From Ilumatobacteraceae bacterium (GTDB taxonomy: Bacteria > Actinomycetota > Acidimicrobiia > Acidimicrobiales > Ilumatobacteraceae): a stretch of 64,000 bases of DNA. The DNA lies in NCBI GenBank assembly GCA_021299715.1, contig JAJTEL010000001.1, positions 65,397 through 129,396 of the forward strand, given 5' to 3'. Shown piece after piece: positions 1-64,000 of this stretch (position 1 is its first letter; every line of letters begins with the position of its first letter). A model generated the notes under the pieces. It did not search any database. It was not told the origin of the DNA and saw nothing but the letters and a program-made list of their open reading frames with translations. The position numbers and the translations under genes were made by a program.

Positions 1-732
1 TCGGTTGTGTCGGTGATGGCTGTCAACAATGAGACCGGCGCAATCAACAATATGGAATTGGTCTCGCACGCTGTTCGTGGTCGTGCTGAAAATGCAATTC
101 TGCATACCGATGCGGTGCAGGCTGCATGTTGGATAGATCTTCGCACTGTGTGGCCACATGTAGACGTGTTGACTTTGTCAGCGCACAAGTTCGGCGGCCC
201 TAAAGGAATGGGTGTCATGGTTGTGCGCGAGGGTGTGAATCTAGAACCGCTCATACTTGGTGGCGGTCAGGAACGTGACCGTCGCAGTGGAACCCACAAC
301 GTTGCAGGAATTGTGGGAACAGCAACCGCACTTCGTATTACCGATGAAACTCGAGAGCACGAAGTGGAACGTGTCCGTGCTCTTCGCAATCGTTTGCTCA
401 ACGAACTCACACGCAACATTGATTGCGCTGTGGCTACGTTGCCAGATGGTGAGGGAAGTGTGGGAACTGCTCACGTGTGTTTAGGAGGTCTCGAAAGCGA
501 ATCGCTGTTGTATTTGCTTGATTCTGCTGGTGTGTGTGTCTCGGCTGCTTCTGCGTGTGCAAGCGGGGCAATGGAGCCATCGCATGTTCTTGCCGCCATG
601 GGAGTTCCTAAAGCGCGAATCAACGGGTCACTTCGTTTCAGCTTTGGGCATACCACCACAGACGACGACATCTCTCAAGCGGTTGCTGCCACGGTGGCAG
701 CCGCACAACGACTTATGGCAGTGAAGTCATGA
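1..732 (+). CDS. Cysteine desulfurase, C-terminal part (cut by window edge)
   Basis: The frame is open to base 1, so the 5' part lies outside the window; about 243 residues are visible. This PLP enzyme takes sulfur from cysteine for Fe-S clusters and tRNA thiolation. Visible marks are the VNNETG segment, HTDAVQ, the PLP-lysine motif SAHKFGGPKG, the RSGTHN segment and a catalytic-cysteine loop SAASACASG followed by PSHVL, typical of the IscS/NifS family. The stop overlaps the mnmA start (ATGA), so the two are co-translated; this fits sulfur delivery to MnmA. I cannot tell IscS from a NifS-like paralogue without the N-terminus. Confidence 0.93.
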   Translation, partial: SVVSVMAVNNETGAINNMELVSHAVRGRAENAILHTDAVQAACWIDLRTVWPHVDVLTLSAHKFGGPKGMGVMVVREGVNLEPLILGGGQERDRRSGTHNVAGIVGTATALRITDETREHEVERVRALRNRLLNELTRNIDCAVATLPDGEGSVGTAHVCLGGLESESLLYLLDSAGVCVSAASACASGAMEPSHVLAAMGVPKARINGSLRFSFGHTTTDDDISQAVAATVAAAQRLMAVKS

Positions 733-1784
733 AAATTCTTGTCGCAATGTCTGGTGGTGTCGATTCGTCTGCTGCAGCGCTCATCTTGCGGGAGCAAGGT
801 CACGAGGTAGTGGGTGTCACCATGCGTTTGTGGGGCGGCGAAAGCGACACGGGCTGCTGCTCGGTGTCCGATGTTGACGATGCTCGCCGTGTTGCGCAAC
901 AAGTTGGCGTCGATCATCTTGTCTTTAATTTCTCGGACGACTTCAACGAACATGTTGTCGAGCCATATGTGGCCGCGCATGTCAATGGAACAACACCGAA
1001 TCCGTGCATTGAATGCAACCGTCACTTGAAATTCGACCGCCTTATTGAGCGCGGCAGAACGCTTGGGTTTGATGCAGTTGCCACCGGCCACCATGCGCGT
1101 ATTGAAATGTTCAACGGAAAACCACGTCTTGCGCGCGGAGAAGACGCACAAAAAGATCAGAGTTATGTGGTGCACATGTTGGCGGGTGCAGACCTGAACT
1201 ATGTGTTGTTTCCGGTTGGCAACATGGAGAAGTCCCAGGTGCGTGAAGAGGCCACTCGCGCAGGGTTGCGAACAGCGTCAAAGCCTGACAGCCAAGATGT
1301 GTGTTTTATTGGTTCCACCATTGGTCGAGCAGGTTTCCTCGAACCACGTCTTTCGTTCAACTCTGCCGACGTCGTCGATGCATCGGGATCCAAAGTGGGT
1401 GAAGTTCCAGCGGTAGAACTTGTCACGCTTGGTCAGCGTCGCGGATTAGGTCTTGGCGGTGGAGACAAGCGGTATGTCGTTGCAGTCGATGTTCCTCTTC
1501 GTCGGGTCACCGTTGGCGACGAAGCGCAGTTGTTTGTGAACGAAACATCTGTAGGAAAATTGGTGTGGCCACACGAGGGAGACGAAGAATACGTGTTGTC
1601 TCACGACGTGTTGGTGCAAGGAAGTGCGCACGGGGAAAGATCTTCTGCACGTCTCACCAAAACCGCCGATGGGTATTCGTTGGTCTGGGCGCGACCCACT
1701 CGACGTATCGCGCCAGGGCAAACAGTTGTGTTCTACGACAGCACCGACATGTTTGTGCTGGGTGGCGGAATAGTTACAGCGTAA
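729..1784 (+). CDS. mnmA: tRNA-specific 2-thiouridylase MnmA
   Basis: The 351-residue protein makes the s2U34 modification of Lys, Glu and Gln tRNAs, using ATP and persulfide sulfur. It has the PP-loop SGGVDS at residues 8-13, the catalytic cysteine in NPCIECN (C96) and its partner cysteine in DSQDVCFIG (C192). Length is normal for the family. The start overlaps the stop of the upstream cysteine desulfurase gene, so sulfur donor and user are coupled. Its tRNA-Gln and tRNA-Glu targets include the two tRNA types encoded later in this window. Confidence 0.96.
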   Translation: MKILVAMSGGVDSSAAALILREQGHEVVGVTMRLWGGESDTGCCSVSDVDDARRVAQQVGVDHLVFNFSDDFNEHVVEPYVAAHVNGTTPNPCIECNRHLKFDRLIERGRTLGFDAVATGHHARIEMFNGKPRLARGEDAQKDQSYVVHMLAGADLNYVLFPVGNMEKSQVREEATRAGLRTASKPDSQDVCFIGSTIGRAGFLEPRLSFNSADVVDASGSKVGEVPAVELVTLGQRRGLGLGGGDKRYVVAVDVPLRRVTVGDEAQLFVNETSVGKLVWPHEGDEEYVLSHDVLVQGSAHGERSSARLTKTADGYSLVWARPTRRIAPGQTVVFYDSTDMFVLGGGIVTA

Positions 1785-2625
1785 TTGCGCTTCGTGCGGC
1801 GTTCAGTCGACGCGGTGAAATGCTGAATGCCTTCACGTGAAGTGCTTCAGTTGTACCCAAAATGCGCGCTGTAATTTTTGACAGCACCACTTTGTCTGCT
1901 TCGCGTAATTGAACTGCCAGTCGTTGGCCAGCAACACCACCGGTGAAATCTGCGGTTTCGCCGGGTTCATTCACTGTTGTGATGTGCGAAATTTTGGATC
2001 GTGGAGACATGATTGTTTCAGCAAGCACTAAATGGTCGTGGATAACAATTCCGGCAGGAACAATGACAAGCCATCGCCGCGCGTGGCGGTGCAGCATGCG
2101 TGGAACGCGTGACGCAAGTATTGCGCCAACGACTACAAGAGGAATGCCAACAAAGAATTGTTGTGCCGCTGTGAGCAGCGTGCCACCAAGAAGTGCTCCT
2201 ACCAGAACTCCCCACGCAATAACCGTTGGAGCCATCTGCGGAACTGGTGTGCGCAAAGAAAAGCGCCGTTCTTCGCCGTATGCGCCACCTTGCACCATGG
2301 TGTCTGCAAAAAGAGATGAATACCCGACAATGAGCGACACAAGCGCACCAAAAAGCGCAAGTGGTGCAGTGGCCGCAAAACCTGCAACAACAGCAATAGG
2401 GGCAATGCATCGAATAGCCGTCAGTGACAGTGGAGAAGGAACTAAAAGGGCGACAGTTGTCAGTGTCCACAAGGCCCAACCCCACACGGTAAATACAACT
2501 GCAACGGGAGTGGAAACGTCTGTGGAAAGGGTGGTCCACGGAGCGTTTATGGCAATAAGAACCCATGCGACAAGGGTGATGCCCACGATGGCACGTGATG
2601 GTGTGAGCCGTGTGCGAATTGCCAT
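1774..2625 (-). CDS. Multi-pass membrane protein of unknown function
   Basis: The 283-residue protein has about six hydrophobic segments in its first 180 residues (for example around residues 13-30, 40-62, 70-100 and 130-165). A soluble C-terminal half follows, with alternating beta-like stretches (WLVIVPAGIVIHDHLVLAE and on), which could be a PH-like domain facing the cytoplasm. I do not recognise the family with certainty. It overlaps the end of mnmA by 11 bases, convergent. The first codon is ATG at 2625, and no strong Shine-Dalgarno sequence is seen. Confidence 0.75.
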   Translation of the reverse strand: MAIRTRLTPSRAIVGITLVAWVLIAINAPWTTLSTDVSTPVAVVFTVWGWALWTLTTVALLVPSPLSLTAIRCIAPIAVVAGFAATAPLALFGALVSLIVGYSSLFADTMVQGGAYGEERRFSLRTPVPQMAPTVIAWGVLVGALLGGTLLTAAQQFFVGIPLVVVGAILASRVPRMLHRHARRWLVIVPAGIVIHDHLVLAETIMSPRSKISHITTVNEPGETADFTGGVAGQRLAVQLREADKVVLSKITARILGTTEALHVKAFSISPRRLNAARSAITL

Positions 2626-2731
2626 CTACATAGCCTGCCCCAGATAGGTACGAAAGAACACATCCACGGTTCGTATGGGCGAGGCGAGTGCTGCTACCAA
2701 TGAGTTGAGCAGTTGCCGGGGAGGAGGTGTC

Positions 2732-3775
2732 ATGCCAGAAAAAGCCATCAGTGTGTTGCGTCCTGGCGCCACCTTCGGAGTGGGCAGTTTGCCTCATAGA
2801 AGTGTGTCCGAGGCACTCGACTTTGTGTGGAGCTCAACAGACATTCCCACCATTCCGTCGCTTCCACGTCGCAGCCCCGCCGAAGGAATGATTGCGCAAG
2901 CTCTCGTTGGTATTGAAGGCGTATCGGTGGGGCAGTACGGCGGCATCAGTGTCGACATTGCTCAACTTGATGTTGACCAGTTCATCACTACAGATCTGTT
3001 GTCCGATGCATATGGTTCTTTCGAACAATTCCTTGCAACATTTCATCAACGTAATCGTGGTGTAGATGTTGTGAAGTGGCAGTTCGTTGGGCCTGTCACT
3101 CTTGGTGCGCAGTTACACCGTCTTGGTCTTGAGTCATCGGTGGCTTTTCCACTTGCTCTGCAGGCGGTTCGCTCTCACGTCTTGGCATTAGAGCAGGCAG
3201 TTGCCGACGCCTGCGGTGGTATCACGCAAATCATCATGTTGGACGAACCATCAATGGCCGAAGCGCTTGAGCCTGGTTATGTCATTGGTGTTGAAGCAGT
3301 CATCGACCTCATTTCAGGTGCACTCGCTGCAGTTGACCAGCAACACATCAGTGGAGTTCATTCGTGTTCTCACATTGATTGGGGTGCGCTTCTCGCAACA
3401 GGAGCTCGTGTCTTGTCTGTACCAGTGCCGTCGGTGAACGACGAAGTTGCTATGGCCGAGATGTTGGTTGCGGCCAGCAGAATCTCCGATTTGCTAGAGC
3501 ACGGTGGTCGAATCGCGTGGGGTGCCGTCCGAACAGATGGCCCCATTTCTGTGAGCGCCGAACGCTCGTGGAAGTCGATTGTTGAAGTGATGTGTGCGCT
3601 TGTTCGCGCGGGGGTCGATCCGGTTCTGCTGCGTCGTCAAAGCTTTGTGACGCCAGCATGTGGGCTTGCTACGCATTCAGATGGCGTTGCGGAACGTGTC
3701 TTTGCTCATGTGAGAGACGTTTCAATCAAGGTGGCAGAACAGGCCACCGCATCACGACTCACTCTTGGTTCGTAA
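2732..3775 (+). CDS. MetE/UROD-like (cobalamin-independent methionine synthase-like) protein
   Basis: The 347-residue protein resembles the C-terminal barrel of cobalamin-independent methionine synthase and the uroporphyrinogen decarboxylase superfamily. It opens with FGVGSLPHRS and has LDEPSM and HSCSHIDW segments where zinc ligands lie in MetE relatives. It is much shorter than true MetE, so methionine synthesis is unproven. An ATG at 2675 would add 19 residues; I chose 2732 because GGAGGAGGTG stands just before it. It sits directly upstream of ligA, where as I recall mycobacteria carry a homologous uncharacterised gene. Confidence 0.8.
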   Translation: MPEKAISVLRPGATFGVGSLPHRSVSEALDFVWSSTDIPTIPSLPRRSPAEGMIAQALVGIEGVSVGQYGGISVDIAQLDVDQFITTDLLSDAYGSFEQFLATFHQRNRGVDVVKWQFVGPVTLGAQLHRLGLESSVAFPLALQAVRSHVLALEQAVADACGGITQIIMLDEPSMAEALEPGYVIGVEAVIDLISGALAAVDQQHISGVHSCSHIDWGALLATGARVLSVPVPSVNDEVAMAEMLVAASRISDLLEHGGRIAWGAVRTDGPISVSAERSWKSIVEVMCALVRAGVDPVLLRRQSFVTPACGLATHSDGVAERVFAHVRDVSIKVAEQATASRLTLGS

Positions 3776-3810
3776 AGAGCGTCTCGTCTGACCCCTTGAG
3801 TAGTTTGTAG

Positions 3811-6350
<2,540 letters not shown>

Positions 6351-6420
6351 GGCTCCATTCTCGCCCAAGATGGCCCTCGATACACCTCTCCAAGCGTCAC
6401 ACGCTAGGTTCTCAGGGGTC

Positions 6421-8502
6421 ATGCGAGACCCAGAGAACATGCCCGGCACCGTCCTTGGTGGGCGCTACCAGCTCGACCAGTTGAGGCCCGAAGCCCAATC
6501 CATGTCGGGTGCCATGTTGTTTGACGCCACCGACCTGTCTTCGCAAGCCGAGGTCTCTGTCCGAGTGGTGCCTGTGGAGCGTCTAATTGACCCCACGCTT
6601 GGGTCCACCACGGCAGCCGATGCCCAAGAAGCATTCGAGCGCCAAATAGATGTTGCGTCCAGCTTGCGCCACCCATGCATCGAGGCCGTTATTGACCATG
6701 GCGATGCAATTTTGGACGGAGAGAAGTACGTCTATTCAGTTGGTGAGCGACTGGGCGGTGGCTCATTGCGTGAGTTCCTCGACCGTGGCCGCCGACTCAC
6801 TCCCTCCCAAGCGCTCATCGTTGGTGTTGACATCTGTCGTGCGTTAGACGCCGCCGCTAAGCAGGGCATCACCCATGGCGACCTTCGCCCATCGCGTTTG
6901 GTCTTCGGTCTCGATCGCCGCGTTCGTCTCGTTGGTTTTGGTGCGCCACTTCGTCCGCTCGATTCCCTGGGTCTCGAGCAAGCAACATACGCAGCACCAG
7001 AGTTAGCCGAGGGTGGAGCGCGCGGCGCATCGTCCGATGTGTATTCGCTGTCCCTCATCCTTATTGAAGCAATGACAGGTGACGTGCCGTTTGCTGGCGA
7101 CACGGTGGCAGCATGTTTCGCAAATCGTTCAGGCAAGTTGCTCCCCGTGAGTGCCGACTTTGGTGCGCTTGCGCAAGTGCTTGAACGCGCTGGTCGTCCC
7201 GACGCGACAGAACGTTTCTCGCCACGCGAAATGGGAACAGCGTTAGTGCAAGCAGCAGAATCAATGGCGCGACCAACTCCAATCGATGTTGTTGGTGGCG
7301 GTTTGTTCGATGAAGCAATTGCCGAACACGTTTCACCACCAGCGACTGCAGAGCCTGCAGAACTTGAACCAATTCAAAACGTTGCGCCGAATGAACCAAT
7401 TCTCATTCGCACCACACCGAAGACAGACACCACTGGCCCCATTGCAGTGTCACCAATTATTGATCCCACCGATCCAACGGGAACTCCACTCACTATCGGC
7501 GGTGATGACACCGGGCCTATCGCTCTCGATGCTGATTCATTGCGCGAACTTGCGGCAGAAGATCCAACAACACAAGTGGTGCGACCCAAGAAACGCTGGG
7601 GGCGTCGCATTGGAATTCTGGCGCTTGTCATTGTGCTGCTCGCTGGTGGCGGAACTGGTGCGTATTTCACTGTTTTGAACCCGAAGAATCCGGTTCCTCA
7701 ACTCATCGGACTTACCGAAGCAGAGGCGCGCAATCAAGTGTCGCAATTTGGTTGGGGAGTCAACATTGTGAAGGAGCGCAGTGACGAAGTTGCTGCTGGC
7801 CAAGTCATTCGCACAGACCCAGTTCTTGGTGCAAACCTGGCCAAGCGTGACACGCTCACCATGGTGGTCTCTGAAGGGCCAACATTGTCAGTACTGACTG
7901 AACTCACAGGTCTTACCGCCGACGCAGCGAAAGCAAAATTGGTTGAGTTAGGTCTACAAGCTGCGCAGGCTGACGTGCCTGACGAGACAGTTCCAGTTGG
8001 TGTTGTTATCTCGTGGAGTATTCCCGATCAACCAACGCTGAAGACAGGCGACTCTGTTGTGAAGGGAACATCTGTTGCGGTCAATGTGTCCAGCGGTCCC
8101 GCACTTCGTGATGTGCCCAACCTTGTCAACATGACCGTTGCCGAAGCCACGGCAAAACTCACGGAAATGGGTCTTCTTGTTGTTGAAGGTCCGCAAGCTG
8201 GCCACCCAGAAATTGCCGCAGGCAAGATTTCTGTTCAGGTACCTGCAGCCGGCGAAAAGCTCGCTCGTGGTGGCACAGTCACCATCACGGTGTCGAAGGG
8301 GCAAATCACCACCCTCATTCCCACCATCTACGGAAAAGACTTCGCCACTGTGAAGCAACGCCTGGAAGGTGCCGGAATGGTTGTTGGCAAGGTGACGGGC
8401 AACAAGAATCGCGGCCTGAAGTCTGCGTCTATCGACGGAAAAGTTGTGCGTAACTACACACGCGTCGTTGTCGGTAAGACAGTCGACCTCACATTCCCCT
8501 AA
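6421..8502 (+). CDS. PASTA-domain transmembrane protein with degenerate kinase domain (pseudokinase)
   Basis: The 693-residue protein is built like PknB/StkP: kinase fold at about 10-285, an acidic Pro/Thr-rich linker, one membrane segment at about 396-419 and three clear PASTA repeats plus a divergent fourth to the C-terminus. PASTA repeats bind peptidoglycan or lipid II outside the cell. The kinase domain has lost key residues. No glycine loop is visible, the VAIK lysine is R48, the HRD segment reads HGDLRPSR (D154 kept, N replaced by R159) and DFG reads GFG (G172). The APE motif is kept (192-194). It is probably a non-catalytic scaffold or sensor. A start at 6421 is preferred over 6256, which would overlap the divergent gene; TAGGTT lies 10 bases upstream. 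Confidence 0.88.
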   Translation: MRDPENMPGTVLGGRYQLDQLRPEAQSMSGAMLFDATDLSSQAEVSVRVVPVERLIDPTLGSTTAADAQEAFERQIDVASSLRHPCIEAVIDHGDAILDGEKYVYSVGERLGGGSLREFLDRGRRLTPSQALIVGVDICRALDAAAKQGITHGDLRPSRLVFGLDRRVRLVGFGAPLRPLDSLGLEQATYAAPELAEGGARGASSDVYSLSLILIEAMTGDVPFAGDTVAACFANRSGKLLPVSADFGALAQVLERAGRPDATERFSPREMGTALVQAAESMARPTPIDVVGGGLFDEAIAEHVSPPATAEPAELEPIQNVAPNEPILIRTTPKTDTTGPIAVSPIIDPTDPTGTPLTIGGDDTGPIALDADSLRELAAEDPTTQVVRPKKRWGRRIGILALVIVLLAGGGTGAYFTVLNPKNPVPQLIGLTEAEARNQVSQFGWGVNIVKERSDEVAAGQVIRTDPVLGANLAKRDTLTMVVSEGPTLSVLTELTGLTADAAKAKLVELGLQAAQADVPDETVPVGVVISWSIPDQPTLKTGDSVVKGTSVAVNVSSGPALRDVPNLVNMTVAEATAKLTEMGLLVVEGPQAGHPEIAAGKISVQVPAAGEKLARGGTVTITVSKGQITTLIPTIYGKDFATVKQRLEGAGMVVGKVTGNKNRGLKSASIDGKVVRNYTRVVVGKTVDLTFP

Positions 8503-8548
8503 TCTCGTATTAGTCGGCGATTCATCGCCACAATGAGAGGGGATCACC

Positions 8549-9439
8549 ATGGGTGCATTAGACGGACGCGTTGCAATTATTACGGGCGCAGGACGCGGTA
8601 TTGGTCGCGAACACGCACTGCTGTTTGCAGCGGAAGGTGCAAAGGTAGTGGTGAACGATCTTGGCGGTGCCAATGACGGCACTGGTGAAGATGCAACTCC
8701 AGCACAACAAGTGGTGAACGAAATTGTTGCAATGGGTGGCCAAGCCGTTGCCAACTACGACAACGTTGCCGATTGGGAAGGTGCACAGCGCATGGTGAAT
8801 GCAGCGGTGGAAACCTTTGGCGATTTGGACATCCTTGTCAACAACGCGGGAATTTTGCGCGACCGCGTGTTGGTCAACATGTCAGAAGCGGAATGGGATG
8901 CAGTAATTGCAGTTCACTTGAAGGGGCACTTTGCGCCATCACGTTGGGCTGCTGCGTACTGGCGTGAACAACACAAAGCCGGCAGCACGCGTCCGCGCAA
9001 CATTGTTCACACGTCGTCAACATCTGGATTGTTCGCAAACCCTGGTCAGTCAAACTATGGCGCTGCAAAAACAGGCATTGCAACGTTCAGTCAGATTCTT
9101 GCCAAAGAGTTGGTGCGCTACAACGTGAAGAGCAACTCCATTGCTCCTGCTGCACGTACGCGTCTTACAGAAGCCACACCAGGTCTTGGTGACAGAATTG
9201 CTGCACCAACAAATGCAGCGCAGTTCGATGACTGGGACCCTGCAAACATCTCTCCGCTCGTTGCGTATCTCGCTTCAGCCGACTGCCACTTCACTGGTGA
9301 AACCTTCTTTGTGAAGGGTGGAGAAGTGACGCGGGTTCGAAGCTGGGAACGCGCCGAGACCGTTGAACAGAATGATCGTTGGTCAGTGTCCGAACTCACA
9401 GCAGCCATGAAAGACATGGCCGCAAAGGTGAACAAGTAG
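8549..9439 (+). CDS. Short-chain dehydrogenase/reductase, hydroxyacyl-CoA dehydrogenase-like
   Basis: The 296-residue NAD(P)-dependent oxidoreductase has the cofactor motif TGAGRGIG (13-20), NNAG, a catalytic serine region HTSSTSG and the YGAAK active-site pair. The segment VVVNDLGG after the second beta strand is typical of the peroxisomal-multifunctional-enzyme-like (3R)-hydroxyacyl-CoA dehydrogenase branch, so a role in lipid or steroid side-chain oxidation is likely but not proven. AGAGGGGAT before the ATG is a good ribosome binding site. Confidence 0.9.
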   Translation: MGALDGRVAIITGAGRGIGREHALLFAAEGAKVVVNDLGGANDGTGEDATPAQQVVNEIVAMGGQAVANYDNVADWEGAQRMVNAAVETFGDLDILVNNAGILRDRVLVNMSEAEWDAVIAVHLKGHFAPSRWAAAYWREQHKAGSTRPRNIVHTSSTSGLFANPGQSNYGAAKTGIATFSQILAKELVRYNVKSNSIAPAARTRLTEATPGLGDRIAAPTNAAQFDDWDPANISPLVAYLASADCHFTGETFFVKGGEVTRVRSWERAETVEQNDRWSVSELTAAMKDMAAKVNK

Positions 9440-9463
9440 GGCACTACCCTCGGTAGTCGCCCC

Positions 9464-10969
9464 ATGAACCCCCAAAAACGACACCAAGAAGAGTTACAGC
9501 CGCACGGCCGGTCCACCATCACGGTGGAACAAGCAGGCGTAGACGAAATCTCTGTTGTCCCGTGGACTCAGATGATTCCGCGGCGTATTGCGCGCAAGGT
9601 GGGGCTGACGCGCAAGTGGGCCACGTTCATCGTGGTGTTGGCAGGCCTCTTCACAACAAGTTCCACCATCACCGTGCTGGTGGTCTCGCTAGAGACAATT
9701 GCAAAAGATCTCAACTCTTCTGTCAGCGTTCTGAACTGGTCAATTACGGGGCCAATGTTGGCGTTCGGTGTTGTTGGTCCGGCGTACGGAAAGATTGGCG
9801 ATCTCTACGGACATAAGAAGGTGTACGTCTACGGATTGTTTTTCTCAGGCGTATTTGCGCTGGCAACAGTGTTTGCGTGGAACGCGCCAAGCATGGTGTT
9901 CTTCCGCTTGATGTCGGCCGTTTGCGGGTCAGCTACTGGCCCCGCCGCTATGGCGTACATCAACCGATTGTTCGACCCGCAAGAACGTGTTCGCCCCATG
10001 GGGTTGTGGAGCTTTACAACAGCAGGTGCACCCGTGCTCGGTGTTGTTTTTGGTGGTCCGCTGGTGGAGAGCATTGGATGGCGAATGATCTTTGTTATTC
10101 AGGCACCACTTCTGGTGGGAGCATCGCTGCTTGCGTGGAACCTGTTGCCACAAACCAGCCGTATGAAGAACGTGAAGTTCGACGTATGGGGGTCTGTCAC
10201 GCTTGGGTTTGGTGCAACATTGCTGTTGCTCACCATTAACCGTGGTCATTCATGGGGCTGGACATCGCCAGCAATTCTTGGGTTTGGTGCATTTGCCATT
10301 GCATCACTGTGGGTGTTTATTCGCGTTGAGAAGAAAGCGGAAGCGCCACTACTTCCCCTTGAGTGGCTGAAGAACGGAAACATTGTTCTTCCTATTCTGA
10401 TTCAGGCACTCTTGAACTTTGCATACATGGGTGGTTTCATCGTGGTTCCGCAAATGTTGGAACGCGGACTTGGAATGACAACAGCACACATTGGTTTGTT
10501 AGTGATTGCGCGGCCGTTGACTTTCTCCATCATTGCTCCGCTTGCAAGTTTCTTCACGATGCGCGTTGGCGAGAGAGTGTCGGGCGTCATTGGTGCAACA
10601 GGCATTCTTGGTTCCATGCTTCTTCTCAGCAGTATCCGTGGCGGGGCATCCGACCTTGTTGTGATTATTGGCTTGGGTTTGTCTGGTCTTGGATTTGGAA
10701 TTGCTGGTCCTGCATTAACGGCACTTGTATCGAACGCAGTAGACGACGACTCGGTGGGTGTAGCGGGCGCCATGCAACAGTTGCTCAGTCAAATGGGTGC
10801 AGTACTTGGCTCAACGGTCATGATTTCTATTCAAGAATCCACGTCGGGTAGCGGACTTATTGAGAGCTATTCGTACGGACTCCTAGCCGGCGCACTGACA
10901 GCAATTGTTGCTATCGCATTGGCAACGAAACTTACGCCGACCGATAGAAGTATTCAGTCCGCGCGTTAA
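9464..10969 (+). CDS. MFS transporter, DHA2-type (14 predicted TM segments)
   Basis: The 501-residue membrane protein begins with about 50 cytoplasmic residues. Many hydrophobic helices follow, with the MFS signature between TM2 and TM3 (GKIGDLYGHKKVY) and the antiporter-type motif GPAAMAYINRLF...R. The layout matches the drug:H+ antiporter family 2, which exports drugs or metabolites. The substrate cannot be told from sequence. It follows the SDR gene by 24 bases, possibly in the same transcript. No clear Shine-Dalgarno sequence is seen. Confidence 0.88.
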   Translation: MNPQKRHQEELQPHGRSTITVEQAGVDEISVVPWTQMIPRRIARKVGLTRKWATFIVVLAGLFTTSSTITVLVVSLETIAKDLNSSVSVLNWSITGPMLAFGVVGPAYGKIGDLYGHKKVYVYGLFFSGVFALATVFAWNAPSMVFFRLMSAVCGSATGPAAMAYINRLFDPQERVRPMGLWSFTTAGAPVLGVVFGGPLVESIGWRMIFVIQAPLLVGASLLAWNLLPQTSRMKNVKFDVWGSVTLGFGATLLLLTINRGHSWGWTSPAILGFGAFAIASLWVFIRVEKKAEAPLLPLEWLKNGNIVLPILIQALLNFAYMGGFIVVPQMLERGLGMTTAHIGLLVIARPLTFSIIAPLASFFTMRVGERVSGVIGATGILGSMLLLSSIRGGASDLVVIIGLGLSGLGFGIAGPALTALVSNAVDDDSVGVAGAMQQLLSQMGAVLGSTVMISIQESTSGSGLIESYSYGLLAGALTAIVAIALATKLTPTDRSIQSAR

Positions 10970-11373
10970 GCGGTAATGCTTTTTATTTCCGCCGCAACAA
11001 TTTCCGCAGTGTCTGTTTGTGGAATTGCTGGTTGCATCATCATGAGGCGCGTGATGTCGCCTTCCACCTTGATACGGCCTTGCATGAACGCTTGCATACT
11101 GGCGGTGGGGTCTTGGTCAACGAACAATTGCCGTGCCGTGTCGTAGTCGGTGGTGACCGTGAGGTCGGCCGATTCAAGTTCGCCAAGTTCCATATCTAAT
11201 GTGCCAGATGTGGTGTCGATGTATGCCTTCACGGTTCCGTCACCAAATGGCACCTTTGTGGTGACCACGTTGATTCGCACCACAGCATCAATGCGGGGAA
11301 CGTCTGCGGCATACCTGTGACGGATGTCGCGGGCGGCTTCAATCCACTGATCGGAGAGAAATGCGTGGCTCAT
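10966..11373 (-). CDS. SCP2 sterol-binding-domain protein
   Basis: The 135-residue protein has the lipid-binding SCP2 fold pattern: DGTVKAYIDTTSGTLDMELG, then TVTTDYDTARQLF, and a C-terminal FMQGRIKVEGDITRLM, which is the most conserved part of the family. It probably carries acyl-CoA or sterol-like lipids in the cytoplasm. AAAAGGACACC before the ATG is a clear ribosome binding site. It overlaps the MFS stop by 4 bases, convergent. Confidence 0.85.
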   Translation of the reverse strand: MSHAFLSDQWIEAARDIRHRYAADVPRIDAVVRINVVTTKVPFGDGTVKAYIDTTSGTLDMELGELESADLTVTTDYDTARQLFVDQDPTASMQAFMQGRIKVEGDITRLMMMQPAIPQTDTAEIVAAEIKSITA

Positions 11374-11451
11374 GGTGTCCTTTTGTGAACGGTTCTTTAC
11401 GGATTGTCAAACGACGTCGCAATCTACGACGCTAACGGCGAGAATTGACCA

Positions 11452-13026
11452 ATGGCACGAATTTTGGTCTCTGAAGAACTCGCCGAGGGTGGCCTCAACA
11501 AGTTGAGGGCCGCGGGGCACGAGGTGGACGTTCAGACAGGGCTGTCTCCCGAGCAGTTGCACTCTGCCATCAAGGGAGCTCATGCGCTTATCGTTCGCTC
11601 TGCAACGCAAGTAGATGACGCGCTGCTCGCCGCCGCAGATGCGCTGATGGTGGTGGGTCGTGCCGGCGTTGGTTTAGACAATGTCGACGTTGAATCGGCA
11701 ACGCGTCGTGGAGTCATGGTTGCGAACGCACCAGAGTCAAACATTGTGTCCGCAGCGGAACACACCATGGCCATGTTGTTGGCTGTTGCGCGCAACGTGC
11801 CACAAGCACATGCTGCACTCACACAAGGTCGCTGGGAGCGAAGCAAGTGGGAAGGCGTTGAACTGTTCGACAAGACACTTGGCGTTGTGGGGCTTGGTCG
11901 TATCGGCAAGCTGGTCGCCCAACGCGCTGCTGCATTCGGTATGCGCATTGTTGCATTCGACCCATTTGTGTCTGAAGAGCGTGCACGTGCAATGAATATT
12001 GAATTGCTTGAGCTGAATGCTTTGGTTGAGCGTGCCGACTTCATCACCATTCACCTCCCAAAGAACAAAGACACGGTGAATCTGTTCAACGCAGACATGT
12101 TCAAGAAGGCAAAGTCGTCGCTTCGTATTATCAATGTGGCTCGCGGTGGAATCATTAATGAAGCCGACCTTGCTGACGCTGTCAAGAACGGTGTTATTGC
12201 GGGTGCTGCATTGGATGTGTTCGATAAGGAACCAACAACAGAATCTCCGTTGTTTGATGTTCCCGGAATTGTTGTTACCCCGCACCTTGGAGCCAGTACA
12301 ACAGAGGCACAAGATCGCGCCGGTCTCGACATTGCAGATCAAATCACCCTTGCGCTAGCAGGCGATTTTGTTCCCTATGCAGTCAATATTTCTGCTGCCG
12401 ATGCAAATGAAACACTGAAGCCGTACTTGCCATTGGCAGAGCGCTTGGGTCGTCTGTTCTCGTCGGCTGCTGAAGCGAACATTTCCGAACTTGAAATTAT
12501 TGCCACCGGTGAAATTGCTGGCTACGACACTCGCATCCTGACGTTGTCTGTCTTGAAGGGGTTCTTCTCTGCGCGCCACAACGATGCAGTCACGTATGTG
12601 AACGCGCCACAAATTGCTGCGTCACAGAACGTTGCCGTGAAAGAGACCTTGGTGTCGGGTGCCGGAGCAAATAGCGACTATGTCAACCTCATTACGTTGC
12701 GCGCTGGCTCGCACAGCATTGCGGCAACGTTGGTGGGCCCACGACGTCAAGCACGCATTGTCATGGTGGACGACCACATGACCGACGTCCCACCGTCCGA
12801 GCACATGCTGGTGGTTCGCAACGATGACCGTCCTGGCGTTATTGGACTTGTGGGAACGCTGTTGGGAACACACAACGTGAACATCGCCGACATGGATGTG
12901 GGTCGCTCCGACATGCCTGGTACGGCGCTTATGGTGATCTCGCCAACAGCCGAAATTACCGATGAGGTGTTGGCCGAACTGCGTGCTCAGCCTGGAATTA
13001 TTGAAGTCACATCGCTGTACGCGTAG
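11452..13026 (+). CDS. serA: D-3-phosphoglycerate dehydrogenase
   Basis: The 524-residue enzyme catalyses the first step of serine synthesis, 3-phosphoglycerate to phosphohydroxypyruvate with NAD. It has the Rossmann motif GLGRIG, the catalytic RGGIINEADL arginine region, an ED-like KEPTTESPLF segment and HLGASTTEAQ with the catalytic His. An intervening ASB domain and a C-terminal ACT domain (from EHMLVVRNDDRPGVIG) follow. This is the long actinobacterial type, usually inhibited by serine through the ACT domain. It is divergent from the SCP2 gene with a 78-base gap. Confidence 0.97.
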   Translation: MARILVSEELAEGGLNKLRAAGHEVDVQTGLSPEQLHSAIKGAHALIVRSATQVDDALLAAADALMVVGRAGVGLDNVDVESATRRGVMVANAPESNIVSAAEHTMAMLLAVARNVPQAHAALTQGRWERSKWEGVELFDKTLGVVGLGRIGKLVAQRAAAFGMRIVAFDPFVSEERARAMNIELLELNALVERADFITIHLPKNKDTVNLFNADMFKKAKSSLRIINVARGGIINEADLADAVKNGVIAGAALDVFDKEPTTESPLFDVPGIVVTPHLGASTTEAQDRAGLDIADQITLALAGDFVPYAVNISAADANETLKPYLPLAERLGRLFSSAAEANISELEIIATGEIAGYDTRILTLSVLKGFFSARHNDAVTYVNAPQIAASQNVAVKETLVSGAGANSDYVNLITLRAGSHSIAATLVGPRRQARIVMVDDHMTDVPPSEHMLVVRNDDRPGVIGLVGTLLGTHNVNIADMDVGRSDMPGTALMVISPTAEITDEVLAELRAQPGIIEVTSLYA

Positions 13027-13030
13027 GTCG

Positions 13031-13840
13031 TTAGCGAGCAGCGTTTAAGGCGTCGCGAGTTTCTTTTGCCACGCGCGCCGCACCGTCAATGCCGCCGTCT
13101 GCGTACAAGATGGCGCGCGATGAGTTCACAATGAGTCCGTTACCCGTAGAACTTGCCCCGTTTGTGACTACTTGAGTTGGGTCACCACCTTGCGCACCTA
13201 CTCCGGGAACAAGCAGTGGCATGTCGCCAACAATGGCCCGAACCTCTGCGAGCTCTTGTGGATAAGTTGCACCAACTACAAGCGACACATCGCCGTGTTG
13301 GGACCATTCGTTTGCGGCTCGCTGTGCAACATGTTGATACAACGGCGTTCCATCGATGAGTTGTGACTGAAACTCGCCACTGCCAGCGTTTGATGTTCGG
13401 CACAGAACAATGGCTGCACCGTCAGGGTGTTCTAAGAATGGCTGAATGGTGTCGCCACCCATGTAAGGGTTCACGGTGACTGCGTGAGCGCCGTACCGCT
13501 CGAATGCTTCGCGCGCATACATCTTTGCCGTGTCGCCGATGTCGCCGCGCTTTGCATCGAGGATGAGAGGAATGGTGGGGTAGGCCTCGCGAATGTATTC
13601 ACAAATTGCGAGAAGGTCACATTCGGCGGTGATTGCAGCAAAGTACGCAATCTGTGGTTTGAACGCACACGCGTATTCGGCGGTGGCGTCAACAATGTCT
13701 TTCAGAAAGAGAACAATGCCGTCTTCGTGATGGTGATATTCAACGGGGATACGCGCTTGATCGGGGTCAAGACCCACGCACAACAAAGAACCCGACTCGT
13801 CCCAACGTTGTTCAAGAAGTTCGCGAAACTTCAATGTCAC
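13031..13840 (-). CDS. pyrF: Orotidine 5'-phosphate decarboxylase
   Basis: The 269-residue enzyme converts OMP to UMP in pyrimidine synthesis. It has the active-site motif [16 protein letters not shown], plus CVGLDPD near the N-terminus and [10 protein letters not shown], which place it in the longer group 2 PyrF seen in actinobacteria. Its start overlaps the ferredoxin gene stop (ATGA), so it is translated from the leuA-fdx-pyrF transcript. The stop is 5 bases from the serA stop, convergent. Confidence 0.96.
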
Positions 13841-14028
13841 TCTTCAATGGTGATGGCTGCGGTGGGGCACATGTCTGCAGCTTGACGGGCCAAGTCAGCA
13901 TTCGCGCCTTCTGGGTTCTCTTGCAAGATGTAGAGGTAGCCGTCCGATCGCACTTCGAATACTTCGGGAGCAATTTGAGAACATGCGCCGGTAGAGGCAC
14001 ACACATTGAAATCGACAACAACTTTCAT
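13837..14028 (-). CDS. Small ferredoxin, 3Fe-4S type
   Basis: The 63-residue protein has the spacing of actinobacterial single-cluster ferredoxins: C-x5-C near the N-terminus ([20 protein letters not shown]) and a distant CPTAAI at the C-terminus. The middle cysteine of a CxxCxxC set is missing, which favours a 3Fe-4S cluster. Such proteins feed electrons to cytochrome P450s or other oxidoreductases. Its place between leuA and pyrF gives no partner. AAGGAGGGTGTC before the ATG is a strong ribosome binding site. Confidence 0.92.
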
Positions 14029-14055
14029 GACACCCTCCTTGGGTTCAGTTCCAAA

Positions 14056-15756
<1,701 letters not shown>

Positions 15757-15801
15757 TTATGGGCGAGTGAGTGGGGTACGGGGCTGATTCGGACAAACAA
15801 A

Positions 15802-15826
15802 AAACCCCCTGCCGGGGCAGAGGGTT
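15802..15826 (-). terminator. leuA attenuator terminator hairpin
   Basis: On the minus strand a 9-bp GC-rich stem (CCCTCTGCC pairing with GGCAGGGGG, very small loop) is followed directly by TTTTTT. It lies about 30 bases after the leader-peptide stop and about 60 bases before leuA. An alternative pairing is possible: GGCAG just after the leader stop can pair with CTGCC of the terminator's first arm. CAGCAG/CTGCTG can also pair between the leader and the terminator. This is the usual switch of a leucine attenuator. Confidence 0.85.
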
Positions 15827-15855
15827 TCGACAGCAGCGATATTCGGCTGCTGCCG

Positions 15856-15891
15856 TTACATAAGAAGGAGGAGGCTGGAGGACAACGTCAT
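15856..15891 (-). CDS. leuA leader peptide (Leu-rich attenuator peptide)
   Basis: An 11-residue reading frame, MTLSSSLLLLM, ends in TAA. It contains five leucine codons, four of them consecutive (CTC CTC CTT CTT). It is too short for ordinary gene finding. Placed before a terminator hairpin and leuA, it matches ribosome-mediated attenuation: when charged tRNA-Leu is scarce the ribosome stalls in the Leu run and the terminator does not form. TAGCCT at 15900-15905 (minus strand) is 8 bases before the ATG, so the message probably begins at the leader start codon itself. Confidence 0.88.
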   Translation of the reverse strand: MTLSSSLLLLM

Positions 15892-15968
15892 TAGTGGTAA
15901 GGCTATACGCCAAAGTGGCTGAGCGCCACCCCGTTAATCCTGACTCAGCCTGGCGTTACTGTGCACCC
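15892..15968. promoter_or_regulatory. Divergent promoter region between leuA leader and Cys-rich gene
   Basis: The 77 bases between the two starts carry two outward -10-like hexamers. TAGCCT on the minus strand (15900-15905) is 8 bases before the leuA leader ATG. TACTGT on the plus strand (15957-15962) is 6 bases before the ATG of the Cys-rich gene. Neither start has a Shine-Dalgarno sequence, so both transcripts look leaderless. A CCAAAGTGGCTGAGCGCCAC segment in the middle can form a small hairpin. Confidence 0.5.
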
Positions 15969-16346
15969 ATGACCAATGAGACAGTGGAAACCGACGAATC
16001 CCAGCAAGAGTGCGCGGCATGCGTTGGCGGTTGGGGCCATCAGGTCGACATGACAGACGGGTTTGAGTGCAAGGTCCGTTGCTATCAGTGCCGCGAGCCC
16101 TTGGTTATTCACGCTCAAGACGAAGAATGGTGCTGCGATCACCGTTATGTGGGCGAAGACCTATGGCGTGCCGAGGAGTACTACAACAATTGGGGCTGTC
16201 CGCTGTGTGGCGGAGGCTATGGCGAGCACGATTCAACGTGTGAGTTTTCGCCGTGTCCCTTCTGCGGAGCTGTTGGAGATTGCGCGACAAACTGCGACAG
16301 CTACGACGAGACCTCAGACGACGAGGACGACGTTTCGACGGATTGA
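15969..16346 (+). CDS. Small Cys-rich zinc-ribbon-like protein, unknown function
   Basis: The 125-residue acidic protein has many paired cysteines: CAAC near residue 15, CYQC, WCCDH, CPLC, and CEFSPCPFC with a further C-x3-C. These look like two or three zinc-binding units. The C-terminus is very acidic (DETSDDEDD). I recognise no family. A GTG at 15894 in the same frame would add 25 residues, but 15969 is chosen because of the methionine, the acidic hydrophilic N-terminus and the TACTGT hexamer placed for a leaderless start. Confidence 0.7.
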   Translation: MTNETVETDESQQECAACVGGWGHQVDMTDGFECKVRCYQCREPLVIHAQDEEWCCDHRYVGEDLWRAEEYYNNWGCPLCGGGYGEHDSTCEFSPCPFCGAVGDCATNCDSYDETSDDEDDVSTD

Positions 16347-16359
16347 GATTTAGTAAGCC

Positions 16360-17838
16360 TTAGGCGTCACCCACAAGGAAGTTGCCGAACTGCCACGGAT
16401 CACTGGGGTCGAGCAAGTCTCCGTGGTCTGCCCACTTATTGAAAATGTCTTTGCGGCTGCGAAGAGGGGTCCAATCGGTGGGAGCAGAGAACTGTGTTCC
16501 CAAGTACGGCCGAGCCTTTTCCAAGATGTACTCGTGAGGTAAGTCGTCGGGAACGCAGAGTCCTTTGTTTGGCTCGTCAATCATCCACTGAATGGCGGAC
16601 ACGATGGACGCTGCCACTTGCAATGTGGTCGCACTTTGGTGAGGGAGAATTGCACGAGCTTCATCAATAGAGAGAAGTGAGCCAGTCCACCACGCCTTGT
16701 ACGGGTGACCCATCAGCAACACACCGAGTTCGTCGCGCCCACTGATGATTTCATCGTTCAGCAAACGTTGCTTGGGCTGCATTTCCCAGTTGCGCATCTG
16801 TAATTCACGCACTGATGCAATTGCTTCGTTTGATGGGCAGTACGCGTAGTGAACAGTTGGTCGATAGATGTCGACACCGTTCTCATCGCGAACAGTGAGG
16901 TGATGGCACATGGTGTATGCCTCTCCGTGGCGAATAACCATGCCATGTGAATCACCCGATGGGACCCACGTGCGGACCCATGTGTTCATGCCGGGTTGTG
17001 CAATACAAATCTGATTGCTGGGGCCGTCGTCCTCGTGCTTGTACGCGCGAGGAGGAAGACGCTTTTCATGTGTTCCCCAACCAAGTTCTGCAGGGGCAAT
17101 TCCTTCTTCATAGAAGCCATCTACAGACCATGTGTTGACAAACTCGTTGACTTCCTTCGGTTTGTTCGAAATTTGTGTATCACGTTCGGCAATATGAATG
17201 ACTTTTGTTCCCGTCAACATTGCGATCTTGTTGTGTTCACCGTTTGCGAGAGCCTGTGCAAGAAGTTCGCGGTCGTCGCCGACGAGGTTGTCATGGAACA
17301 TGCGTTGTGCAATTTCGACAAGTGCCTGTTTTACAAAGTGACTGACAAGTCCGGGGTTCGCGCCATGTTCGAGAACAGCAGTTGGTCCGCTGTTGCCACC
17401 CCATGAATTGACCATCTTGCGAAGAGATTGGTGCCGTACGTAGAGAGTGCGATCAAGCGGGTGCGTGTTCGCCATGTCTTCGTATGGATCCCACAGTTCA
17501 ACAGAGGTGTTCAAATAACGAACGCCATGTTCGTGACACCAGTTGAGAATGGTGGGCGCATCGATGTTCCATGCAAGGTCAAGAAGCAAATCACCTTCGG
17601 AGACTCGAGCAGACAAGAACTCGTCCAAGTTCTCTGGCGTGACGCGCCCAATTTCGTACGTGATGCCCATTTCAATGAGATCGGCAATGCGATCACGATT
17701 GTCAAGGAAATCAACGACAGTGATGGTGTTGGGAGCAATCTTCACGTCACGAACGAGAAGTGGAAGAGTGCACTGTGCAACACCGCCGCAACCAAGAACG
17801 AGGACGCGGCGGGGGATAAGAGGTTGTGAGGCGTTAAT
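16360..17838 (-). CDS. Homospermidine synthase (saccharopine dehydrogenase-like); start codon not canonical
   Basis: The protein matches homospermidine synthase, which joins two putrescines (or putrescine and spermidine) using NAD. Visible marks are a Rossmann motif VLVLGCGGVAQC, EHGANPGLVSHFVKQAL and WGTHE. The only usual start in frame is GTG at 17745, but that would cut off the Rossmann motif, which is clearly encoded just upstream. Between that motif and the in-frame TAA at 17848-17850 there are only CTG (17847) and ATT (17838) as possible starts; with ATT the protein has 492 residues. The CTG directly follows the stop of the 49-residue ORF, so re-initiation is possible. Coordinates use the ATT. 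The enzyme family is likely; the start is uncertain. Confidence 0.75.
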   Translation of the reverse strand: MNASQPLIPRRVLVLGCGGVAQCTLPLLVRDVKIAPNTITVVDFLDNRDRIADLIEMGITYEIGRVTPENLDEFLSARVSEGDLLLDLAWNIDAPTILNWCHEHGVRYLNTSVELWDPYEDMANTHPLDRTLYVRHQSLRKMVNSWGGNSGPTAVLEHGANPGLVSHFVKQALVEIAQRMFHDNLVGDDRELLAQALANGEHNKIAMLTGTKVIHIAERDTQISNKPKEVNEFVNTWSVDGFYEEGIAPAELGWGTHEKRLPPRAYKHEDDGPSNQICIAQPGMNTWVRTWVPSGDSHGMVIRHGEAYTMCHHLTVRDENGVDIYRPTVHYAYCPSNEAIASVRELQMRNWEMQPKQRLLNDEIISGRDELGVLLMGHPYKAWWTGSLLSIDEARAILPHQSATTLQVAASIVSAIQWMIDEPNKGLCVPDDLPHEYILEKARPYLGTQFSAPTDWTPLRSRKDIFNKWADHGDLLDPSDPWQFGNFLVGDA

Positions 17839-17847
17839 GGGTATCAG

Positions 17848-17997
17848 TTACCCGCGCTCTGCAGTGACGGAGTCGTCACTGATGAGTTCGTCCAGCGATT
17901 CGCTGAACTCCGGTTCTGCTGGCACGAGCAATGCTTGCCAGTCGTATGCGATTCCTTTTCGGCCACATGTCTGTGTTCCGTCGAGTTGTGCGTCCAT
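17848..17997 (-). CDS. 49-residue peptide upstream of homospermidine synthase
   Basis: An ATG at 17997 is preceded by GGGAGGAGTTCTC, one of the strongest ribosome binding sites in the window. It opens a 49-residue acidic frame (ending DELISDDSVTAERG) that stops with TAA 9 bases before the ATT, and directly before the CTG, of the homospermidine synthase frame. Both frames are in the same phase. The peptide has a CGRKGIAYDW segment and no membrane region. I recognise no family. It could be a regulatory leader that passes ribosomes to the enzyme gene, or a small protein in its own right. Confidence 0.6.
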   Translation of the reverse strand: MDAQLDGTQTCGRKGIAYDWQALLVPAEPEFSESLDELISDDSVTAERG

Positions 17998-18276
17998 GAG
18001 AACTCCTCCCTGGTGGGTAGAGGGTTCGCCCGTGGCGGGTGGCGCACGCCGTTGTCTGCTGACCCGGTTCGTACGACTTTTGCTCGGTGCTGATCCGTGA
18101 GTGGTTGGTCCTTTCTGCGCGAGGCTTTCTCGCATCAGGATTGGAAAAACTAACGGAATGAATCGGCTCTTGCTCGCATTTTTGCGAAAAGTTCATTTCC
18201 TGTGCCGAAGAGTTCGTGAAAAGTCCATGTGGGTCACAGAGATGGGCCGATAGCGCCGATACGGTAGGTCTCCGTC
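17998..18276. promoter_or_regulatory. Long intergenic region with possible structured 5' leader
   Basis: The 279 bases hold no convincing gene. Read on the minus strand toward the 49-residue ORF there are several stem candidates: TTCGCAAAAATGCGAG, GCGAGAAAGCCTCGC, and a GC-rich stretch at about 18015-18050. A leader this long is unusual in a genome where most genes are packed tightly or leaderless. On the plus strand TAGGTC at 18265-18270 is 6 bases before the helicase ATG. A regulatory RNA is possible but not shown. Confidence 0.35.
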
Positions 18277-19449
18277 ATGACCACACCTATTTCAACCCCT
18301 ACGGGATTTGCGGCACTCGGAGTGCCTCCCGAGGTGGATAAAGGTCTAGCGGCCGCCGGTTTCGCCGCCCCTTTTGCCATCCAAACCGAAGCCATCCCTG
18401 TTGCCATGCGCGGCGTCGACCTCTGTGGTCGGGCGCGCACTGGTTCGGGCAAAACCCTGGCTTTTGGCGTCCCCATGTTGGCCCGAACAACAAAGTTCTC
18501 ACGTGTTCGAGCTCCGCGTGGATTGGTGCTTGTGCCAACCCGCGAACTTGCCTTGCAGGTGGCCGAAGTCTTGCAACCTATTGGTAAGGAGTGCGACCGC
18601 GTCGTTCTCCCTGTGTATGGCGGAGCGTCCCGTGACGATCAAGTCGACGCATTAGAAAAAGGTGTCGACATCATTGTTGCAACACCGCTTCGGTTGATCG
18701 ACCTGATGAAGGGCGATGAAGTGTCGTTGTCTGACGTGGAAGTTGTTGTTCTAGACGAAGCCGACCGCATGGCCGACGAAGGATTCACGCCGCAAGTGGA
18801 ATGGGTGTTACGCCATGTCACCGGCGAGCACCAAACGATGTTGTTCTCTGCAACGTTGGATGGCCAAGTGGGCAACCTAGTGCGTCGTTACATGAAGTCG
18901 CCCGACGAAGTGAGCATTGATTCACCCACCGACACAGTGGGCACAATGCACCATTTGTTCTTGGCTATTCACAAAATGGATAAAGACAAAGTGATTGCAG
19001 CAATTGTCGAGTCCACCGGAAAGACAGTTGTGTTCTGCGACACGAAGCGTTTGTGTGACAGAGTCACAGAGAACTTGCAAGATCTCGGAGTTAATGCAGC
19101 GGCAATTCACGGTGATCTCACTCAAGCAGCGCGAGAGAAGGCAATTGTTCGCTTCACAGACAACCAACTGAAAGTTCTTGTGGCAACAGATGTTGCTGCG
19201 CGAGGAATAGACATCGACGACGTCGCGTGCGTTATCCATTACGTACCCCCCATTGACACGAAGGCCTACTTGCACCGTTCGGGCCGTACGGCACGAGCAG
19301 GCCGCGATGGCTGGGCCGTCACATTGGCTGAATACAACCAGCACACCACATGCCGCATTATTCAGCGCGCGCTACGCCTTCCGTTGTCGGCGCCCGTCGA
19401 GGTGTTCTCAAACGACAAACGCCTTGCCGATTTGAACCTGTTTCTGTAG
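18277..19449 (+). CDS. DEAD-box ATP-dependent RNA helicase
   Basis: The 390-residue helicase core carries all classic motifs: the Q motif (FAIQTEAIP), motif I ARTGSGKT, PTRELA, the DEAD box (VLDEADRM), SAT (LFSATLD), the motif V region TDVAARGIDIDDV and HRSGRTARAG. The C-terminal extension is very short, so it is close to a minimal RhlE-like core that remodels RNA or ribonucleoproteins. It is divergent from the 49-residue ORF and homospermidine synthase. No Shine-Dalgarno sequence is visible; a TAGGTC hexamer suggests a leaderless start. Confidence 0.95.
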   Translation: MTTPISTPTGFAALGVPPEVDKGLAAAGFAAPFAIQTEAIPVAMRGVDLCGRARTGSGKTLAFGVPMLARTTKFSRVRAPRGLVLVPTRELALQVAEVLQPIGKECDRVVLPVYGGASRDDQVDALEKGVDIIVATPLRLIDLMKGDEVSLSDVEVVVLDEADRMADEGFTPQVEWVLRHVTGEHQTMLFSATLDGQVGNLVRRYMKSPDEVSIDSPTDTVGTMHHLFLAIHKMDKDKVIAAIVESTGKTVVFCDTKRLCDRVTENLQDLGVNAAAIHGDLTQAAREKAIVRFTDNQLKVLVATDVAARGIDIDDVACVIHYVPPIDTKAYLHRSGRTARAGRDGWAVTLAEYNQHTTCRIIQRALRLPLSAPVEVFSNDKRLADLNLFL

Positions 19450-19571
19450 AAATCTGCCTCGTGCAGCGCGTCAGCCCCACGCGTCACCCGTGCCGGGCCA
19501 ATGGTGGCTGAATTCGTTGACCGACCCTTCGTCTACATTGGGACGACCCCAGTGGGGTAGGAGGTGCGTTA

Positions 19572-22500
19572 ATGGCGATGAAGGTTGGCTTTGTACAAAA
19601 TCTTGCTGACGTTGTCAATCCCGTTGAGCGCTACCTCAATGATGGGTTGAATCCAGACAATCCATTCGAACGGCAAGTTCTGCTCGTGCCATTAATCGGG
19701 GTTCGTTCGTGGCTTACTCCAATCCTCGCAACCCGCCTTGGCGCAACCAACGAACATGGCGATGGCGTTCTCGCCAACGTTGATGTGCAGTACATCGGTT
19801 ATCTGCAAACGTTGGTTCAGGCGGTGTCCGGAATTGCCGAAGATCCCTGGGAAATCAATCGCGTGGCCTTTGCTACTTTCCAGGCTCTCGGAACATTCCC
19901 CACCGCTCGCACCCTCGAGTCGAAGTACAACGGTCGACTCAATGCAGCACGACGCATTGCCGAACGATTTGAAAACTATGCCGCTCGACGTCCCGACCTC
20001 ATTCAGTCGTGGGACCGCAACGTAATTGCACTTGGCGATCTCACACGAGAGAAGTACGAATGGCAGTATCAATTGTGGCGAGAGGTGAGAGGCATTATTA
20101 ACCAGCCTCCGTGGCCAGTTGTTAATGCTGAAGTCTGTTCGCAATGGAGGTCAGGGGTTTCGCACCCAAGCCTTCCATCGCGATTAATGCTTGTCGGATT
20201 TGAAAGTATCTCTGCAGCTCATCTTGAACTTCTTGACGCGCTCAGCAATGTAATTGACATTGAGATTCTTTTTGTCCAACAATCACCTGAACTGGCGCAT
20301 CGGTGGTCAAAACTTTCTGAAGAAGTAGTTTCACACCGCAACGAGTTACCCATCGTTTCGTCTTTTGATTTTGAAGCCGTCCATGAATGGCGACTACCCA
20401 CGTCGTGGATGCGCGGATCGTTTGAGCTTGAGTTACTACTTTCGGCATACGGCCTTCCGGTTCAGCACCAACCAAGTACGCAACTCATAACCAACGAATC
20501 GTTCACGCTGCTGCAACGCATTCAACATGGTGTTGCTTTCCTCAAGAACACGTCGACCGAATCGTCAGTTTCAGATTTCTCCGTACAAATTCATCGCGCC
20601 CACGCCTTAACCCGTCAAGTCGAAGTCATACACGACGCACTTCTTCACGCCTTCGAAGATCTTCCCAATCTCGAACCACACGAGGTTGTCATTCTTTGTG
20701 CCGATATGGCTACGGCAGCACCAATCCTTGAGGCTGTTTTCGAGAAGACTGTCAAAAATAGCTCTGGAAAAGATGTGAAGATTCCGTTGAGCGTTGCCGA
20801 CCGATCGCTTGGCGAACTGAGTGCTGGTGCCGAACTTGCTACCGCACTTTTGGCGCTCATTTCTTCAAAGTTCGATTTGGAACATTTCCTTAACGTGGCA
20901 ACACACCCCCTGGTAGCAAAGAATTTTCGGGCGACTACGTCCGATGTGGCTGTGTGGGTGCGTCACCTTGAACAATCCCGTCTTCGTTGGGGTCTCGATT
21001 CTGAACATCGGACGAATCACCATCTGCAGTCACCCACATTGACCACGCATACGTGGCTTGAATCAATTGAACGTTCACTGCTTGGCGCAGTGATGGATGT
21101 GACCGAGGCCCCTTTGGTGACTTCGGGTGGGGTTCGGCCTCTCCCATTTATCGATTCCTCCGAGACCGAGGCGCTTGTCTCGCTAGCCGGAATTCTTTCG
21201 CCGCTCGTGAAGCTTGAGTTGTCTAGCCGTACTGCTTCATCGGTTCAGAACTGGTGTGAAGAATTAAACGAGTGTTTCAGTGTGCTGTGTGGTGAATCTG
21301 CGGCTGATCTCGACGAGATGTATTTTTTGATTGACAGCGTCCAGAAAGCCGCAGCTGAAGTTGAGGAGAAGCTTGGAACTCCTCTAGCGGGGGTTTCGTT
21401 TGCACAGTTCGCCGAACACATTCGATCTGGTGTTATTGCTGCATCAGGACGGCAGCCACTACGCACTGGCGCCGTTACTGCCGCCTCATTTGCGCCACTA
21501 AGAATGATTCCGTATCGAGTGGTGTGTGTGCTTGGCTTCGACGACGAAACACTTCCAAAACCCGAAGCCGAAGGTGATGACCTTGTTGCGGCAATTCCAA
21601 TGTTGGGCGATACCGACCCACGTCTTGAGACACGTCGAGCATTTCTTGACGCGATAATGGCAACATCAGACAGATTCATAGTCACCTGTAATGGTCGAAG
21701 CATTAAGAACAACAAGAAAGTTCCTCTTGTTACTCCTCTCGCCGAGTTCATCGACTTCTGTCAAGAGTTCGGAGTAACCGTTTCTGAAAAAGACGAGATG
21801 AGTTCCATCGAACATTCACATTGGCGCCATCTTGGAAGTCCCGGAAACTTTCTTCCTGGGAAAAAACCAGTCAAGGGTGTTGTGTGGTCACATGATTCCA
21901 CGGCACTGCGTACCGCTCAAGCACGGCACTCCGACGCAAAGACACATGACGATGGCACCGATGGCAGCCATCAGGTCAACCTTGCGCCTTCCCTCAATTC
22001 GATTTCATCTCGTGACATCGAGACATTGCTTCTCGACCCATTGTCGTACTACCTCGAAAAGGGTTTGCGCATACGAAATGAGTGGGAGAGCAACCAACAG
22101 GGAATCAGTCTTCCGTTAGTTGCCGACCAGTGGAAGCTTGGTCAAATTTGCCTCGATGTATTCGACGGTAAGTATCCAATCTCCGACCTTGAGAGCCAGT
22201 TAAGAGCCGCCGATGTTTTGCAAGTTGCACCGTACGACAAAGCCGAGATAGAGAACACAATTAAATTGGTAGGGAAGTTTGTTGAGTCGTACACGGGACT
22301 GCTCCCATCTCAACCTAAGACGCTCACTGTCGCTCTTGACCTTGACGGTCTTCCACAAATAGTGGGCGACATTGCTCGGTATCACTCTGCAGAAGCCATG
22401 CTCGCACATGTTTCTTTTCAAAGTTCTTCATCCGTGGTGAATAGAGATGCCGCGCGCATGTTTGTTCGCGCGTTAATAGCTATTGCCGCCGGCCACTCGG

Positions 22501-22910
22501 TACAGGCTGTCACCATGTTCCACATTGCTCCGAAAGGAGATAAGGCCATACAGCGCACAATCACAATTAGTCCTGCCATCACCACGAATGTGGCACAAGA
22601 AATTCTGTCGTCACTAGTTCGCGTAGAGCCAATTGCGCGCACACTTGGGTGTCCTCAATTCGGCGAGACGGCGTTCAAATTGTTCGGTGGGGCCAAACCG
22701 AACCGGTCAGATGCCGAGGATTCGTTCGAGGAATTTGTCGAAAACGATCGTGTATATCCGAGATCTAAAGAACTGGTGGTGTTCGGAGTTCAGCCTGACT
22801 TTGACGATGTGTATGCAGACTCAAGCGGGTTATTGAAAACTTTCTTCGCGGCGTACTTCTCAGTGCACGCACGGTTCGGGGGATCGCTCAAAGGATGGAC
22901 GGTGCAATGA
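19572..22910 (+). CDS. recC: Exodeoxyribonuclease V, RecC subunit
   Basis: The 1112-residue protein matches RecC: an N-terminal helicase-like fold without working ATPase motifs (LLVPLIGVRSWL, FERQVLLVP) and a C-terminal inactive nuclease-like domain. Features such as YRVVCVLGFDDETLPKP and DIETLLLDPLSYYLEKGL are typical. RecC recognises Chi and splits the DNA strands in RecBCD. GGGGTAGGAGGTGCG precedes the ATG, and a small ACCCC/GGGGT hairpin (19546-19558) overlaps it. It is first in the recC-recB-recD unit, all overlapping. Confidence 0.93.
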   Translation: MAMKVGFVQNLADVVNPVERYLNDGLNPDNPFERQVLLVPLIGVRSWLTPILATRLGATNEHGDGVLANVDVQYIGYLQTLVQAVSGIAEDPWEINRVAFATFQALGTFPTARTLESKYNGRLNAARRIAERFENYAARRPDLIQSWDRNVIALGDLTREKYEWQYQLWREVRGIINQPPWPVVNAEVCSQWRSGVSHPSLPSRLMLVGFESISAAHLELLDALSNVIDIEILFVQQSPELAHRWSKLSEEVVSHRNELPIVSSFDFEAVHEWRLPTSWMRGSFELELLLSAYGLPVQHQPSTQLITNESFTLLQRIQHGVAFLKNTSTESSVSDFSVQIHRAHALTRQVEVIHDALLHAFEDLPNLEPHEVVILCADMATAAPILEAVFEKTVKNSSGKDVKIPLSVADRSLGELSAGAELATALLALISSKFDLEHFLNVATHPLVAKNFRATTSDVAVWVRHLEQSRLRWGLDSEHRTNHHLQSPTLTTHTWLESIERSLLGAVMDVTEAPLVTSGGVRPLPFIDSSETEALVSLAGILSPLVKLELSSRTASSVQNWCEELNECFSVLCGESAADLDEMYFLIDSVQKAAAEVEEKLGTPLAGVSFAQFAEHIRSGVIAASGRQPLRTGAVTAASFAPLRMIPYRVVCVLGFDDETLPKPEAEGDDLVAAIPMLGDTDPRLETRRAFLDAIMATSDRFIVTCNGRSIKNNKKVPLVTPLAEFIDFCQEFGVTVSEKDEMSSIEHSHWRHLGSPGNFLPGKKPVKGVVWSHDSTALRTAQARHSDAKTHDDGTDGSHQVNLAPSLNSISSRDIETLLLDPLSYYLEKGLRIRNEWESNQQGISLPLVADQWKLGQICLDVFDGKYPISDLESQLRAADVLQVAPYDKAEIENTIKLVGKFVESYTGLLPSQPKTLTVALDLDGLPQIVGDIARYHSAEAMLAHVSFQSSSSVVNRDAARMFVRALIAIAAGHSVQAVTMFHIAPKGDKAIQRTITISPAITTNVAQEILSSLVRVEPIARTLGCPQFGETAFKLFGGAKPNRSDAEDSFEEFVENDRVYPRSKELVVFGVQPDFDDVYADSSGLLKTFFAAYFSVHARFGGSLKGWTVQ

Positions 22911-25900
22911 TGAGTGTTCAACCCAATGAATTCAAAGTCGATGACCCGTCAATCTTTAACGGTTTGGTTGTAGAAGCCAGCGCCGGAAGTGGCAAAACGT
23001 TCTCTGTTGCCGGAATGGTCACCTTGCAGCTTGCACTTCGCGAAGATTTACGCGTCGCAGACATTCTTGTTACGACATTCACAAGAAATGCGGCAGCTGA
23101 ACTTCGTGATCGAATTCGGCGCCAATTGGTGTCGCTCGAGAAGGCGCTCCGACTTAATTCTGTTAAAGCAGATGATGCAGTCGGACAGGTGCTTCTTTCG
23201 GGTGACCGCCTCACATATGCAGGTCGACTCGACCGAGCAATTCGTGAATTCGATACGGCAACCATTGCAACGATGCACTCTGTGTGTTCCAAAGTTTTAG
23301 CTATGGCTGGGCTTGTAGTAGCAGGTGAAGGGCGATCTGGCGTCGAAATCGATGAGTTAATAGCTTCAGAAGTCAACTCCGCAATTATCTCTCATTTCTC
23401 TGCGAGCGAATTGTCAAAAGTTGCCAATATTGAACAGTTTCAAAAGCGACTCTTGAGTGTTGTTAAGGAAGTTTTGCGATCGCCTCAATCGTTATTGACT
23501 GCCGATGGCCTACTCGATGAATCAGGTGACTCTTCCGCAACAACCACTGGACGAAAAGCCCGGTACATCATCAACCTCGTTGCGACACGAGTTAAGCAAC
23601 TCACTCGAGATGAACCCACTTTCGACGATCTGCTGGTTCGAACGGCTGAGTTGTTAGGTCCAAAAGGTGACGCAGCTGTAGCAGAGGCTTTTCGTTCACG
23701 TTTTAAGTTGGCTGTTATCGATGAAGCGCAGGACACAAACGAACTGCAGTGGGATATTTTCCGTTCGGTTTTTAGAGCGGATGAAACCTCTCGCACCTTG
23801 GTCGCTGTCGGCGATCCCAAGCAAGCCATTTACCGCTTTCGCGGTGCTGATGTGGAGGCCTATTTAGCTCAGCGCGACCCTGCCAAGGTGCGAACACTCA
23901 CTCGCAACTGGCGAAGTGATGCTCGATTAGTTCGCGCATTGAACTGCGTCTTCAGTGGCAAGAGTTTTGGCGTTGGTATTAATTACCCGCCAGTTGTGGC
24001 ACGAGATGGTGCTCCAGAGAGCAGCATAAGCAAGTTTCCTTCATTGGCGATTCTAAAAGTAGGTGAACAGACCAACGCGCGGTCTGTTGTTTCACCAGCT
24101 GCTCGGCGAGTCCGCCAATTGCTTGAAGAACTTCGTATCACCGATGGCGACAAAGACCGCGAGGTTCGACCCGAAGATATTTGTGTTCTCGTACGCAGTC
24201 GTGCAAGCGGTCGCCGAATTGAGTCCGCCCTTCGCGCCATGAACGTGCCGGCGGTGAGTTCAGGCACGGAAAGTGTGATGAATGGTGCCATGGCTAGTGA
24301 TCTACGTCGTGTTCTCAAGGCTATTTCTCAGTTAGGTGATGAATCATCGGCCCGTCTGGCCGCGGCCACAGTGTTTCTCGGAGCTGAACTTTCAGAAGTT
24401 GGATCAATCTCTGATGAGAATCTTCAAGCAATAAATCAAAAGCTCTTTGATTGGTCGGGAGTATTGCGACGAAAAGGAATTAGTGCGCTTGCTTTCGAAT
24501 TTCGCAAAGACGCCGAAGTCATGAACCGAATTGTCTCAGGCCGAGATGGTGAACGACGCGAAACCGATTTGGCTCACCTCGTTGAACTACTTCATGTTGA
24601 AACCAACGGAAAAGGGTGTACGGCAGAAGATGTTGTTGCGGCTTTTGACATGTTGGCTGAAGTGGATGCAATGGCTGAAACGGTGAGTAGACGCGTCGAA
24701 AGCGATCGTGATGCAGTGCAAATAATGACTGTTCACTCTGCAAAGGGCCTTGAATTTCCTGTGGTGGTTGTTGCCGACCTCTGGAAATTGAACAAGCCTG
24801 CAAGTTCTACGTCGGCGCCTAGTTTTCACACTGAAGTCGACCATGAAGGTGTAGTAAAGAAACGCCGCTTGGTCGATGTCAACTGGGTTCATGGCGATGC
24901 CGATAAGTCAATTGTGGCAAGTGCAAAAGATGAACTCAATGACGAAGAAAAGCGTCTTTTTTACGTCGCAATGACGCGTGCCAAGCACCACGTCTCTCTG
25001 GTGCACGCCGTTGCAAAGGAAGTTGAAGACGGAAAGAAGCAGAGTGATTTTCGTGTGACTTCAGAGCTTTTGAATGACGTCTCTGTTGAAAAAGATACGT
25101 CCTGCATCAAAGTTCTTAATTACACCAACCCACCTGTGTTTCCCGATTACACCATGCCCGATGTAGACACAGAGAACAACATGCTCGCGGTTGCTCCGTT
25201 AACTCGACAAGTAACCCAAACGTATAAGCGTCTATCTTTCTCCGGAATCACTAAACATCATCGTGGTCAATCGCTCTCACCAATAGATACACGTGAATCA
25301 ACTGGTGGCGGTGATGGTGACGACGACCAAATTATTACAATTCAGTCGGGTTATGCCGATGTGAGTCTCGACTTAGGCGTAGACCACATGCCGCTTGCGC
25401 GCCTACGGGGTGGAACCTACTTCGGCAAGGTCATGCACAAGGTGTATGAACTCATCGATGTCTCATCATCTGACTTGCCGGCAGAGGTTGCTTCCGTGGT
25501 GAAGAAAACAGTTATCGGATCAATGGCGCAACATCGAGACGAAATCGTGGAAGGCGTCCTTTTGTCATTGCAAACTCCGCTCGGAGGTCCGCTTGGCAAC
25601 GTGTGTCTTGCCGATATCCCAACTGCCGATCGACTTGCAGAGATGAGTTTCGAAATGGGTCTAGCGGGCTCCAGCGCGCAAGTAAGCGTTGCCGATCTTG
25701 GTGCATTAACGGCATCTCTTTTGCGCGAGGCAGGTCGAGGTGACGACATCTTGTTGCCGTACTTTGACGGACTGGCTCAGTCATTTAAAACTCAACTTGT
25801 TGGGTTAATGAACGGATCAATAGATGCGCTGCTCAGAGTTCCACGCGCAGATCAATATCAATATTTCATTACGGACTACAAAACAAACCGGCTAGACCGC

Positions 25901-26203
25901 GAAGGCGTTTCCGCCGTCATAGATGGTTACGAACGTGAGTCCATGTGCACGGAGATGATTCATCACGATTATCCACTTCAAGCCTTGATCTACGGAATCA
26001 GCGTGTATCGGTTTCTTCGTTGGGCCCAGCCTTCTATTGACCCAGATGATGCCATTGCCGGTCTTGCATATTTCTTTGTTCGTGGCATGGTGGGAGATTC
26101 CACACCATTAGTTGGGCAGCATCGTCACGGTGTTTTCACATGGGAAGCACCAAAGGGACTTTGGTCTGCAGCGTCAGATTTGTTTTCGGGGGTCAAGTCG
26201 TGA
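22907..26203 (+). CDS. recB: Exodeoxyribonuclease V, RecB subunit (helicase-nuclease)
   Basis: The protein of about 1098 residues is a UvrD-type 3'-5' helicase with a C-terminal nuclease. It has Walker A EASAGSGKT, FTRNAAAELRDRI, Walker B DEAQDTNELQWD, GDPKQAIYRFRGAD and MTVHSAKGLEFPVV. The nuclease motifs are complete: the histidine in GKVMHKVYE, the aspartate in GSIDALLR and the ITDYKTN signature. The ATG at 22907 overlaps the recC stop (ATGA); ATGs at 22895 and 22910 are alternatives. With RecC and RecD it resects double-strand breaks. Confidence 0.94.
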   Translation: MMSVQPNEFKVDDPSIFNGLVVEASAGSGKTFSVAGMVTLQLALREDLRVADILVTTFTRNAAAELRDRIRRQLVSLEKALRLNSVKADDAVGQVLLSGDRLTYAGRLDRAIREFDTATIATMHSVCSKVLAMAGLVVAGEGRSGVEIDELIASEVNSAIISHFSASELSKVANIEQFQKRLLSVVKEVLRSPQSLLTADGLLDESGDSSATTTGRKARYIINLVATRVKQLTRDEPTFDDLLVRTAELLGPKGDAAVAEAFRSRFKLAVIDEAQDTNELQWDIFRSVFRADETSRTLVAVGDPKQAIYRFRGADVEAYLAQRDPAKVRTLTRNWRSDARLVRALNCVFSGKSFGVGINYPPVVARDGAPESSISKFPSLAILKVGEQTNARSVVSPAARRVRQLLEELRITDGDKDREVRPEDICVLVRSRASGRRIESALRAMNVPAVSSGTESVMNGAMASDLRRVLKAISQLGDESSARLAAATVFLGAELSEVGSISDENLQAINQKLFDWSGVLRRKGISALAFEFRKDAEVMNRIVSGRDGERRETDLAHLVELLHVETNGKGCTAEDVVAAFDMLAEVDAMAETVSRRVESDRDAVQIMTVHSAKGLEFPVVVVADLWKLNKPASSTSAPSFHTEVDHEGVVKKRRLVDVNWVHGDADKSIVASAKDELNDEEKRLFYVAMTRAKHHVSLVHAVAKEVEDGKKQSDFRVTSELLNDVSVEKDTSCIKVLNYTNPPVFPDYTMPDVDTENNMLAVAPLTRQVTQTYKRLSFSGITKHHRGQSLSPIDTRESTGGGDGDDDQIITIQSGYADVSLDLGVDHMPLARLRGGTYFGKVMHKVYELIDVSSSDLPAEVASVVKKTVIGSMAQHRDEIVEGVLLSLQTPLGGPLGNVCLADIPTADRLAEMSFEMGLAGSSAQVSVADLGALTASLLREAGRGDDILLPYFDGLAQSFKTQLVGLMNGSIDALLRVPRADQYQYFITDYKTNRLDREGVSAVIDGYERESMCTEMIHHDYPLQALIYGISVYRFLRWAQPSIDPDDAIAGLAYFFVRGMVGDSTPLVGQHRHGVFTWEAPKGLWSAASDLFSGVKS

Positions 26204-27945
26204 GACGCGCTCATGTTTCCATTGCCGTGCCAACGTCACTAATCGCGCTCGTTGAGAAGAATCTTCTCCCAAGAGATCAGGTTGTTGCCGCCAACATCAT
26301 CATGAACGCGTATTCAGTATCGGCTGAAGAGCATCCATGGGTGTGTGCAGCCGTAGCGGTCGTTTTGTCTAATCCCGACTCTGGTCATTCGTGTGTGACT
26401 CTCGAGATGCTCGCATCGTTGCCCGACGTCCGCGACGTCGCCGACGATTCATGGCCGAAACAAGTCGATTTCTGGCGCGATGAACTAGCGAAAGCACCGA
26501 CTCTCGTCTGCGTAACGGGCGAGTCGAACGATATGCCCTTCGTTCTAGACGATGGGGACATGCTCTACTCTGCGAAGTCTCGATCAGAAGAAGTTTTTGT
26601 GGCGGCGAAACTGTCGCGAATGATGGCAGAGCAAAGACTGCAGGTCATCACGGGTGGACCCGGAACCGGTAAGACCACATCTATTGCAAAGCGCTTGGTG
26701 AAACGAATGAATGATCCCAAGTCTTCAAACGACACATATGCGTTGGCTGCACCAACGGGGCTAGCAGCAAAACGAATGAAGTTTGCGCTGGCTACTGCAC
26801 TACATAGTGATCATTTGGGGGAGCCCATCACCGACGAGATAGTTGCTCGCATTATGGAGATTCCCAAGAGCACGGTCCATCGGCTACTTAAGTTCAACCC
26901 ATCGTTGCGACGCCAATGGGGGCGTCATGCCCAGAAGACTCTCGAATACAACTACGTCATCATCGATGAGGTGTCAATGATGCCGCTCTCAATGATGGCG
27001 CGACTTTTAGAAGCGCTCGACGATGACACCACACTTGTATTGGTGGGCGATAAAGACCAACTTGCCAGCGTTGACTCTGGCAGCGTGCTTGCCGACATCT
27101 GTAAGGCATCGGATATGGGTGCGAATTTTGTTGAGCCTTTGGAACGACAGTTCCGATTCACGGCCGACTCACCTGTTGGGCAGTTGAGCAAGGCCATCAA
27201 CAGTGGCGATGTACCTGGGCTTCACGCCGTTTTGTCATCCGACTACGGAAACATAACCGATTCTGACAATCAGGAAGTTCCACGGTTTCGTTGGATTAAT
27301 CCCGAAACCAACAAAACTGGCTTATCAGTTGTTGCGCGTGAGGCCATTAGTCACGCTCGTGAACTTTGCATTATGGCATCCGAAGCCTCAAGTGATGACC
27401 ACATGAAAAAGTTGCTTGAATTCCGAGACACGTTTCAAGTTGTCTGTGCGAATCGTCGTGGAGATTTGGGTGTATCGGGATGGAACTCAACGGTAGATCG
27501 TGAACTAGGCAATCTTGCTCGTGGCCAGTGGTATATCGGCCGACCCGTCATTGTTCTTACGAACGACTATGTCAATAACTTGTCAAATGGTGACGTGGGT
27601 ATTGTCTGCGCCGACGAAGATGATCAACGATTCGTAGTTTTTGACGGAGAAAATGGAATACGAAGAATTCCCGTATCAAAACTGCCGCCCGTCGCTACTG
27701 TTCATGCACTTACTATCCACAAAAGTCAGGGAAGCGAGTACGGCCATACGGTCGTCTTGTTGTCTACCAAATTGTCACGAATTGTTACTCGTGAACTCGT
27801 CTACACCGGAATCACGCGCACAAAGACTCGTTTGACTCTTGTCGCAACTGAGGCAGTGCTTGAAAATGCGGTCAACACGCCAATCCGTCGAGCCACTGGT
27901 CTTGCTCACCGTTTAAATCTCCTCCTGAAAGGATCACACCGCTAA
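26200..27945 (+). CDS. recD: Exodeoxyribonuclease V, RecD subunit (5'-3' helicase)
   Basis: The 581-residue SF1B helicase has Walker A TGGPGTGKTT, Walker B IIDEVSMM, GDKDQLASVDSG, and C-terminal motifs VHALTIHKSQGSEY and VYTGITRTKTRL. The GTG at 26200 overlaps the recB stop (GTGA), which I prefer to an ATG at 26140 lying inside recB. It is the fast motor of the RecBCD complex. The stop overlaps a possible ATG of the following secreted-protein gene (TAATG). Confidence 0.93.
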   Translation: MRRAHVSIAVPTSLIALVEKNLLPRDQVVAANIIMNAYSVSAEEHPWVCAAVAVVLSNPDSGHSCVTLEMLASLPDVRDVADDSWPKQVDFWRDELAKAPTLVCVTGESNDMPFVLDDGDMLYSAKSRSEEVFVAAKLSRMMAEQRLQVITGGPGTGKTTSIAKRLVKRMNDPKSSNDTYALAAPTGLAAKRMKFALATALHSDHLGEPITDEIVARIMEIPKSTVHRLLKFNPSLRRQWGRHAQKTLEYNYVIIDEVSMMPLSMMARLLEALDDDTTLVLVGDKDQLASVDSGSVLADICKASDMGANFVEPLERQFRFTADSPVGQLSKAINSGDVPGLHAVLSSDYGNITDSDNQEVPRFRWINPETNKTGLSVVAREAISHARELCIMASEASSDDHMKKLLEFRDTFQVVCANRRGDLGVSGWNSTVDRELGNLARGQWYIGRPVIVLTNDYVNNLSNGDVGIVCADEDDQRFVVFDGENGIRRIPVSKLPPVATVHALTIHKSQGSEYGHTVVLLSTKLSRIVTRELVYTGITRTKTRLTLVATEAVLENAVNTPIRRATGLAHRLNLLLKGSHR

Positions 27946-27986
27946 TGGCCACTTGTCATGCTGGGTCACGGCATAGGGTCATATAC

Positions 27987-29807
27987 GTGAAAAAGGTTTT
28001 TGCATTAATCGTTGCTCTTGCAACCATCGGGCTTCTTTCAGCCAATCCTGTTTTGTCGGCCGAGGTGGAAGACGAACAGATTCCAACTGCGTTCAATTCG
28101 GCGGCTGGTTTTCACGGGTTTGAGTTGGATGAGGTATCTGGCTTGCGTAACAACGTCAGTGTCTTAATGACAGAGACGTCAGCAGGAACACGATTGTGTA
28201 CCAGCGCCACAGCGGCCCCATGTGATGGTGAGGGCGGATACAACTTCAAAGCAGTGCTCGGGCCATGCACGCAAGCTGTCACTGTCGACTGCATTGAGTC
28301 AGTGACTACCGTGTCGTCTCCAGGGGTATCAACTGCCGGAGTCTTCAAAGAATATTTCCCAGCTTCTGCCCCGAATGCATTCACAGGATCTCCTAGCGAA
28401 GGAGTGCCAAGCGGGAAGAGTCCAAGTTTGTGGACATTTGCAAACTTGCCCCATGCATTTGGAAGTGACTACCAGGTCACCGTTGAAGTGACGGGAATGA
28501 AAAAGAACGGCGATGCGTTGAAGCCGTTGCGTTCATTCTTCGCAAACATCACCCCCGTCAGCATGTACCAAACGACATGTGACCCGCAGTACAACGGAAC
28601 ATGTATTGACGATTATGTCGAAGAGACAACGAATGGGAGAACCCGGGTGGGCTTCCGTGGTGCCGCTGCTGATCAAGACGGAGGGTTCCGTTGTCACAAC
28701 TGGGGCGAGAATGCAAAGTGCGCTTTGAAACATGCTTTTCCACCTAACGCACGTTTCGCTATCAAGGTTCGGCTGTCGACAACGCCAACAGGCTGGTTGC
28801 ACGGGCGCATGAAAGATCCGAAAGCGAACATCACACGCACAGACAATGTCACGACGGTGTCAATTGAGGCAGACCCTGTGAAGGTGCCAACAGTGTCTAC
28901 TGGGGCGCAATGGGGATTGATTCCGGCCCCTGTTCAGCAGTGGTTTACCGACAACTGCCCCAAGTCGTGCGGGACTCGCACGCCAGGAAGTTTGTCAAAC
29001 CCTCCTGCCACTCGAAACGCGTTGTCGACTCCAACAGCTTTCTCTGAAGCAGGATTCGCACAGTTGCAGTTATGGAAAGACTTTATTCAAGATAAGGCCA
29101 CATCAATTCCCTCAGTGTGGAATGTCCGAACATTGAGTTACGGAGAAATGGTCAAGGCTCCGAAATGCATCAGCGACGGAAGTGGAGTGACTGGAATAGT
29201 TGCAACGAATGCAACTTTGTATGCAGAAGGCCCACCTACGTTTGATACCGCAACGTCTTCTCTGAATTACAAAGTTGCATCACCTCATTTTGAGAAAAAC
29301 GGGACAACTGAGTTCAAGGGAACCTACGACCTGGTTCTTCGATCTGATATTGCGAAGTGTCTATATGGTTTCGATGACGCCACGTCGACGTCAAAAGTTG
29401 AAGTAACGGCGGAGAATGGTTCTGCACAGTCAGTGGTGTCATCCATGTCTGTTGCAGATGGCTGGTTCAAGTTTGCTGCATCAGGGTTTACTTTCTCTGC
29501 CCCCACGGTGAAGGTCACCTTGATCAAGCCAACTCCAGCATTCAGTGTCCCAACATTGAAAAAAGGAAGAACACGATCGGTGGCATCAGTCGCTAAGGCG
29601 TACGGCCTGGCTGTTCCCTCCGGTGCAAAAGTGACCGTGTCGGTCTCTGTTCGCTCTAAGAAGGTATGCACGGTGATTAATCACCGAACAATTCGCGCCT
29701 TGGCAAAAGGGTCGTGCGTAATGAAGGTGTCTGTAAAACCTAAAGCCACAGCGAAAATTAAAAAGCCAAAGACTCAGTCGAAGACAGTTACAGTCAAGAT
29801 TTCTTAA
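27987..29807 (+). CDS. Secreted protein with C-terminal Ig-like Cys-pair domain, unknown function
   Basis: The 606-residue exported protein has a signal peptide (VKKVFALIVALATIGLL, cleavage probably after VLSA). A long middle region with many cysteine pairs follows. The C-terminal domain of about 90 residues (from PAFSVPTLKKGRT) contains VCTV...ALAKGSCVMKVSVKP and ends in a Lys-rich tail. A similar end is found in the secreted protein at 37814-38911. GTG at 27987 is preferred: it gives a proper signal peptide and lies 7 bases after TAGGGT (27974-27979). An ATG at 27945, overlapping the recD stop, would add 14 residues. Confidence 0.75.
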   Translation: MKKVFALIVALATIGLLSANPVLSAEVEDEQIPTAFNSAAGFHGFELDEVSGLRNNVSVLMTETSAGTRLCTSATAAPCDGEGGYNFKAVLGPCTQAVTVDCIESVTTVSSPGVSTAGVFKEYFPASAPNAFTGSPSEGVPSGKSPSLWTFANLPHAFGSDYQVTVEVTGMKKNGDALKPLRSFFANITPVSMYQTTCDPQYNGTCIDDYVEETTNGRTRVGFRGAAADQDGGFRCHNWGENAKCALKHAFPPNARFAIKVRLSTTPTGWLHGRMKDPKANITRTDNVTTVSIEADPVKVPTVSTGAQWGLIPAPVQQWFTDNCPKSCGTRTPGSLSNPPATRNALSTPTAFSEAGFAQLQLWKDFIQDKATSIPSVWNVRTLSYGEMVKAPKCISDGSGVTGIVATNATLYAEGPPTFDTATSSLNYKVASPHFEKNGTTEFKGTYDLVLRSDIAKCLYGFDDATSTSKVEVTAENGSAQSVVSSMSVADGWFKFAASGFTFSAPTVKVTLIKPTPAFSVPTLKKGRTRSVASVAKAYGLAVPSGAKVTVSVSVRSKKVCTVINHRTIRALAKGSCVMKVSVKPKATAKIKKPKTQSKTVTVKIS

Positions 29808-29836
29808 CTATCAGGATTACTTCAGCATCTAATTGT

Positions 29837-30424
29837 CTAGGCGCGCAACCAAGAGGGTCGAGTCTTTTCGAACTCGTTGATCTTGTCGGCATGCGTCAGC
29901 GTGATGCCAATGTCGTCTAGGCCATTCAGAAAACGATGTTGGGTTGGCGCGTCCATGGGGAACGACTCGCTGAACCCGGCCGATGGAACTTCCACCAACA
30001 AACGTTCCATATCAACAGTGATCTCTGTTGATGCGTCGTTCTCAACAAGGTCCCACAACTTTTCCACCGACGACAACGGAAGCACAACTGGTGCAAGACC
30101 ATTTTTTGTGCAGTTGTTGCGGAAGATGTCGGAGAAACTTGGTGCAATGACAGCGTCAAACCCATATTGCTGAATTGCCCACACTGCATGTTCGCGTGAA
30201 GATCCAACACCAAAGCTTGGGCCAGCAATCAGAATGCTGGCGCCTGCGTAACGCTCATCGTTCAACACGAAGCTGCGATCATCACGCCACGTGGAGAACA
30301 ACCCGGCTTCGAAGCCCGTGCGCTCAACGCGCTTAAGCCAGTCGGCTGGAATGATTTGGTCGGTGTCTACATCGCTTCGCTTGAGTGGAACTCCACGACC
30401 GGTAAGAATGCGTACTGATTTCAT
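29837..30424 (-). CDS. leuD: 3-isopropylmalate dehydratase, small subunit
   Basis: The 195-residue swivel-domain subunit has [18 protein letters not shown] near the N-terminus, the [17 protein letters not shown] motif and [10 protein letters not shown]. Together with LeuC it isomerises 2-isopropylmalate, and very probably also citramalate/3-methylmalate in the isoleucine route from CimA. Its start overlaps the leuC stop (ATGA), so the subunits are coupled. Confidence 0.97.
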
Positions 30425-31824
30425 TTCAGATCTCCTGGGCTTGCGAAGTGTCCGGCAACTGCAGTTGCAGCAGCCACGGCGGGGGACACAAGGTGAGTAC
30501 GTCCACCGCGGCCCTGACGTCCTTCAAAGTTTCTATTGCTGGTGCTAGCAGCACGTTCGCCGGGGGCAAGCTTGTCTGGATTCATTGCAAGACACATGCT
30601 GCATCCGGGTTCACGGAAGTCAACACCAGCCTCAATAAGAATCTTGTCCAGTCCTTCTGCAATCGCTTGTGCACGCACGGCGTGACTACCAGGAACCACC
30701 ATCGCACGCTTCACGGCGACTTTGCGTCCTTTGAACACAGCAGCGGCTGCACGAATGTCTTCAATACGACCATTGGTGCATGAACCAATGAACACGGTGT
30801 CTACGGGAACATCGCGCATGTTGGTGCCAGGCGTAAGGCCCATGTAGTCGAGTGCGCGCTGAATGGTGTCGGCGGCGGTGTCGTCGGCAGCGTCGGAAGG
30901 CGAAGGAATGACTCCGTCAATGGGAAGCACTTGCGCTGGGTTTGTGCCCCAACTGACATAGGGCGTCAAGGTAGACGCGTCGATAAACACTTCTTTGTCC
31001 CATACGGCACCGTCATCTGTCTTCAGTTCTTTCCATGCAGCAACAGCAGCGTCCCAATCGGCACCCTTCGGTGCATGTTCGCGACCTTTGAGATAGTCAA
31101 ATGTTGTTTCGTCTGGTGCAATAAGGCCAGCTTTTGCGCCAGCTTCAATGCTCATGTTGCACACGGTCATGCGGCCTTCCATTGACAACGCACGAATTGC
31201 GGAACCGCGGTATTCAATAACGTGTCCAATTCCGCCACCAGTACCAATTTTCCCGATGATGGCAAGGATGATGTCTTTCGCAGTAACACCTGCTGGAACG
31301 TCACCATCAACAGTGACCGACATCCATTTCGGACGTGATTGCGGAAGGGTCTGTGTGGCAAGCACATGTTCCACTTCGCTTGTTCCAATTCCGAATGCAA
31401 GTGCACCGAATGCGCCGTGCGTTGCAGTGTGGCTGTCACCGCACACAATGGTCATGCCTGGCAATGTGCGACCTTGCTCTGGACCGATGACGTGAACAAT
31501 TCCCTGATGATCATTGCCCATAGGGAAGTGTGTGAAACCGAATTCGGCGGCGTTGTCACGAAGTACTTGTACCTGACGTGCAGAGATGGGATCTGCAATG
31601 GGCAGGTGAATGTCGGCAGTAGGAACGTTGTGATCTTCTGTTGCAACCGTGAGGTCGGGGCGACGCAAAGGGCGCCCTGTCATACGAAGACCGTCAAATG
31701 CCTGGGGACTTGTGACTTCATGTACCAAGTGCAGGTCAATGTAGAGAAGGTCGGCTTCACCGTCGGCGCGGTGAACCACGTGCTGGTCCCACACCTTCTG
31801 GGGGAGTGTTAATGGTGTCGACAT
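30421..31824 (-). CDS. leuC: 3-isopropylmalate dehydratase, large subunit
   Basis: The 467-residue aconitase-family subunit carries the three cluster cysteines, seen in [10 protein letters not shown] and in [13 protein letters not shown], plus [42 protein letters not shown] precedes the ATG. The gene is divergent from an IclR regulator with 61 bases between starts, an arrangement known for NdgR/LtbR regulators of leuCD in other actinobacteria. Confidence 0.97.
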
Positions 31825-31865
31825 TCGGATCCTTTCGGAATCGCGCAGTGCGTTGTCTCAATATA

Positions 31866-31881
31866 TGGGATATAGTTCCCA
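31866..31881. promoter_or_regulatory. Putative operator between leuC and the IclR regulator
   Basis: TGGGATATAGTTCCCA is an inverted repeat (TGGGA, 6 bases, TCCCA). It overlaps a TATAGT -10-like hexamer (31871-31876) that lies 9 bases before the regulator ATG. It is also upstream of leuC on the other strand. Position and symmetry fit an IclR-family binding site able to control both directions. Confidence 0.5.
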
Positions 31882-31885
31882 CACA

Positions 31886-32536
31886 ATGGACAGCGTATCA
31901 GGGGTTGGAGTTCTCGACAAGGCGTTCCTTGTTCTGAATGCACTTGTCACGCGTCCGTTGTCGCTTGCGGAAGCTGTTGAAGAAACAGGTATTCCACGTG
32001 CGACATGTCATCGCTTGTTGTCTGCTCTTGAAGCACACGGTGCAGTTCGGCGCAATGACGATGGTCTGTATTGCGTTGGCCCCACCATGGCGGGTTTGGG
32101 GCGCGCTGCCGGATTGCAGTTTCCATTTCTTGGTCGGGCACGTGAAGTTGCCACTGATGTCCGTGACCGCACGGGAGAAAGTGTTCAAGTCTTTGTTCCC
32201 GAAACTGATGGTCGACGTTGTGTGGTGTCGCTTGAGTCTCCGAATGGTCTTCGGTGGATTGTTCCCGAAGGTGCTTTGTTCCCACTCACGCGAGGATCGG
32301 CCGGCAAAGTGCTGGGCAATGCAAAATTGTCGCACGGCGGATGGATTGAATCGGTGGAAGAACGTGTGAAAGGCGTGGCATCAGTGAGTGCACCCGTCTT
32401 CGATGCGAACGGAGAAGTTGCTGCTGCTTTTTCTGTCTCTGGCCCACTGGAACGTATGAGCAGGACTCCCGGTTCCAAATATGGCTCCGTTGTGGCGCGT
32501 GCGGCCAAGACACTTACTGAATTCCTTCAGGGGTAG
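31886..32536 (+). CDS. IclR-family regulator, NdgR/LtbR-like
   Basis: The 216-residue protein has an N-terminal winged helix (VLDKAFLVLNAL, then LAEAVEETGIPRATCHRLLSALEAHGAVRR) and a C-terminal ligand-binding domain (DRTGESVQVFVPE to AAFSVSGPLERM). It lies head-to-head with leuCD. In Streptomyces and Corynebacterium, IclR proteins at this place (NdgR, LtbR) control leucine genes, so the same role is inferred. An in-frame TTG at 31853 would add 11 residues and cover the operator; 31886 gives the typical N-terminus. Confidence 0.85.
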   Translation: MDSVSGVGVLDKAFLVLNALVTRPLSLAEAVEETGIPRATCHRLLSALEAHGAVRRNDDGLYCVGPTMAGLGRAAGLQFPFLGRAREVATDVRDRTGESVQVFVPETDGRRCVVSLESPNGLRWIVPEGALFPLTRGSAGKVLGNAKLSHGGWIESVEERVKGVASVSAPVFDANGEVAAAFSVSGPLERMSRTPGSKYGSVVARAAKTLTEFLQG

Positions 32537-32571
32537 TGCCAACACTTCATTGTGTGCGTCCACATGGCGTC

Positions 32572-33075
32572 ATGAATGACGACACACCTCAAACACCCAC
32601 CACGCTTGCGGACATCACCGATATTGCCATCGGTGTGGAAATGAAACTTCACGAACTATTGGATTCGTTTGAGCTTCCCGGAGCTCGTCTCTACGGTGTG
32701 AATTGCGCAGCGCGACCCGCCAGTGAGCCCAACTTGTGCTCTCTCGCTCAACATCCCGATGTCTATGAGTTGCTCGATTCTCCTTCCAGCGCGTTGGCGC
32801 GAATGTTTGATGCAGCGGCAATTGTGACAACGGGGTGGGCTGCTCCGCTTGGTCCCGACGGAACAGTAGATGGCGCACCCAGCGAGCATGCCTTACGACG
32901 ACGTGTGCGGCTTGTTGTTGTCGTTGCAGATCACGGTGTTGCAAGTGTGTTGCGATTTGCGGACGACCCCGACGATGTTGTGACAGACCCTGGCTCTGCA
33001 ACTGGTTCGTTGGCCGATGCCATTACGCGATTCTGGTTTGACCCGCCCATTAACTTGCCTGCAATAACGGAATAA
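32572..33075 (+). CDS. Conserved-looking protein of unknown function
   Basis: The protein of about 167 residues (GTG at 32536, overlapping the regulator stop, would give 179) has an N-terminal helix region ([20 protein letters not shown]) and a central beta-rich part ([23 protein letters not shown]). No membrane segment or known motif is present. It follows the IclR gene closely and could share its transcript. I do not recognise the family. Confidence 0.6.
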
Positions 33076-33090
33076 CTAGAGGTGTAGGAA

Positions 33091-33122
33091 ATGTGCATCG
33101 CTTCACAAACCAGCATGCACAT
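33091..33122. promoter_or_regulatory. Inverted repeat upstream of nadABC, putative operator
   Basis: ATGTGCAT at 33091-33098 and ATGCACAT at 33115-33122 are perfect reverse complements separated by 16 bases. The second arm overlaps a CACATGTG palindrome (33118-33125). They lie about 40-75 bases before the TAGCCT hexamer (33164-33169) that precedes the preferred nadA start. A repressor site for NAD synthesis genes is possible; the regulator is not identified here. Confidence 0.4.
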
Positions 33123-33176
33123 GTGTGTCTTTTCACAAAGGCGCAAATAGAAAAAATCACTCCTAGCCTTTATTAC

Positions 33177-34154
33177 GTGACAACAACAGTTGATCCCCAA
33201 TGGTCCGCACGTATTCGAGCACTTGCTGAAGAGAAGGACGCAGTCATTCTCGCTCACAACTATCAAGTAGCCGAGATTCAAGACGTTGCACACCATGTTG
33301 GCGACTCGCTTGCGTTGTCTCGTATTGCCGCCACCGTTCCGCAATCCACCATCATTTTCTGTGGCGTTCACTTCATGGCAGAAACCGCAAAGATTCTGTC
33401 GTACGACAAGACGGTCATCATTCCCGATGAGCGCGCCGGTTGTTCGTTAGCAGACACCATCACTGCAGACCAGTTACGTGAATGGAAAGCGCAACATCCT
33501 GGTGCGGTGGTTGTCAGCTATGTCAATACCACTGCGGCTGTCAAGGCAGAAACCGACATCTGTTGCACAAGTTCAAACGCCGTGGAAGTGGTGCAATCAA
33601 TTCCAGCCGACAAAGAAATTTTGTTCCTTCCCGACCAATTTCTTGGTGCGCATGTTCAGCGCATCACAAAGCGCAACAACATGCACATTTGGATGGGCGA
33701 GTGCCATGTGCATGCCGGAATCAACGGTTCAGAACTAAAGGCAATGGTTGCCGCCGAACCAGAAGCAGAATTATTTGTCCACCCTGAATGTGGCTGTGCA
33801 ACGAGTGCGCTGTACTTGGCATCCGAGGGCGTTGTGCCCAAAGAGCGCACACACATTCTCTCCACGGGTGGAATGTTGGATGCGGCCCGCACAACAAAGG
33901 CCAAAAAAGTCTTGGTTGCTACCGAAACAGGAATGTTGCATCAATTACGCAAAGTAAACGTCACTACAGACTTCCAGCCAGTCAATCGTGCTGCCGTGTG
34001 TAAGTACATGAAAATGATTACTCCAGAAAAGTTAGAGAACGCTCTTTTGCATGGCACCGATGTGGTGGACGTGCCGCGCGACATTGCCGACCGTGCGCGC
34101 CAGTCGGTTGAGCGCATGATCGCCATTGGTACGCCATCTCGTGTTGGCGAATAA
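33177..34154 (+). CDS. nadA: Quinolinate synthase
   Basis: The 325-residue enzyme condenses iminoaspartate with dihydroxyacetone phosphate to quinolinate, using a 4Fe-4S cluster. Cluster cysteines are seen in [10 protein letters not shown], in [11 protein letters not shown] and in [24 protein letters not shown] is the substrate-binding start. GTG at 33177 is preferred: it begins where homology normally starts and lies 7 bases after TAGCCT. A GTG at 33093 would add 28 residues and run through the inverted repeat. It overlaps nadB. Confidence 0.95.
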
Positions 34155-35781
34155 CCGCGTTCCCCGCGCGCTTGCAGCACCCGAACCCACCTGGTCGGTG
34201 GAAACAGATGTTGTCATTCTTGGGTCTGGTGCCGCTGGGCTTTCTGCTGCACTGGCATTGCGCCCTGTGCGCGAAGTTGTGCTGGTTACGAAAGACACGC
34301 TTGATGCGGGCAGTACCAACTGGGCACAAGGTGGACTGGCGGCGGTACTTGACCCCAACGACTCTCTAGAAAATCACGTCTCCGACACGTTGGAAGCAGG
34401 TGCCGGCCTGTGTGACGAAGAGGCCGTACGCACGCTGGTTACCGAAGCACCAACCGCAATTCGTTACCTCATGGAACTGGGCGCGGCATTCGACCCAGGT
34501 GAGAGTTCCGGAGAAATTGCTCTCACACGAGAAGGTGGACATTCGCATCGACGCATTGTTCACGCCGGTGGTGACCAGTCGGGTGCAGAAGTACAACGAA
34601 CACTTGATGAATCGGTTCGTTTGGCTGGTGTGCAAGTAGTTGAACGAGCGTTTGCGTTAGACGTGGTCATTGGTGAAACGGCCAGCGGTCAACGTGCCGT
34701 TGCTGGCGTAAAAGTTGCCATGTTGGACCGCAACGGCGGAGTACAAAGTGTTGGAATTGTCTACGCACGAGCGGTCATTGTTGCCACGGGCGGGTATGGC
34801 CAGGTGTACGCGTCAACGTCAAACCCTCCTGCTGTCACGGGCGACGGCATCGCACTTGCATTACGTGCCGGCGTAGAGGCAGCCGATCTTGAATTCATTC
34901 AGTTCCATCCCACCGTGTTGTGGAGTGGCTCCGAAGCAACGGGGCAGCAAGCTCTTATTAGCGAAGCGGTTCGTGGTGAAGGTGCAATTCTTTTAGATGC
35001 TGCGGGTCAACGCGTGATGAAGGGTGTGCATCCGCAAGAAGACCTAGCTCCACGTGACGTTGTTGCATCGGCAATTAGTAGAAGAATGGCCGAATCACCC
35101 GCAGGTGTCAGCGACCACGTGTATCTCGATGCTCGCCGAATTGAAAACTTTGAAGAACGCTTTCCGTCTATTACTGCATCGTGTAATGCCGCAGGAATAG
35201 ACCCCACATCAGAACTCATTCCCGTTGCCCCTGCTGCTCACTATGTGTGCGGTGGCGTGAAGGCATCGCTGAACGGCGAAACATCACTGGCCGGTTTCTT
35301 CGTTGTAGGCGAAGCTGCGTGTACTGGCGTGCACGGCGCCAACAGGCTTGCATCAAACAGTTTGACAGAAGGCGTTGTGGCAGGAACGCGCGTGGGACGA
35401 GCGCTCAGTTGGGAACTTCCCGCAAAAGTGACTGTCAGTGATGAGGACGTCGATGGCGAACTAATTGATTCGTATCACCGTGCAGCTCTACGTTCTGCAA
35501 TGTCTCGTTATGTCGGAGTGTTACGCACACCTGAAGGCTTGGAGTCGGCTGCACGAATTCTTGGCACGCTGGCATCAAATGCATCAGCCGATGTGGTTCC
35601 CACCCGAAAAGCTTTTGAAGCCACCAACATGCTCACCATTGCGATGGCCGTGGTGGAAGCGGCCCGCACACGGGAAGAAAGTCGCGGTTGTCATCGCCGC
35701 ACCGACTTCGATGCTCCGTCACGCCAATGGCTTCGCCACCTAACCTGTCGACTCGTGGATGGAAAGGTGGAGGTGAAGTAA
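34141..35781 (+). CDS. nadB: L-aspartate oxidase
   Basis: The flavoenzyme of about 546 residues makes iminoaspartate for NadA. It has the FAD motif [57 protein letters not shown], and the GAARHYVCGG-like [11 protein letters not shown] segment with [18 protein letters not shown]. The start lies inside the end of nadA; GTG 34141 is chosen, while TTG at 34126 or 34144 is possible. Cysteine-rich insertions are absent, as usual. Confidence 0.95.
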
Positions 35782-36704
35782 TGGAGTTGCATTCGCTGTC
35801 TACAGATTTGCGCTCTCGCCTTCAGACACAAGGTCTCGACCCTTCCTACGTTGAACGTGTTATTCGTGACACCATCAGCGAAGACTTAGACGGCGGCATC
35901 GATGTCACGTCTGTGGCCACCGTTCCTGTTGAACAGCGCAGTGTGGTCACGTTTGGTTCACGCGCAAACGGATGCCTTTCAGGTCTCGATGTCGCGGCCG
36001 CAGTTATTGAAATGGTGTGTGGAGCAACAGCAAGCTCATTTGAACGCTTAAAGAACGATGGTGATCGAGTGGCGAAGGGCGACGTTCTTGCTCGTGTTGA
36101 AGCACCTACCCAGTACATGCTCACTGCAGAACGAACCGCCCTGAACCTCATGTGTCACTTGTCGGGAATTGCAACAGCCACATCGCAGTGGGTTGACGCA
36201 GTTGCCGGAACGGGTGCAATCATTCGTGACACACGTAAGACCACACCCGGTCTTCGCATTCTGGAGAAGTATGCGGTGCGATGTGGCGGTGGCCAAAACC
36301 ATCGCATGAGTCTCAGCGATGCTGCTCTTGTCAAAGACAATCACATTGCAGCAGCGGGTGGGGTAGAGCGGGCATTCTCGAAGGTGCGAGAACTGGCATC
36401 GTCGTTGCCCATTGAAATTGAGGTGGACACACTTGATCAATTGCGCGTGGCGTTAGCTGCCGGTGCAGACGTGGTGTTGTTAGACAACATGCCACCATCA
36501 GTTATGCGCGAAGCAGTCGCCATTGGTGCGGAACACAAGCGATCCACCGGACGTGATGTGCTTCTTGAAGCCAGTGGTGGACTCACATTAAGCAACGCTC
36601 GAGATGTTGCAGAAACGGGTGTTCATTTCATCAGCGTGGGTGGACTCACTCACTCGTCACCAATTCTGGACATCGGCCTCGACTTCGAATCAGTTCTCAA
36701 ATGA
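35781..36704 (+). CDS. nadC: Nicotinate-nucleotide pyrophosphorylase (carboxylating)
   Basis: The 307-residue enzyme joins quinolinate to PRPP to form nicotinate mononucleotide. It has RDTRKTTPGLRILEKYAVRCGGGQNHRMSL-type active-site residues, KDNHIAAAGG, and EVDTLDQL followed by LLDNM and EASGGLTLSN. The ATG overlaps the nadB stop (TAATG), with GGAAAGGTGGAGG before it as ribosome binding site. It completes the de novo NAD set nadABC. Confidence 0.96.
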   Translation: MELHSLSTDLRSRLQTQGLDPSYVERVIRDTISEDLDGGIDVTSVATVPVEQRSVVTFGSRANGCLSGLDVAAAVIEMVCGATASSFERLKNDGDRVAKGDVLARVEAPTQYMLTAERTALNLMCHLSGIATATSQWVDAVAGTGAIIRDTRKTTPGLRILEKYAVRCGGGQNHRMSLSDAALVKDNHIAAAGGVERAFSKVRELASSLPIEIEVDTLDQLRVALAAGADVVLLDNMPPSVMREAVAIGAEHKRSTGRDVLLEASGGLTLSNARDVAETGVHFISVGGLTHSSPILDIGLDFESVLK

Positions 36705-37741
36705 CGTCGGTTGATCTCGCAGAACTGTGGTCGACATTTTCAGAGAATGAATGCCGCGGATATTCACCGTTGTACGAGAAAATCACCAGAGCAGTTGCAA
36801 ACAACGCAGAGGTTCTTAAGTTTCTAAAAATCTCACCCTCCGACAAACTTCATCCAAACCTTTTGTTGGCCGCTGTGCACGAACGGGTTTTGCGTGGACT
36901 AGAGCCTGAATTGTTTGATATCTACTACAACAACGCAACATCGGATGTTGGCGACGCATTCATCGCTTGCGTGTTGAATTCGATGGACGATCTGGCTCCG
37001 ATTCTTGATACTCGGTTCGTGCAAACCAATGAAATTGGACGAGTATCGGCGTTGGTTCCCGCATTGGCTTCACTGCAGATGCAAGAGGAAGCCACTCTTG
37101 TTGATGTTGGGACAAGTGCTGGATTGACTCTGACTCGCGATAGTTGTTTTGTCGATTACGGCTCACTTGGAACGTACGGTTCAAAAGATTCGTCCGTCCA
37201 AATACGTTGTGACGTCTTGCACGGCGAACCACCACTTATGCGTGCTCCAATCAAGAAACAGATTGGTTTTGATAGAAACCCCATCGACACGCGCAACCCT
37301 GATGACTACAGATGGATGCAAGCATGTGTATGGCCAGACACAGGTCGTACCGAGAGAACTAATGCTGCACTTGATCAGGCTTCTCACTTAGATGTGCAAT
37401 TCGTCAAAGGTGACGCAATTGCTGACCTGCCGAACCTTTTTGAACGGATAGATGGTCCACTTGTGGTCACCACAACATGGGCTCTCGTCTATGCCCCCAT
37501 GGACACATGGGAACTGTTCGGACAGCATTTAGCCGAAGCGAGTCGTCAGCGTCCGGTGTATTGGATTAGCGCAGAAGCAGAGGGAGTCGTGACTCCGTTG
37601 CCTCATGTTCCAATGCCATCGGTGGAAGGACCTCCTGGCACGGTTATTGGTTCAGTGACATACGAGAATGGCTCCGTGTCGTCAGCCAAGGTATTGGCTC
37701 ATGCGCATTCACACGGCAAATGGTTGTGGTGGTACGACTAA
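36701..37741 (+). CDS. DUF2332-family protein
   Basis: The 346-residue protein fits the DUF2332 family: an N-terminal helical part (LWSTFSENECRGYSPLYEKI), VDVGTSAGLTLTRD, RNPIDTRNPDDYRWMQACVWPD and a C-terminal VTTTWALVYAP with a tail rich in His and Trp (HAHSHGKWLWWYD). VDVGTSAGL resembles a methyltransferase-type glycine loop, but function is unknown. It overlaps nadC by 4 bases (ATGA), so it is translated with the NAD operon. Confidence 0.85.
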   Translation: MTSVDLAELWSTFSENECRGYSPLYEKITRAVANNAEVLKFLKISPSDKLHPNLLLAAVHERVLRGLEPELFDIYYNNATSDVGDAFIACVLNSMDDLAPILDTRFVQTNEIGRVSALVPALASLQMQEEATLVDVGTSAGLTLTRDSCFVDYGSLGTYGSKDSSVQIRCDVLHGEPPLMRAPIKKQIGFDRNPIDTRNPDDYRWMQACVWPDTGRTERTNAALDQASHLDVQFVKGDAIADLPNLFERIDGPLVVTTTWALVYAPMDTWELFGQHLAEASRQRPVYWISAEAEGVVTPLPHVPMPSVEGPPGTVIGSVTYENGSVSSAKVLAHAHSHGKWLWWYD

Positions 37742-37813
37742 TCGCGAGTATCGAGTCAACAAATGCTCAATCAACCAACTTTGTAGGTCTTCCATCAATG
37801 TTACATTGAGTGC

Positions 37814-38911
37814 ATGTCAAGAAAAAATGGCCGACGTCTTGCGACAGTCGTGCCTTTCGTTGTTTCACTACTTCTCATGCCGGTCAGCAGTGCCAGTGCA
37901 GCCGTGAACTGGGGTGGAGAATCCACCATGACGTACAGCGAAGGTTCTAACGAGATTGTTGTGGCGCCAAGTCTGACTGTCACGGATTCGGACTTTATGA
38001 CTCCTGGAGCAGCGAGCGGCACTGTCACGATTTCATCCGGGTTGTCTAGCGGAGATGCTTTGAGTTTGGTGCCAACCGGTTATTCGGGGGGAAACTGCAT
38101 TACAACATCTAGTTTCAATTCTTCGACTGGTGTGCTGTCTCTCAGTGGCAACTCGGGTAGTTGTAACTTTCCGAACTGGGGCTACTGGAGAGAAGCATTT
38201 CGGTCTGTCAGATTCGTGACGACGGCTGACACACCTGACACAACCCGCGTTATTCGATTTAAGTCGTCGGGAGATTCAACAACCTTGAGTGTGACCGTGA
38301 GCGTGGTCGCTTCGGCACCTACAGTTCCGGCGGCTCCATCGGTTGTGGCTGGCGACGGAAGCGCAACCATCACCGTTGGGCAAGCCAGTGCGGGATTAGT
38401 TCCGCGCTCCCATGTGATTACGTCAAATCCACTTGGCAAGACTTGCGTCATCAACTCTGCCACGGGATCATGCACTATCACCGGGCTTTCCAATGGAACG
38501 GCTTACACATTTACAGATACCGCACAGCGATTATCTGCGGTCTCATTACCTTCATCTCCATCGGCTTCAGTCACGCCCACGGCCGTTGCGATCGCACCCA
38601 CGACGACGTTGGCGGCATCGCCGACAACAACTCCGACCGCCGCAACAACAGCTTCAAAGATTCCGAACATTGGCCGGGTGAGCAAGGGTCTTTCCATTAG
38701 CACTCGCTCTGTTGCGCGTCTGGCCAAGATGAAGGTTCCATCAACGTCGCGCGTGACAATTTCAGTTCTGTCGTCGTCTCGAAGCATCTGTCGAGCCAAC
38801 AGCACCCGATTGCTGGGGTTAAAAGTAGGTTCGTGTCGTTTGAAAATCACAGTGAAACCAAACAAGGGAAAATCGCAGAGTCGCAACGTTTCCTTGTCGG
38901 TATCTAAGTGA
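37814..38911 (+). CDS. Secreted multidomain protein with FN3-like and C-terminal Cys-pair domain
   Basis: The 365-residue protein has a signal peptide (cleavage probably after SASA, about residue 29). A beta-rich Ig-like domain (about 30-165), an FN3-like unit (VPAAPSVVAGDGSATITV to GLSNGTAYTFT), a Thr/Ala/Pro-rich linker and a C-terminal domain of about 75 residues with RSICRA...GLKVGSCRLKITVKP follow. The last domain is related to the end of the protein at 27987-29807. TACATT at 37802-37807 is 6 bases before the ATG. Probably a cell-surface or secreted binding protein. Confidence 0.78.
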   Translation: MSRKNGRRLATVVPFVVSLLLMPVSSASAAVNWGGESTMTYSEGSNEIVVAPSLTVTDSDFMTPGAASGTVTISSGLSSGDALSLVPTGYSGGNCITTSSFNSSTGVLSLSGNSGSCNFPNWGYWREAFRSVRFVTTADTPDTTRVIRFKSSGDSTTLSVTVSVVASAPTVPAAPSVVAGDGSATITVGQASAGLVPRSHVITSNPLGKTCVINSATGSCTITGLSNGTAYTFTDTAQRLSAVSLPSSPSASVTPTAVAIAPTTTLAASPTTTPTAATTASKIPNIGRVSKGLSISTRSVARLAKMKVPSTSRVTISVLSSSRSICRANSTRLLGLKVGSCRLKITVKPNKGKSQSRNVSLSVSK

Positions 38912-38947
38912 TTTTTTGCGTCAGAGGGGTATAGACGCCCAAATCTC

Positions 38948-40333
38948 CTACTTATTGTTCTCGTGACGACTATCAAGCCAATTGGCTTCTAATTGACCCA
39001 TTGGTGTTGATGGCGCAGCGTTCGTCATTGGCCATAATTCTTCGCTAATTCTGCGGAAGTTGCCACTGGAACCAAGCTGGCCGAGTAACGCATACAGCCC
39101 CAGATTGATTCGTTGAATAAATACGAATGATTTTGGCACTGTGGCGTATTGCGCAATGGCAGACGTGCGGTCAAATGTGTGGCGCACAATTGACGTTGCG
39201 TAACCCGTCGTCCACGCCATCTCTCTGGACTCGCGAACTGGCTCGTAGAAATGCGCGAAGTAATCGCCAGCTTCTTCTGTGGTGAACGGCGCATCTTTTT
39301 GCAGCATCCCTGCTTCTTCAATGATGCGACGGTACGACTCCATGTCGTGGTCAAGCACGGCAGCCTTCACCATGCCCTGGAACATTTCCATTTCTTCAAC
39401 GGTGAAATGTTTGATGAGACCAAAGTCAAGGAACGTGACCTTGCCGCCTTTGTGGAAGATGTAGTTGCCGGGGTGAGGGTCGCCGTTGAAGGCGCGGAAG
39501 CGGTACAAGCTGCGAAAGACGAAACGAAAAATTGCTTCTCCTGCTTTGTCGCGTTCTTCTTGCTGCCATGTGAGAAGTTCTGCAAACGAATGTCCGCTCA
39601 CAAGTTCAGTAATGAGAATGCGTGACGTTGAGAATTCATGCAGCACTTCAGGCACATGGATGAACGGATGGTCTCGATAGAAATCGGCGAACTGTTGTTG
39701 ATTCTGGGCTTCTTTTGAGTAATCGAGTTCTTCGCGCAGTCGATCTTTAATTTCGGCAACCATGTCCTCTGGGTTCAGGCTTTTGAAACCGAATGCCAGC
39801 AAGGTGCCGAGAAGGTCTGCAGTACGAAGGTCTGCATCAATTGCCTCAGCGACACCGGGGTATTGCACCTTGACTGCTACTGCTCGCTCTCCGTCGGCTG
39901 TGCGAAGAATGGCTCTGTGAACTTGCCCAATGGACGCTGCAGCAATCGGTTCATCATCGAATTCAACGAAAATGTCTGCCACTGGCCGACCCAGTTCGCG
40001 TTCAATTTCTGCATGAACAAGTTCCACACTCATTGGCGGGGCGTTCGACTGCAATTGGCCCAACGCAAGACGTAACGGTTCGGGTAAGCCGTCGTCTAAG
40101 TAACTGGCCATTTGGCCCAACTTCATGAGGGCGCCCTTCATGTTGCCAAGTTCATCGGCTACCTGTTGGGCGGTTTTCATCTCACGTGCACGAGATAACT
40201 CTTCTTTTCGCGCCGAACTTGCAAACACTTTTCGTGCAGATGTTCCGGCATGCGCAAGACCGATGCGCGCCCCCAGGCGAGCCAGACGACTATTGCGTTT
40301 CCAACGTGAACGTTTAGCGATGGCCTTCTTCAC
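38948..40333 (-). CDS. ABC1/UbiB (AarF)-family atypical kinase
   Basis: The 461-residue protein has the family-specific KxGQ motif (KGALMKLGQMASYLDDGLPEP), AAASIGQVHRA as the Ala-rich nucleotide loop, VAVKVQYPG with the ATP lysine, NGDPHPGNYIFHKGGKVTFLDFG with catalytic and metal residues, and a helical C-terminus. UbiB/COQ8 proteins act in quinone or lipid metabolism. The start is taken as GTG 40333, overlapping the stop of the upstream hydrolase (GTGA). An ATG at 40387 would overlap the hydrolase by 58 bases. Confidence 0.9.
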   Translation of the reverse strand: MKKAIAKRSRWKRNSRLARLGARIGLAHAGTSARKVFASSARKEELSRAREMKTAQQVADELGNMKGALMKLGQMASYLDDGLPEPLRLALGQLQSNAPPMSVELVHAEIERELGRPVADIFVEFDDEPIAAASIGQVHRAILRTADGERAVAVKVQYPGVAEAIDADLRTADLLGTLLAFGFKSLNPEDMVAEIKDRLREELDYSKEAQNQQQFADFYRDHPFIHVPEVLHEFSTSRILITELVSGHSFAELLTWQQEERDKAGEAIFRFVFRSLYRFRAFNGDPHPGNYIFHKGGKVTFLDFGLIKHFTVEEMEMFQGMVKAAVLDHDMESYRRIIEEAGMLQKDAPFTTEEAGDYFAHFYEPVRESREMAWTTGYATSIVRHTFDRTSAIAQYATVPKSFVFIQRINLGLYALLGQLGSSGNFRRISEELWPMTNAAPSTPMGQLEANWLDSRHENNK

Positions 40334-41124
40334 GATGAGGTCTGATCTGTGTTGTGTTGTTGTGCCCGTTGATGAACGTTGAGACATGCGCTGACCAAGA
40401 GAGGAACGAATCGATCTGCGTGTGCATAAACAGCATCGTGATCGGCATCGAGTGTTTGTACGAACGCTTGAGGAATGAGGTCTGCTACAACACGTTGGCG
40501 GTCTGGACTAACAACGCGATCATTGGTGGTGACAATGACCGATGTTGGAACATCTATTGACGACAACCACTGACGAGAGTCGTAGCGACCAAGTGCAGCA
40601 CCCGCTTCAAGTATTTGTCGCCATTCATGGCTGGCTACTTGCTGCGCCGCCCATGGTTCCCATGTCATGGTCTTGCGTGACAGATACAACCGATCACTAA
40701 TTGACTCGCGCACCGATGCTGGGGCAACACGCGCGAGAGCGCCAACTCCGGCGAGTGCAGTAAACGCCAGCCGCTCTTGACGAGTGGTGACAAAGTGACC
40801 AGCAGTTGCAGCCAATACCAATCCGCGCACTCTGTGTTCGTGTCGCTTCCACATCAGTTGAGCAATGGTTCCACCCATGGAGTACCCCACGGGAATGAAC
40901 GTAGAAATTCCGAGTTGATCGGCAAGGACTGCCGCATCGTCTGCGCAGTCGGACAACTTAAAGCTTTGTGAAGAGCGAATTCCGCGGCCATGACCGCGGT
41001 GGTCGATAGCGATGACACGAAAGTGCTTGCCCAACTCCTCGTAACACATAAACCAATTCAGATCTGCTGTTGCAGTCCATCCGTGTAGCAAGAGAAGAGT
41101 GGGTGCACCTTCAGGGCCAGGCAC
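40330..41124 (-). CDS. Alpha/beta hydrolase; true start probably further upstream
   Basis: The hydrolase has the oxyanion loop LLHGWT, AIDHRGHGRG, the nucleophile elbow GYSMGG and a late DADHDAVYAHAD with acid and histidine. The GTG at 41124 is the only usual start. The frame stays open upstream and encodes LPPGRQIELPSRGTTFYREV, a normal N-terminal strand for this family. A CTG at 41205, overlapping the greA stop (CTGA) and preceded by GAAGGTGG, would give 291 residues. It is translated in a chain with greA and the UbiB-like gene. Substrate unknown. Confidence 0.85.
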   Translation of the reverse strand: MPGPEGAPTLLLLHGWTATADLNWFMCYEELGKHFRVIAIDHRGHGRGIRSSQSFKLSDCADDAAVLADQLGISTFIPVGYSMGGTIAQLMWKRHEHRVRGLVLAATAGHFVTTRQERLAFTALAGVGALARVAPASVRESISDRLYLSRKTMTWEPWAAQQVASHEWRQILEAGAALGRYDSRQWLSSIDVPTSVIVTTNDRVVSPDRQRVVADLIPQAFVQTLDADHDAVYAHADRFVPLLVSACLNVHQRAQQHNTDQTSS

Positions 41125-41201
41125 TTCGCGATAGAACGTGGTTCCACGACTAGGAAGTTCAATCTGACGCCCTGGCGGCAGAGTGGGAACAAGATGCTCG
41201 C

Positions 41202-41681
41202 TCAGTTGTCCACCTTCACAACGGTGACCGATACCTTCGCGCCGTTCTCCAACGTGATGGATACCTTGCTTCCTTCGTTCTGTCCAAGCAAAGCAGAACC
41301 AATGGGGGAGACGGGGCTCATGACTTCTGTGCCGTCGCCTGTTCGGCGCTCTTCAATGTGGCCCATGAGATAGGTCTCGGCATCGTCGGGGCTATCGCCG
41401 TCAAACAAGATGGTGACGCGAGACAGCACGCCAACAACGCCCGATGCTGGTGCAGATGCAACCTCTGCGTTTTCCAAAATGTTGATGACCAAATTCTTGC
41501 GGTCGTTAAACATTCCGTATTCATCTTTGGCGGCGTGGTAGTCCCCGTTCTCGGAGAGATCTCCCATTTCGCGAGCGCGACCGATTTTGTCGGCAATTTC
41601 GGGAAGAACCGTGTGTTCTAGGTGAGCGACCTCGGCTTCAAGCCGTTTATAGGTCTCTTCAGAGAGAAGGTGCTTTGCCAT
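41202..41681 (-). CDS. greA: Transcription elongation factor GreA
   Basis: The 159-residue factor rescues backtracked RNA polymerase. It has the coiled-coil N-domain (LSEETYKRLEAEVAHLE), the acidic tip segment REMGDLSENGDYHAAKDEYG and a C-domain with SPVSPIGSALLGQNEGSKVSI. ATG 41681 is the normal GreA start; a longer frame to 41729 is not needed. No Shine-Dalgarno sequence; TAGCCT (41689-41694, minus) lies 7 bases before the ATG. Confidence 0.94.
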   Translation of the reverse strand: MAKHLLSEETYKRLEAEVAHLEHTVLPEIADKIGRAREMGDLSENGDYHAAKDEYGMFNDRKNLVINILENAEVASAPASGVVGVLSRVTILFDGDSPDDAETYLMGHIEERRTGDGTEVMSPVSPIGSALLGQNEGSKVSITLENGAKVSVTVVKVDN

Positions 41682-41720
41682 GCAGGGAAGGCTATCTGCG
41701 CCTTCTAGATTGGTCTCCCT
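41682..41720. promoter_or_regulatory. Very short divergent promoter, greA and leuB
   Basis: Only 39 bases separate the two starts. TAGCCT on the minus strand (41689-41694) is 7 bases before the greA ATG, and TAGATT on the plus strand (41706-41711) is 9 bases before the leuB ATG. Each promoter's -35 region must lie in or past the other promoter, so the two directions probably compete. Neither gene has a ribosome binding site. Confidence 0.5.
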
Positions 41721-42716
41721 ATGGCACATCGCATTGCACTCATTGGCGGAGACGGAATTGGCCCTGAAGTGACGGCAGAAGCCGTAAAGGTGGTGCGTGC
41801 AGCGGGCGTCAACATCGACGCCACAGAGTTCGACCTTGGCGGCAGTCGCTACCTACGTGACGGTGAAATTCTGTCCGATGCAACTCTTAACGAACTGCGC
41901 GCTTTCGACGCAATTTTGTTGGGAGCGGTGGGTACCCCAGATGTGCCCCCCGGAGTCATTGAACGCGGCCTGTTGCTGAAGATGCGATTCGATCTTGACC
42001 TGTATGTGAATCAGCGTCCGTTTGCGGGCACCGCGCCAGGTCATGTCACGCCACACGATTTTGTGGTGATTCGCGAGAACACCGAAGGTCCCTATGTTGG
42101 TGAGGGTGGCGTTCTTCGTCGCGGAACTCCACATGAGATTGCAACGCAGGGAAGTGTGAACTCTCGTCACGGTGTCGAGCGCTGTATTCGTTATGCATTT
42201 GAACTAGCGGCAAAGCGCAATAGAAAGCACGTCACACTGGTGCATAAAACAAATGTGCTCACGTTTGCTGGTGACTTGTGGCAACGCGCATTCAATGAGG
42301 TTGCTGCCGAATTCCCCCAAGTAGAAACTGCCTACAACCATGTTGACGCGGCGTGCATCTACTTCGTTGAAGATCCACATCGCTACGACGTCATCGTGAC
42401 CGACAACTTGTTTGGTGACATTCTCACCGACCTCGGTGGCGCAGTCAGTGGTGGCATTGGACTCGCATCGTCGGCCAACTTGAACCCCGCTCGTACTGGT
42501 CCGTCCATGTTTGAACCGTCTCACGGCTCCGCCCCAGACATCGTCGGCACCGGCAAGGCGAACCCAACCGCAGCAATTCTTTCCGCCGCACTCATGCTGG
42601 AATTCTTGGGCGAAAACGACGCCGCCGCCCGTATTCGCACTGCATGCGACGCATTGCCCACTGGCTCCACCGTTGAAATCGGAAACGCCATCGCCGCCGC
42701 GGTTGCTGCCAACTAA
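41721..42716 (+). CDS. leuB: 3-isopropylmalate dehydrogenase
   Basis: The 331-residue NAD-dependent decarboxylating dehydrogenase has [13 protein letters not shown], the [12 protein letters not shown] motif, the [39 protein letters not shown] metal and substrate residues, and [22 protein letters not shown] for NAD binding. The short length is that of the actinobacterial type. It serves leucine synthesis and probably 3-methylmalate oxidation in the citramalate route. ilvE follows 31 bases later. Confidence 0.96.
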
Positions 42717-42747
42717 TCTCTACACACGCATTCACTGAGGAGCTCAT

Positions 42748-43665
42748 ATGCCCACCCTGGTCCCAACACCGAAAATCTGGATGAACGGCACTCTTGTCGA
42801 CTGGGAGAAGGCACAAGTACACGTACTCACGCACACACTCCATTACGGCACCGGCGTATTTGAGGGCATTCGCGCGTACGAAACCTCCGATGGTCCTGCG
42901 GTGTTTCGTCTCACCGAACACATTGAGCGCCTGTTCAAGAGCGCAAAGATCTTGGGAATGGAGATTCCTTATTCAGTTGCGGAACTCATTCAGGCAACGA
43001 AAGACACTGTTCGCTCCACAGGTTTGCCCGGTTGCTACATTCGCCCAATTGCCTACTACGGCTACGGCGAAATGGGCCTTAACACATTGCCGTGCTCGGT
43101 AGACGTTGCCATTGCCTGCTGGCCGTGGGGTGCATATTTGGGTGAAGAAGCACTCACCAAGGGTGTGCGCATGAAGATCTCGTCGTGGAAGCGTCTTGAC
43201 CACAACATGCTTCCTCCAGCTGCAAAGACTGTTGCCAACTACGCCAACTCGTCACTTGCCAAAGTGGAAGCACTTCGTGCCGGATACGACGAAGCCATCT
43301 TGTTGAACAACGAAGGACTTGTTAGCGAATGCACGGGTGAAAACCTGTTTGTTGTTCGCAATGGAAAGGTCATTACGCCGCCGTTGTCTGCAGGCGCACT
43401 AGAGGGCATTACCCAGTGGAGCGTCATCAAGATTTTGGAAGACCTTGGCTACACCGTGGAAAAGGGCAACATTGCCCGCTCCGACCTCTATATTGCCGAT
43501 GAAATCTTCTGTGTGGGAACCGCCGCCGAAGTCAGCGCCATTAATTCGGTCGACGACCGCGCAGTGCCGTGCCCTGGCCCCATCACCTTGAAAGTGGCCG
43601 ACATCTACGGAAAGGCCGTGCGTGGCCAAATTCCCGAATACAAGCACTGGTGCGAACTGGCCTAA
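42748..43665 (+). CDS. ilvE: Branched-chain amino acid aminotransferase
   Basis: The 305-residue fold-type IV PLP enzyme performs the last step to leucine, isoleucine and valine. It has HTLHYGTGVFEGIRAYET, RLTEHIERL, the PLP-lysine region LPPAAKTVANYANSSLAK and GYDEAILLNNEGLVSECTGENLFVV. GAGGAGCTCAT precedes the ATG. It is in line with leuB upstream and the attenuator-controlled cimA downstream. Confidence 0.96.
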   Translation: MPTLVPTPKIWMNGTLVDWEKAQVHVLTHTLHYGTGVFEGIRAYETSDGPAVFRLTEHIERLFKSAKILGMEIPYSVAELIQATKDTVRSTGLPGCYIRPIAYYGYGEMGLNTLPCSVDVAIACWPWGAYLGEEALTKGVRMKISSWKRLDHNMLPPAAKTVANYANSSLAKVEALRAGYDEAILLNNEGLVSECTGENLFVVRNGKVITPPLSAGALEGITQWSVIKILEDLGYTVEKGNIARSDLYIADEIFCVGTAAEVSAINSVDDRAVPCPGPITLKVADIYGKAVRGQIPEYKHWCELA

Positions 43666-43762
43666 GCGGCCCTCGGCTGTCTCACTTTGTGAGACGTCCT
43701 CCACAGACCAAACCCCTACAGGGTAAGGAGCCACAGGTTTTCCACAGATTTCCCCACAGGGG
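43666..43762. other. ilvE-to-cimA leader gap, upstream part
   Basis: No gene is seen. A CCACAGG-type sequence recurs here (TCCACAGA, GCCACAGGTTTTCCACAGATTTCCCCACAGG), giving three to four imperfect copies of a T/C-CCACAG unit just upstream of the cimA promoter. The copies are about 10-13 bases apart, close to one helical turn, which would suit a protein binding on one face of the DNA. They also look like TTTTCCACA DnaA-box cores; one stretch, GGTTTTCCACAG, is close to that consensus. Confidence 0.35.
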
Positions 43763-43791
43763 TTGACGAACGCTGTGTATGAAGCGATACT
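43763..43791 (+). promoter_or_regulatory. cimA leader promoter
   Basis: TTGACG (43763-43768), 17 bases, then GATACT (43786-43791) form the clearest sigma70-type promoter in the window. The expected transcription start falls at about 43798, the first base of the leader-peptide ATG, so the leader peptide should be translated from a leaderless message. Confidence 0.75.
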
Positions 43792-43797
43792 GAGCCC

Positions 43798-43863
43798 ATG
43801 TTGACAGCGCATCTTTCCCACCACAGTGCCGGTTCTGCTGCCGTCATCATCATTATTCGTTAG
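43798..43863 (+). CDS. cimA leader peptide (Ile-rich attenuator peptide)
   Basis: The 21-residue reading frame begins MLTAHLSHH and ends A-V-I-I-I-I-R before TAG. The codons GTC ATC ATC ATT ATT are a Val-Ile run, as in ilv leader peptides. It is followed by a GCGCACG/CGTGCGC stem (43863-43887) and a terminator. The composition predicts that low charged tRNA-Ile stalls the ribosome and lets transcription pass into cimA. The start codon coincides with the predicted transcription start. Confidence 0.88.
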   Translation: MLTAHLSHHSAGSAAVIIIIR

Positions 43864-43892
43864 CGCACGCCGGTCTCCGACGTGCGCGTTCC

Positions 43893-43915
43893 AGCCGCCC
43901 CAGGGGCGGCTTTTT
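43893..43915 (+). terminator. cimA attenuator terminator hairpin
   Basis: AGCCGCCCC and GGGGCGGCT form a long GC-only stem (7-9 bp, small loop) followed by TTTTTC. The preceding stem at 43863-43887 overlaps the leader stop codon, so the ribosome position on the leader can decide which stem forms. The cimA ATG is about 50 bases downstream. Confidence 0.85.
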
Positions 43916-43964
43916 CATACCCCAGATTCAGACATTCGAGATAGACAAGTAGACGGAGAACACA

Positions 43965-45542
43965 ATGAGCGCAACACGAGAAATGGTCGAAGCATTCGAC
44001 ACCACACTTCGCGACGGAATGCAGGTGGAAGGTGTCTCTGCAACGGTGGAAGACAAGCTGCGAATTGCAGAACAGTTGGACTTCCTCGGCGTGCACTTCA
44101 TTGAGGGCGGCTGGCCCGGTGCCAATCCCAAAGACATTGAATTCTTCGCTCGTGCAGCAAAAGAACTTTCCTTCAAGAACTCCACATTGGTGGCATTCGG
44201 TTCAACACGTCGTCCAAAAGGAAAAGTGGACGATGACACCACGTTACGCAACCTTCTCGATGCAAACACCTCAGCTGTGTGCATCGTTGCGAAGTCCTGG
44301 GACTATCACGTCACCGATGCTTTGCAAACCACGCTTGAAGAAGGTGTGCTGATGGTTGCCGACTCGGTCGACTTCCTCAACGCAAATGGTCGACGCGTAA
44401 TGGTCGATCTTGAGCATTTCTTCGATGGTTTCAAGAACAACTCCGAGTTCGCCATGCGTGTCGTAGAGGCTGCTGTAATGAAAGGTGCAACACATCTTGT
44501 GATGTGCGATACCAACGGTGGTTCACTCCCTCATGAAGTTGCAGAAATTGTTGCAAAAGTGAAGTCCTTCGTTGGCAACGATGCAACTTTGGGAATTCAT
44601 TGCCACGATGACACGGGTTGTGCCGTTGCAAACTCAATGGCCGCTGTTCTTTCTGGAGTACGACACGTACAAGGAACGCTGAACGGTTTGGGCGAGCGCA
44701 CGGGCAACACCAACCTCACAACAGTTATTCCTAACCTTGAATTAAAGATGGGATTCAGTTGTTTGCCCGAGGGGCATTTGGCACGACTCACCGCAGTCAG
44801 CAACCATGTCGCTGAAGTGTTGAATCGTCCATTGAATCCGCAGGCCCCGTATGTGGGTTCATCTGCTTTTGCGCACAAGGCCGGGCTTCACGTTTCTGCA
44901 ATTAAGCGCGCAAAGGATGCGTACGAGCACGTCGATCCAGACATTGTCGGCAACGGAACTCGTTTCGTGGTGAGCGAAATGGCAGGACGAGCAACTATTG
45001 AAGTGAAAGCCGAAGAACTAGGGCTGTCCATGGATGGTCCCGCCGTCAACCAGGTCATCGATGACTTGAAACGTCTTGAACACGAGGGATATCACTTCGA
45101 AGCAGCCGATGCGTCGCTTGAACTTCTCATGCGTCGTGCATCGGGTTGGGAGCAAGATCAGTTCCGCGTGGAGTCCATGCGCGTGATCACCGACGAAGGA
45201 ACTGACGGCCGATTCACCACCGAAGCAACCGTCAAGGTGTGGGTAGGCGATGAGCGCGTTGTGCAGGCTGCCGAAGGAAATGGCCCCGTGAACGCAATTG
45301 ACGCAGCATTGCGTGCGTGTTTGCGGCCGAGCTTTCCTCAGATTGATCGCATTCACCTCACCGACTACAAGGTGCGAATCTTGGATGGCGCTACGGCAAC
45401 GGGCGCAATCACGCGCGTCCTCATCGACGCCACAAATGGCGACCGTTCGTGGACAACAATCGGTGTTTCTCCGAACATCATTGAAGCCTCATGGCAAGCG
45501 CTGGAAGAGTCGCTTGTCTACGGACTTCTGCACCACCAATAA
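43965..45542 (+). CDS. cimA: (R)-citramalate synthase
   Basis: The 525-residue enzyme of the isopropylmalate/homocitrate synthase superfamily makes citramalate from pyruvate and acetyl-CoA, the threonine-independent route to isoleucine. It opens with EAFDTTLRDGMQVEGVSATVEDKLRIAEQLDFLGVHFIEGGWPGANPKD, as in CimA, has HCHDDTGCAVANS with metal histidines and a C-terminal regulatory domain. Residues differ from LeuA in the substrate region, and the Ile-rich attenuator independently supports an isoleucine role. LeuCD and LeuB in this window can carry out the next steps. Confidence 0.93.
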   Translation: MSATREMVEAFDTTLRDGMQVEGVSATVEDKLRIAEQLDFLGVHFIEGGWPGANPKDIEFFARAAKELSFKNSTLVAFGSTRRPKGKVDDDTTLRNLLDANTSAVCIVAKSWDYHVTDALQTTLEEGVLMVADSVDFLNANGRRVMVDLEHFFDGFKNNSEFAMRVVEAAVMKGATHLVMCDTNGGSLPHEVAEIVAKVKSFVGNDATLGIHCHDDTGCAVANSMAAVLSGVRHVQGTLNGLGERTGNTNLTTVIPNLELKMGFSCLPEGHLARLTAVSNHVAEVLNRPLNPQAPYVGSSAFAHKAGLHVSAIKRAKDAYEHVDPDIVGNGTRFVVSEMAGRATIEVKAEELGLSMDGPAVNQVIDDLKRLEHEGYHFEAADASLELLMRRASGWEQDQFRVESMRVITDEGTDGRFTTEATVKVWVGDERVVQAAEGNGPVNAIDAALRACLRPSFPQIDRIHLTDYKVRILDGATATGAITRVLIDATNGDRSWTTIGVSPNIIEASWQALEESLVYGLLHHQ

Positions 45543-45590
45543 CGCACTTTCTTCCCGCATGACGGGGCAAAGAGCGTAGAGTTTCCTCTT

Positions 45591-46118
45591 ATGGCTGCAC
45601 CCCGATTTGCCCCCGTTCCACCCGCAGAGCCGGTTCGTTATTACGAATCACCCGACTTCGTTCCCGCCGGATGGGAGCCAGGTCGTCCAGGCGAAATTGA
45701 AGGGCGTCAACCTGCAGGTGAGCGCTTGGGATATCAGGGCCCCGATCAGGGCTACATCATCACGTTGGCCAACCGTGCCCGCACTCGCATTCGTGTGTCA
45801 GCCGGAGAAGACATCGACGATGCGTTGCGCGGATGTTCACTTATTGCATTGCGTCGCGCATCACTATTTGGTCGTGCACCATCGGTTCATGATTTGAACC
45901 TTGCGTTGTCTCTGTGGGGGTATTTGTCCGATTCACCACCAGCAGATCAAGTTGCAGTTCGTAAAGAATTGTTTGTTGGTGTTGGCAACGTTCATCACTA
46001 CAAAGAAGGGCGCGCAATTGCCGACATGGTGCCAGAGTCCACTCTGCGCATGTCGCCTGAAACAGTCGCTTCACAATCGTCCACCAATTGGCGTTCACTC
46101 ACGGGGTATGCACAATGA
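45591..46118 (+). CDS. Unknown protein coupled to acyl-CoA dehydrogenase
   Basis: The 175-residue soluble protein has a proline-rich N-terminus (APRFAPVPPAEPVRYYESPDFVPAGWEPGRPGE) and a helical C-terminal half (RASLFGRAPSVHDLNLALSLWGYL). I do not recognise the family. TAGAGT (45577-45582) is 8 bases before the ATG, suggesting a leaderless start. Its stop overlaps the acyl-CoA dehydrogenase start (ATGA), so the two are made together and may act together. Confidence 0.7.
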   Translation: MAAPRFAPVPPAEPVRYYESPDFVPAGWEPGRPGEIEGRQPAGERLGYQGPDQGYIITLANRARTRIRVSAGEDIDDALRGCSLIALRRASLFGRAPSVHDLNLALSLWGYLSDSPPADQVAVRKELFVGVGNVHHYKEGRAIADMVPESTLRMSPETVASQSSTNWRSLTGYAQ

Positions 46119-47899
46119 CCACTTACTCAGCACCACTTGCAGACATGGAATATGTACTGCGTCATTTCGGCAATTTGGATGACATCATGTCGCTTCCAAA
46201 ATTTTCCGACCTGGATTCATCGGTTGTCACCGATGTACTCAGCGAAGCTGCGCGATTTTTTGAAGAGCGATTTGCACCACTAAACAAAGTGGGTGATGTT
46301 GTTGGGTCACATCGAAATGCAGACGGAACTGTCACCACACCCGAAGGCTTCAAAGAGGCCTATGCCGCGTATGTCGATGCAGGATGGGGAGCACTGGGCT
46401 TCGATCCGGGTTTCGGTGGCGGTGGATTCCCGTGGGTTGTCAACATTGCGCTTCAAGAAGTAATGAACTCGGCAAACATGGCACTCACCATGGCACCACT
46501 GCTTACACAGGGCGCTATCGACGCCATCATGCACCACGGCGACGAAATTCAGAAGATGACCTATTTGCCAAAAATGATTTCGGGCCAGTGGACGGGAACC
46601 ATGAATCTCACCGAGCCCGATGCGGGCTCTGACGTGGGAGCTGTTCGCACGAAAGCTGTGAAGCAAGGTGATGGTTCGTATCTCATTACCGGAACCAAGA
46701 TTTACATCACTTTTGGCGAACATGATCTTGCAGAAAACATCATCCATCTCGTGCTTGCTCGTACTCCCGATGCACCAGCAGGAACAAAAGGAATTTCGTG
46801 TTTCATTGTTCCGAAGTTCTTGTTGAATGCAGACGGATCTCTTGGTGCTCGCAATGACGTGAACTGCGTCAGCATTGAACACAAGACAGGCATTAAGGCC
46901 AGCCCCACATGTGTGTTGTCGTATGGAGACAACGGCGGCGCAGTTGGCTATCTCATTGGTGAAGAAAACCACGGTATGGCGTACATGTTCACCATGATGA
47001 ACCAAGCGCGTCTTGGCGTTGGTTTAGAAGGTCTCGCACTCATCGAACGTGCATATCAGCAATCTCTTGAGTACTCAATTGTGCGTAAACAAGGTCGCGC
47101 ACCAGGTGCGCCGGCAGGGGAGAGTTCTCCCATCGTTCAACATCCCGACGTAAAGCGCATGTTGGTAACGATGAAGAGCACTATTGAAGCGTTGCGGCGC
47201 ATCATTTACTGGAATGCTGCGTGTCTCGATATTGCTGCGCATCATCCCGATGCCGCAGAGCGCGAGAAGGCCGCAGACATCGCTGCTTTATTGACACCAA
47301 TCTCTAAGGGGTGGGGAACCGACATGAGTGTCGATCTCACCGGTATGGCAGTGCAAATTCACGGTGGCATGGGATTCATTGAAGAGACCGGAGTTGCTCA
47401 GCACTACCGCGATGCACGAATCACCACCATTTATGAGGGAACAAATGGCATTCAAGCCATGGACTTAGTGGGACGCAAATTGGGCATGAAGGGCGGCGCA
47501 GTCGTCATGTCGTTGTTCGACGACATGGATGTCATGGAAGCCAAGATTGTGAAGCATCCAGAGTTGGCTGCATCGGCCGCTGAATTGAAGAAAGCAATTG
47601 CGGCTGTGCGCGAGACGACGCAGTGGTTCTTTGCAAATGCCACCAATCAAACGGCAGTTCTTTCAGGAGCAACTCCGTACCTGCGACAGTTGTCAACGCT
47701 TGTTGGAGGGTATGTCATGGCAAAGTCGGCACATGTTGCCGTTCATTCGGACATGCCAGAACACGAGAAGGCCGCAAAGGTCAACACGGCTCGCTTCTTT
47801 TGCGAACAACTTTTGCCTGCTGTGCACGGTTTGAGTGGCGCAGTCATGGGAGACGACGCCTTGCTGATGTCATTCAGTCAGGAAGCGCTCGCTCTGTAA
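46115..47899 (+). CDS. Acyl-CoA dehydrogenase, long (about 600 residues) type
   Basis: The 594-residue FAD enzyme has LTEPDAGSDVGAVRTKA, EHKTGIKASPTCVLSYG, MFTMMNQARLGVGLEGLALIERAY, and the GGMGFIEETGVAQHYRDARITTIYEGTNGIQAMDLVGRKL segment with FAD-binding and catalytic-region residues. The extra C-terminal domain (about 150 residues) is typical of the large bacterial acyl-CoA dehydrogenases. It introduces a double bond into fatty acyl-CoA; chain length unknown. It is coupled to the upstream unknown gene. Confidence 0.93.
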   Translation: MTTYSAPLADMEYVLRHFGNLDDIMSLPKFSDLDSSVVTDVLSEAARFFEERFAPLNKVGDVVGSHRNADGTVTTPEGFKEAYAAYVDAGWGALGFDPGFGGGGFPWVVNIALQEVMNSANMALTMAPLLTQGAIDAIMHHGDEIQKMTYLPKMISGQWTGTMNLTEPDAGSDVGAVRTKAVKQGDGSYLITGTKIYITFGEHDLAENIIHLVLARTPDAPAGTKGISCFIVPKFLLNADGSLGARNDVNCVSIEHKTGIKASPTCVLSYGDNGGAVGYLIGEENHGMAYMFTMMNQARLGVGLEGLALIERAYQQSLEYSIVRKQGRAPGAPAGESSPIVQHPDVKRMLVTMKSTIEALRRIIYWNAACLDIAAHHPDAAEREKAADIAALLTPISKGWGTDMSVDLTGMAVQIHGGMGFIEETGVAQHYRDARITTIYEGTNGIQAMDLVGRKLGMKGGAVVMSLFDDMDVMEAKIVKHPELAASAAELKKAIAAVRETTQWFFANATNQTAVLSGATPYLRQLSTLVGGYVMAKSAHVAVHSDMPEHEKAAKVNTARFFCEQLLPAVHGLSGAVMGDDALLMSFSQEALAL

Positions 47900-48283
47900 C
47901 TACAGGTCGATGGCGTGGGCGCGAAGAGCGTCCATGTTGCAAAATTCGGCGGCGGCAATGTGGGTGCTACCAAGTTTTACTTTCGGCGCTTTGCCGGCTT
48001 CGTACGCCTCTTGCCATCGTGGTGCACACAAACACCATTGATCTCCTGCGCGTAAACCGGGAAACCCATACTGCGGCATTGGTGTCGATAAATCGTTGCC
48101 CGCACTCTTTGAGAACTCAAGAAACTCATCGGTCATGATTGCGCAGACGGCGTGAACACCCGTGTCGTCGCCGCCCACTTCGCAACAACCTGTGCGGTAG
48201 TACCCAGTCATAGGAGATGTGCAACATGTCTGAAGCGGTTCTCCCAATACGTTGACTTGGTCTGTTTGCGTGAATCCGTCCAT
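47900..48283 (-). CDS. DUF2237-family protein
   Basis: The 127-residue protein matches DUF2237: NVLGEPLQTCCTSPMTGYYRTGCCEV, HAVCAIMTDEFLEFSKSAGNDLSTP, FPGLRAGDQWCLCAPRWQEAYEAG and CNMDALRAHA. Function is unknown. The ATG is 6 bases after TAGCGT (48290-48295, minus), with no Shine-Dalgarno sequence. It is divergent from gltX with 56 bases between starts, and its stop touches the acyl-CoA dehydrogenase stop. Confidence 0.9.
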   Translation of the reverse strand: MDGFTQTDQVNVLGEPLQTCCTSPMTGYYRTGCCEVGGDDTGVHAVCAIMTDEFLEFSKSAGNDLSTPMPQYGFPGLRAGDQWCLCAPRWQEAYEAGKAPKVKLGSTHIAAAEFCNMDALRAHAIDL

Positions 48284-48339
48284 AGGGTCACGCTATCTGT
48301 CGCGTTTGTTCGTGGGGTGCACAAGTAGCCTGAGAGGGC
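48284..48339. promoter_or_regulatory. Divergent leaderless promoters, DUF2237 gene and gltX
   Basis: In 56 bases there are two outward hexamers: TAGCGT (48290-48295, minus), 6 bases before the DUF2237 ATG, and TAGCCT (48326-48331, plus), 8 bases before the gltX ATG. No ribosome binding site precedes either. Confidence 0.5.
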
Positions 48340-49743
48340 ATGTCAGACAGCCCTCGTTACCGCTTTGCTCCATCTCCCACAGGTTTCTTCCATGTGGGTG
48401 GTGCGCGTACTGCGTTGTACAACTGGGCACTTACGTTGCGCACAGGTGGAACATTCGTGCTTCGCATTGAAGACACCGATGAATCTCGCAATAGTCCGGA
48501 ATGGACTCAAGGAATTATCGACGCGCTGGCATGGCTAGGTATCGATTCATCACATCCGCAATTTGAAGGACCGTACTTCCAAAGCCACAACGCTGACCTG
48601 CATGTGAAGGCCGCTCATCGTCTGTATGAGCAAGGCAACGCCTACTGGTGTGACCTTACGGGTGAGCAAATTCAAGAGCGGGCAAAGGCATCTGGCAAAC
48701 AGGGCTACGACGGATACTCACGAGATCGTGGGTTAGAGCCTGGGCCGGGTCGTGTGTTGCGATTCCGTGTTCCTGAAGGCGCCACTGTGGTGAATGATCT
48801 TGTTCGTGGTCGTGTGGAGTTCGCAAACGACACCATTGAAGACTTCGTGTTGTTGCGAGGCAATGGAACCCCAATGTTTCTGCTCGCCAATGTGGTGGAC
48901 GATATTGAAATGAACATCACAACAGTGGTGCGAGCCGAAGAGCATCTTCCGAATACTCCAAAACAACAACTCATCTGGGATGCGCTGGGTGTAACGCCAC
49001 CAGTGTGGGCGCATGTGCCGGTGTTGGTTAATGAACAGCGAAAGAAACTGTCGAAGCGACGCGACAAAGTGGCACTTGAGCAGTACAGATCTGAAGGAAT
49101 TCTTCCCGACGCAATGGTGAATTACCTGATGACATTGGGATGGGCGCCAGCAGGCGATGAAGAGATTGTTCCATGGCAACGAATTGTTGACGAGTTCCGT
49201 TTGGAAGATGTGAATCACTCGCCGGCATTCTTCGACATTAAGAAACTGAATGCATTTAATGGTGACTACATTCGCGCGATGTCACTTGATGCATTTATCG
49301 ATGCATGCCAGCCGTTTTTTGCCGATGCTCCTTGGCCGACACAGCGCTTTAACGCAGATGTGTTCAAGAAGATGGCGCCATTGCTGCAAACTCGTGTTGT
49401 CACTTTGTCGGAAGTTCCTGCAATGGTCGACTTCATGTTCATCGAGAATCCAGTTATCGACGAGGATGCCTGGGCAAAGACCATGTCGTCAGATTTTGCA
49501 GCCGATGTATTGCGCGATTTCGCGGCCTCGGTTGAAACATGTGAGTGGAATCATGATTCATTGAAGGCACTGCTAGAAGCCTGGACCGAATCACGTGGAC
49601 TAAAACTGGGCAAAACGCAGGCACCTATTCGTGTTGCAATCACCGGTCGCACAGTAGGGCCGCCACTCTTCGAAAGCATTGAAGTTTTGGGGCGAGACGA
49701 GACAGTTCGTCGACTTCAGAGTGCTCTGAACCGTTTGGCGTAA
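48340..49743 (+). CDS. gltX: Glutamyl-tRNA synthetase
   Basis: The 467-residue class I enzyme charges tRNA-Glu. The HIGH-type motif is HVGG in [32 protein letters not shown] follows, and the second signature is KLSKR. The zinc cysteines of some GltX are absent. Length is normal. A tRNA-Glu and a tRNA-Gln gene lie within 4.5 kb, but no T-box or leader is seen. Confidence 0.96.
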
Positions 49744-49746
49744 TTT

Positions 49747-50388
49747 GTGAAGACAGTTCTCCGATCGACTGTCACATTGACATCGGCGGTCGCGATTTCT
49801 GTTTTCGCCTATATCTGTCTATGTGGCGCGTTGCTGTTTTGGCACGCGTCCCATACCGACACACGGTCTGCCGATGCGATTGTCGTGATGGGTGCTGCGC
49901 AGTATGACGGAACTCCATCTCCATTGTTGGAATCTCGGCTACGCCAAGCTCTCATTGATTGGGAAATGGGCCGTGCGCCCGTCATAGCGGTGACCGGTGG
50001 AAAGCGCGATGGAGATCGTTTTTCTGAGGCTGAAGCATCTCAAAGTTGGTTGCTTCAAAGAGGTGTTCCTGCTTCTGCCATCGTGTCTGAAAACAGTGGA
50101 TCATCTACATGGGAATCGCTAGAAGGTATTGCGCCGTTGTTGAAGCAGCGTGGTGTTACGTCGGTTATTGCCGTGAGTAGTCCATGGCATGTTGAACGTG
50201 TGATGTTGTCGCTACAACAATTGGGTTTTGCCACAGTGCCATCACCCACAACAACATCAGCTGATGGATTTGCTGGTCTCGCATGGATGGACAACGGGAG
50301 CTCAATCGTGAAGGCTCTGCGTGAAACCCTCGGTGTGAGCGTTGGTCGAATCATTGGTTTCGACACCCTCTTTTCCATTACGGGCTAG
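49747..50388 (+). CDS. YdcF/SanA-like DUF218 membrane protein
   Basis: The 213-residue protein has one N-terminal membrane segment (about residues 10-33) and an outside DUF218 domain with DAIVVMGAAQYDGTPSPLLESRLRQAL, VIAVTGGKRDGDRFSEAEAS, SGSSTWESL and SSPWHVERV. Such proteins are linked to cell-envelope synthesis, but the reaction is unproven. It starts with GTG, 3 bases after gltX. A CGGTGG/CCACCG stem at 50399-50413 follows it, without a T run. Confidence 0.85.
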   Translation: MKTVLRSTVTLTSAVAISVFAYICLCGALLFWHASHTDTRSADAIVVMGAAQYDGTPSPLLESRLRQALIDWEMGRAPVIAVTGGKRDGDRFSEAEASQSWLLQRGVPASAIVSENSGSSTWESLEGIAPLLKQRGVTSVIAVSSPWHVERVMLSLQQLGFATVPSPTTTSADGFAGLAWMDNGSSIVKALRETLGVSVGRIIGFDTLFSITG

Positions 50389-50441
50389 CAATTTTCCTCG
50401 GTGGTGACCACCGCTTCATGTCGCTAACATGGTCTGCGCAC

Positions 50442-50513
50442 TGGGGAATGGTGTAATTGGCAACACAGCAGTTTCTGGTACTGTTATTCAGGGTTCGAGT
50501 CCTTGTTCCCCAA
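50442..50513 (+). tRNA. tRNA-Gln (CTG anticodon)
   Basis: The 72-base cloverleaf has acceptor TGGGGAA/TTCCCCA, D-arm GTG/CAC with TAATTGG loop, anticodon stem GCAGT/ACTGT with loop TTCTGGT (anticodon CTG) and T-arm CAGGG/CCTTG with TTCGAGT. The discriminator A is followed by an encoded CCA at 50514-50516. TAACAT at 50425-50430 could be its -10 element. Confidence 0.96.
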
Positions 50514-50531
50514 CCATTTAGGACGTAAATC

Positions 50532-51362
50532 GTGGCAATAGATCCCGATTCGCTGGAAACAGTTTCCTACCGCGTGGTCAATCGCGGGTCAGAAGGCGTG
50601 GCAGTCATCTCACTCAATCGTGACGATAAACGCAACGCTCAAAACAATCAGATGACCTATGAGCTGAATCATTGCTTCGATCTGGCGGCACGAGATTCTG
50701 ATGTCAAGGTCATTGTTCTTCGCGCAGAAGGAAAGCATTTTTCGTCAGGTCACGATCTTCGAGACAGAAGTTCTCATCTCGATTTCCCGCAAGTTTTTCC
50801 TCAGTCTCCATTCACTGGTGAAGGCCAAGAGGGGATGATGGCGCATGAAGAAGAGGTGTATTTCAACATGTGCTGGCGTTGGAGAAACATTCCCAAGCCA
50901 GTTATTGCGGCCGCTCAGGGAAAAACTATTGCTGGTGGACTCATGTTGTTGTGGGTTGCCGACATCATCATTGCCGCCGATGACGCAACGTTTTCCGATC
51001 CCGTTGTCGCCTTTGGTGTCAACGGAGTTGAGTACTTCGGGCATCCGTGGGAACTTGGCGCAAGAAAGGCCAAAGAACTGCTTTTCACCGGAGATTCAAT
51101 AACAGCACAAGAAGCGATGACTCTTGGCATGGTGAACAAAGTTGTCGAGGCTGCCAACTTGGATGCGGCCACGATGGAGATGGCACAGACCATCGCTAAG
51201 CGGCCAGGTTTTGCTTTGAAGCTGGCAAAAGAATCCGTGAACCAGGCGTTAGAAGCGCAAGGTCAATACACAGCAATGAAGGCCGCGTTTTCTCTACAGC
51301 ATTTGGGGCATGCGAATAATCGCTTGCGATTCGGAATGCCAATTGACCCGTCCGGTCTGTAA
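50532..51362 (+). CDS. Enoyl-CoA hydratase/isomerase-family protein
   Basis: The 276-residue crotonase-fold protein has GVAVISLNRDDKRNAQNNQM, GKHFSSGHDLRD (oxyanion hole), and AAQGKTIAGGLMLLWVADIIIA (second oxyanion-hole glycine). The usual catalytic glutamates are not clear at their positions (SDPVVAFGVNGVEYF), so the exact reaction is uncertain. GTG start 16 bases after the tRNA CCA; its stop overlaps the next gene (TAATG). Confidence 0.9.
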   Translation: MAIDPDSLETVSYRVVNRGSEGVAVISLNRDDKRNAQNNQMTYELNHCFDLAARDSDVKVIVLRAEGKHFSSGHDLRDRSSHLDFPQVFPQSPFTGEGQEGMMAHEEEVYFNMCWRWRNIPKPVIAAAQGKTIAGGLMLLWVADIIIAADDATFSDPVVAFGVNGVEYFGHPWELGARKAKELLFTGDSITAQEAMTLGMVNKVVEAANLDAATMEMAQTIAKRPGFALKLAKESVNQALEAQGQYTAMKAAFSLQHLGHANNRLRFGMPIDPSGL

Positions 51363-52567
51363 TGGATTCTCTGCCTACTCCGGAATTAGTTCGTGAACAG
51401 TTCTCGAAATGGCTGGACGAGAACTGGAATCCCGATTATTCGCTTCGTGAATGGCGTGAAGTATTCGTCGATTCCGGTTGGTCCGTTCCGCATTGGCCAA
51501 CGAATCGTTTTGGCAAGGGGCTGCCAGCATGGAGTGAAGGTGTTGTTGCTAGCCACTTACGACAAAGAGGGGTACCCGGTCTGCCAATTGGCGGGGGAAC
51601 TTTTCTTGCAGCACCGACAATCTTGGATCACGGATCTGCAGAGATTCAGGAGAGGTTTTTGCGAGACATCTTGATTGGTGCAACTACCTGGTGCCAATTG
51701 TTCAGTGAACCTGGAGCAGGCTCAGATCTTGCGGGCTTGTCTACAAAAGCAGTTCGCGATGGCGATGAGTGGGTTATCAACGGACAGAAAGTGTGGAACA
51801 CAAGTGCACACCATGCCGATTACGGAATTCTGCTCGCGCGCACCGATACAGAGGCGCCAAAGCATTCTGGAATCTCCTATTTCATTCTGCCGATGAAGCA
51901 AGAGGGAGTTTTGGTACGTCCACTTCTCCAGATGAATCATCATCAATCGTTTAACGAGGTTTTCTTAACCGATGCTCGTGTCCCCTTGTCGTGGACTGTT
52001 GGCGATGTCAACGCAGGTTGGACCGTTGCAAACACAACTTTGGCGTATGAACGAAAGTTTGGCGCAACATTTGGAGAGATTCGACAACGGGGAAATGGTC
52101 GTGCAGCAGCCGAAGCACATGAGGAGTGGCTGCACTATATGGAGACCTATAAGTGGTATCCGCAACGAGCAGGACGAGTTGATTTGATTCCATCTCGGCT
52201 AGCCGAAACCGGACACGCATCCAATGCAATTTCTAGAGATGAAGCGCTGAAGGTTCTGTCACTGCAACGTGTCAGTGCGCTTACTGCTGAGCGCGCACGT
52301 GTACTGCGCGAACTTGGTCATGCACCAGGTCCGGAAGGTTCGGTGGGGAAGTTGGCAACGAGCAATGCCGCGCGTGCAGCGGCACAGATTCACGCGCGTA
52401 TGACGGGTGCTGCTGCAATGTTGGATTCATCTGAGGAATCAACCGACGGGGTGATTTCTGAAGTGATCTTGTCTGTGCCAGCGCAATCCATCGCAGGCGG
52501 AACCGATGAAGTGCAGCGCAACATCCTGGGTGAACGCATTCTTGGGTTACCCCGAGAACCTCGCTAG
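51362..52567 (+). CDS. Acyl-CoA dehydrogenase
   Basis: The 401-residue FAD enzyme has CQLFSEPGAGSDLAGLSTKAV, the WVINGQKVWNTSAHHADYGILLART strand, FFNEVFLTDARVP-type NEVFLTDARVPLSW and a C-terminal SQSIAGGTDEVQRNILGERILGLP-like segment. The TEVQ-type region ends in GGTDEVQRNILGERILG, as in steroid or long-chain acyl-CoA dehydrogenases of actinobacteria. It pairs naturally with the upstream hydratase in a beta-oxidation step. Confidence 0.93.
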   Translation: MDSLPTPELVREQFSKWLDENWNPDYSLREWREVFVDSGWSVPHWPTNRFGKGLPAWSEGVVASHLRQRGVPGLPIGGGTFLAAPTILDHGSAEIQERFLRDILIGATTWCQLFSEPGAGSDLAGLSTKAVRDGDEWVINGQKVWNTSAHHADYGILLARTDTEAPKHSGISYFILPMKQEGVLVRPLLQMNHHQSFNEVFLTDARVPLSWTVGDVNAGWTVANTTLAYERKFGATFGEIRQRGNGRAAAEAHEEWLHYMETYKWYPQRAGRVDLIPSRLAETGHASNAISRDEALKVLSLQRVSALTAERARVLRELGHAPGPEGSVGKLATSNAARAAAQIHARMTGAAAMLDSSEESTDGVISEVILSVPAQSIAGGTDEVQRNILGERILGLPREPR

Positions 52568-52614
52568 CGGGTTTCACGCCCATTTCTCGCCTGTAGCCTT
52601 CTATTCCGCTACAG

Positions 52615-52687
52615 GCTCCCATCGTCTAGTGGCCTAGGACACCACCCTCTCAAGGTGGCGGCACGGGTTCGAATCCCGTTGGGAGTG
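52615..52687 (+). tRNA. tRNA-Glu (CTC anticodon)
   Basis: The 73-base cloverleaf has acceptor GCTCCCA/TGGGAGT, anticodon stem CCACC/GGTGG with loop CTCTCAA (anticodon CTC) and T-arm ACGGG/CCCGT with TTCGAAT. The discriminator G is followed by an encoded CCA at 52688-52690. It lies at the left edge of a patch of unknown genes and a direct repeat; tRNA genes are common integration points. Confidence 0.96.
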
Positions 52688-52729
52688 CCACTTGATAATC
52701 AAGACACATGCCGGTGAAATACTGCGCGC

Positions 52730-53455
52730 ATGGCGCAACATGACGGTGGTGCAAGACATCCTTCACAGCAAATGATGGACCTGGCTGCAGAGCTCACAGC
52801 TGTTACGACGGGACATTCAGCAACGTACCGACGGACGTGGGAGGACGAACTCGGCGATACTCCTGAGGCCCATGCAGCGGCAGCAGCTTGGCGTAAGTGG
52901 GATATTGAATCGCCTGCAGTGCTGTTGCGTGCAGAGTGGTTTGGTGGGCAGGTTGCCCGCTTCTATGACTGGATAAATCCACCCGACCCTCGCATGCGTG
53001 AACTGTTTGGTCTGACATATCTTGACGTCGCTCGCGAAGCATGGTGGAAACTCGACTGGCACGCTCACGTGGAGTTCCTTCAGAAATTGTTGGCGGTGGG
53101 ACTATCACCGGCTGAAGCTGCTTCTGTTCTACGGGCGGCTCAAAAGATGTCATTAGGGCGGCCCATCAATACGAAGGCACTGGTGCGCACGGCGCGCAAA
53201 TATAAAAAGTTCGGTTTCCCCATCCACCCCAAGAACATATGGACTTTGCAGAACGCGACAACGCCAGAACTAAAGAAACTGCATGATTCAGTTATCTATG
53301 ACCGAAAGAAGCGAAATAAGAATGAACTGGCTTCTGAAAAAAGTCGTAAGCGTGCCATTCGTCAAACGCTGAAGCAGACCTTGTTGCTAGAGAAGATGAA
53401 TGCGTCATTCAATCAAATGAGTGTTTCCAGTGAGACCACTGCATGTAAGCAGTGA
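52730..53455 (+). CDS. Hypothetical protein, Lys/Arg-rich C-terminus
   Basis: The 241-residue soluble protein is rich in Trp and Ala in its first half (AAAAAWRKWDIESPAVLLRAEWFGG, REAWWKLDWHAHVEFLQKLL). Its end is basic and helical (RKKRNKNELASEKSRKRAIRQTLKQ). No known family is recognised; binding to nucleic acid is only a guess from composition. It follows tRNA-Glu directly, and its stop codon lies in the first copy of the direct repeat. Confidence 0.65.
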   Translation: MAQHDGGARHPSQQMMDLAAELTAVTTGHSATYRRTWEDELGDTPEAHAAAAAWRKWDIESPAVLLRAEWFGGQVARFYDWINPPDPRMRELFGLTYLDVAREAWWKLDWHAHVEFLQKLLAVGLSPAEAASVLRAAQKMSLGRPINTKALVRTARKYKKFGFPIHPKNIWTLQNATTPELKKLHDSVIYDRKKRNKNELASEKSRKRAIRQTLKQTLLLEKMNASFNQMSVSSETTACKQ

Positions 53456-53517
53456 CGGAACGTCATTAACGGGACTACATCGGCACTTTATTGATGAGGG
53501 TCGTTGCTGTCCTGAAT
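53451..53517 (+). repeat. Direct repeat copy 1 with TGACGGAACGTCA palindrome
   Basis: A 67-base element is repeated at 54216-54280 with roughly 85 percent identity by eye. The outer parts are identical: it begins AGTGACGGAACGTCA and ends GAGGGTCGTTGCTGTCCTGAAT. The start holds a perfect 5-base inverted repeat, TGACG-GAA-CGTCA. The stop codon of the upstream gene lies within it. Confidence 0.85.
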
Positions 53518-53567
53518 AAGTACGGCATCGCTAGACATCAAGAAAAGGAAATACGCCAGGCGATTAG

Positions 53568-54026
53568 TTACCAATACAGCAATGCAAGTATTGCCATGAT
53601 GGCAATCACAATACCGACAACAACAAGAGAAATGATGATGTTGGCCTTGACTATTAAGTACAGCAGGAATACAAGACCGAACCCAAGAGCAACCACTATT
53701 ACCTTGATTAAGAAGTCAAGCAATATTCCCCCGGCGGCAAGCAACCCCGCCGACAGCGCCCCACCGATTGCTTTCAGCGGCTCAACAACAAAAAATCGCA
53801 ACGGTTGCTGTCTCATCTTCTGACGCATATCGGCTTTACGGATTCTCCTCCGCGTGCGCTGTGCGTCCTTTTCTGAACGTCCGAAATCAAGTGGACTTCC
53901 GGTTTGAACGGAAAAATGAAGTTGCCGAGTAGGGCACACCCACGACATTCCCGCCCCTTTTACAGATGAGACGCCGAAGCTTTGTTGCATCTGTGAACCA
54001 CAAATTGAACAATTCGGAGCGCCCAT
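53568..54026 (-). CDS. Zinc-ribbon membrane protein, unknown function
   Basis: The 152-residue protein begins with a CxxC knuckle (CSICGSQM) and a lone CPT, then a basic region (RTRRRIRKADMRQKMRQQ). Two hydrophobic segments follow (about residues 87-118 and 125-150, LIVKANIIISLVVVGIVIAIMAIL). It resembles small zinc-ribbon-plus-membrane proteins of unknown role. It lies exactly between the two copies of the direct repeat, alone and on the minus strand. Confidence 0.7.
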   Translation of the reverse strand: MGAPNCSICGSQMQQSFGVSSVKGAGMSWVCPTRQLHFSVQTGSPLDFGRSEKDAQRTRRRIRKADMRQKMRQQPLRFFVVEPLKAIGGALSAGLLAAGGILLDFLIKVIVVALGFGLVFLLYLIVKANIIISLVVVGIVIAIMAILALLYW

Positions 54027-54327
54027 TCGGAGAACTATACAGTTATTAAGTTGTCAACAAAAAAATTGCATTCACTGCTTTAGATGGCAAGTTGCAGGCA
54101 AGTAAATGTAAAGGTCGGGCATGCAAAATCTTGAAAACCTTTTCAAGGTGGAGTCCCACGATTAGGATTTCAACCATCGATTGAGTAGATCCGGTGAGAT
54201 TAATGACGTGTTAGTAGTGACGGAACGTCAGTAACGCAACTAGATCCGCACTCTTGGTGAGGGTCGTTGCTGTCCTGAATGTGTCACAGCAGCGCTCCAT
54301 TGTGGCCCGCGCGGCAGTATCGCATTG
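54027..54327. other. AT-richer intergenic stretch with hairpin and repeat copy 2
   Basis: No gene is supported in these 301 bases. They hold a perfect 8-base inverted repeat with a two-base loop (CTTGAAAA-CC-TTTTCAAG, 54130-54147) and the second copy of the direct repeat (54216-54280). A/T runs here are more frequent than in neighbouring genes. The segment could hold a non-coding RNA or the remains of an inserted element. Confidence 0.4.
54216..54280 (+). repeat. Direct repeat copy 2 with TGACGGAACGTCA palindrome
   Basis: A 65-base element, same orientation as 53451-53517, starting 765 bases downstream of it. The TGACG-GAA-CGTCA palindrome and the last 22 bases (from GAGGGTCG) are identical; the middle differs and is 2 bases shorter. 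Confidence 0.85.
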
Positions 54328-54678
54328 CTAGTCGTGTATTGACCCATCAGGCATAGTTGCCATATGTAGGTTTGTGTGAGTCAAGTTTGTGCCTTCTATG
54401 TTTGCTTTAAACAGTTCTGCATAAATCAGGCTTGCATGAGCCAAATCTGCACTTTCCAGATTTGCACCCATCAGCATTGTGCCTTCCAAGTCTGCGTGAG
54501 TGAGGTTTGCATTAATCAAGATCGCAAAACGCAGGTTTGCCCCACAGATGTCTGCCCGTTTCAGGTTTGCGCCACGTAGGTCAGCTCCTGTGAGGGCTGT
54601 ACGTTTCAGGTTTGCTCCGGCCAGGTCTGCACCAGCTAAATGGGCGTCATTTTCGATTGTGTAGCCGTTGACTTGCAT
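54328..54678 (-). CDS. Pentapeptide-repeat protein
   Basis: The 116-residue protein consists almost entirely of A(D/N)LXX repeats (GADLAGANLKRTALTGADL and on, about 18 units), which fold as a right-handed quadrilateral beta helix. Function is unknown; some relatives (Qnr, MfpA) mimic DNA and bind gyrase, but this one is short and no such role can be claimed. TTTAAAGGG precedes the ATG. Confidence 0.9.
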   Translation of the reverse strand: MQVNGYTIENDAHLAGADLAGANLKRTALTGADLRGANLKRADICGANLRFAILINANLTHADLEGTMLMGANLESADLAHASLIYAELFKANIEGTNLTHTNLHMATMPDGSIHD

Positions 54679-54845
54679 CCCTTTAAACTAATTCACTAGC
54701 AATTGCCCTGTCTCTTAGGTGAGTGAGTCCAATGGTGCAACTGGCGTCTGCGTTGTGACGGCTCGTTCATCACACTGTGTTATACGTAACTTTTTGCCAT
54801 ACGGTGTCGTTACAGCTCAATCTGTGCGTGAAAGACTGCAAGAGC

Positions 54846-55670
54846 ATGTTTGCTGGTCTCTTGTCGCTTCCCGAAGCTGTTCTTCTCGGCATCGTCGAAG
54901 GCATCACCGAGTTTCTTCCCGTCTCGTCCACTGGTCATCTCCTTGTTGTGAGCGATCTCATTGGTTTCGGCACTGGCACATCTGAAGGGGCTGCAGATTC
55001 GTATGCAATCGCTATTCAATTCGGGGCAATCCTTGCGGTTCTCGTTTTGTATCGCTCACGCATCCTGTCCATTGTGAAGGGTCTAGTTGGTCGCGATGAA
55101 CAGGGTCGGTCAATTCTTCTGGCTCTAGTTGCCGCGTTTCTTCCCGCAGCCGTGGTTGGAGTGGTATTTGGTGACGCCATCAAAAATGCATTGTTTGGTC
55201 CGGCGCCTGTCGCACTTGCGTGGGCAGTAGGCGGTGCCGCAATTCTTGTGTGGAAACCGAAACCAACACAGCGTTCACTTCACGAGCTGTCCGTGCGTTC
55301 AGCACTCATTATCGGATGCGCCCAGACTGTCGCATTGTGGCCGGGCGTCAGCAGAAGTTTGGTGACACTTATTGCCGGTCTAGCAGTGGGGTTGTCGCTG
55401 GCTGCTGCTGTGGAGTTTTCTTTTCTTCTTGGGCTTGTCACATTGTCGGCGGCAACAGTTCTTGATGTGTCTCGTCATGGCGGCGACATTGTTGACTATT
55501 TCGGAATCGCTACACCACTCGTTGGAGCAATGGTTGCATGTGTGACAGCAATGGTTGCAGTGAGGTGGATGGTGTCGTATCTAAACTCGCGCTCGCTGGC
55601 CATTTTTGGTTGGTACAGGCTTGCTGCAGCCAGTGTGACTGCAGTGTTGCTAGTAACAAACGTGTTGTAG
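54846..55670 (+). CDS. uppP: Undecaprenyl-diphosphatase UppP/BacA
   Basis: The 274-residue integral membrane enzyme recycles undecaprenyl pyrophosphate for cell-wall synthesis. It has the signature EGITEFLPVSSTGHL near the N-terminus, the second motif LWPGVSRS and about eight membrane segments. ATG 54846 gives the normal UppP start; a frame open to 54777 would add 23 non-conserved residues. It ends 1 base from the convergent LLM oxidoreductase stop. Confidence 0.94.
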   Translation: MFAGLLSLPEAVLLGIVEGITEFLPVSSTGHLLVVSDLIGFGTGTSEGAADSYAIAIQFGAILAVLVLYRSRILSIVKGLVGRDEQGRSILLALVAAFLPAAVVGVVFGDAIKNALFGPAPVALAWAVGGAAILVWKPKPTQRSLHELSVRSALIIGCAQTVALWPGVSRSLVTLIAGLAVGLSLAAAVEFSFLLGLVTLSAATVLDVSRHGGDIVDYFGIATPLVGAMVACVTAMVAVRWMVSYLNSRSLAIFGWYRLAAASVTAVLLVTNVL

Positions 55671-56600
55671 TTACAGGTGGGGCAGAATGTCCGACCCCAC
55701 CAACTCGATGTGATCTAGGTCGTTCAGGTCGAGGAATTGCAAGTACACACGTGGCGCGCCATGCGCAGCCCACGACGCCAATTTCTCAATTGCTTCTGAC
55801 GGTGTTCCACACACGCCGTTGGCTTTCAATTCATCGACGTCACGTCCTATTGCTGCGGCGCGGCGAGAAATTTCTGCATCGTTACGGCCAACGCACACCA
55901 CTTGTGCCGTTGAATACACAAGGCTTTCGGGGTCACGTCCAATGGTTGTGCAGGCTGCACGAACACGATCGCATTGCTCGACATAGCGCTGCATGTTTTG
56001 GAACGGAAGATTGAATTCTGCTGCATAGCGAGCGGCAAGCATGGGAGTGCGCTTTGGTCCACCACCGCCAACAATGATGGGAGGCGGCGATTGAACTGGC
56101 TTTGGCAATGCGGGCGAATCGGTCAGCGTGAAGTGTTTTCCGCTGAACGCAAAGTCGGCACCCACGGGTGTTCCCCACAGGCCCGTAATAATCTGTAATT
56201 GCTCTTCCAGCACATTGAATCGTTCGCCTAGCGGCAGGAACGGAATTCCATAGGACGAGTGCTCCACTTGGTACCAGCCAGCACCTAGACCAAGTTCAAC
56301 TCGGCCTCCGGACATTTCATCAACATTTGCAACCGAGATGGCGAGAACACCGGGAAGTCGGAACGTTGCTGAGTTCACCAATGTGCCAAGACGAATGGTT
56401 GATGTTTCGCGTGCGATGCCAGCAAGGGTGATCCATGCATCTGATGGGCCAGGAAGACCTGAGAAGTGAGTTCCCATGCGCTGGTAATGATCGCTACGAA
56501 AGAACGCATTGAATCCGTTGCGCTCGGCACATTGCGCTACGGCAAGAAGTTGTTGGTAGCTGGCGCCTTGTTGAGGCTCGGTAAAGACACGAATTTCCAC
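55671..56600 (-). CDS. LLM-class (F420-dependent-type) oxidoreductase
   Basis: The 309-residue TIM-barrel protein has FFRSDHYQRMG, TSTIRLGTLVNSATFRLPGVLAISVANVDEMSGGRVELGLGAGWYQVEHSSYGIPF and PPIIVGGGGPKRTPMLAARYAAEFN, typical of F420-using luciferase-like enzymes abundant in actinobacteria. The cofactor and substrate are inferred from family only. The start codon is GTG. Confidence 0.88.
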   Translation of the reverse strand: MEIRVFTEPQQGASYQQLLAVAQCAERNGFNAFFRSDHYQRMGTHFSGLPGPSDAWITLAGIARETSTIRLGTLVNSATFRLPGVLAISVANVDEMSGGRVELGLGAGWYQVEHSSYGIPFLPLGERFNVLEEQLQIITGLWGTPVGADFAFSGKHFTLTDSPALPKPVQSPPPIIVGGGGPKRTPMLAARYAAEFNLPFQNMQRYVEQCDRVRAACTTIGRDPESLVYSTAQVVCVGRNDAEISRRAAAIGRDVDELKANGVCGTPSEAIEKLASWAAHGAPRVYLQFLDLNDLDHIELVGSDILPHL

Positions 56601-56609
56601 GTGTTCAAA

Positions 56610-57266
56610 CTAACTGTTCTCTGGCATTGTGGTGGCGACAGGAGTCAGGTATTCATCGAGAGCACGTCGAATGTGATTACCTAATCGAACTCCGCCATGT
56701 GCGTTCATGTGTACACCGTCGCCAGTGAACCAATGCTTCTGACGACGCGCAATGGCTTCCCAATCCAAGACAGAGAAACCAAGTTTCTTGGATTGAGACT
56801 TCACAACCTTGTTGAATTGACGCGCCTTGATTTTCACATTCCCGTTTTCGCGGTATGTCAACCACATGAGGTGGCCACCTTGCGAGCTCACTTCGGCGTA
56901 TATACGACGAATTGATTGCTGTAAGTACGTTGCTCCCGTGTCGTTGTACCCAGTTGCTACAACAACAATGTCGAATTCTTCGTCGCGATGTTTCTGCAAG
57001 AGACGTAGTGCGCTTGCCTGCGGCGCATTACCTTCAATGCATCCAGGGTCCACGAGTTTTTGGCATCCCCACACTTCCAGCGTGACGTCGTACGAACCTT
57101 TCCACAGCGACTTCATGGACGTAGGAGACCAACGAAGAACAGATGCAACAGAGTCACCAAGAATGAGCACCTTTACTCGCTCGGCCTGAACAGCAGAAGG
57201 AACGAGCGATGCAAGCACAATGCCCAGCACAACAAGAGTACGAAGAACACGTGTTACGCGGAGCAT
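56610..57266 (-). CDS. Secreted SGNH/GDSL-like hydrolase
   Basis: The 218-residue protein has a signal peptide (MLRVTRVLRTLVVLGIVL, cleavage probably after VQA) and SGNH blocks: ILGDSVASVL (block I serine), GYNDTG (block III) and GDGVHMNAHG (block V Asp-His). It is probably an esterase or acetyl-transfer-type domain acting on the envelope. ATG 57266 gives the signal peptide and is 8 bases after TAGCCT (57275-57280, minus). A longer frame to 57464 is rejected. Confidence 0.82.
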   Translation of the reverse strand: MLRVTRVLRTLVVLGIVLASLVPSAVQAERVKVLILGDSVASVLRWSPTSMKSLWKGSYDVTLEVWGCQKLVDPGCIEGNAPQASALRLLQKHRDEEFDIVVVATGYNDTGATYLQQSIRRIYAEVSSQGGHLMWLTYRENGNVKIKARQFNKVVKSQSKKLGFSVLDWEAIARRQKHWFTGDGVHMNAHGGVRLGNHIRRALDEYLTPVATTMPENS

Positions 57267-57277
57267 AGAAGCCAAGG

Positions 57278-57742
57278 CTATGAGACGCGAGATGGCGAGT
57301 GTGTGCTTTCCCTCATGTTTTGTATCCAATCGTGATGGGCAATTTGTAACGGATGGGGGAGGCGACTGAGATGGCGGTGAGGTAGCGAAGGCAGTGATTG
57401 GCGCACCGCCAATGTGCGAATGGGTTGCACTGCGACATGCTCCGCCACACCGAACATGACGCAACGATGTAAGGCACGGGCGAACGGATTATGTCGTCCT
57501 TGTGTGTATGCCACGCCAATGGTGCGGGCCAGTTCGTCCATAGTGACGGTGTAACCAGATGGGTTTTGCAGAACTCCGGACACTAAACGTCTATAGAGCC
57601 AGGTGGCTGTGGGGCCTAACACCGGCAGCCAGAACATCTCGATATACGGGTCATTCACGCTAAAGCCACGCGATTCAACGATGGGGTCTATCCAAGGAAC
57701 GACGCGAAGTGTGTTGTCGTGTGACTCTGGCGTCTGGCTCAT
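57278..57742 (-). CDS. Hypothetical protein with winged-helix-like core
   Basis: The 154-residue protein has WIDPIVESRGFSVNDPYIEMFWLPVLGPTATWLYRRLV, then TVTMDELARTIGV...RHNPFARALHRCVMFGVAEH. These resemble a helix-turn-helix plus wing. The C-terminus is basic (RHLSRLPHPLQIAHHDWIQN). It could be DNA-binding, but I do not know the family. GAGGAGAGAAAAC precedes the ATG at 57742. It is divergent from the sirtuin gene. Confidence 0.7.
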   Translation of the reverse strand: MSQTPESHDNTLRVVPWIDPIVESRGFSVNDPYIEMFWLPVLGPTATWLYRRLVSGVLQNPSGYTVTMDELARTIGVAYTQGRHNPFARALHRCVMFGVAEHVAVQPIRTLAVRQSLPSLPHRHLSRLPHPLQIAHHDWIQNMRESTHSPSRVS

Positions 57743-57801
57743 GTTTTCTCTCCTCGTTCGAAGCACAGTCATGTGTGCGTTTGGGTAAGAATGAGGAAGG
57801 T

Positions 57802-58587
57802 ATGAGCCCTGAGTTCCCTGCAGATGAAGATCTAGACCTTGTTGCGCAATGGTTGCGCGATGCCGAACGAGTAGTTGCATTTACAGGTGCAGGTATCTCC
57901 ACCGATTCAGGCATTCCCGATTTCCGTGGACCAAATGGACTGTGGGTGAAAAACCCGCTTGCAGAAAAAACGTCAACGCTGAGTTATTACTTGAACGACC
58001 CAGAAGTTCGAAAGGTTGCGTGGGAGGGCCGAGCTCGAACATTTAATGGCACAGCACTTCCCAATGCTGGTCATCATGCGTTAGTGGCGGTACATCGTGC
58101 CGGAAAGTTAAGTGCAGTCGTTACACAAAACGTTGACGGGTTACACCAAGACTCTGGCATCTCACACGACTTGGTATACGAAGTGCATGGCACCATTAAG
58201 TTCGGACGTTGTTGGGACTGCAAAGACCGTCGACCAATGGCTGAGTTCATTGAGCGCGTTCGCGCTGGCGACCCCGACCCGCACTGTGAGTTATGCGGCG
58301 GAATTGTGAAGAGTGATGCAGTTCTGTTTGAACAAGCGTTAGATCCAGCGGTGATCAATGGGTCGTACGCCGCCGCCGAGAACTGCGATGTGCTCCTGGC
58401 CATCGGTTCGACCTTGGCGGTCACCCCAGCTGCGTATGTGGTGGATCGCGCAAAAGCTTCCAAGAAGAAGGTGGTCATTATCAATGGTGGCCCCACAGAG
58501 CGAGACCAGTACGCCCACATCATCTTGCGTGGTGACATCTCACGCATTCTCACCGACCTGGTGGCCCGCGCTGGATTCCCGACTTAG
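57802..58587 (+). CDS. Sir2-family NAD-dependent protein deacylase
   Basis: The 261-residue sirtuin has FTGAGISTDSGIPDFRGPNGLW, the TQNVDGLHQDSG and VYEVHGTIKFGRCWDC segments with the catalytic histidine, the zinc cysteines CWDC and CELC, and LAIGSTLAVTPAAYVV. It removes acyl groups from lysines using NAD. GAGGAAGGT precedes the ATG at 57802. It is followed after 17 bases by the rhodanese-MoeB gene. Confidence 0.94.
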   Translation: MSPEFPADEDLDLVAQWLRDAERVVAFTGAGISTDSGIPDFRGPNGLWVKNPLAEKTSTLSYYLNDPEVRKVAWEGRARTFNGTALPNAGHHALVAVHRAGKLSAVVTQNVDGLHQDSGISHDLVYEVHGTIKFGRCWDCKDRRPMAEFIERVRAGDPDPHCELCGGIVKSDAVLFEQALDPAVINGSYAAAENCDVLLAIGSTLAVTPAAYVVDRAKASKKKVVIINGGPTERDQYAHIILRGDISRILTDLVARAGFPT

Positions 58588-58604
58588 TTGGTAGGGTTTT
58601 GGTC

Positions 58605-59771
58605 ATGGCAACGTTCCGTGACCTCCTCGCCACTGCAAAGTCTCACATCACTGAAATCGACACCGCCGACGCCCAGCGACGCATTGAGGCGGGTGGTGTG
58701 CTGGTGCTTGACGTACGCGAACCAGACGAATACGAACAGGGTGCTTTACCCAATGTGTTGCATATTCCTCGTGGTCACCTAGAAGCACAAATTGAAGGTC
58801 GTGCCACAGATCGCGATCAAGAGATTGTGGTCTATTGCGCCGGTGGTGTGCGAAGCGCATTTGCTGCACGCACCTTGCAAGAACTCGGATACACCAACGT
58901 GTTGTCTATGGCTGGCGGCTTTGGCAAGTGGAAAGACGAAGGTCGTGAATGGCGTCAACCTGTCACACTCACTCCAGATCAGCGCAATCGCTACCAGCGC
59001 CACCTTCTTCTTCCTGAAGTAGGAGTTGAGGGTCAAGCAAAGCTTCTCGGTGCAAAAGTTCTTATGTTGGGTGCTGGCGGTCTTGGTTCACCGGCTGCGT
59101 TGTATCTTGCCGCTGCGGGCGTTGGCACAATTGGCATTGTCGACATGGACGATGTCGATGCATCAAATTTGCAGCGCCAAATTCTGCACAACATGGACCG
59201 TATTGGCGAGCGCAAAGTGGAATCAGCACGCATGACCATTGCGAAGTTGAATCCTGATGTCAAAGTAAAGACCTACGACACTCGTCTTGACGCAAGCAAC
59301 ATCATGGACATCATGTCGGGCTACGACGTTGTTGTCGATGGCGCAGACAATTTCCCCAGCCGCTATTTGTTGAATGATGCAAGCGTGAAGTTAGGAATTC
59401 CTGTTGTTCACGGAAGTATCTTCCGCTTTGAAGGCATGGTCTCGGTGTTCCATCCAAAACTTGGCCCCACCTATCGCGACATGGTTCCCGAACCACCACC
59501 AGCAGAACTTGCTCCGTCGTGTGCAGAAGCGGGAGTACTTGGTGTTCTGCCTGGAATTATCGGATCTATTCAGGCACTTGAAACCATCAAGATCATTCTT
59601 GAACTCGGTGATCCGCTCATTGGTCGTATTCTCAGCGTGGACACAACAGAAATGTCGTTCCGTGTGTTCAAATTGCGTGCCGATCCAAACAACCAGGTCA
59701 CGTATGAAAATCGCGACCGCATTGAAGTTCGTGACCTCGATGGCCTGTGTGCCCCGTGGATGAGCCACTAA
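58605..59771 (+). CDS. Rhodanese - MoeB/ThiF fusion (sulfur-carrier adenylyltransferase)
   Basis: The 388-residue protein has an N-terminal rhodanese domain (about 15-118, LVLDVREPDEYEQG, catalytic C78 in YCAGGVRS) and a C-terminal ThiF/MoeB adenylation domain (about 125-375, GAGGLGS at 156-162, catalytic C306 in APSCAEAG). It activates small sulfur carriers (MoaD/CysO/ThiS type) and hands sulfur on. The order is the reverse of mycobacterial MoeZ. The zinc cysteines of MoeB are missing (TYRDM replaces CYRC). TAGGGT is 7 bases before the ATG. Confidence 0.92.
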   Translation: MATFRDLLATAKSHITEIDTADAQRRIEAGGVLVLDVREPDEYEQGALPNVLHIPRGHLEAQIEGRATDRDQEIVVYCAGGVRSAFAARTLQELGYTNVLSMAGGFGKWKDEGREWRQPVTLTPDQRNRYQRHLLLPEVGVEGQAKLLGAKVLMLGAGGLGSPAALYLAAAGVGTIGIVDMDDVDASNLQRQILHNMDRIGERKVESARMTIAKLNPDVKVKTYDTRLDASNIMDIMSGYDVVVDGADNFPSRYLLNDASVKLGIPVVHGSIFRFEGMVSVFHPKLGPTYRDMVPEPPPAELAPSCAEAGVLGVLPGIIGSIQALETIKIILELGDPLIGRILSVDTTEMSFRVFKLRADPNNQVTYENRDRIEVRDLDGLCAPWMSH

Positions 59772-59789
59772 ACAACTAGCGTTTCACGC

Positions 59790-60938
59790 GTGACAGCTTC
59801 CATAGTCATTGTTGGTGCCGGGTTCTCTGGCGCCGTTGTGGCCCGCCAATTAGCCGACGCCGGAATTGCATCATGGGTTGTTGACGGCCGTTCACATGTT
59901 GCGGGTAACGCCCACACGGAACGTCGCTCAAATGGAGTGATGGTGCACGTCTACGGCCCACACATTTTCCATACCGGGTTCCAGAACGTATGGGAATACA
60001 TCAACAAGTTTGGTGCCATGCAGCCATATAACCATCGTGTGAAGGCAACCTCTGGCGGCAAGGTGTACTCACTGCCCGTGAACTTGCACACCATTAACCA
60101 ATTCTTCGGACTCACGTTGTCGCCGAAGGAAGCAGAAGCTTTCATTGCATCTCGCGCAGACACATCAATTGATGTTCCCGTCAGCTTTGAAGATCAGGCA
60201 TTGAAGTTTGTTGGCCGCGATTTGTATGAAGCCTTTTTCAAGGGATACACGCAGAAGCAGTGGGGTGTGTCTCCAACAGAACTCCCGGCATCAATTCTTG
60301 CGCGACTACCTGTGCGTTTTTCGTACGAAGACAGCTACTTCAATCACCCGTGGCAAGCCATTCCCAAAGATGGGTACACGCCCATTGTGGAAGCCATGCT
60401 CGACCACCCCCTCATTGAAGTAACACTGAATCGCACGGTGACACCCGATGAGTTGTCCACGGCAGAACATGTCTTTTGGTCGGGACCCATCGATGAGTAT
60501 TTCTCTGGTCAGTTTGGTCGATTGGGGTATCGCACGCTCGACTTCGTGGAAACAGAGGAATCGGGAGATTTCCAAGGCTGCCCAGTCATGAATTACTGCG
60601 ACGCCAATGTGCCGTACACGCGTATTACCGAGCACAAGCACTTTGCTCCGTGGGAGAGCCACGAGGGGACCACCTTGTACACCGAATACAGCCGATTGGC
60701 CGCCGAAGGGGACATTCCGTATTACCCCATCCGCCAGGTGAAGGAAAAAGAGCAGCTGCACCAGTACGTCCAGGCAGGCCAGACGGCGTCTCGGGTGACC
60801 TTCCTTGGTCGTTTAGGCACGTATCGGTACCTAGACATGGACGTCACCATCAAAGAAGCGCTCGATGTGGCGGAAGAATTCCTGGCCAGTAGGCGTGAAC
60901 AGCGTCAAATGACGCCTTTCGTAGTGAATCCCCTGTGA
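59790..60938 (+). CDS. glf: UDP-galactopyranose mutase
   Basis: The 382-residue flavoenzyme converts UDP-galactopyranose to UDP-galactofuranose. It has VIVGAGFSGAVVARQLADAG for FAD, HVAGNAHTE, HVYGPHIFHT, FEDQALKFVGRDLYEAFFKGYTQKQWG and the C-terminal LGRLGTYRYLDMDVTIKEAL. GTG start 7 bases after TAGCGT (59777-59782). The next gene is a GlfT2-like transferase, so donor synthesis and use lie together. Confidence 0.96.
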   Translation: MTASIVIVGAGFSGAVVARQLADAGIASWVVDGRSHVAGNAHTERRSNGVMVHVYGPHIFHTGFQNVWEYINKFGAMQPYNHRVKATSGGKVYSLPVNLHTINQFFGLTLSPKEAEAFIASRADTSIDVPVSFEDQALKFVGRDLYEAFFKGYTQKQWGVSPTELPASILARLPVRFSYEDSYFNHPWQAIPKDGYTPIVEAMLDHPLIEVTLNRTVTPDELSTAEHVFWSGPIDEYFSGQFGRLGYRTLDFVETEESGDFQGCPVMNYCDANVPYTRITEHKHFAPWESHEGTTLYTEYSRLAAEGDIPYYPIRQVKEKEQLHQYVQAGQTASRVTFLGRLGTYRYLDMDVTIKEALDVAEEFLASRREQRQMTPFVVNPL

Positions 60939-60948
60939 AACTAGGGGG

Positions 60949-62697
60949 GTGACCGCCCACCCCCTGGCCCGAATTCTGGTTCCGGCCCCCGATTTCAGTG
61001 AACCGTCGTTGTACGTGCGAACGGGTGATGGGGTTCTTCGTTCAGACGGAGTTCATCTCGACGTCAATCAGCGAGTCACGTTCGACACCGCGTTTGGTGT
61101 GTTCGCGGCGGGTCGATGGAGTCGCCTGACATCTATCGCTGACCTCACTGCCACCATCGATGTGTCTGGTCGCTGCCAGATTGAACTTATTGCGTATGCC
61201 AATGGCGTCGACACGGTGGTTCAATCGTCTAGCACAGAATCGTCGGTGACATGTGCCGACATTCGCGACCTTGGGGCAGAGTCGTTTTTTGTCGCAGTGA
61301 CGGCGTTGGAAGACGGAGTTGTTGTTCGCGGTGGTGAGTGGAGCACTGCTACATCTCCTGCGCGCGATGTGCGATTAGGTGTGGCCATTACCACCTTTAA
61401 CCGCCAAGAGTACGTCCTTGCCACTATCGACAAGTTGGTGCACATTGAATCAACAGTTCCCAACGTGCGTGGTCATCTCAAAGTTCTTGTCGTTGACAAT
61501 GCTCAAAATCTGCAACCAACTATTCCTGCAGGTGCGCCTGTCCGTGTTCTTCCAAATCCAAACTTGGGTGGTGCAGGCGGATTTGCTCGCGGAATCATTG
61601 AGTTCAGAGAAGAAGGCTGGAGCACGCACATTGTCTTAATGGACGACGACATTTCATTAGAGCCTGAATCCATCATGCGCACCATTTCGCTTCTCTCGTA
61701 TGCGAACGACCCAGACCTGTGTATACACGGCGCCATGATGAGTGAAGAGCAGCCGTGGATGCAGTTTGAAGCGGGTTCGGCGTATGAATTCCGCTCGGTG
61801 TATCCGTTGCGCGCTCACGGTCGCGGCATCGACCTTCGTAGCAGATCTGAAATGGTGCGCGATCATTTGGAAATCGACATTGATTATTCCGCGTGGTGGT
61901 TCACGGTATTTCCCATGCACTTGGCCAAGGAGAATCCACTTCCCGTATTCGTGCGTGGCGACGATGTTGCCTTCGGACTCATGCACACGGGGAAACATAC
62001 GGTCACTCTGAACGGTATTGCGGTGTGGCACGCCGACTTCGCACTCAAGAACAATCCGTCGTCGTTGTATTACGAGGTTCGCAACTTTGCTCTGATTGAC
62101 ACTTTGGTCTTTGACGATCACAAGTGGAGACACTTGGCATGGCGTTATCTCAGTTTTGGATTCCGCAATGCATATTCACACCGCTACGCCAGTGCCGAAT
62201 ACATGATTTGGGGAATGAAAGATTTTCTTGCCGGTCCAGACGAGTGGATGAAAATTGACCACGCGGCCAAGCACGACGAAATTCGACAAGTGTCTGAAGA
62301 AAAGGCCATGCCGCTGTCGGACGAGTTGCAGAGTTTGGGTTTCACTCCGCCCCGATCAAAGCTGTATCGACTGGGCGGCTTTTTGCTGGCACCGTTCACC
62401 GGAGCCGGACACTGGGTGCCACCTTTCGTGAGGTCAGGCAAGATGGGTGTGGCGCAAATTGATGTTCGAGCAGTGGGACTTGCTATTCGCCACGACGAAA
62501 TCTTGTATCGCCATCCTCGCTTTGAAGAAGGTTTCGTCTGTCAACGTGACCGCGAACGCTTCATACGGATTCGACGCGAAGTGTTCCGCACATCGTGGCA
62601 ATTGGTTCGCTCGTACAACTCGCTGAAGAAGGCCTATCGCGCAAAGTACCCAGAAATGGTCAGTACAGAGGCGTGGAAGGCTCGTTGCGGTCTGTAG
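60949..62697 (+). CDS. Galactofuranosyltransferase GlfT2-like (GT2)
   Basis: The 582-residue protein resembles mycobacterial GlfT2: an N-terminal beta-rich domain (1-140), a GT-A core with VAITTFNRQEYV, LVVDNAQN, NPNLGGAGGFARGI, the metal DDD motif in HIVLMDDDISLEP, YSAWWFTVFP, GDDVAFGL and AVWHADF with the late His, plus a long helical C-terminus. GlfT2 extends the galactan of the cell wall with UDP-galactofuranose. The GTG start follows glf by 10 bases, so they form an operon. The exact polymer in this organism is unknown. Confidence 0.9.
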   Translation: MTAHPLARILVPAPDFSEPSLYVRTGDGVLRSDGVHLDVNQRVTFDTAFGVFAAGRWSRLTSIADLTATIDVSGRCQIELIAYANGVDTVVQSSSTESSVTCADIRDLGAESFFVAVTALEDGVVVRGGEWSTATSPARDVRLGVAITTFNRQEYVLATIDKLVHIESTVPNVRGHLKVLVVDNAQNLQPTIPAGAPVRVLPNPNLGGAGGFARGIIEFREEGWSTHIVLMDDDISLEPESIMRTISLLSYANDPDLCIHGAMMSEEQPWMQFEAGSAYEFRSVYPLRAHGRGIDLRSRSEMVRDHLEIDIDYSAWWFTVFPMHLAKENPLPVFVRGDDVAFGLMHTGKHTVTLNGIAVWHADFALKNNPSSLYYEVRNFALIDTLVFDDHKWRHLAWRYLSFGFRNAYSHRYASAEYMIWGMKDFLAGPDEWMKIDHAAKHDEIRQVSEEKAMPLSDELQSLGFTPPRSKLYRLGGFLLAPFTGAGHWVPPFVRSGKMGVAQIDVRAVGLAIRHDEILYRHPRFEEGFVCQRDRERFIRIRREVFRTSWQLVRSYNSLKKAYRAKYPEMVSTEAWKARCGL

Positions 62698-62699
62698 AC

Positions 62700-64000
62700 C
62701 TATTTGACCAGAGCTGCAGCAGCCATGAGCGACGACCATGTGCTTGGCCCCACTTTTCCGCTGGGGCGTATCTTGGCTCGTCGCTGATACGTCTTTACGT
62801 CATTGGCTAATGACGATGTGAATTGACCAGTCACTGAAATCTTCTTGCGCAGTACTCGCGCCAGAGCACGCTGCAATGTACTGACTGCAGGGTGTCTGCT
62901 TCCTACTTGCAAAACGGCGAGGTCGGTTCGTGCGCCAAGCCCCATTGCTTCCCACGTTGACCTGTCTACTGTCCCAGTTGGGGGCAAGTTCATGGACACT
63001 TGGAATGCTTTCACTGCTTTTTCGGTACCAGGGCCAAAAGCACCATCTGTAGCAAGTCGTTTTGACCCCTTTAGTTTCATTGCGGCATTCAAAGTCTTCT
63101 GAACGGTGGTCACCATGGGCCCTCTGTGTTTTTGCCCAAGCGGCAGACCGTGAATGACCGGCGCAGCAGGCGCCGATAGTGGAAGAAGATTTTGTGCACG
63201 TAAAGAATCGAGTTGTGCACGAAGGAAAAGAGTGAATTCGGCTTGACCACTAGTGGACAGGTGTACCCAACAACACAGAGAAGTGTTATCAAACCAACGC
63301 CATTGATGTGGCGCAGAACTTGCAGCGTTCCAGTCAACAATAGAAATCGCCGGGTTGGCGGCTGCAGCCGCAACCAAAGCAGAATTGGAAAGCGCATAAT
63401 TGCGAGACGTTGCACGTGTTGACATGTTGACAAAGATGATTCGCTGAACAGCTTTTGACGCGAGCGCAGAAATCATCTGCTGAAGTTCAGCGTTAAACGT
63501 ATTTGGGTCATCGTTGTATCCCAATTCAATGACTGCAATGGCAGGCGCAGGAAGAGCATTCACAACGCCAACACCGTCTAGGTCAACCTGTGGGGCGGCA
63601 ACGGTGAATAGACAGTCGGCTCCGGCCATTCCGCGACCTGCACATGCTTGGAATGTTGTGGCGGGATACGCAGGTGTAATTGCCGTAGCGAACTCGGTGG
63701 CAATACTTTCGCCAACCGAGTCGCCAATGAACAGAATGGAACCTGTTGGTGCAGCTGTGGGTTCAGACGAGAACAATGGAGTGGTTTCGTACCACGGCGC
63801 ATAGAGGTCCCAATCACCTCTAAAGTCCCATCCCGATCGCGTAACAGAACCTGCGGTGCCCGTAATAGCAACTGACGTTGCATATCCGTTCCAATCTCCA
63901 CCAAGGCCGTCATGTGTAGTGGTGACAGATAACAAGACGCCGATGCTTGGATATTTCTTTTGGATGTCTGCAGCAGAGATGAGTCGCGTCCACGATTGCA
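62700..64000 (-). CDS. Multidomain cell-wall protein: SpoIID-like end, SGNH hydrolase, two PG-binding domains (partial)
   Basis: The frame is open to the window end, so the N-terminus is missing; about 433 residues are visible. First comes a segment like the end of SpoIID/LytB domains (YATSVAITGTAGSVTRSGWDFRGDWDLYAPWYE). An SGNH hydrolase domain follows: FIGDSVGESIA, AGRGMAGAD, LGYND, and a WVHLSTSG block V in which the usual Asp is not obvious. Two PG_binding_1 repeats end it (PMVTTVQKTLNAA...ATDGAFGPGTEKAVKAFQ; ISVTGQFTSSLANDVKTYQRRA...SGKVGPSTW). It is convergent with the GlfT2-like gene (2 bases apart). Probably secreted and acting on peptidoglycan or attached sugars. Confidence 0.8.
   Translation of the reverse strand, partial: QSWTRLISAADIQKKYPSIGVLLSVTTTHDGLGGDWNGYATSVAITGTAGSVTRSGWDFRGDWDLYAPWYETTPLFSSEPTAAPTGSILFIGDSVGESIATEFATAITPAYPATTFQACAGRGMAGADCLFTVAAPQVDLDGVGVVNALPAPAIAVIELGYNDDPNTFNAELQQMISALASKAVQRIIFVNMSTRATSRNYALSNSALVAAAAANPAISIVDWNAASSAPHQWRWFDNTSLCCWVHLSTSGQAEFTLFLRAQLDSLRAQNLLPLSAPAAPVIHGLPLGQKHRGPMVTTVQKTLNAAMKLKGSKRLATDGAFGPGTEKAVKAFQVSMNLPPTGTVDRSTWEAMGLGARTDLAVLQVGSRHPAVSTLQRALARVLRKKISVTGQFTSSLANDVKTYQRRAKIRPSGKVGPSTWSSLMAAAALVK

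Follow-up and report, generated by a model that had tools for sequence, protein, structure and literature searches.

Gene layout and neighbours at the ligA-linked locus

In the 64,000-nucleotide stretch of Ilumatobacteraceae DNA analysed here (the window), a gene on the forward strand (6421..8502; P0001) encodes a PASTA pseudokinase of 693 residues, as identified from its open reading frame, translation and Pfam matches; by inspection of the sequence, the start codon is the ATG at 6421, with AGGGG immediately 5' of it. A kinase fold (the pseudokinase domain, residues 12-285, 6454..7275, delimited with AlphaFold2 and PDB matches) is followed by a juxtamembrane linker with TGPI motifs (7276..7611; DTTGPI and DDTGPI, from a motif count), a transmembrane helix (residues about 398-420, 7612..7680; a hydrophobic stretch placed by eye in the translation) and PASTA repeats (residues 424-693, 7690..8499; Pfam PASTA, outer limits set by eye). 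The PknB-type layout given in a preliminary description of this DNA was thus right, coordinates included. In Pfam, PASTA scored 102.8 bits over four stretches of the 693-residue protein, and the Pkinase match (53.2 bits; the other kinase match of the window genome reached 170.8 bits) starts at profile position 41, beyond the glycine loop, in agreement with the description of that loop as unrecognisable. The protein scored 243.6 bits against NF033483 (PknB/Stk1) and hence stayed below the cut-off of 450, while PknB of the sister species scored 600.8 bits. The structural comparison with PknB that had been proposed gave a confident PknB-like fold for residues 12-285 (AlphaFold2; pLDDT 92.0, pTM 0.90), with PknB and PknA of Mycobacterium tuberculosis as the closest PDB structures.

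Divergently from this gene, the reverse strand encodes a membrane protein, here called UP (5871..6350), whose single N-terminal helix is combined with an ectodomain of CopC-like Ig fold. UP has 159 residues, its uncertain start (GTG at 6350) being adopted from homologs; the predicted structure (AlphaFold2; pLDDT 88.7, pTM 0.71) matched CopC weakly in Foldseek (best E 4.2e-5), and no match to UP was found in Pfam above cut-off or in NCBIfam, with an unconvincing best PDB sequence match (E 0.24). The 70-bp gap between the divergent starts (6351..6420) is, from its coordinates, a possible shared regulatory region. The syntenic neighbour further on is ligA (3814..5874, forward strand; Pfam), encoding NAD-dependent DNA ligase. 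Within Ilumatobacteraceae (f1), the GTDB family of the window genome, for which aquatic habitats are suggested, UP was present in 88 of 90 loci, the two others (L059 and L064) being cut by contig ends, and ligA in 76. Outside f1, UP was near the kinase in 21 of 38 loci chosen irrespective of UP, two of them as weak hits of 14-15 bits. Also, UP occurred without the kinase in L288, L289 and five of the first twenty loci (L237, L241, L243, L245 and L252), so the link between UP and the receptor is possibly just positional, and UP may act independently of it. In L241, which belongs to a streamlined genome of about 1.1 Mb (family f29), UP lies beside ligA, and the stretch yielded no PASTA kinase.

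Elsewhere in the window, 19572-26200 holds a RecC-like gene (Exonuc_V_gamma, RecC_C) adjoining a UvrD-type helicase gene, which form a RecBC-like pair, and 27945-29804 is an open reading frame of 620 residues with no Pfam match at 1e-5. We also noticed that the pseudokinase gene occurs, at 74% identity or less, in public metagenome-assembled genomes whose records name Bifidobacterium breve or Ferrithrix thermotolerans in the title (L129, L130, L144, L157, L194 and others); these titles look wrong.

Catalytic residues and descent of the gene

As for the catalytic residues, the alignments place R48 (6562..6564) at the site of the beta-3 Lys, Q75 (6643..6645) at that of the alpha-C Glu and R159 at that of the Asn in the catalytic loop HGDLRPSR (6874..6897), where D154 is retained; GFG with G172 stands in place of DFG (6934..6942), and E186-Q187 (6976..6981) occupy the site of the P+1 loop Gly-Thr (all on the forward strand). 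With HMMER, R48 and G172 align to the K and D of PknB from M. tuberculosis; with MAFFT, R48, R159 and G172 align to K, N and D of an intact kinase from the same genome. The three substitutions named in the preliminary description are hence confirmed, and the losses at Q75 and E186-Q187 are added to them, the HRD Asp (D154) being the sole survivor among K, E, D, N, D and the P+1 Gly-Thr. Given that the same set R-D-R-G was found in all seven aligned rows of the genus, it reflects more than chance or a sequencing error. By its predicted fold and missing catalytic motifs, the protein fits the definition of a pseudokinase, and we infer, with good support from the alignments, that its kinase domain is non-catalytic, as had been claimed.

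This degenerate state extends over the family. All 101 sampled f1 genomes matched the protein at E 0.001; the best match was weak and maybe another kinase in six (G003, G044, G052, G061, G073 and G095), five more (G013, G037, G054, G067 and G078) were left out of the alignment, and the alignment comprised 90 rows, the window included, with all 27 sampled genera represented. At least one of K, D, N and D (the beta-3 Lys, HRD Asp, Asn and DFG Asp) was gone in 86 of the 90 rows: K was lost or missing in 47 (one of which is truncated), the HRD Asp in 33, the Asn in 68 and the DFG Asp in 35. All four residues were retained in four rows (L074, L076, L079 and L094), which have DVG where DFG is expected and might keep weak activity. 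The P+1 Gly-Thr was found in no row, and the Thr alone in two. The lost residues differ from genus to genus, and no conserved replacement active site was found among the f1 rows. In terms of conservation among relatives, therefore, degeneration is family-wide, whereas the exact substitutions are fixed in the genus and not across the family, which suggests that selection acts on the fold and on particular surfaces rather than on any one substituted site.

In the class Acidimicrobiia, 133 of 296 genomes gave a match to a pseudokinase profile at E 1e-58; outside f1, 53 orthologs were examined, 15 through loci selected by UP and 38 through the kinase match. PASTA was detected in 52 of them, the exception (L290) being cut by a contig end; ligA was close by in 45 and either ligA or UP in 52. 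K, D, N and D were complete in 48 orthologs, and 45 of these also had the P+1 Thr; the degenerate ones were L259, L260, L261 and L265 (f4), L251 and L273 (f14), L234 (f8) and, through the P+1 Thr alone, L242 (f8). A quick tree was then built from 102 kinase domains, those of 39 of the 90 f1 rows, the 53 outside orthologs and 10 of 50 PknBs, after removal of the catalytic columns and with SH-aLRT support but no bootstrap. The f1 rows formed one clade (SH-aLRT 99) amid orthologs that are mostly intact, and PknB fell outside (100); support for the forks right beneath the f1 clade was only about 85 to 91, and L234 and L265 sat on long branches. The degenerate f4 rows were placed apart from f1, whereas the AU test did not reject a joint clade (p 0.128) and likewise one including f14 and L234 (p 0.086). 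The minimum number of changes on this tree was five for K/D/N/D, five for Gly-Thr, six for Thr alone and four for K/D/N/D plus Thr. It is therefore likely that the catalytic losses in f4, f14 and f8 were independent of that in f1, while a joint origin is compatible with the AU test.

On sequence grounds, then, the gene in the window is orthologous to a second PASTA kinase, linked to ligA and distinct from PknB. The domain layout had been likened to that of the essential PknB-type kinases; descent from PknB does not hold: PknB lies outside the orthologs on the quick tree, and 45 of the 53 orthologs examined in other families are intact.

Canonical PknB, selection and the linker

K, the alpha-C E, D, N, D and the P+1 T were all present in the alignment of 50 PknB loci (20 in f1 and 30 outside), so the catalytic loss is specific to the ligA-linked paralog. 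Each of 40 f1 genomes searched gave at least two kinase matches, that is, at least one kinase besides the pseudokinase. At least six PASTA matches, which fit two PASTA proteins, were found in 37 of the 40; the other three (G000, G002 and G013), with only three or four PASTA matches, gave no sign of a second one. In the sister species (G082), genes for FhaA, an FHA protein, PP2C, RodA/FtsW, a penicillin-binding protein (PbpA) and the intact PASTA kinase PknB form one cluster, and a thiolase gene is found at a distance of one gene (about 1.4 kb). This cluster was not found in the genome of the window, whose assembly is 92.8% complete and whose contig C12 ends within the thiolase gene, about 1.6 kb short of the place of PknB; the absence of PknB from the assembly is, judging from that contig end, probably due to a contig break. 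Of the active PASTA kinase and FHA proteins for which a search had been proposed, both were thus found in relatives, and the genome of the window contains one FHA protein, at another place, but no visible PknB.

Contig C12 of G000 also carries an intact kinase (L036:10935-12608; VAVK, HRDIKPGN and DFG) that has a membrane helix and, as judged by eye, a discoidin-like tail (Pfam had no hit there), followed by a SigM-like sigma factor gene and a TrxB-like gene, as read from translations. In mycobacteria, MviN with its pseudokinase sits before the SigM/TrxB genes, and the L036 kinase may be the active counterpart of the MviN pseudokinase domain. A role swap with this SigM-locus kinase, prompted by the missing PASTA kinase, was rejected; given that C12 ends in the PknB-adjacent thiolase gene, a contig gap is the simpler reading.

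Selection on the protein was estimated from one usable pair, the window and L123 (95% identity), since synonymous sites were saturated or nearly so with L007, L126, L127, L132, L133 and L145. dN/dS was 0.016 for the kinase domain (dS 0.96), 0.025 for PASTA and 0.111 for the linker; in this one usable pair, the dead kinase domain is under purifying selection. Conservation was scored on the same 39 f1 rows as in the tree, picked by hand for genus spread. H152, P193, E194, D206 and R265, which are structural residues, were invariant, while R122, R124, P242, V243 and A245, and likewise S129, C139, E255 and R259, were invariant or nearly so in f1 and variable in the outside orthologs. The f1-fixed residues fall, as assigned from the alignment, in the alpha-D/alpha-E and alpha-G/alpha-H (post-alpha-G) regions; that the G-helix takes part in protein contacts is noted in the accessible part of a review on bacterial pseudokinases (PMC12599244).

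The linker motif [DE]xTGx[IVLM] occurred in 40 of 84 f1 linkers, compared with a mean of 1.5 and a maximum of 6 in 200 shuffles, and in 2 of 52 outside orthologs and 0 of 48 PknBs; the motif was first noticed by eye in the sequences that were counted, and related rows are not independent. It is spread over 12 of 24 f1 genera, and a different acidic Thr motif was found in the linkers of the outside orthologs (27 of 52 vs a shuffled mean of 3.3). FHA domains favour phosphothreonine with a hydrophobic residue at +3, and this preference, together with the enrichment, makes it plausible that the linker is a phospho-scaffold.

A probable non-catalytic receptor and its relation to known systems

The PknB fold, the family-wide degeneration and the active PASTA kinase and FHA proteins in relatives make a pseudokinase receptor working through binding, as first suggested, the best reading, and the protein probably signals through a partner, as yet a presumed one, rather than by phosphorylation. 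As a whole, we rather favour a single-pass, non-catalytic receptor with partner docking and recruitment of FHA proteins by a phosphorylated linker. The ancestor would have been the second PASTA kinase beside ligA, in which catalysis was lost at or near the base of f1, since the P+1 Gly-Thr is gone in all 90 rows; afterwards, the genera would have lost different catalytic residues, and the residues in alpha-D/alpha-E and alpha-G/alpha-H would have become fixed. Outside the cell, the PASTA repeats are expected from the domain to bind cell-wall material as in PknB; inside, the dead kinase fold would be a docking platform without phosphorylation. A wall signal would lead to pairing with active PknB, the linker threonines would then be phosphorylated, and FHA proteins, for instance FhaA or FhaB, would be recruited to the wall-synthesis machinery, with the divergent UP possibly joining as a partner. 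Only tentatively would we extend this to a class of PASTA pseudokinase receptors, in which, of two PASTA kinases inherited by Acidimicrobiia, the ligA-linked one became non-catalytic in f1 and, separately on the tree, in f4 and f14/f8, to serve as a phospho-scaffold written by PknB and read by FHA proteins with UP as the outer partner.

A possible but rather doubtful alternative is an allosteric partner without phosphorylation or FHA, namely, a protein that switches PknB or another kinase on or off as a heterodimer or titrates the PASTA ligand; the further kinase match or matches in each of the 40 f1 genomes, the intact look of the 50 examined PknB loci and the conserved C-lobe surfaces would all be consistent with it, but the enriched linker Thr motif is left unexplained. 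Alternatively, the kinase fold might be an inert anchor of a structural, wall-anchoring protein that functions through the PASTA ectodomain and UP, as the conserved divergent UP with its predicted Ig-like domain would allow; this is unlikely, however, because the kinase domain has family-fixed residues and is constrained at least as strongly as PASTA in the one pair (0.016 vs 0.025). An unconventional kinase or other transferase with a rearranged site, which could draw on the HRD Asp kept here and in 57 of the 90 rows and on the ATP binding argued from models for DYD pseudokinases in the accessible part of the review (PMC12599244), is very improbable: the beta-3 Lys, alpha-C Glu, Asn and DFG Asp are all lost, the glycine loop is unrecognisable, the P+1 Gly-Thr is present in 0 of 90 rows, and substitutions differing from genus to genus are unexpected for a new active site. 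A decaying pseudogene, for which the piecemeal loss of catalytic residues might speak, is hardly credible, as there is no internal stop among the matches listed, dN/dS of 0.016 counts against decay for the genus of the window, and the aligned rows span all 27 sampled genera with conserved neighbours.

PASTA kinases are much-studied wall sensors of bacteria, and it matters to what extent their function depends on catalysis. In many families the gene beside ligA codes for an intact kinase, in f1 for a dead yet strongly selected one; the non-catalytic receptor would be a natural experiment, in which comparison of intact and dead orthologs could point to the surfaces that carry non-catalytic signalling.

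In terms of known systems, the protein shares with PknB/Stk1 (NF033483) the kinase fold, linker, single membrane helix and PASTA repeats but differs in the lost catalytic residues, the locus and the score below cut-off. Seven annotated families are covered by the accessible part of the pseudokinase review, where PASTA is named in the reference list only (PMC12599244); no description of a PASTA pseudokinase in this group was recognised among listings of the open-access PMC literature, which is weak evidence of absence. ActPs2, with the HRD Asp changed to Asn, a DFG deletion and large insertions (PMC12599244, same part), differs from the protein in the window, which has D154, GFG and no 250-residue insertion in the activation loop. 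A deletion in that loop is typical of ActPs3; in the comparison with the outside orthologs, the loop of the protein in the window came out shorter by a few residues. DYD pseudokinases (PMC12599244, same part) are likewise membrane-associated, with a beta-3 Arg and no alpha-C Glu, but keep the catalytic-loop Asn and a DYD motif, where the protein has R159 and GFG. The mycobacterial MviN (MurJ) pseudokinase of family ActPs3, whose phosphorylated tail recruits FhaA (PMC12599244, same part), is similarly actinobacterial and membrane-linked; the protein in the window, however, is not fused to MurJ, which is a separate 527-residue protein in its genome, carries PASTA repeats and descends from a PASTA kinase, so the comparison with MviN in the preliminary description stands as an analogy and not as membership. 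If the proposed reading is true, PASTA pseudokinase receptors would be the PASTA-bearing counterpart of the role that the MviN pseudokinase plays in mycobacteria.
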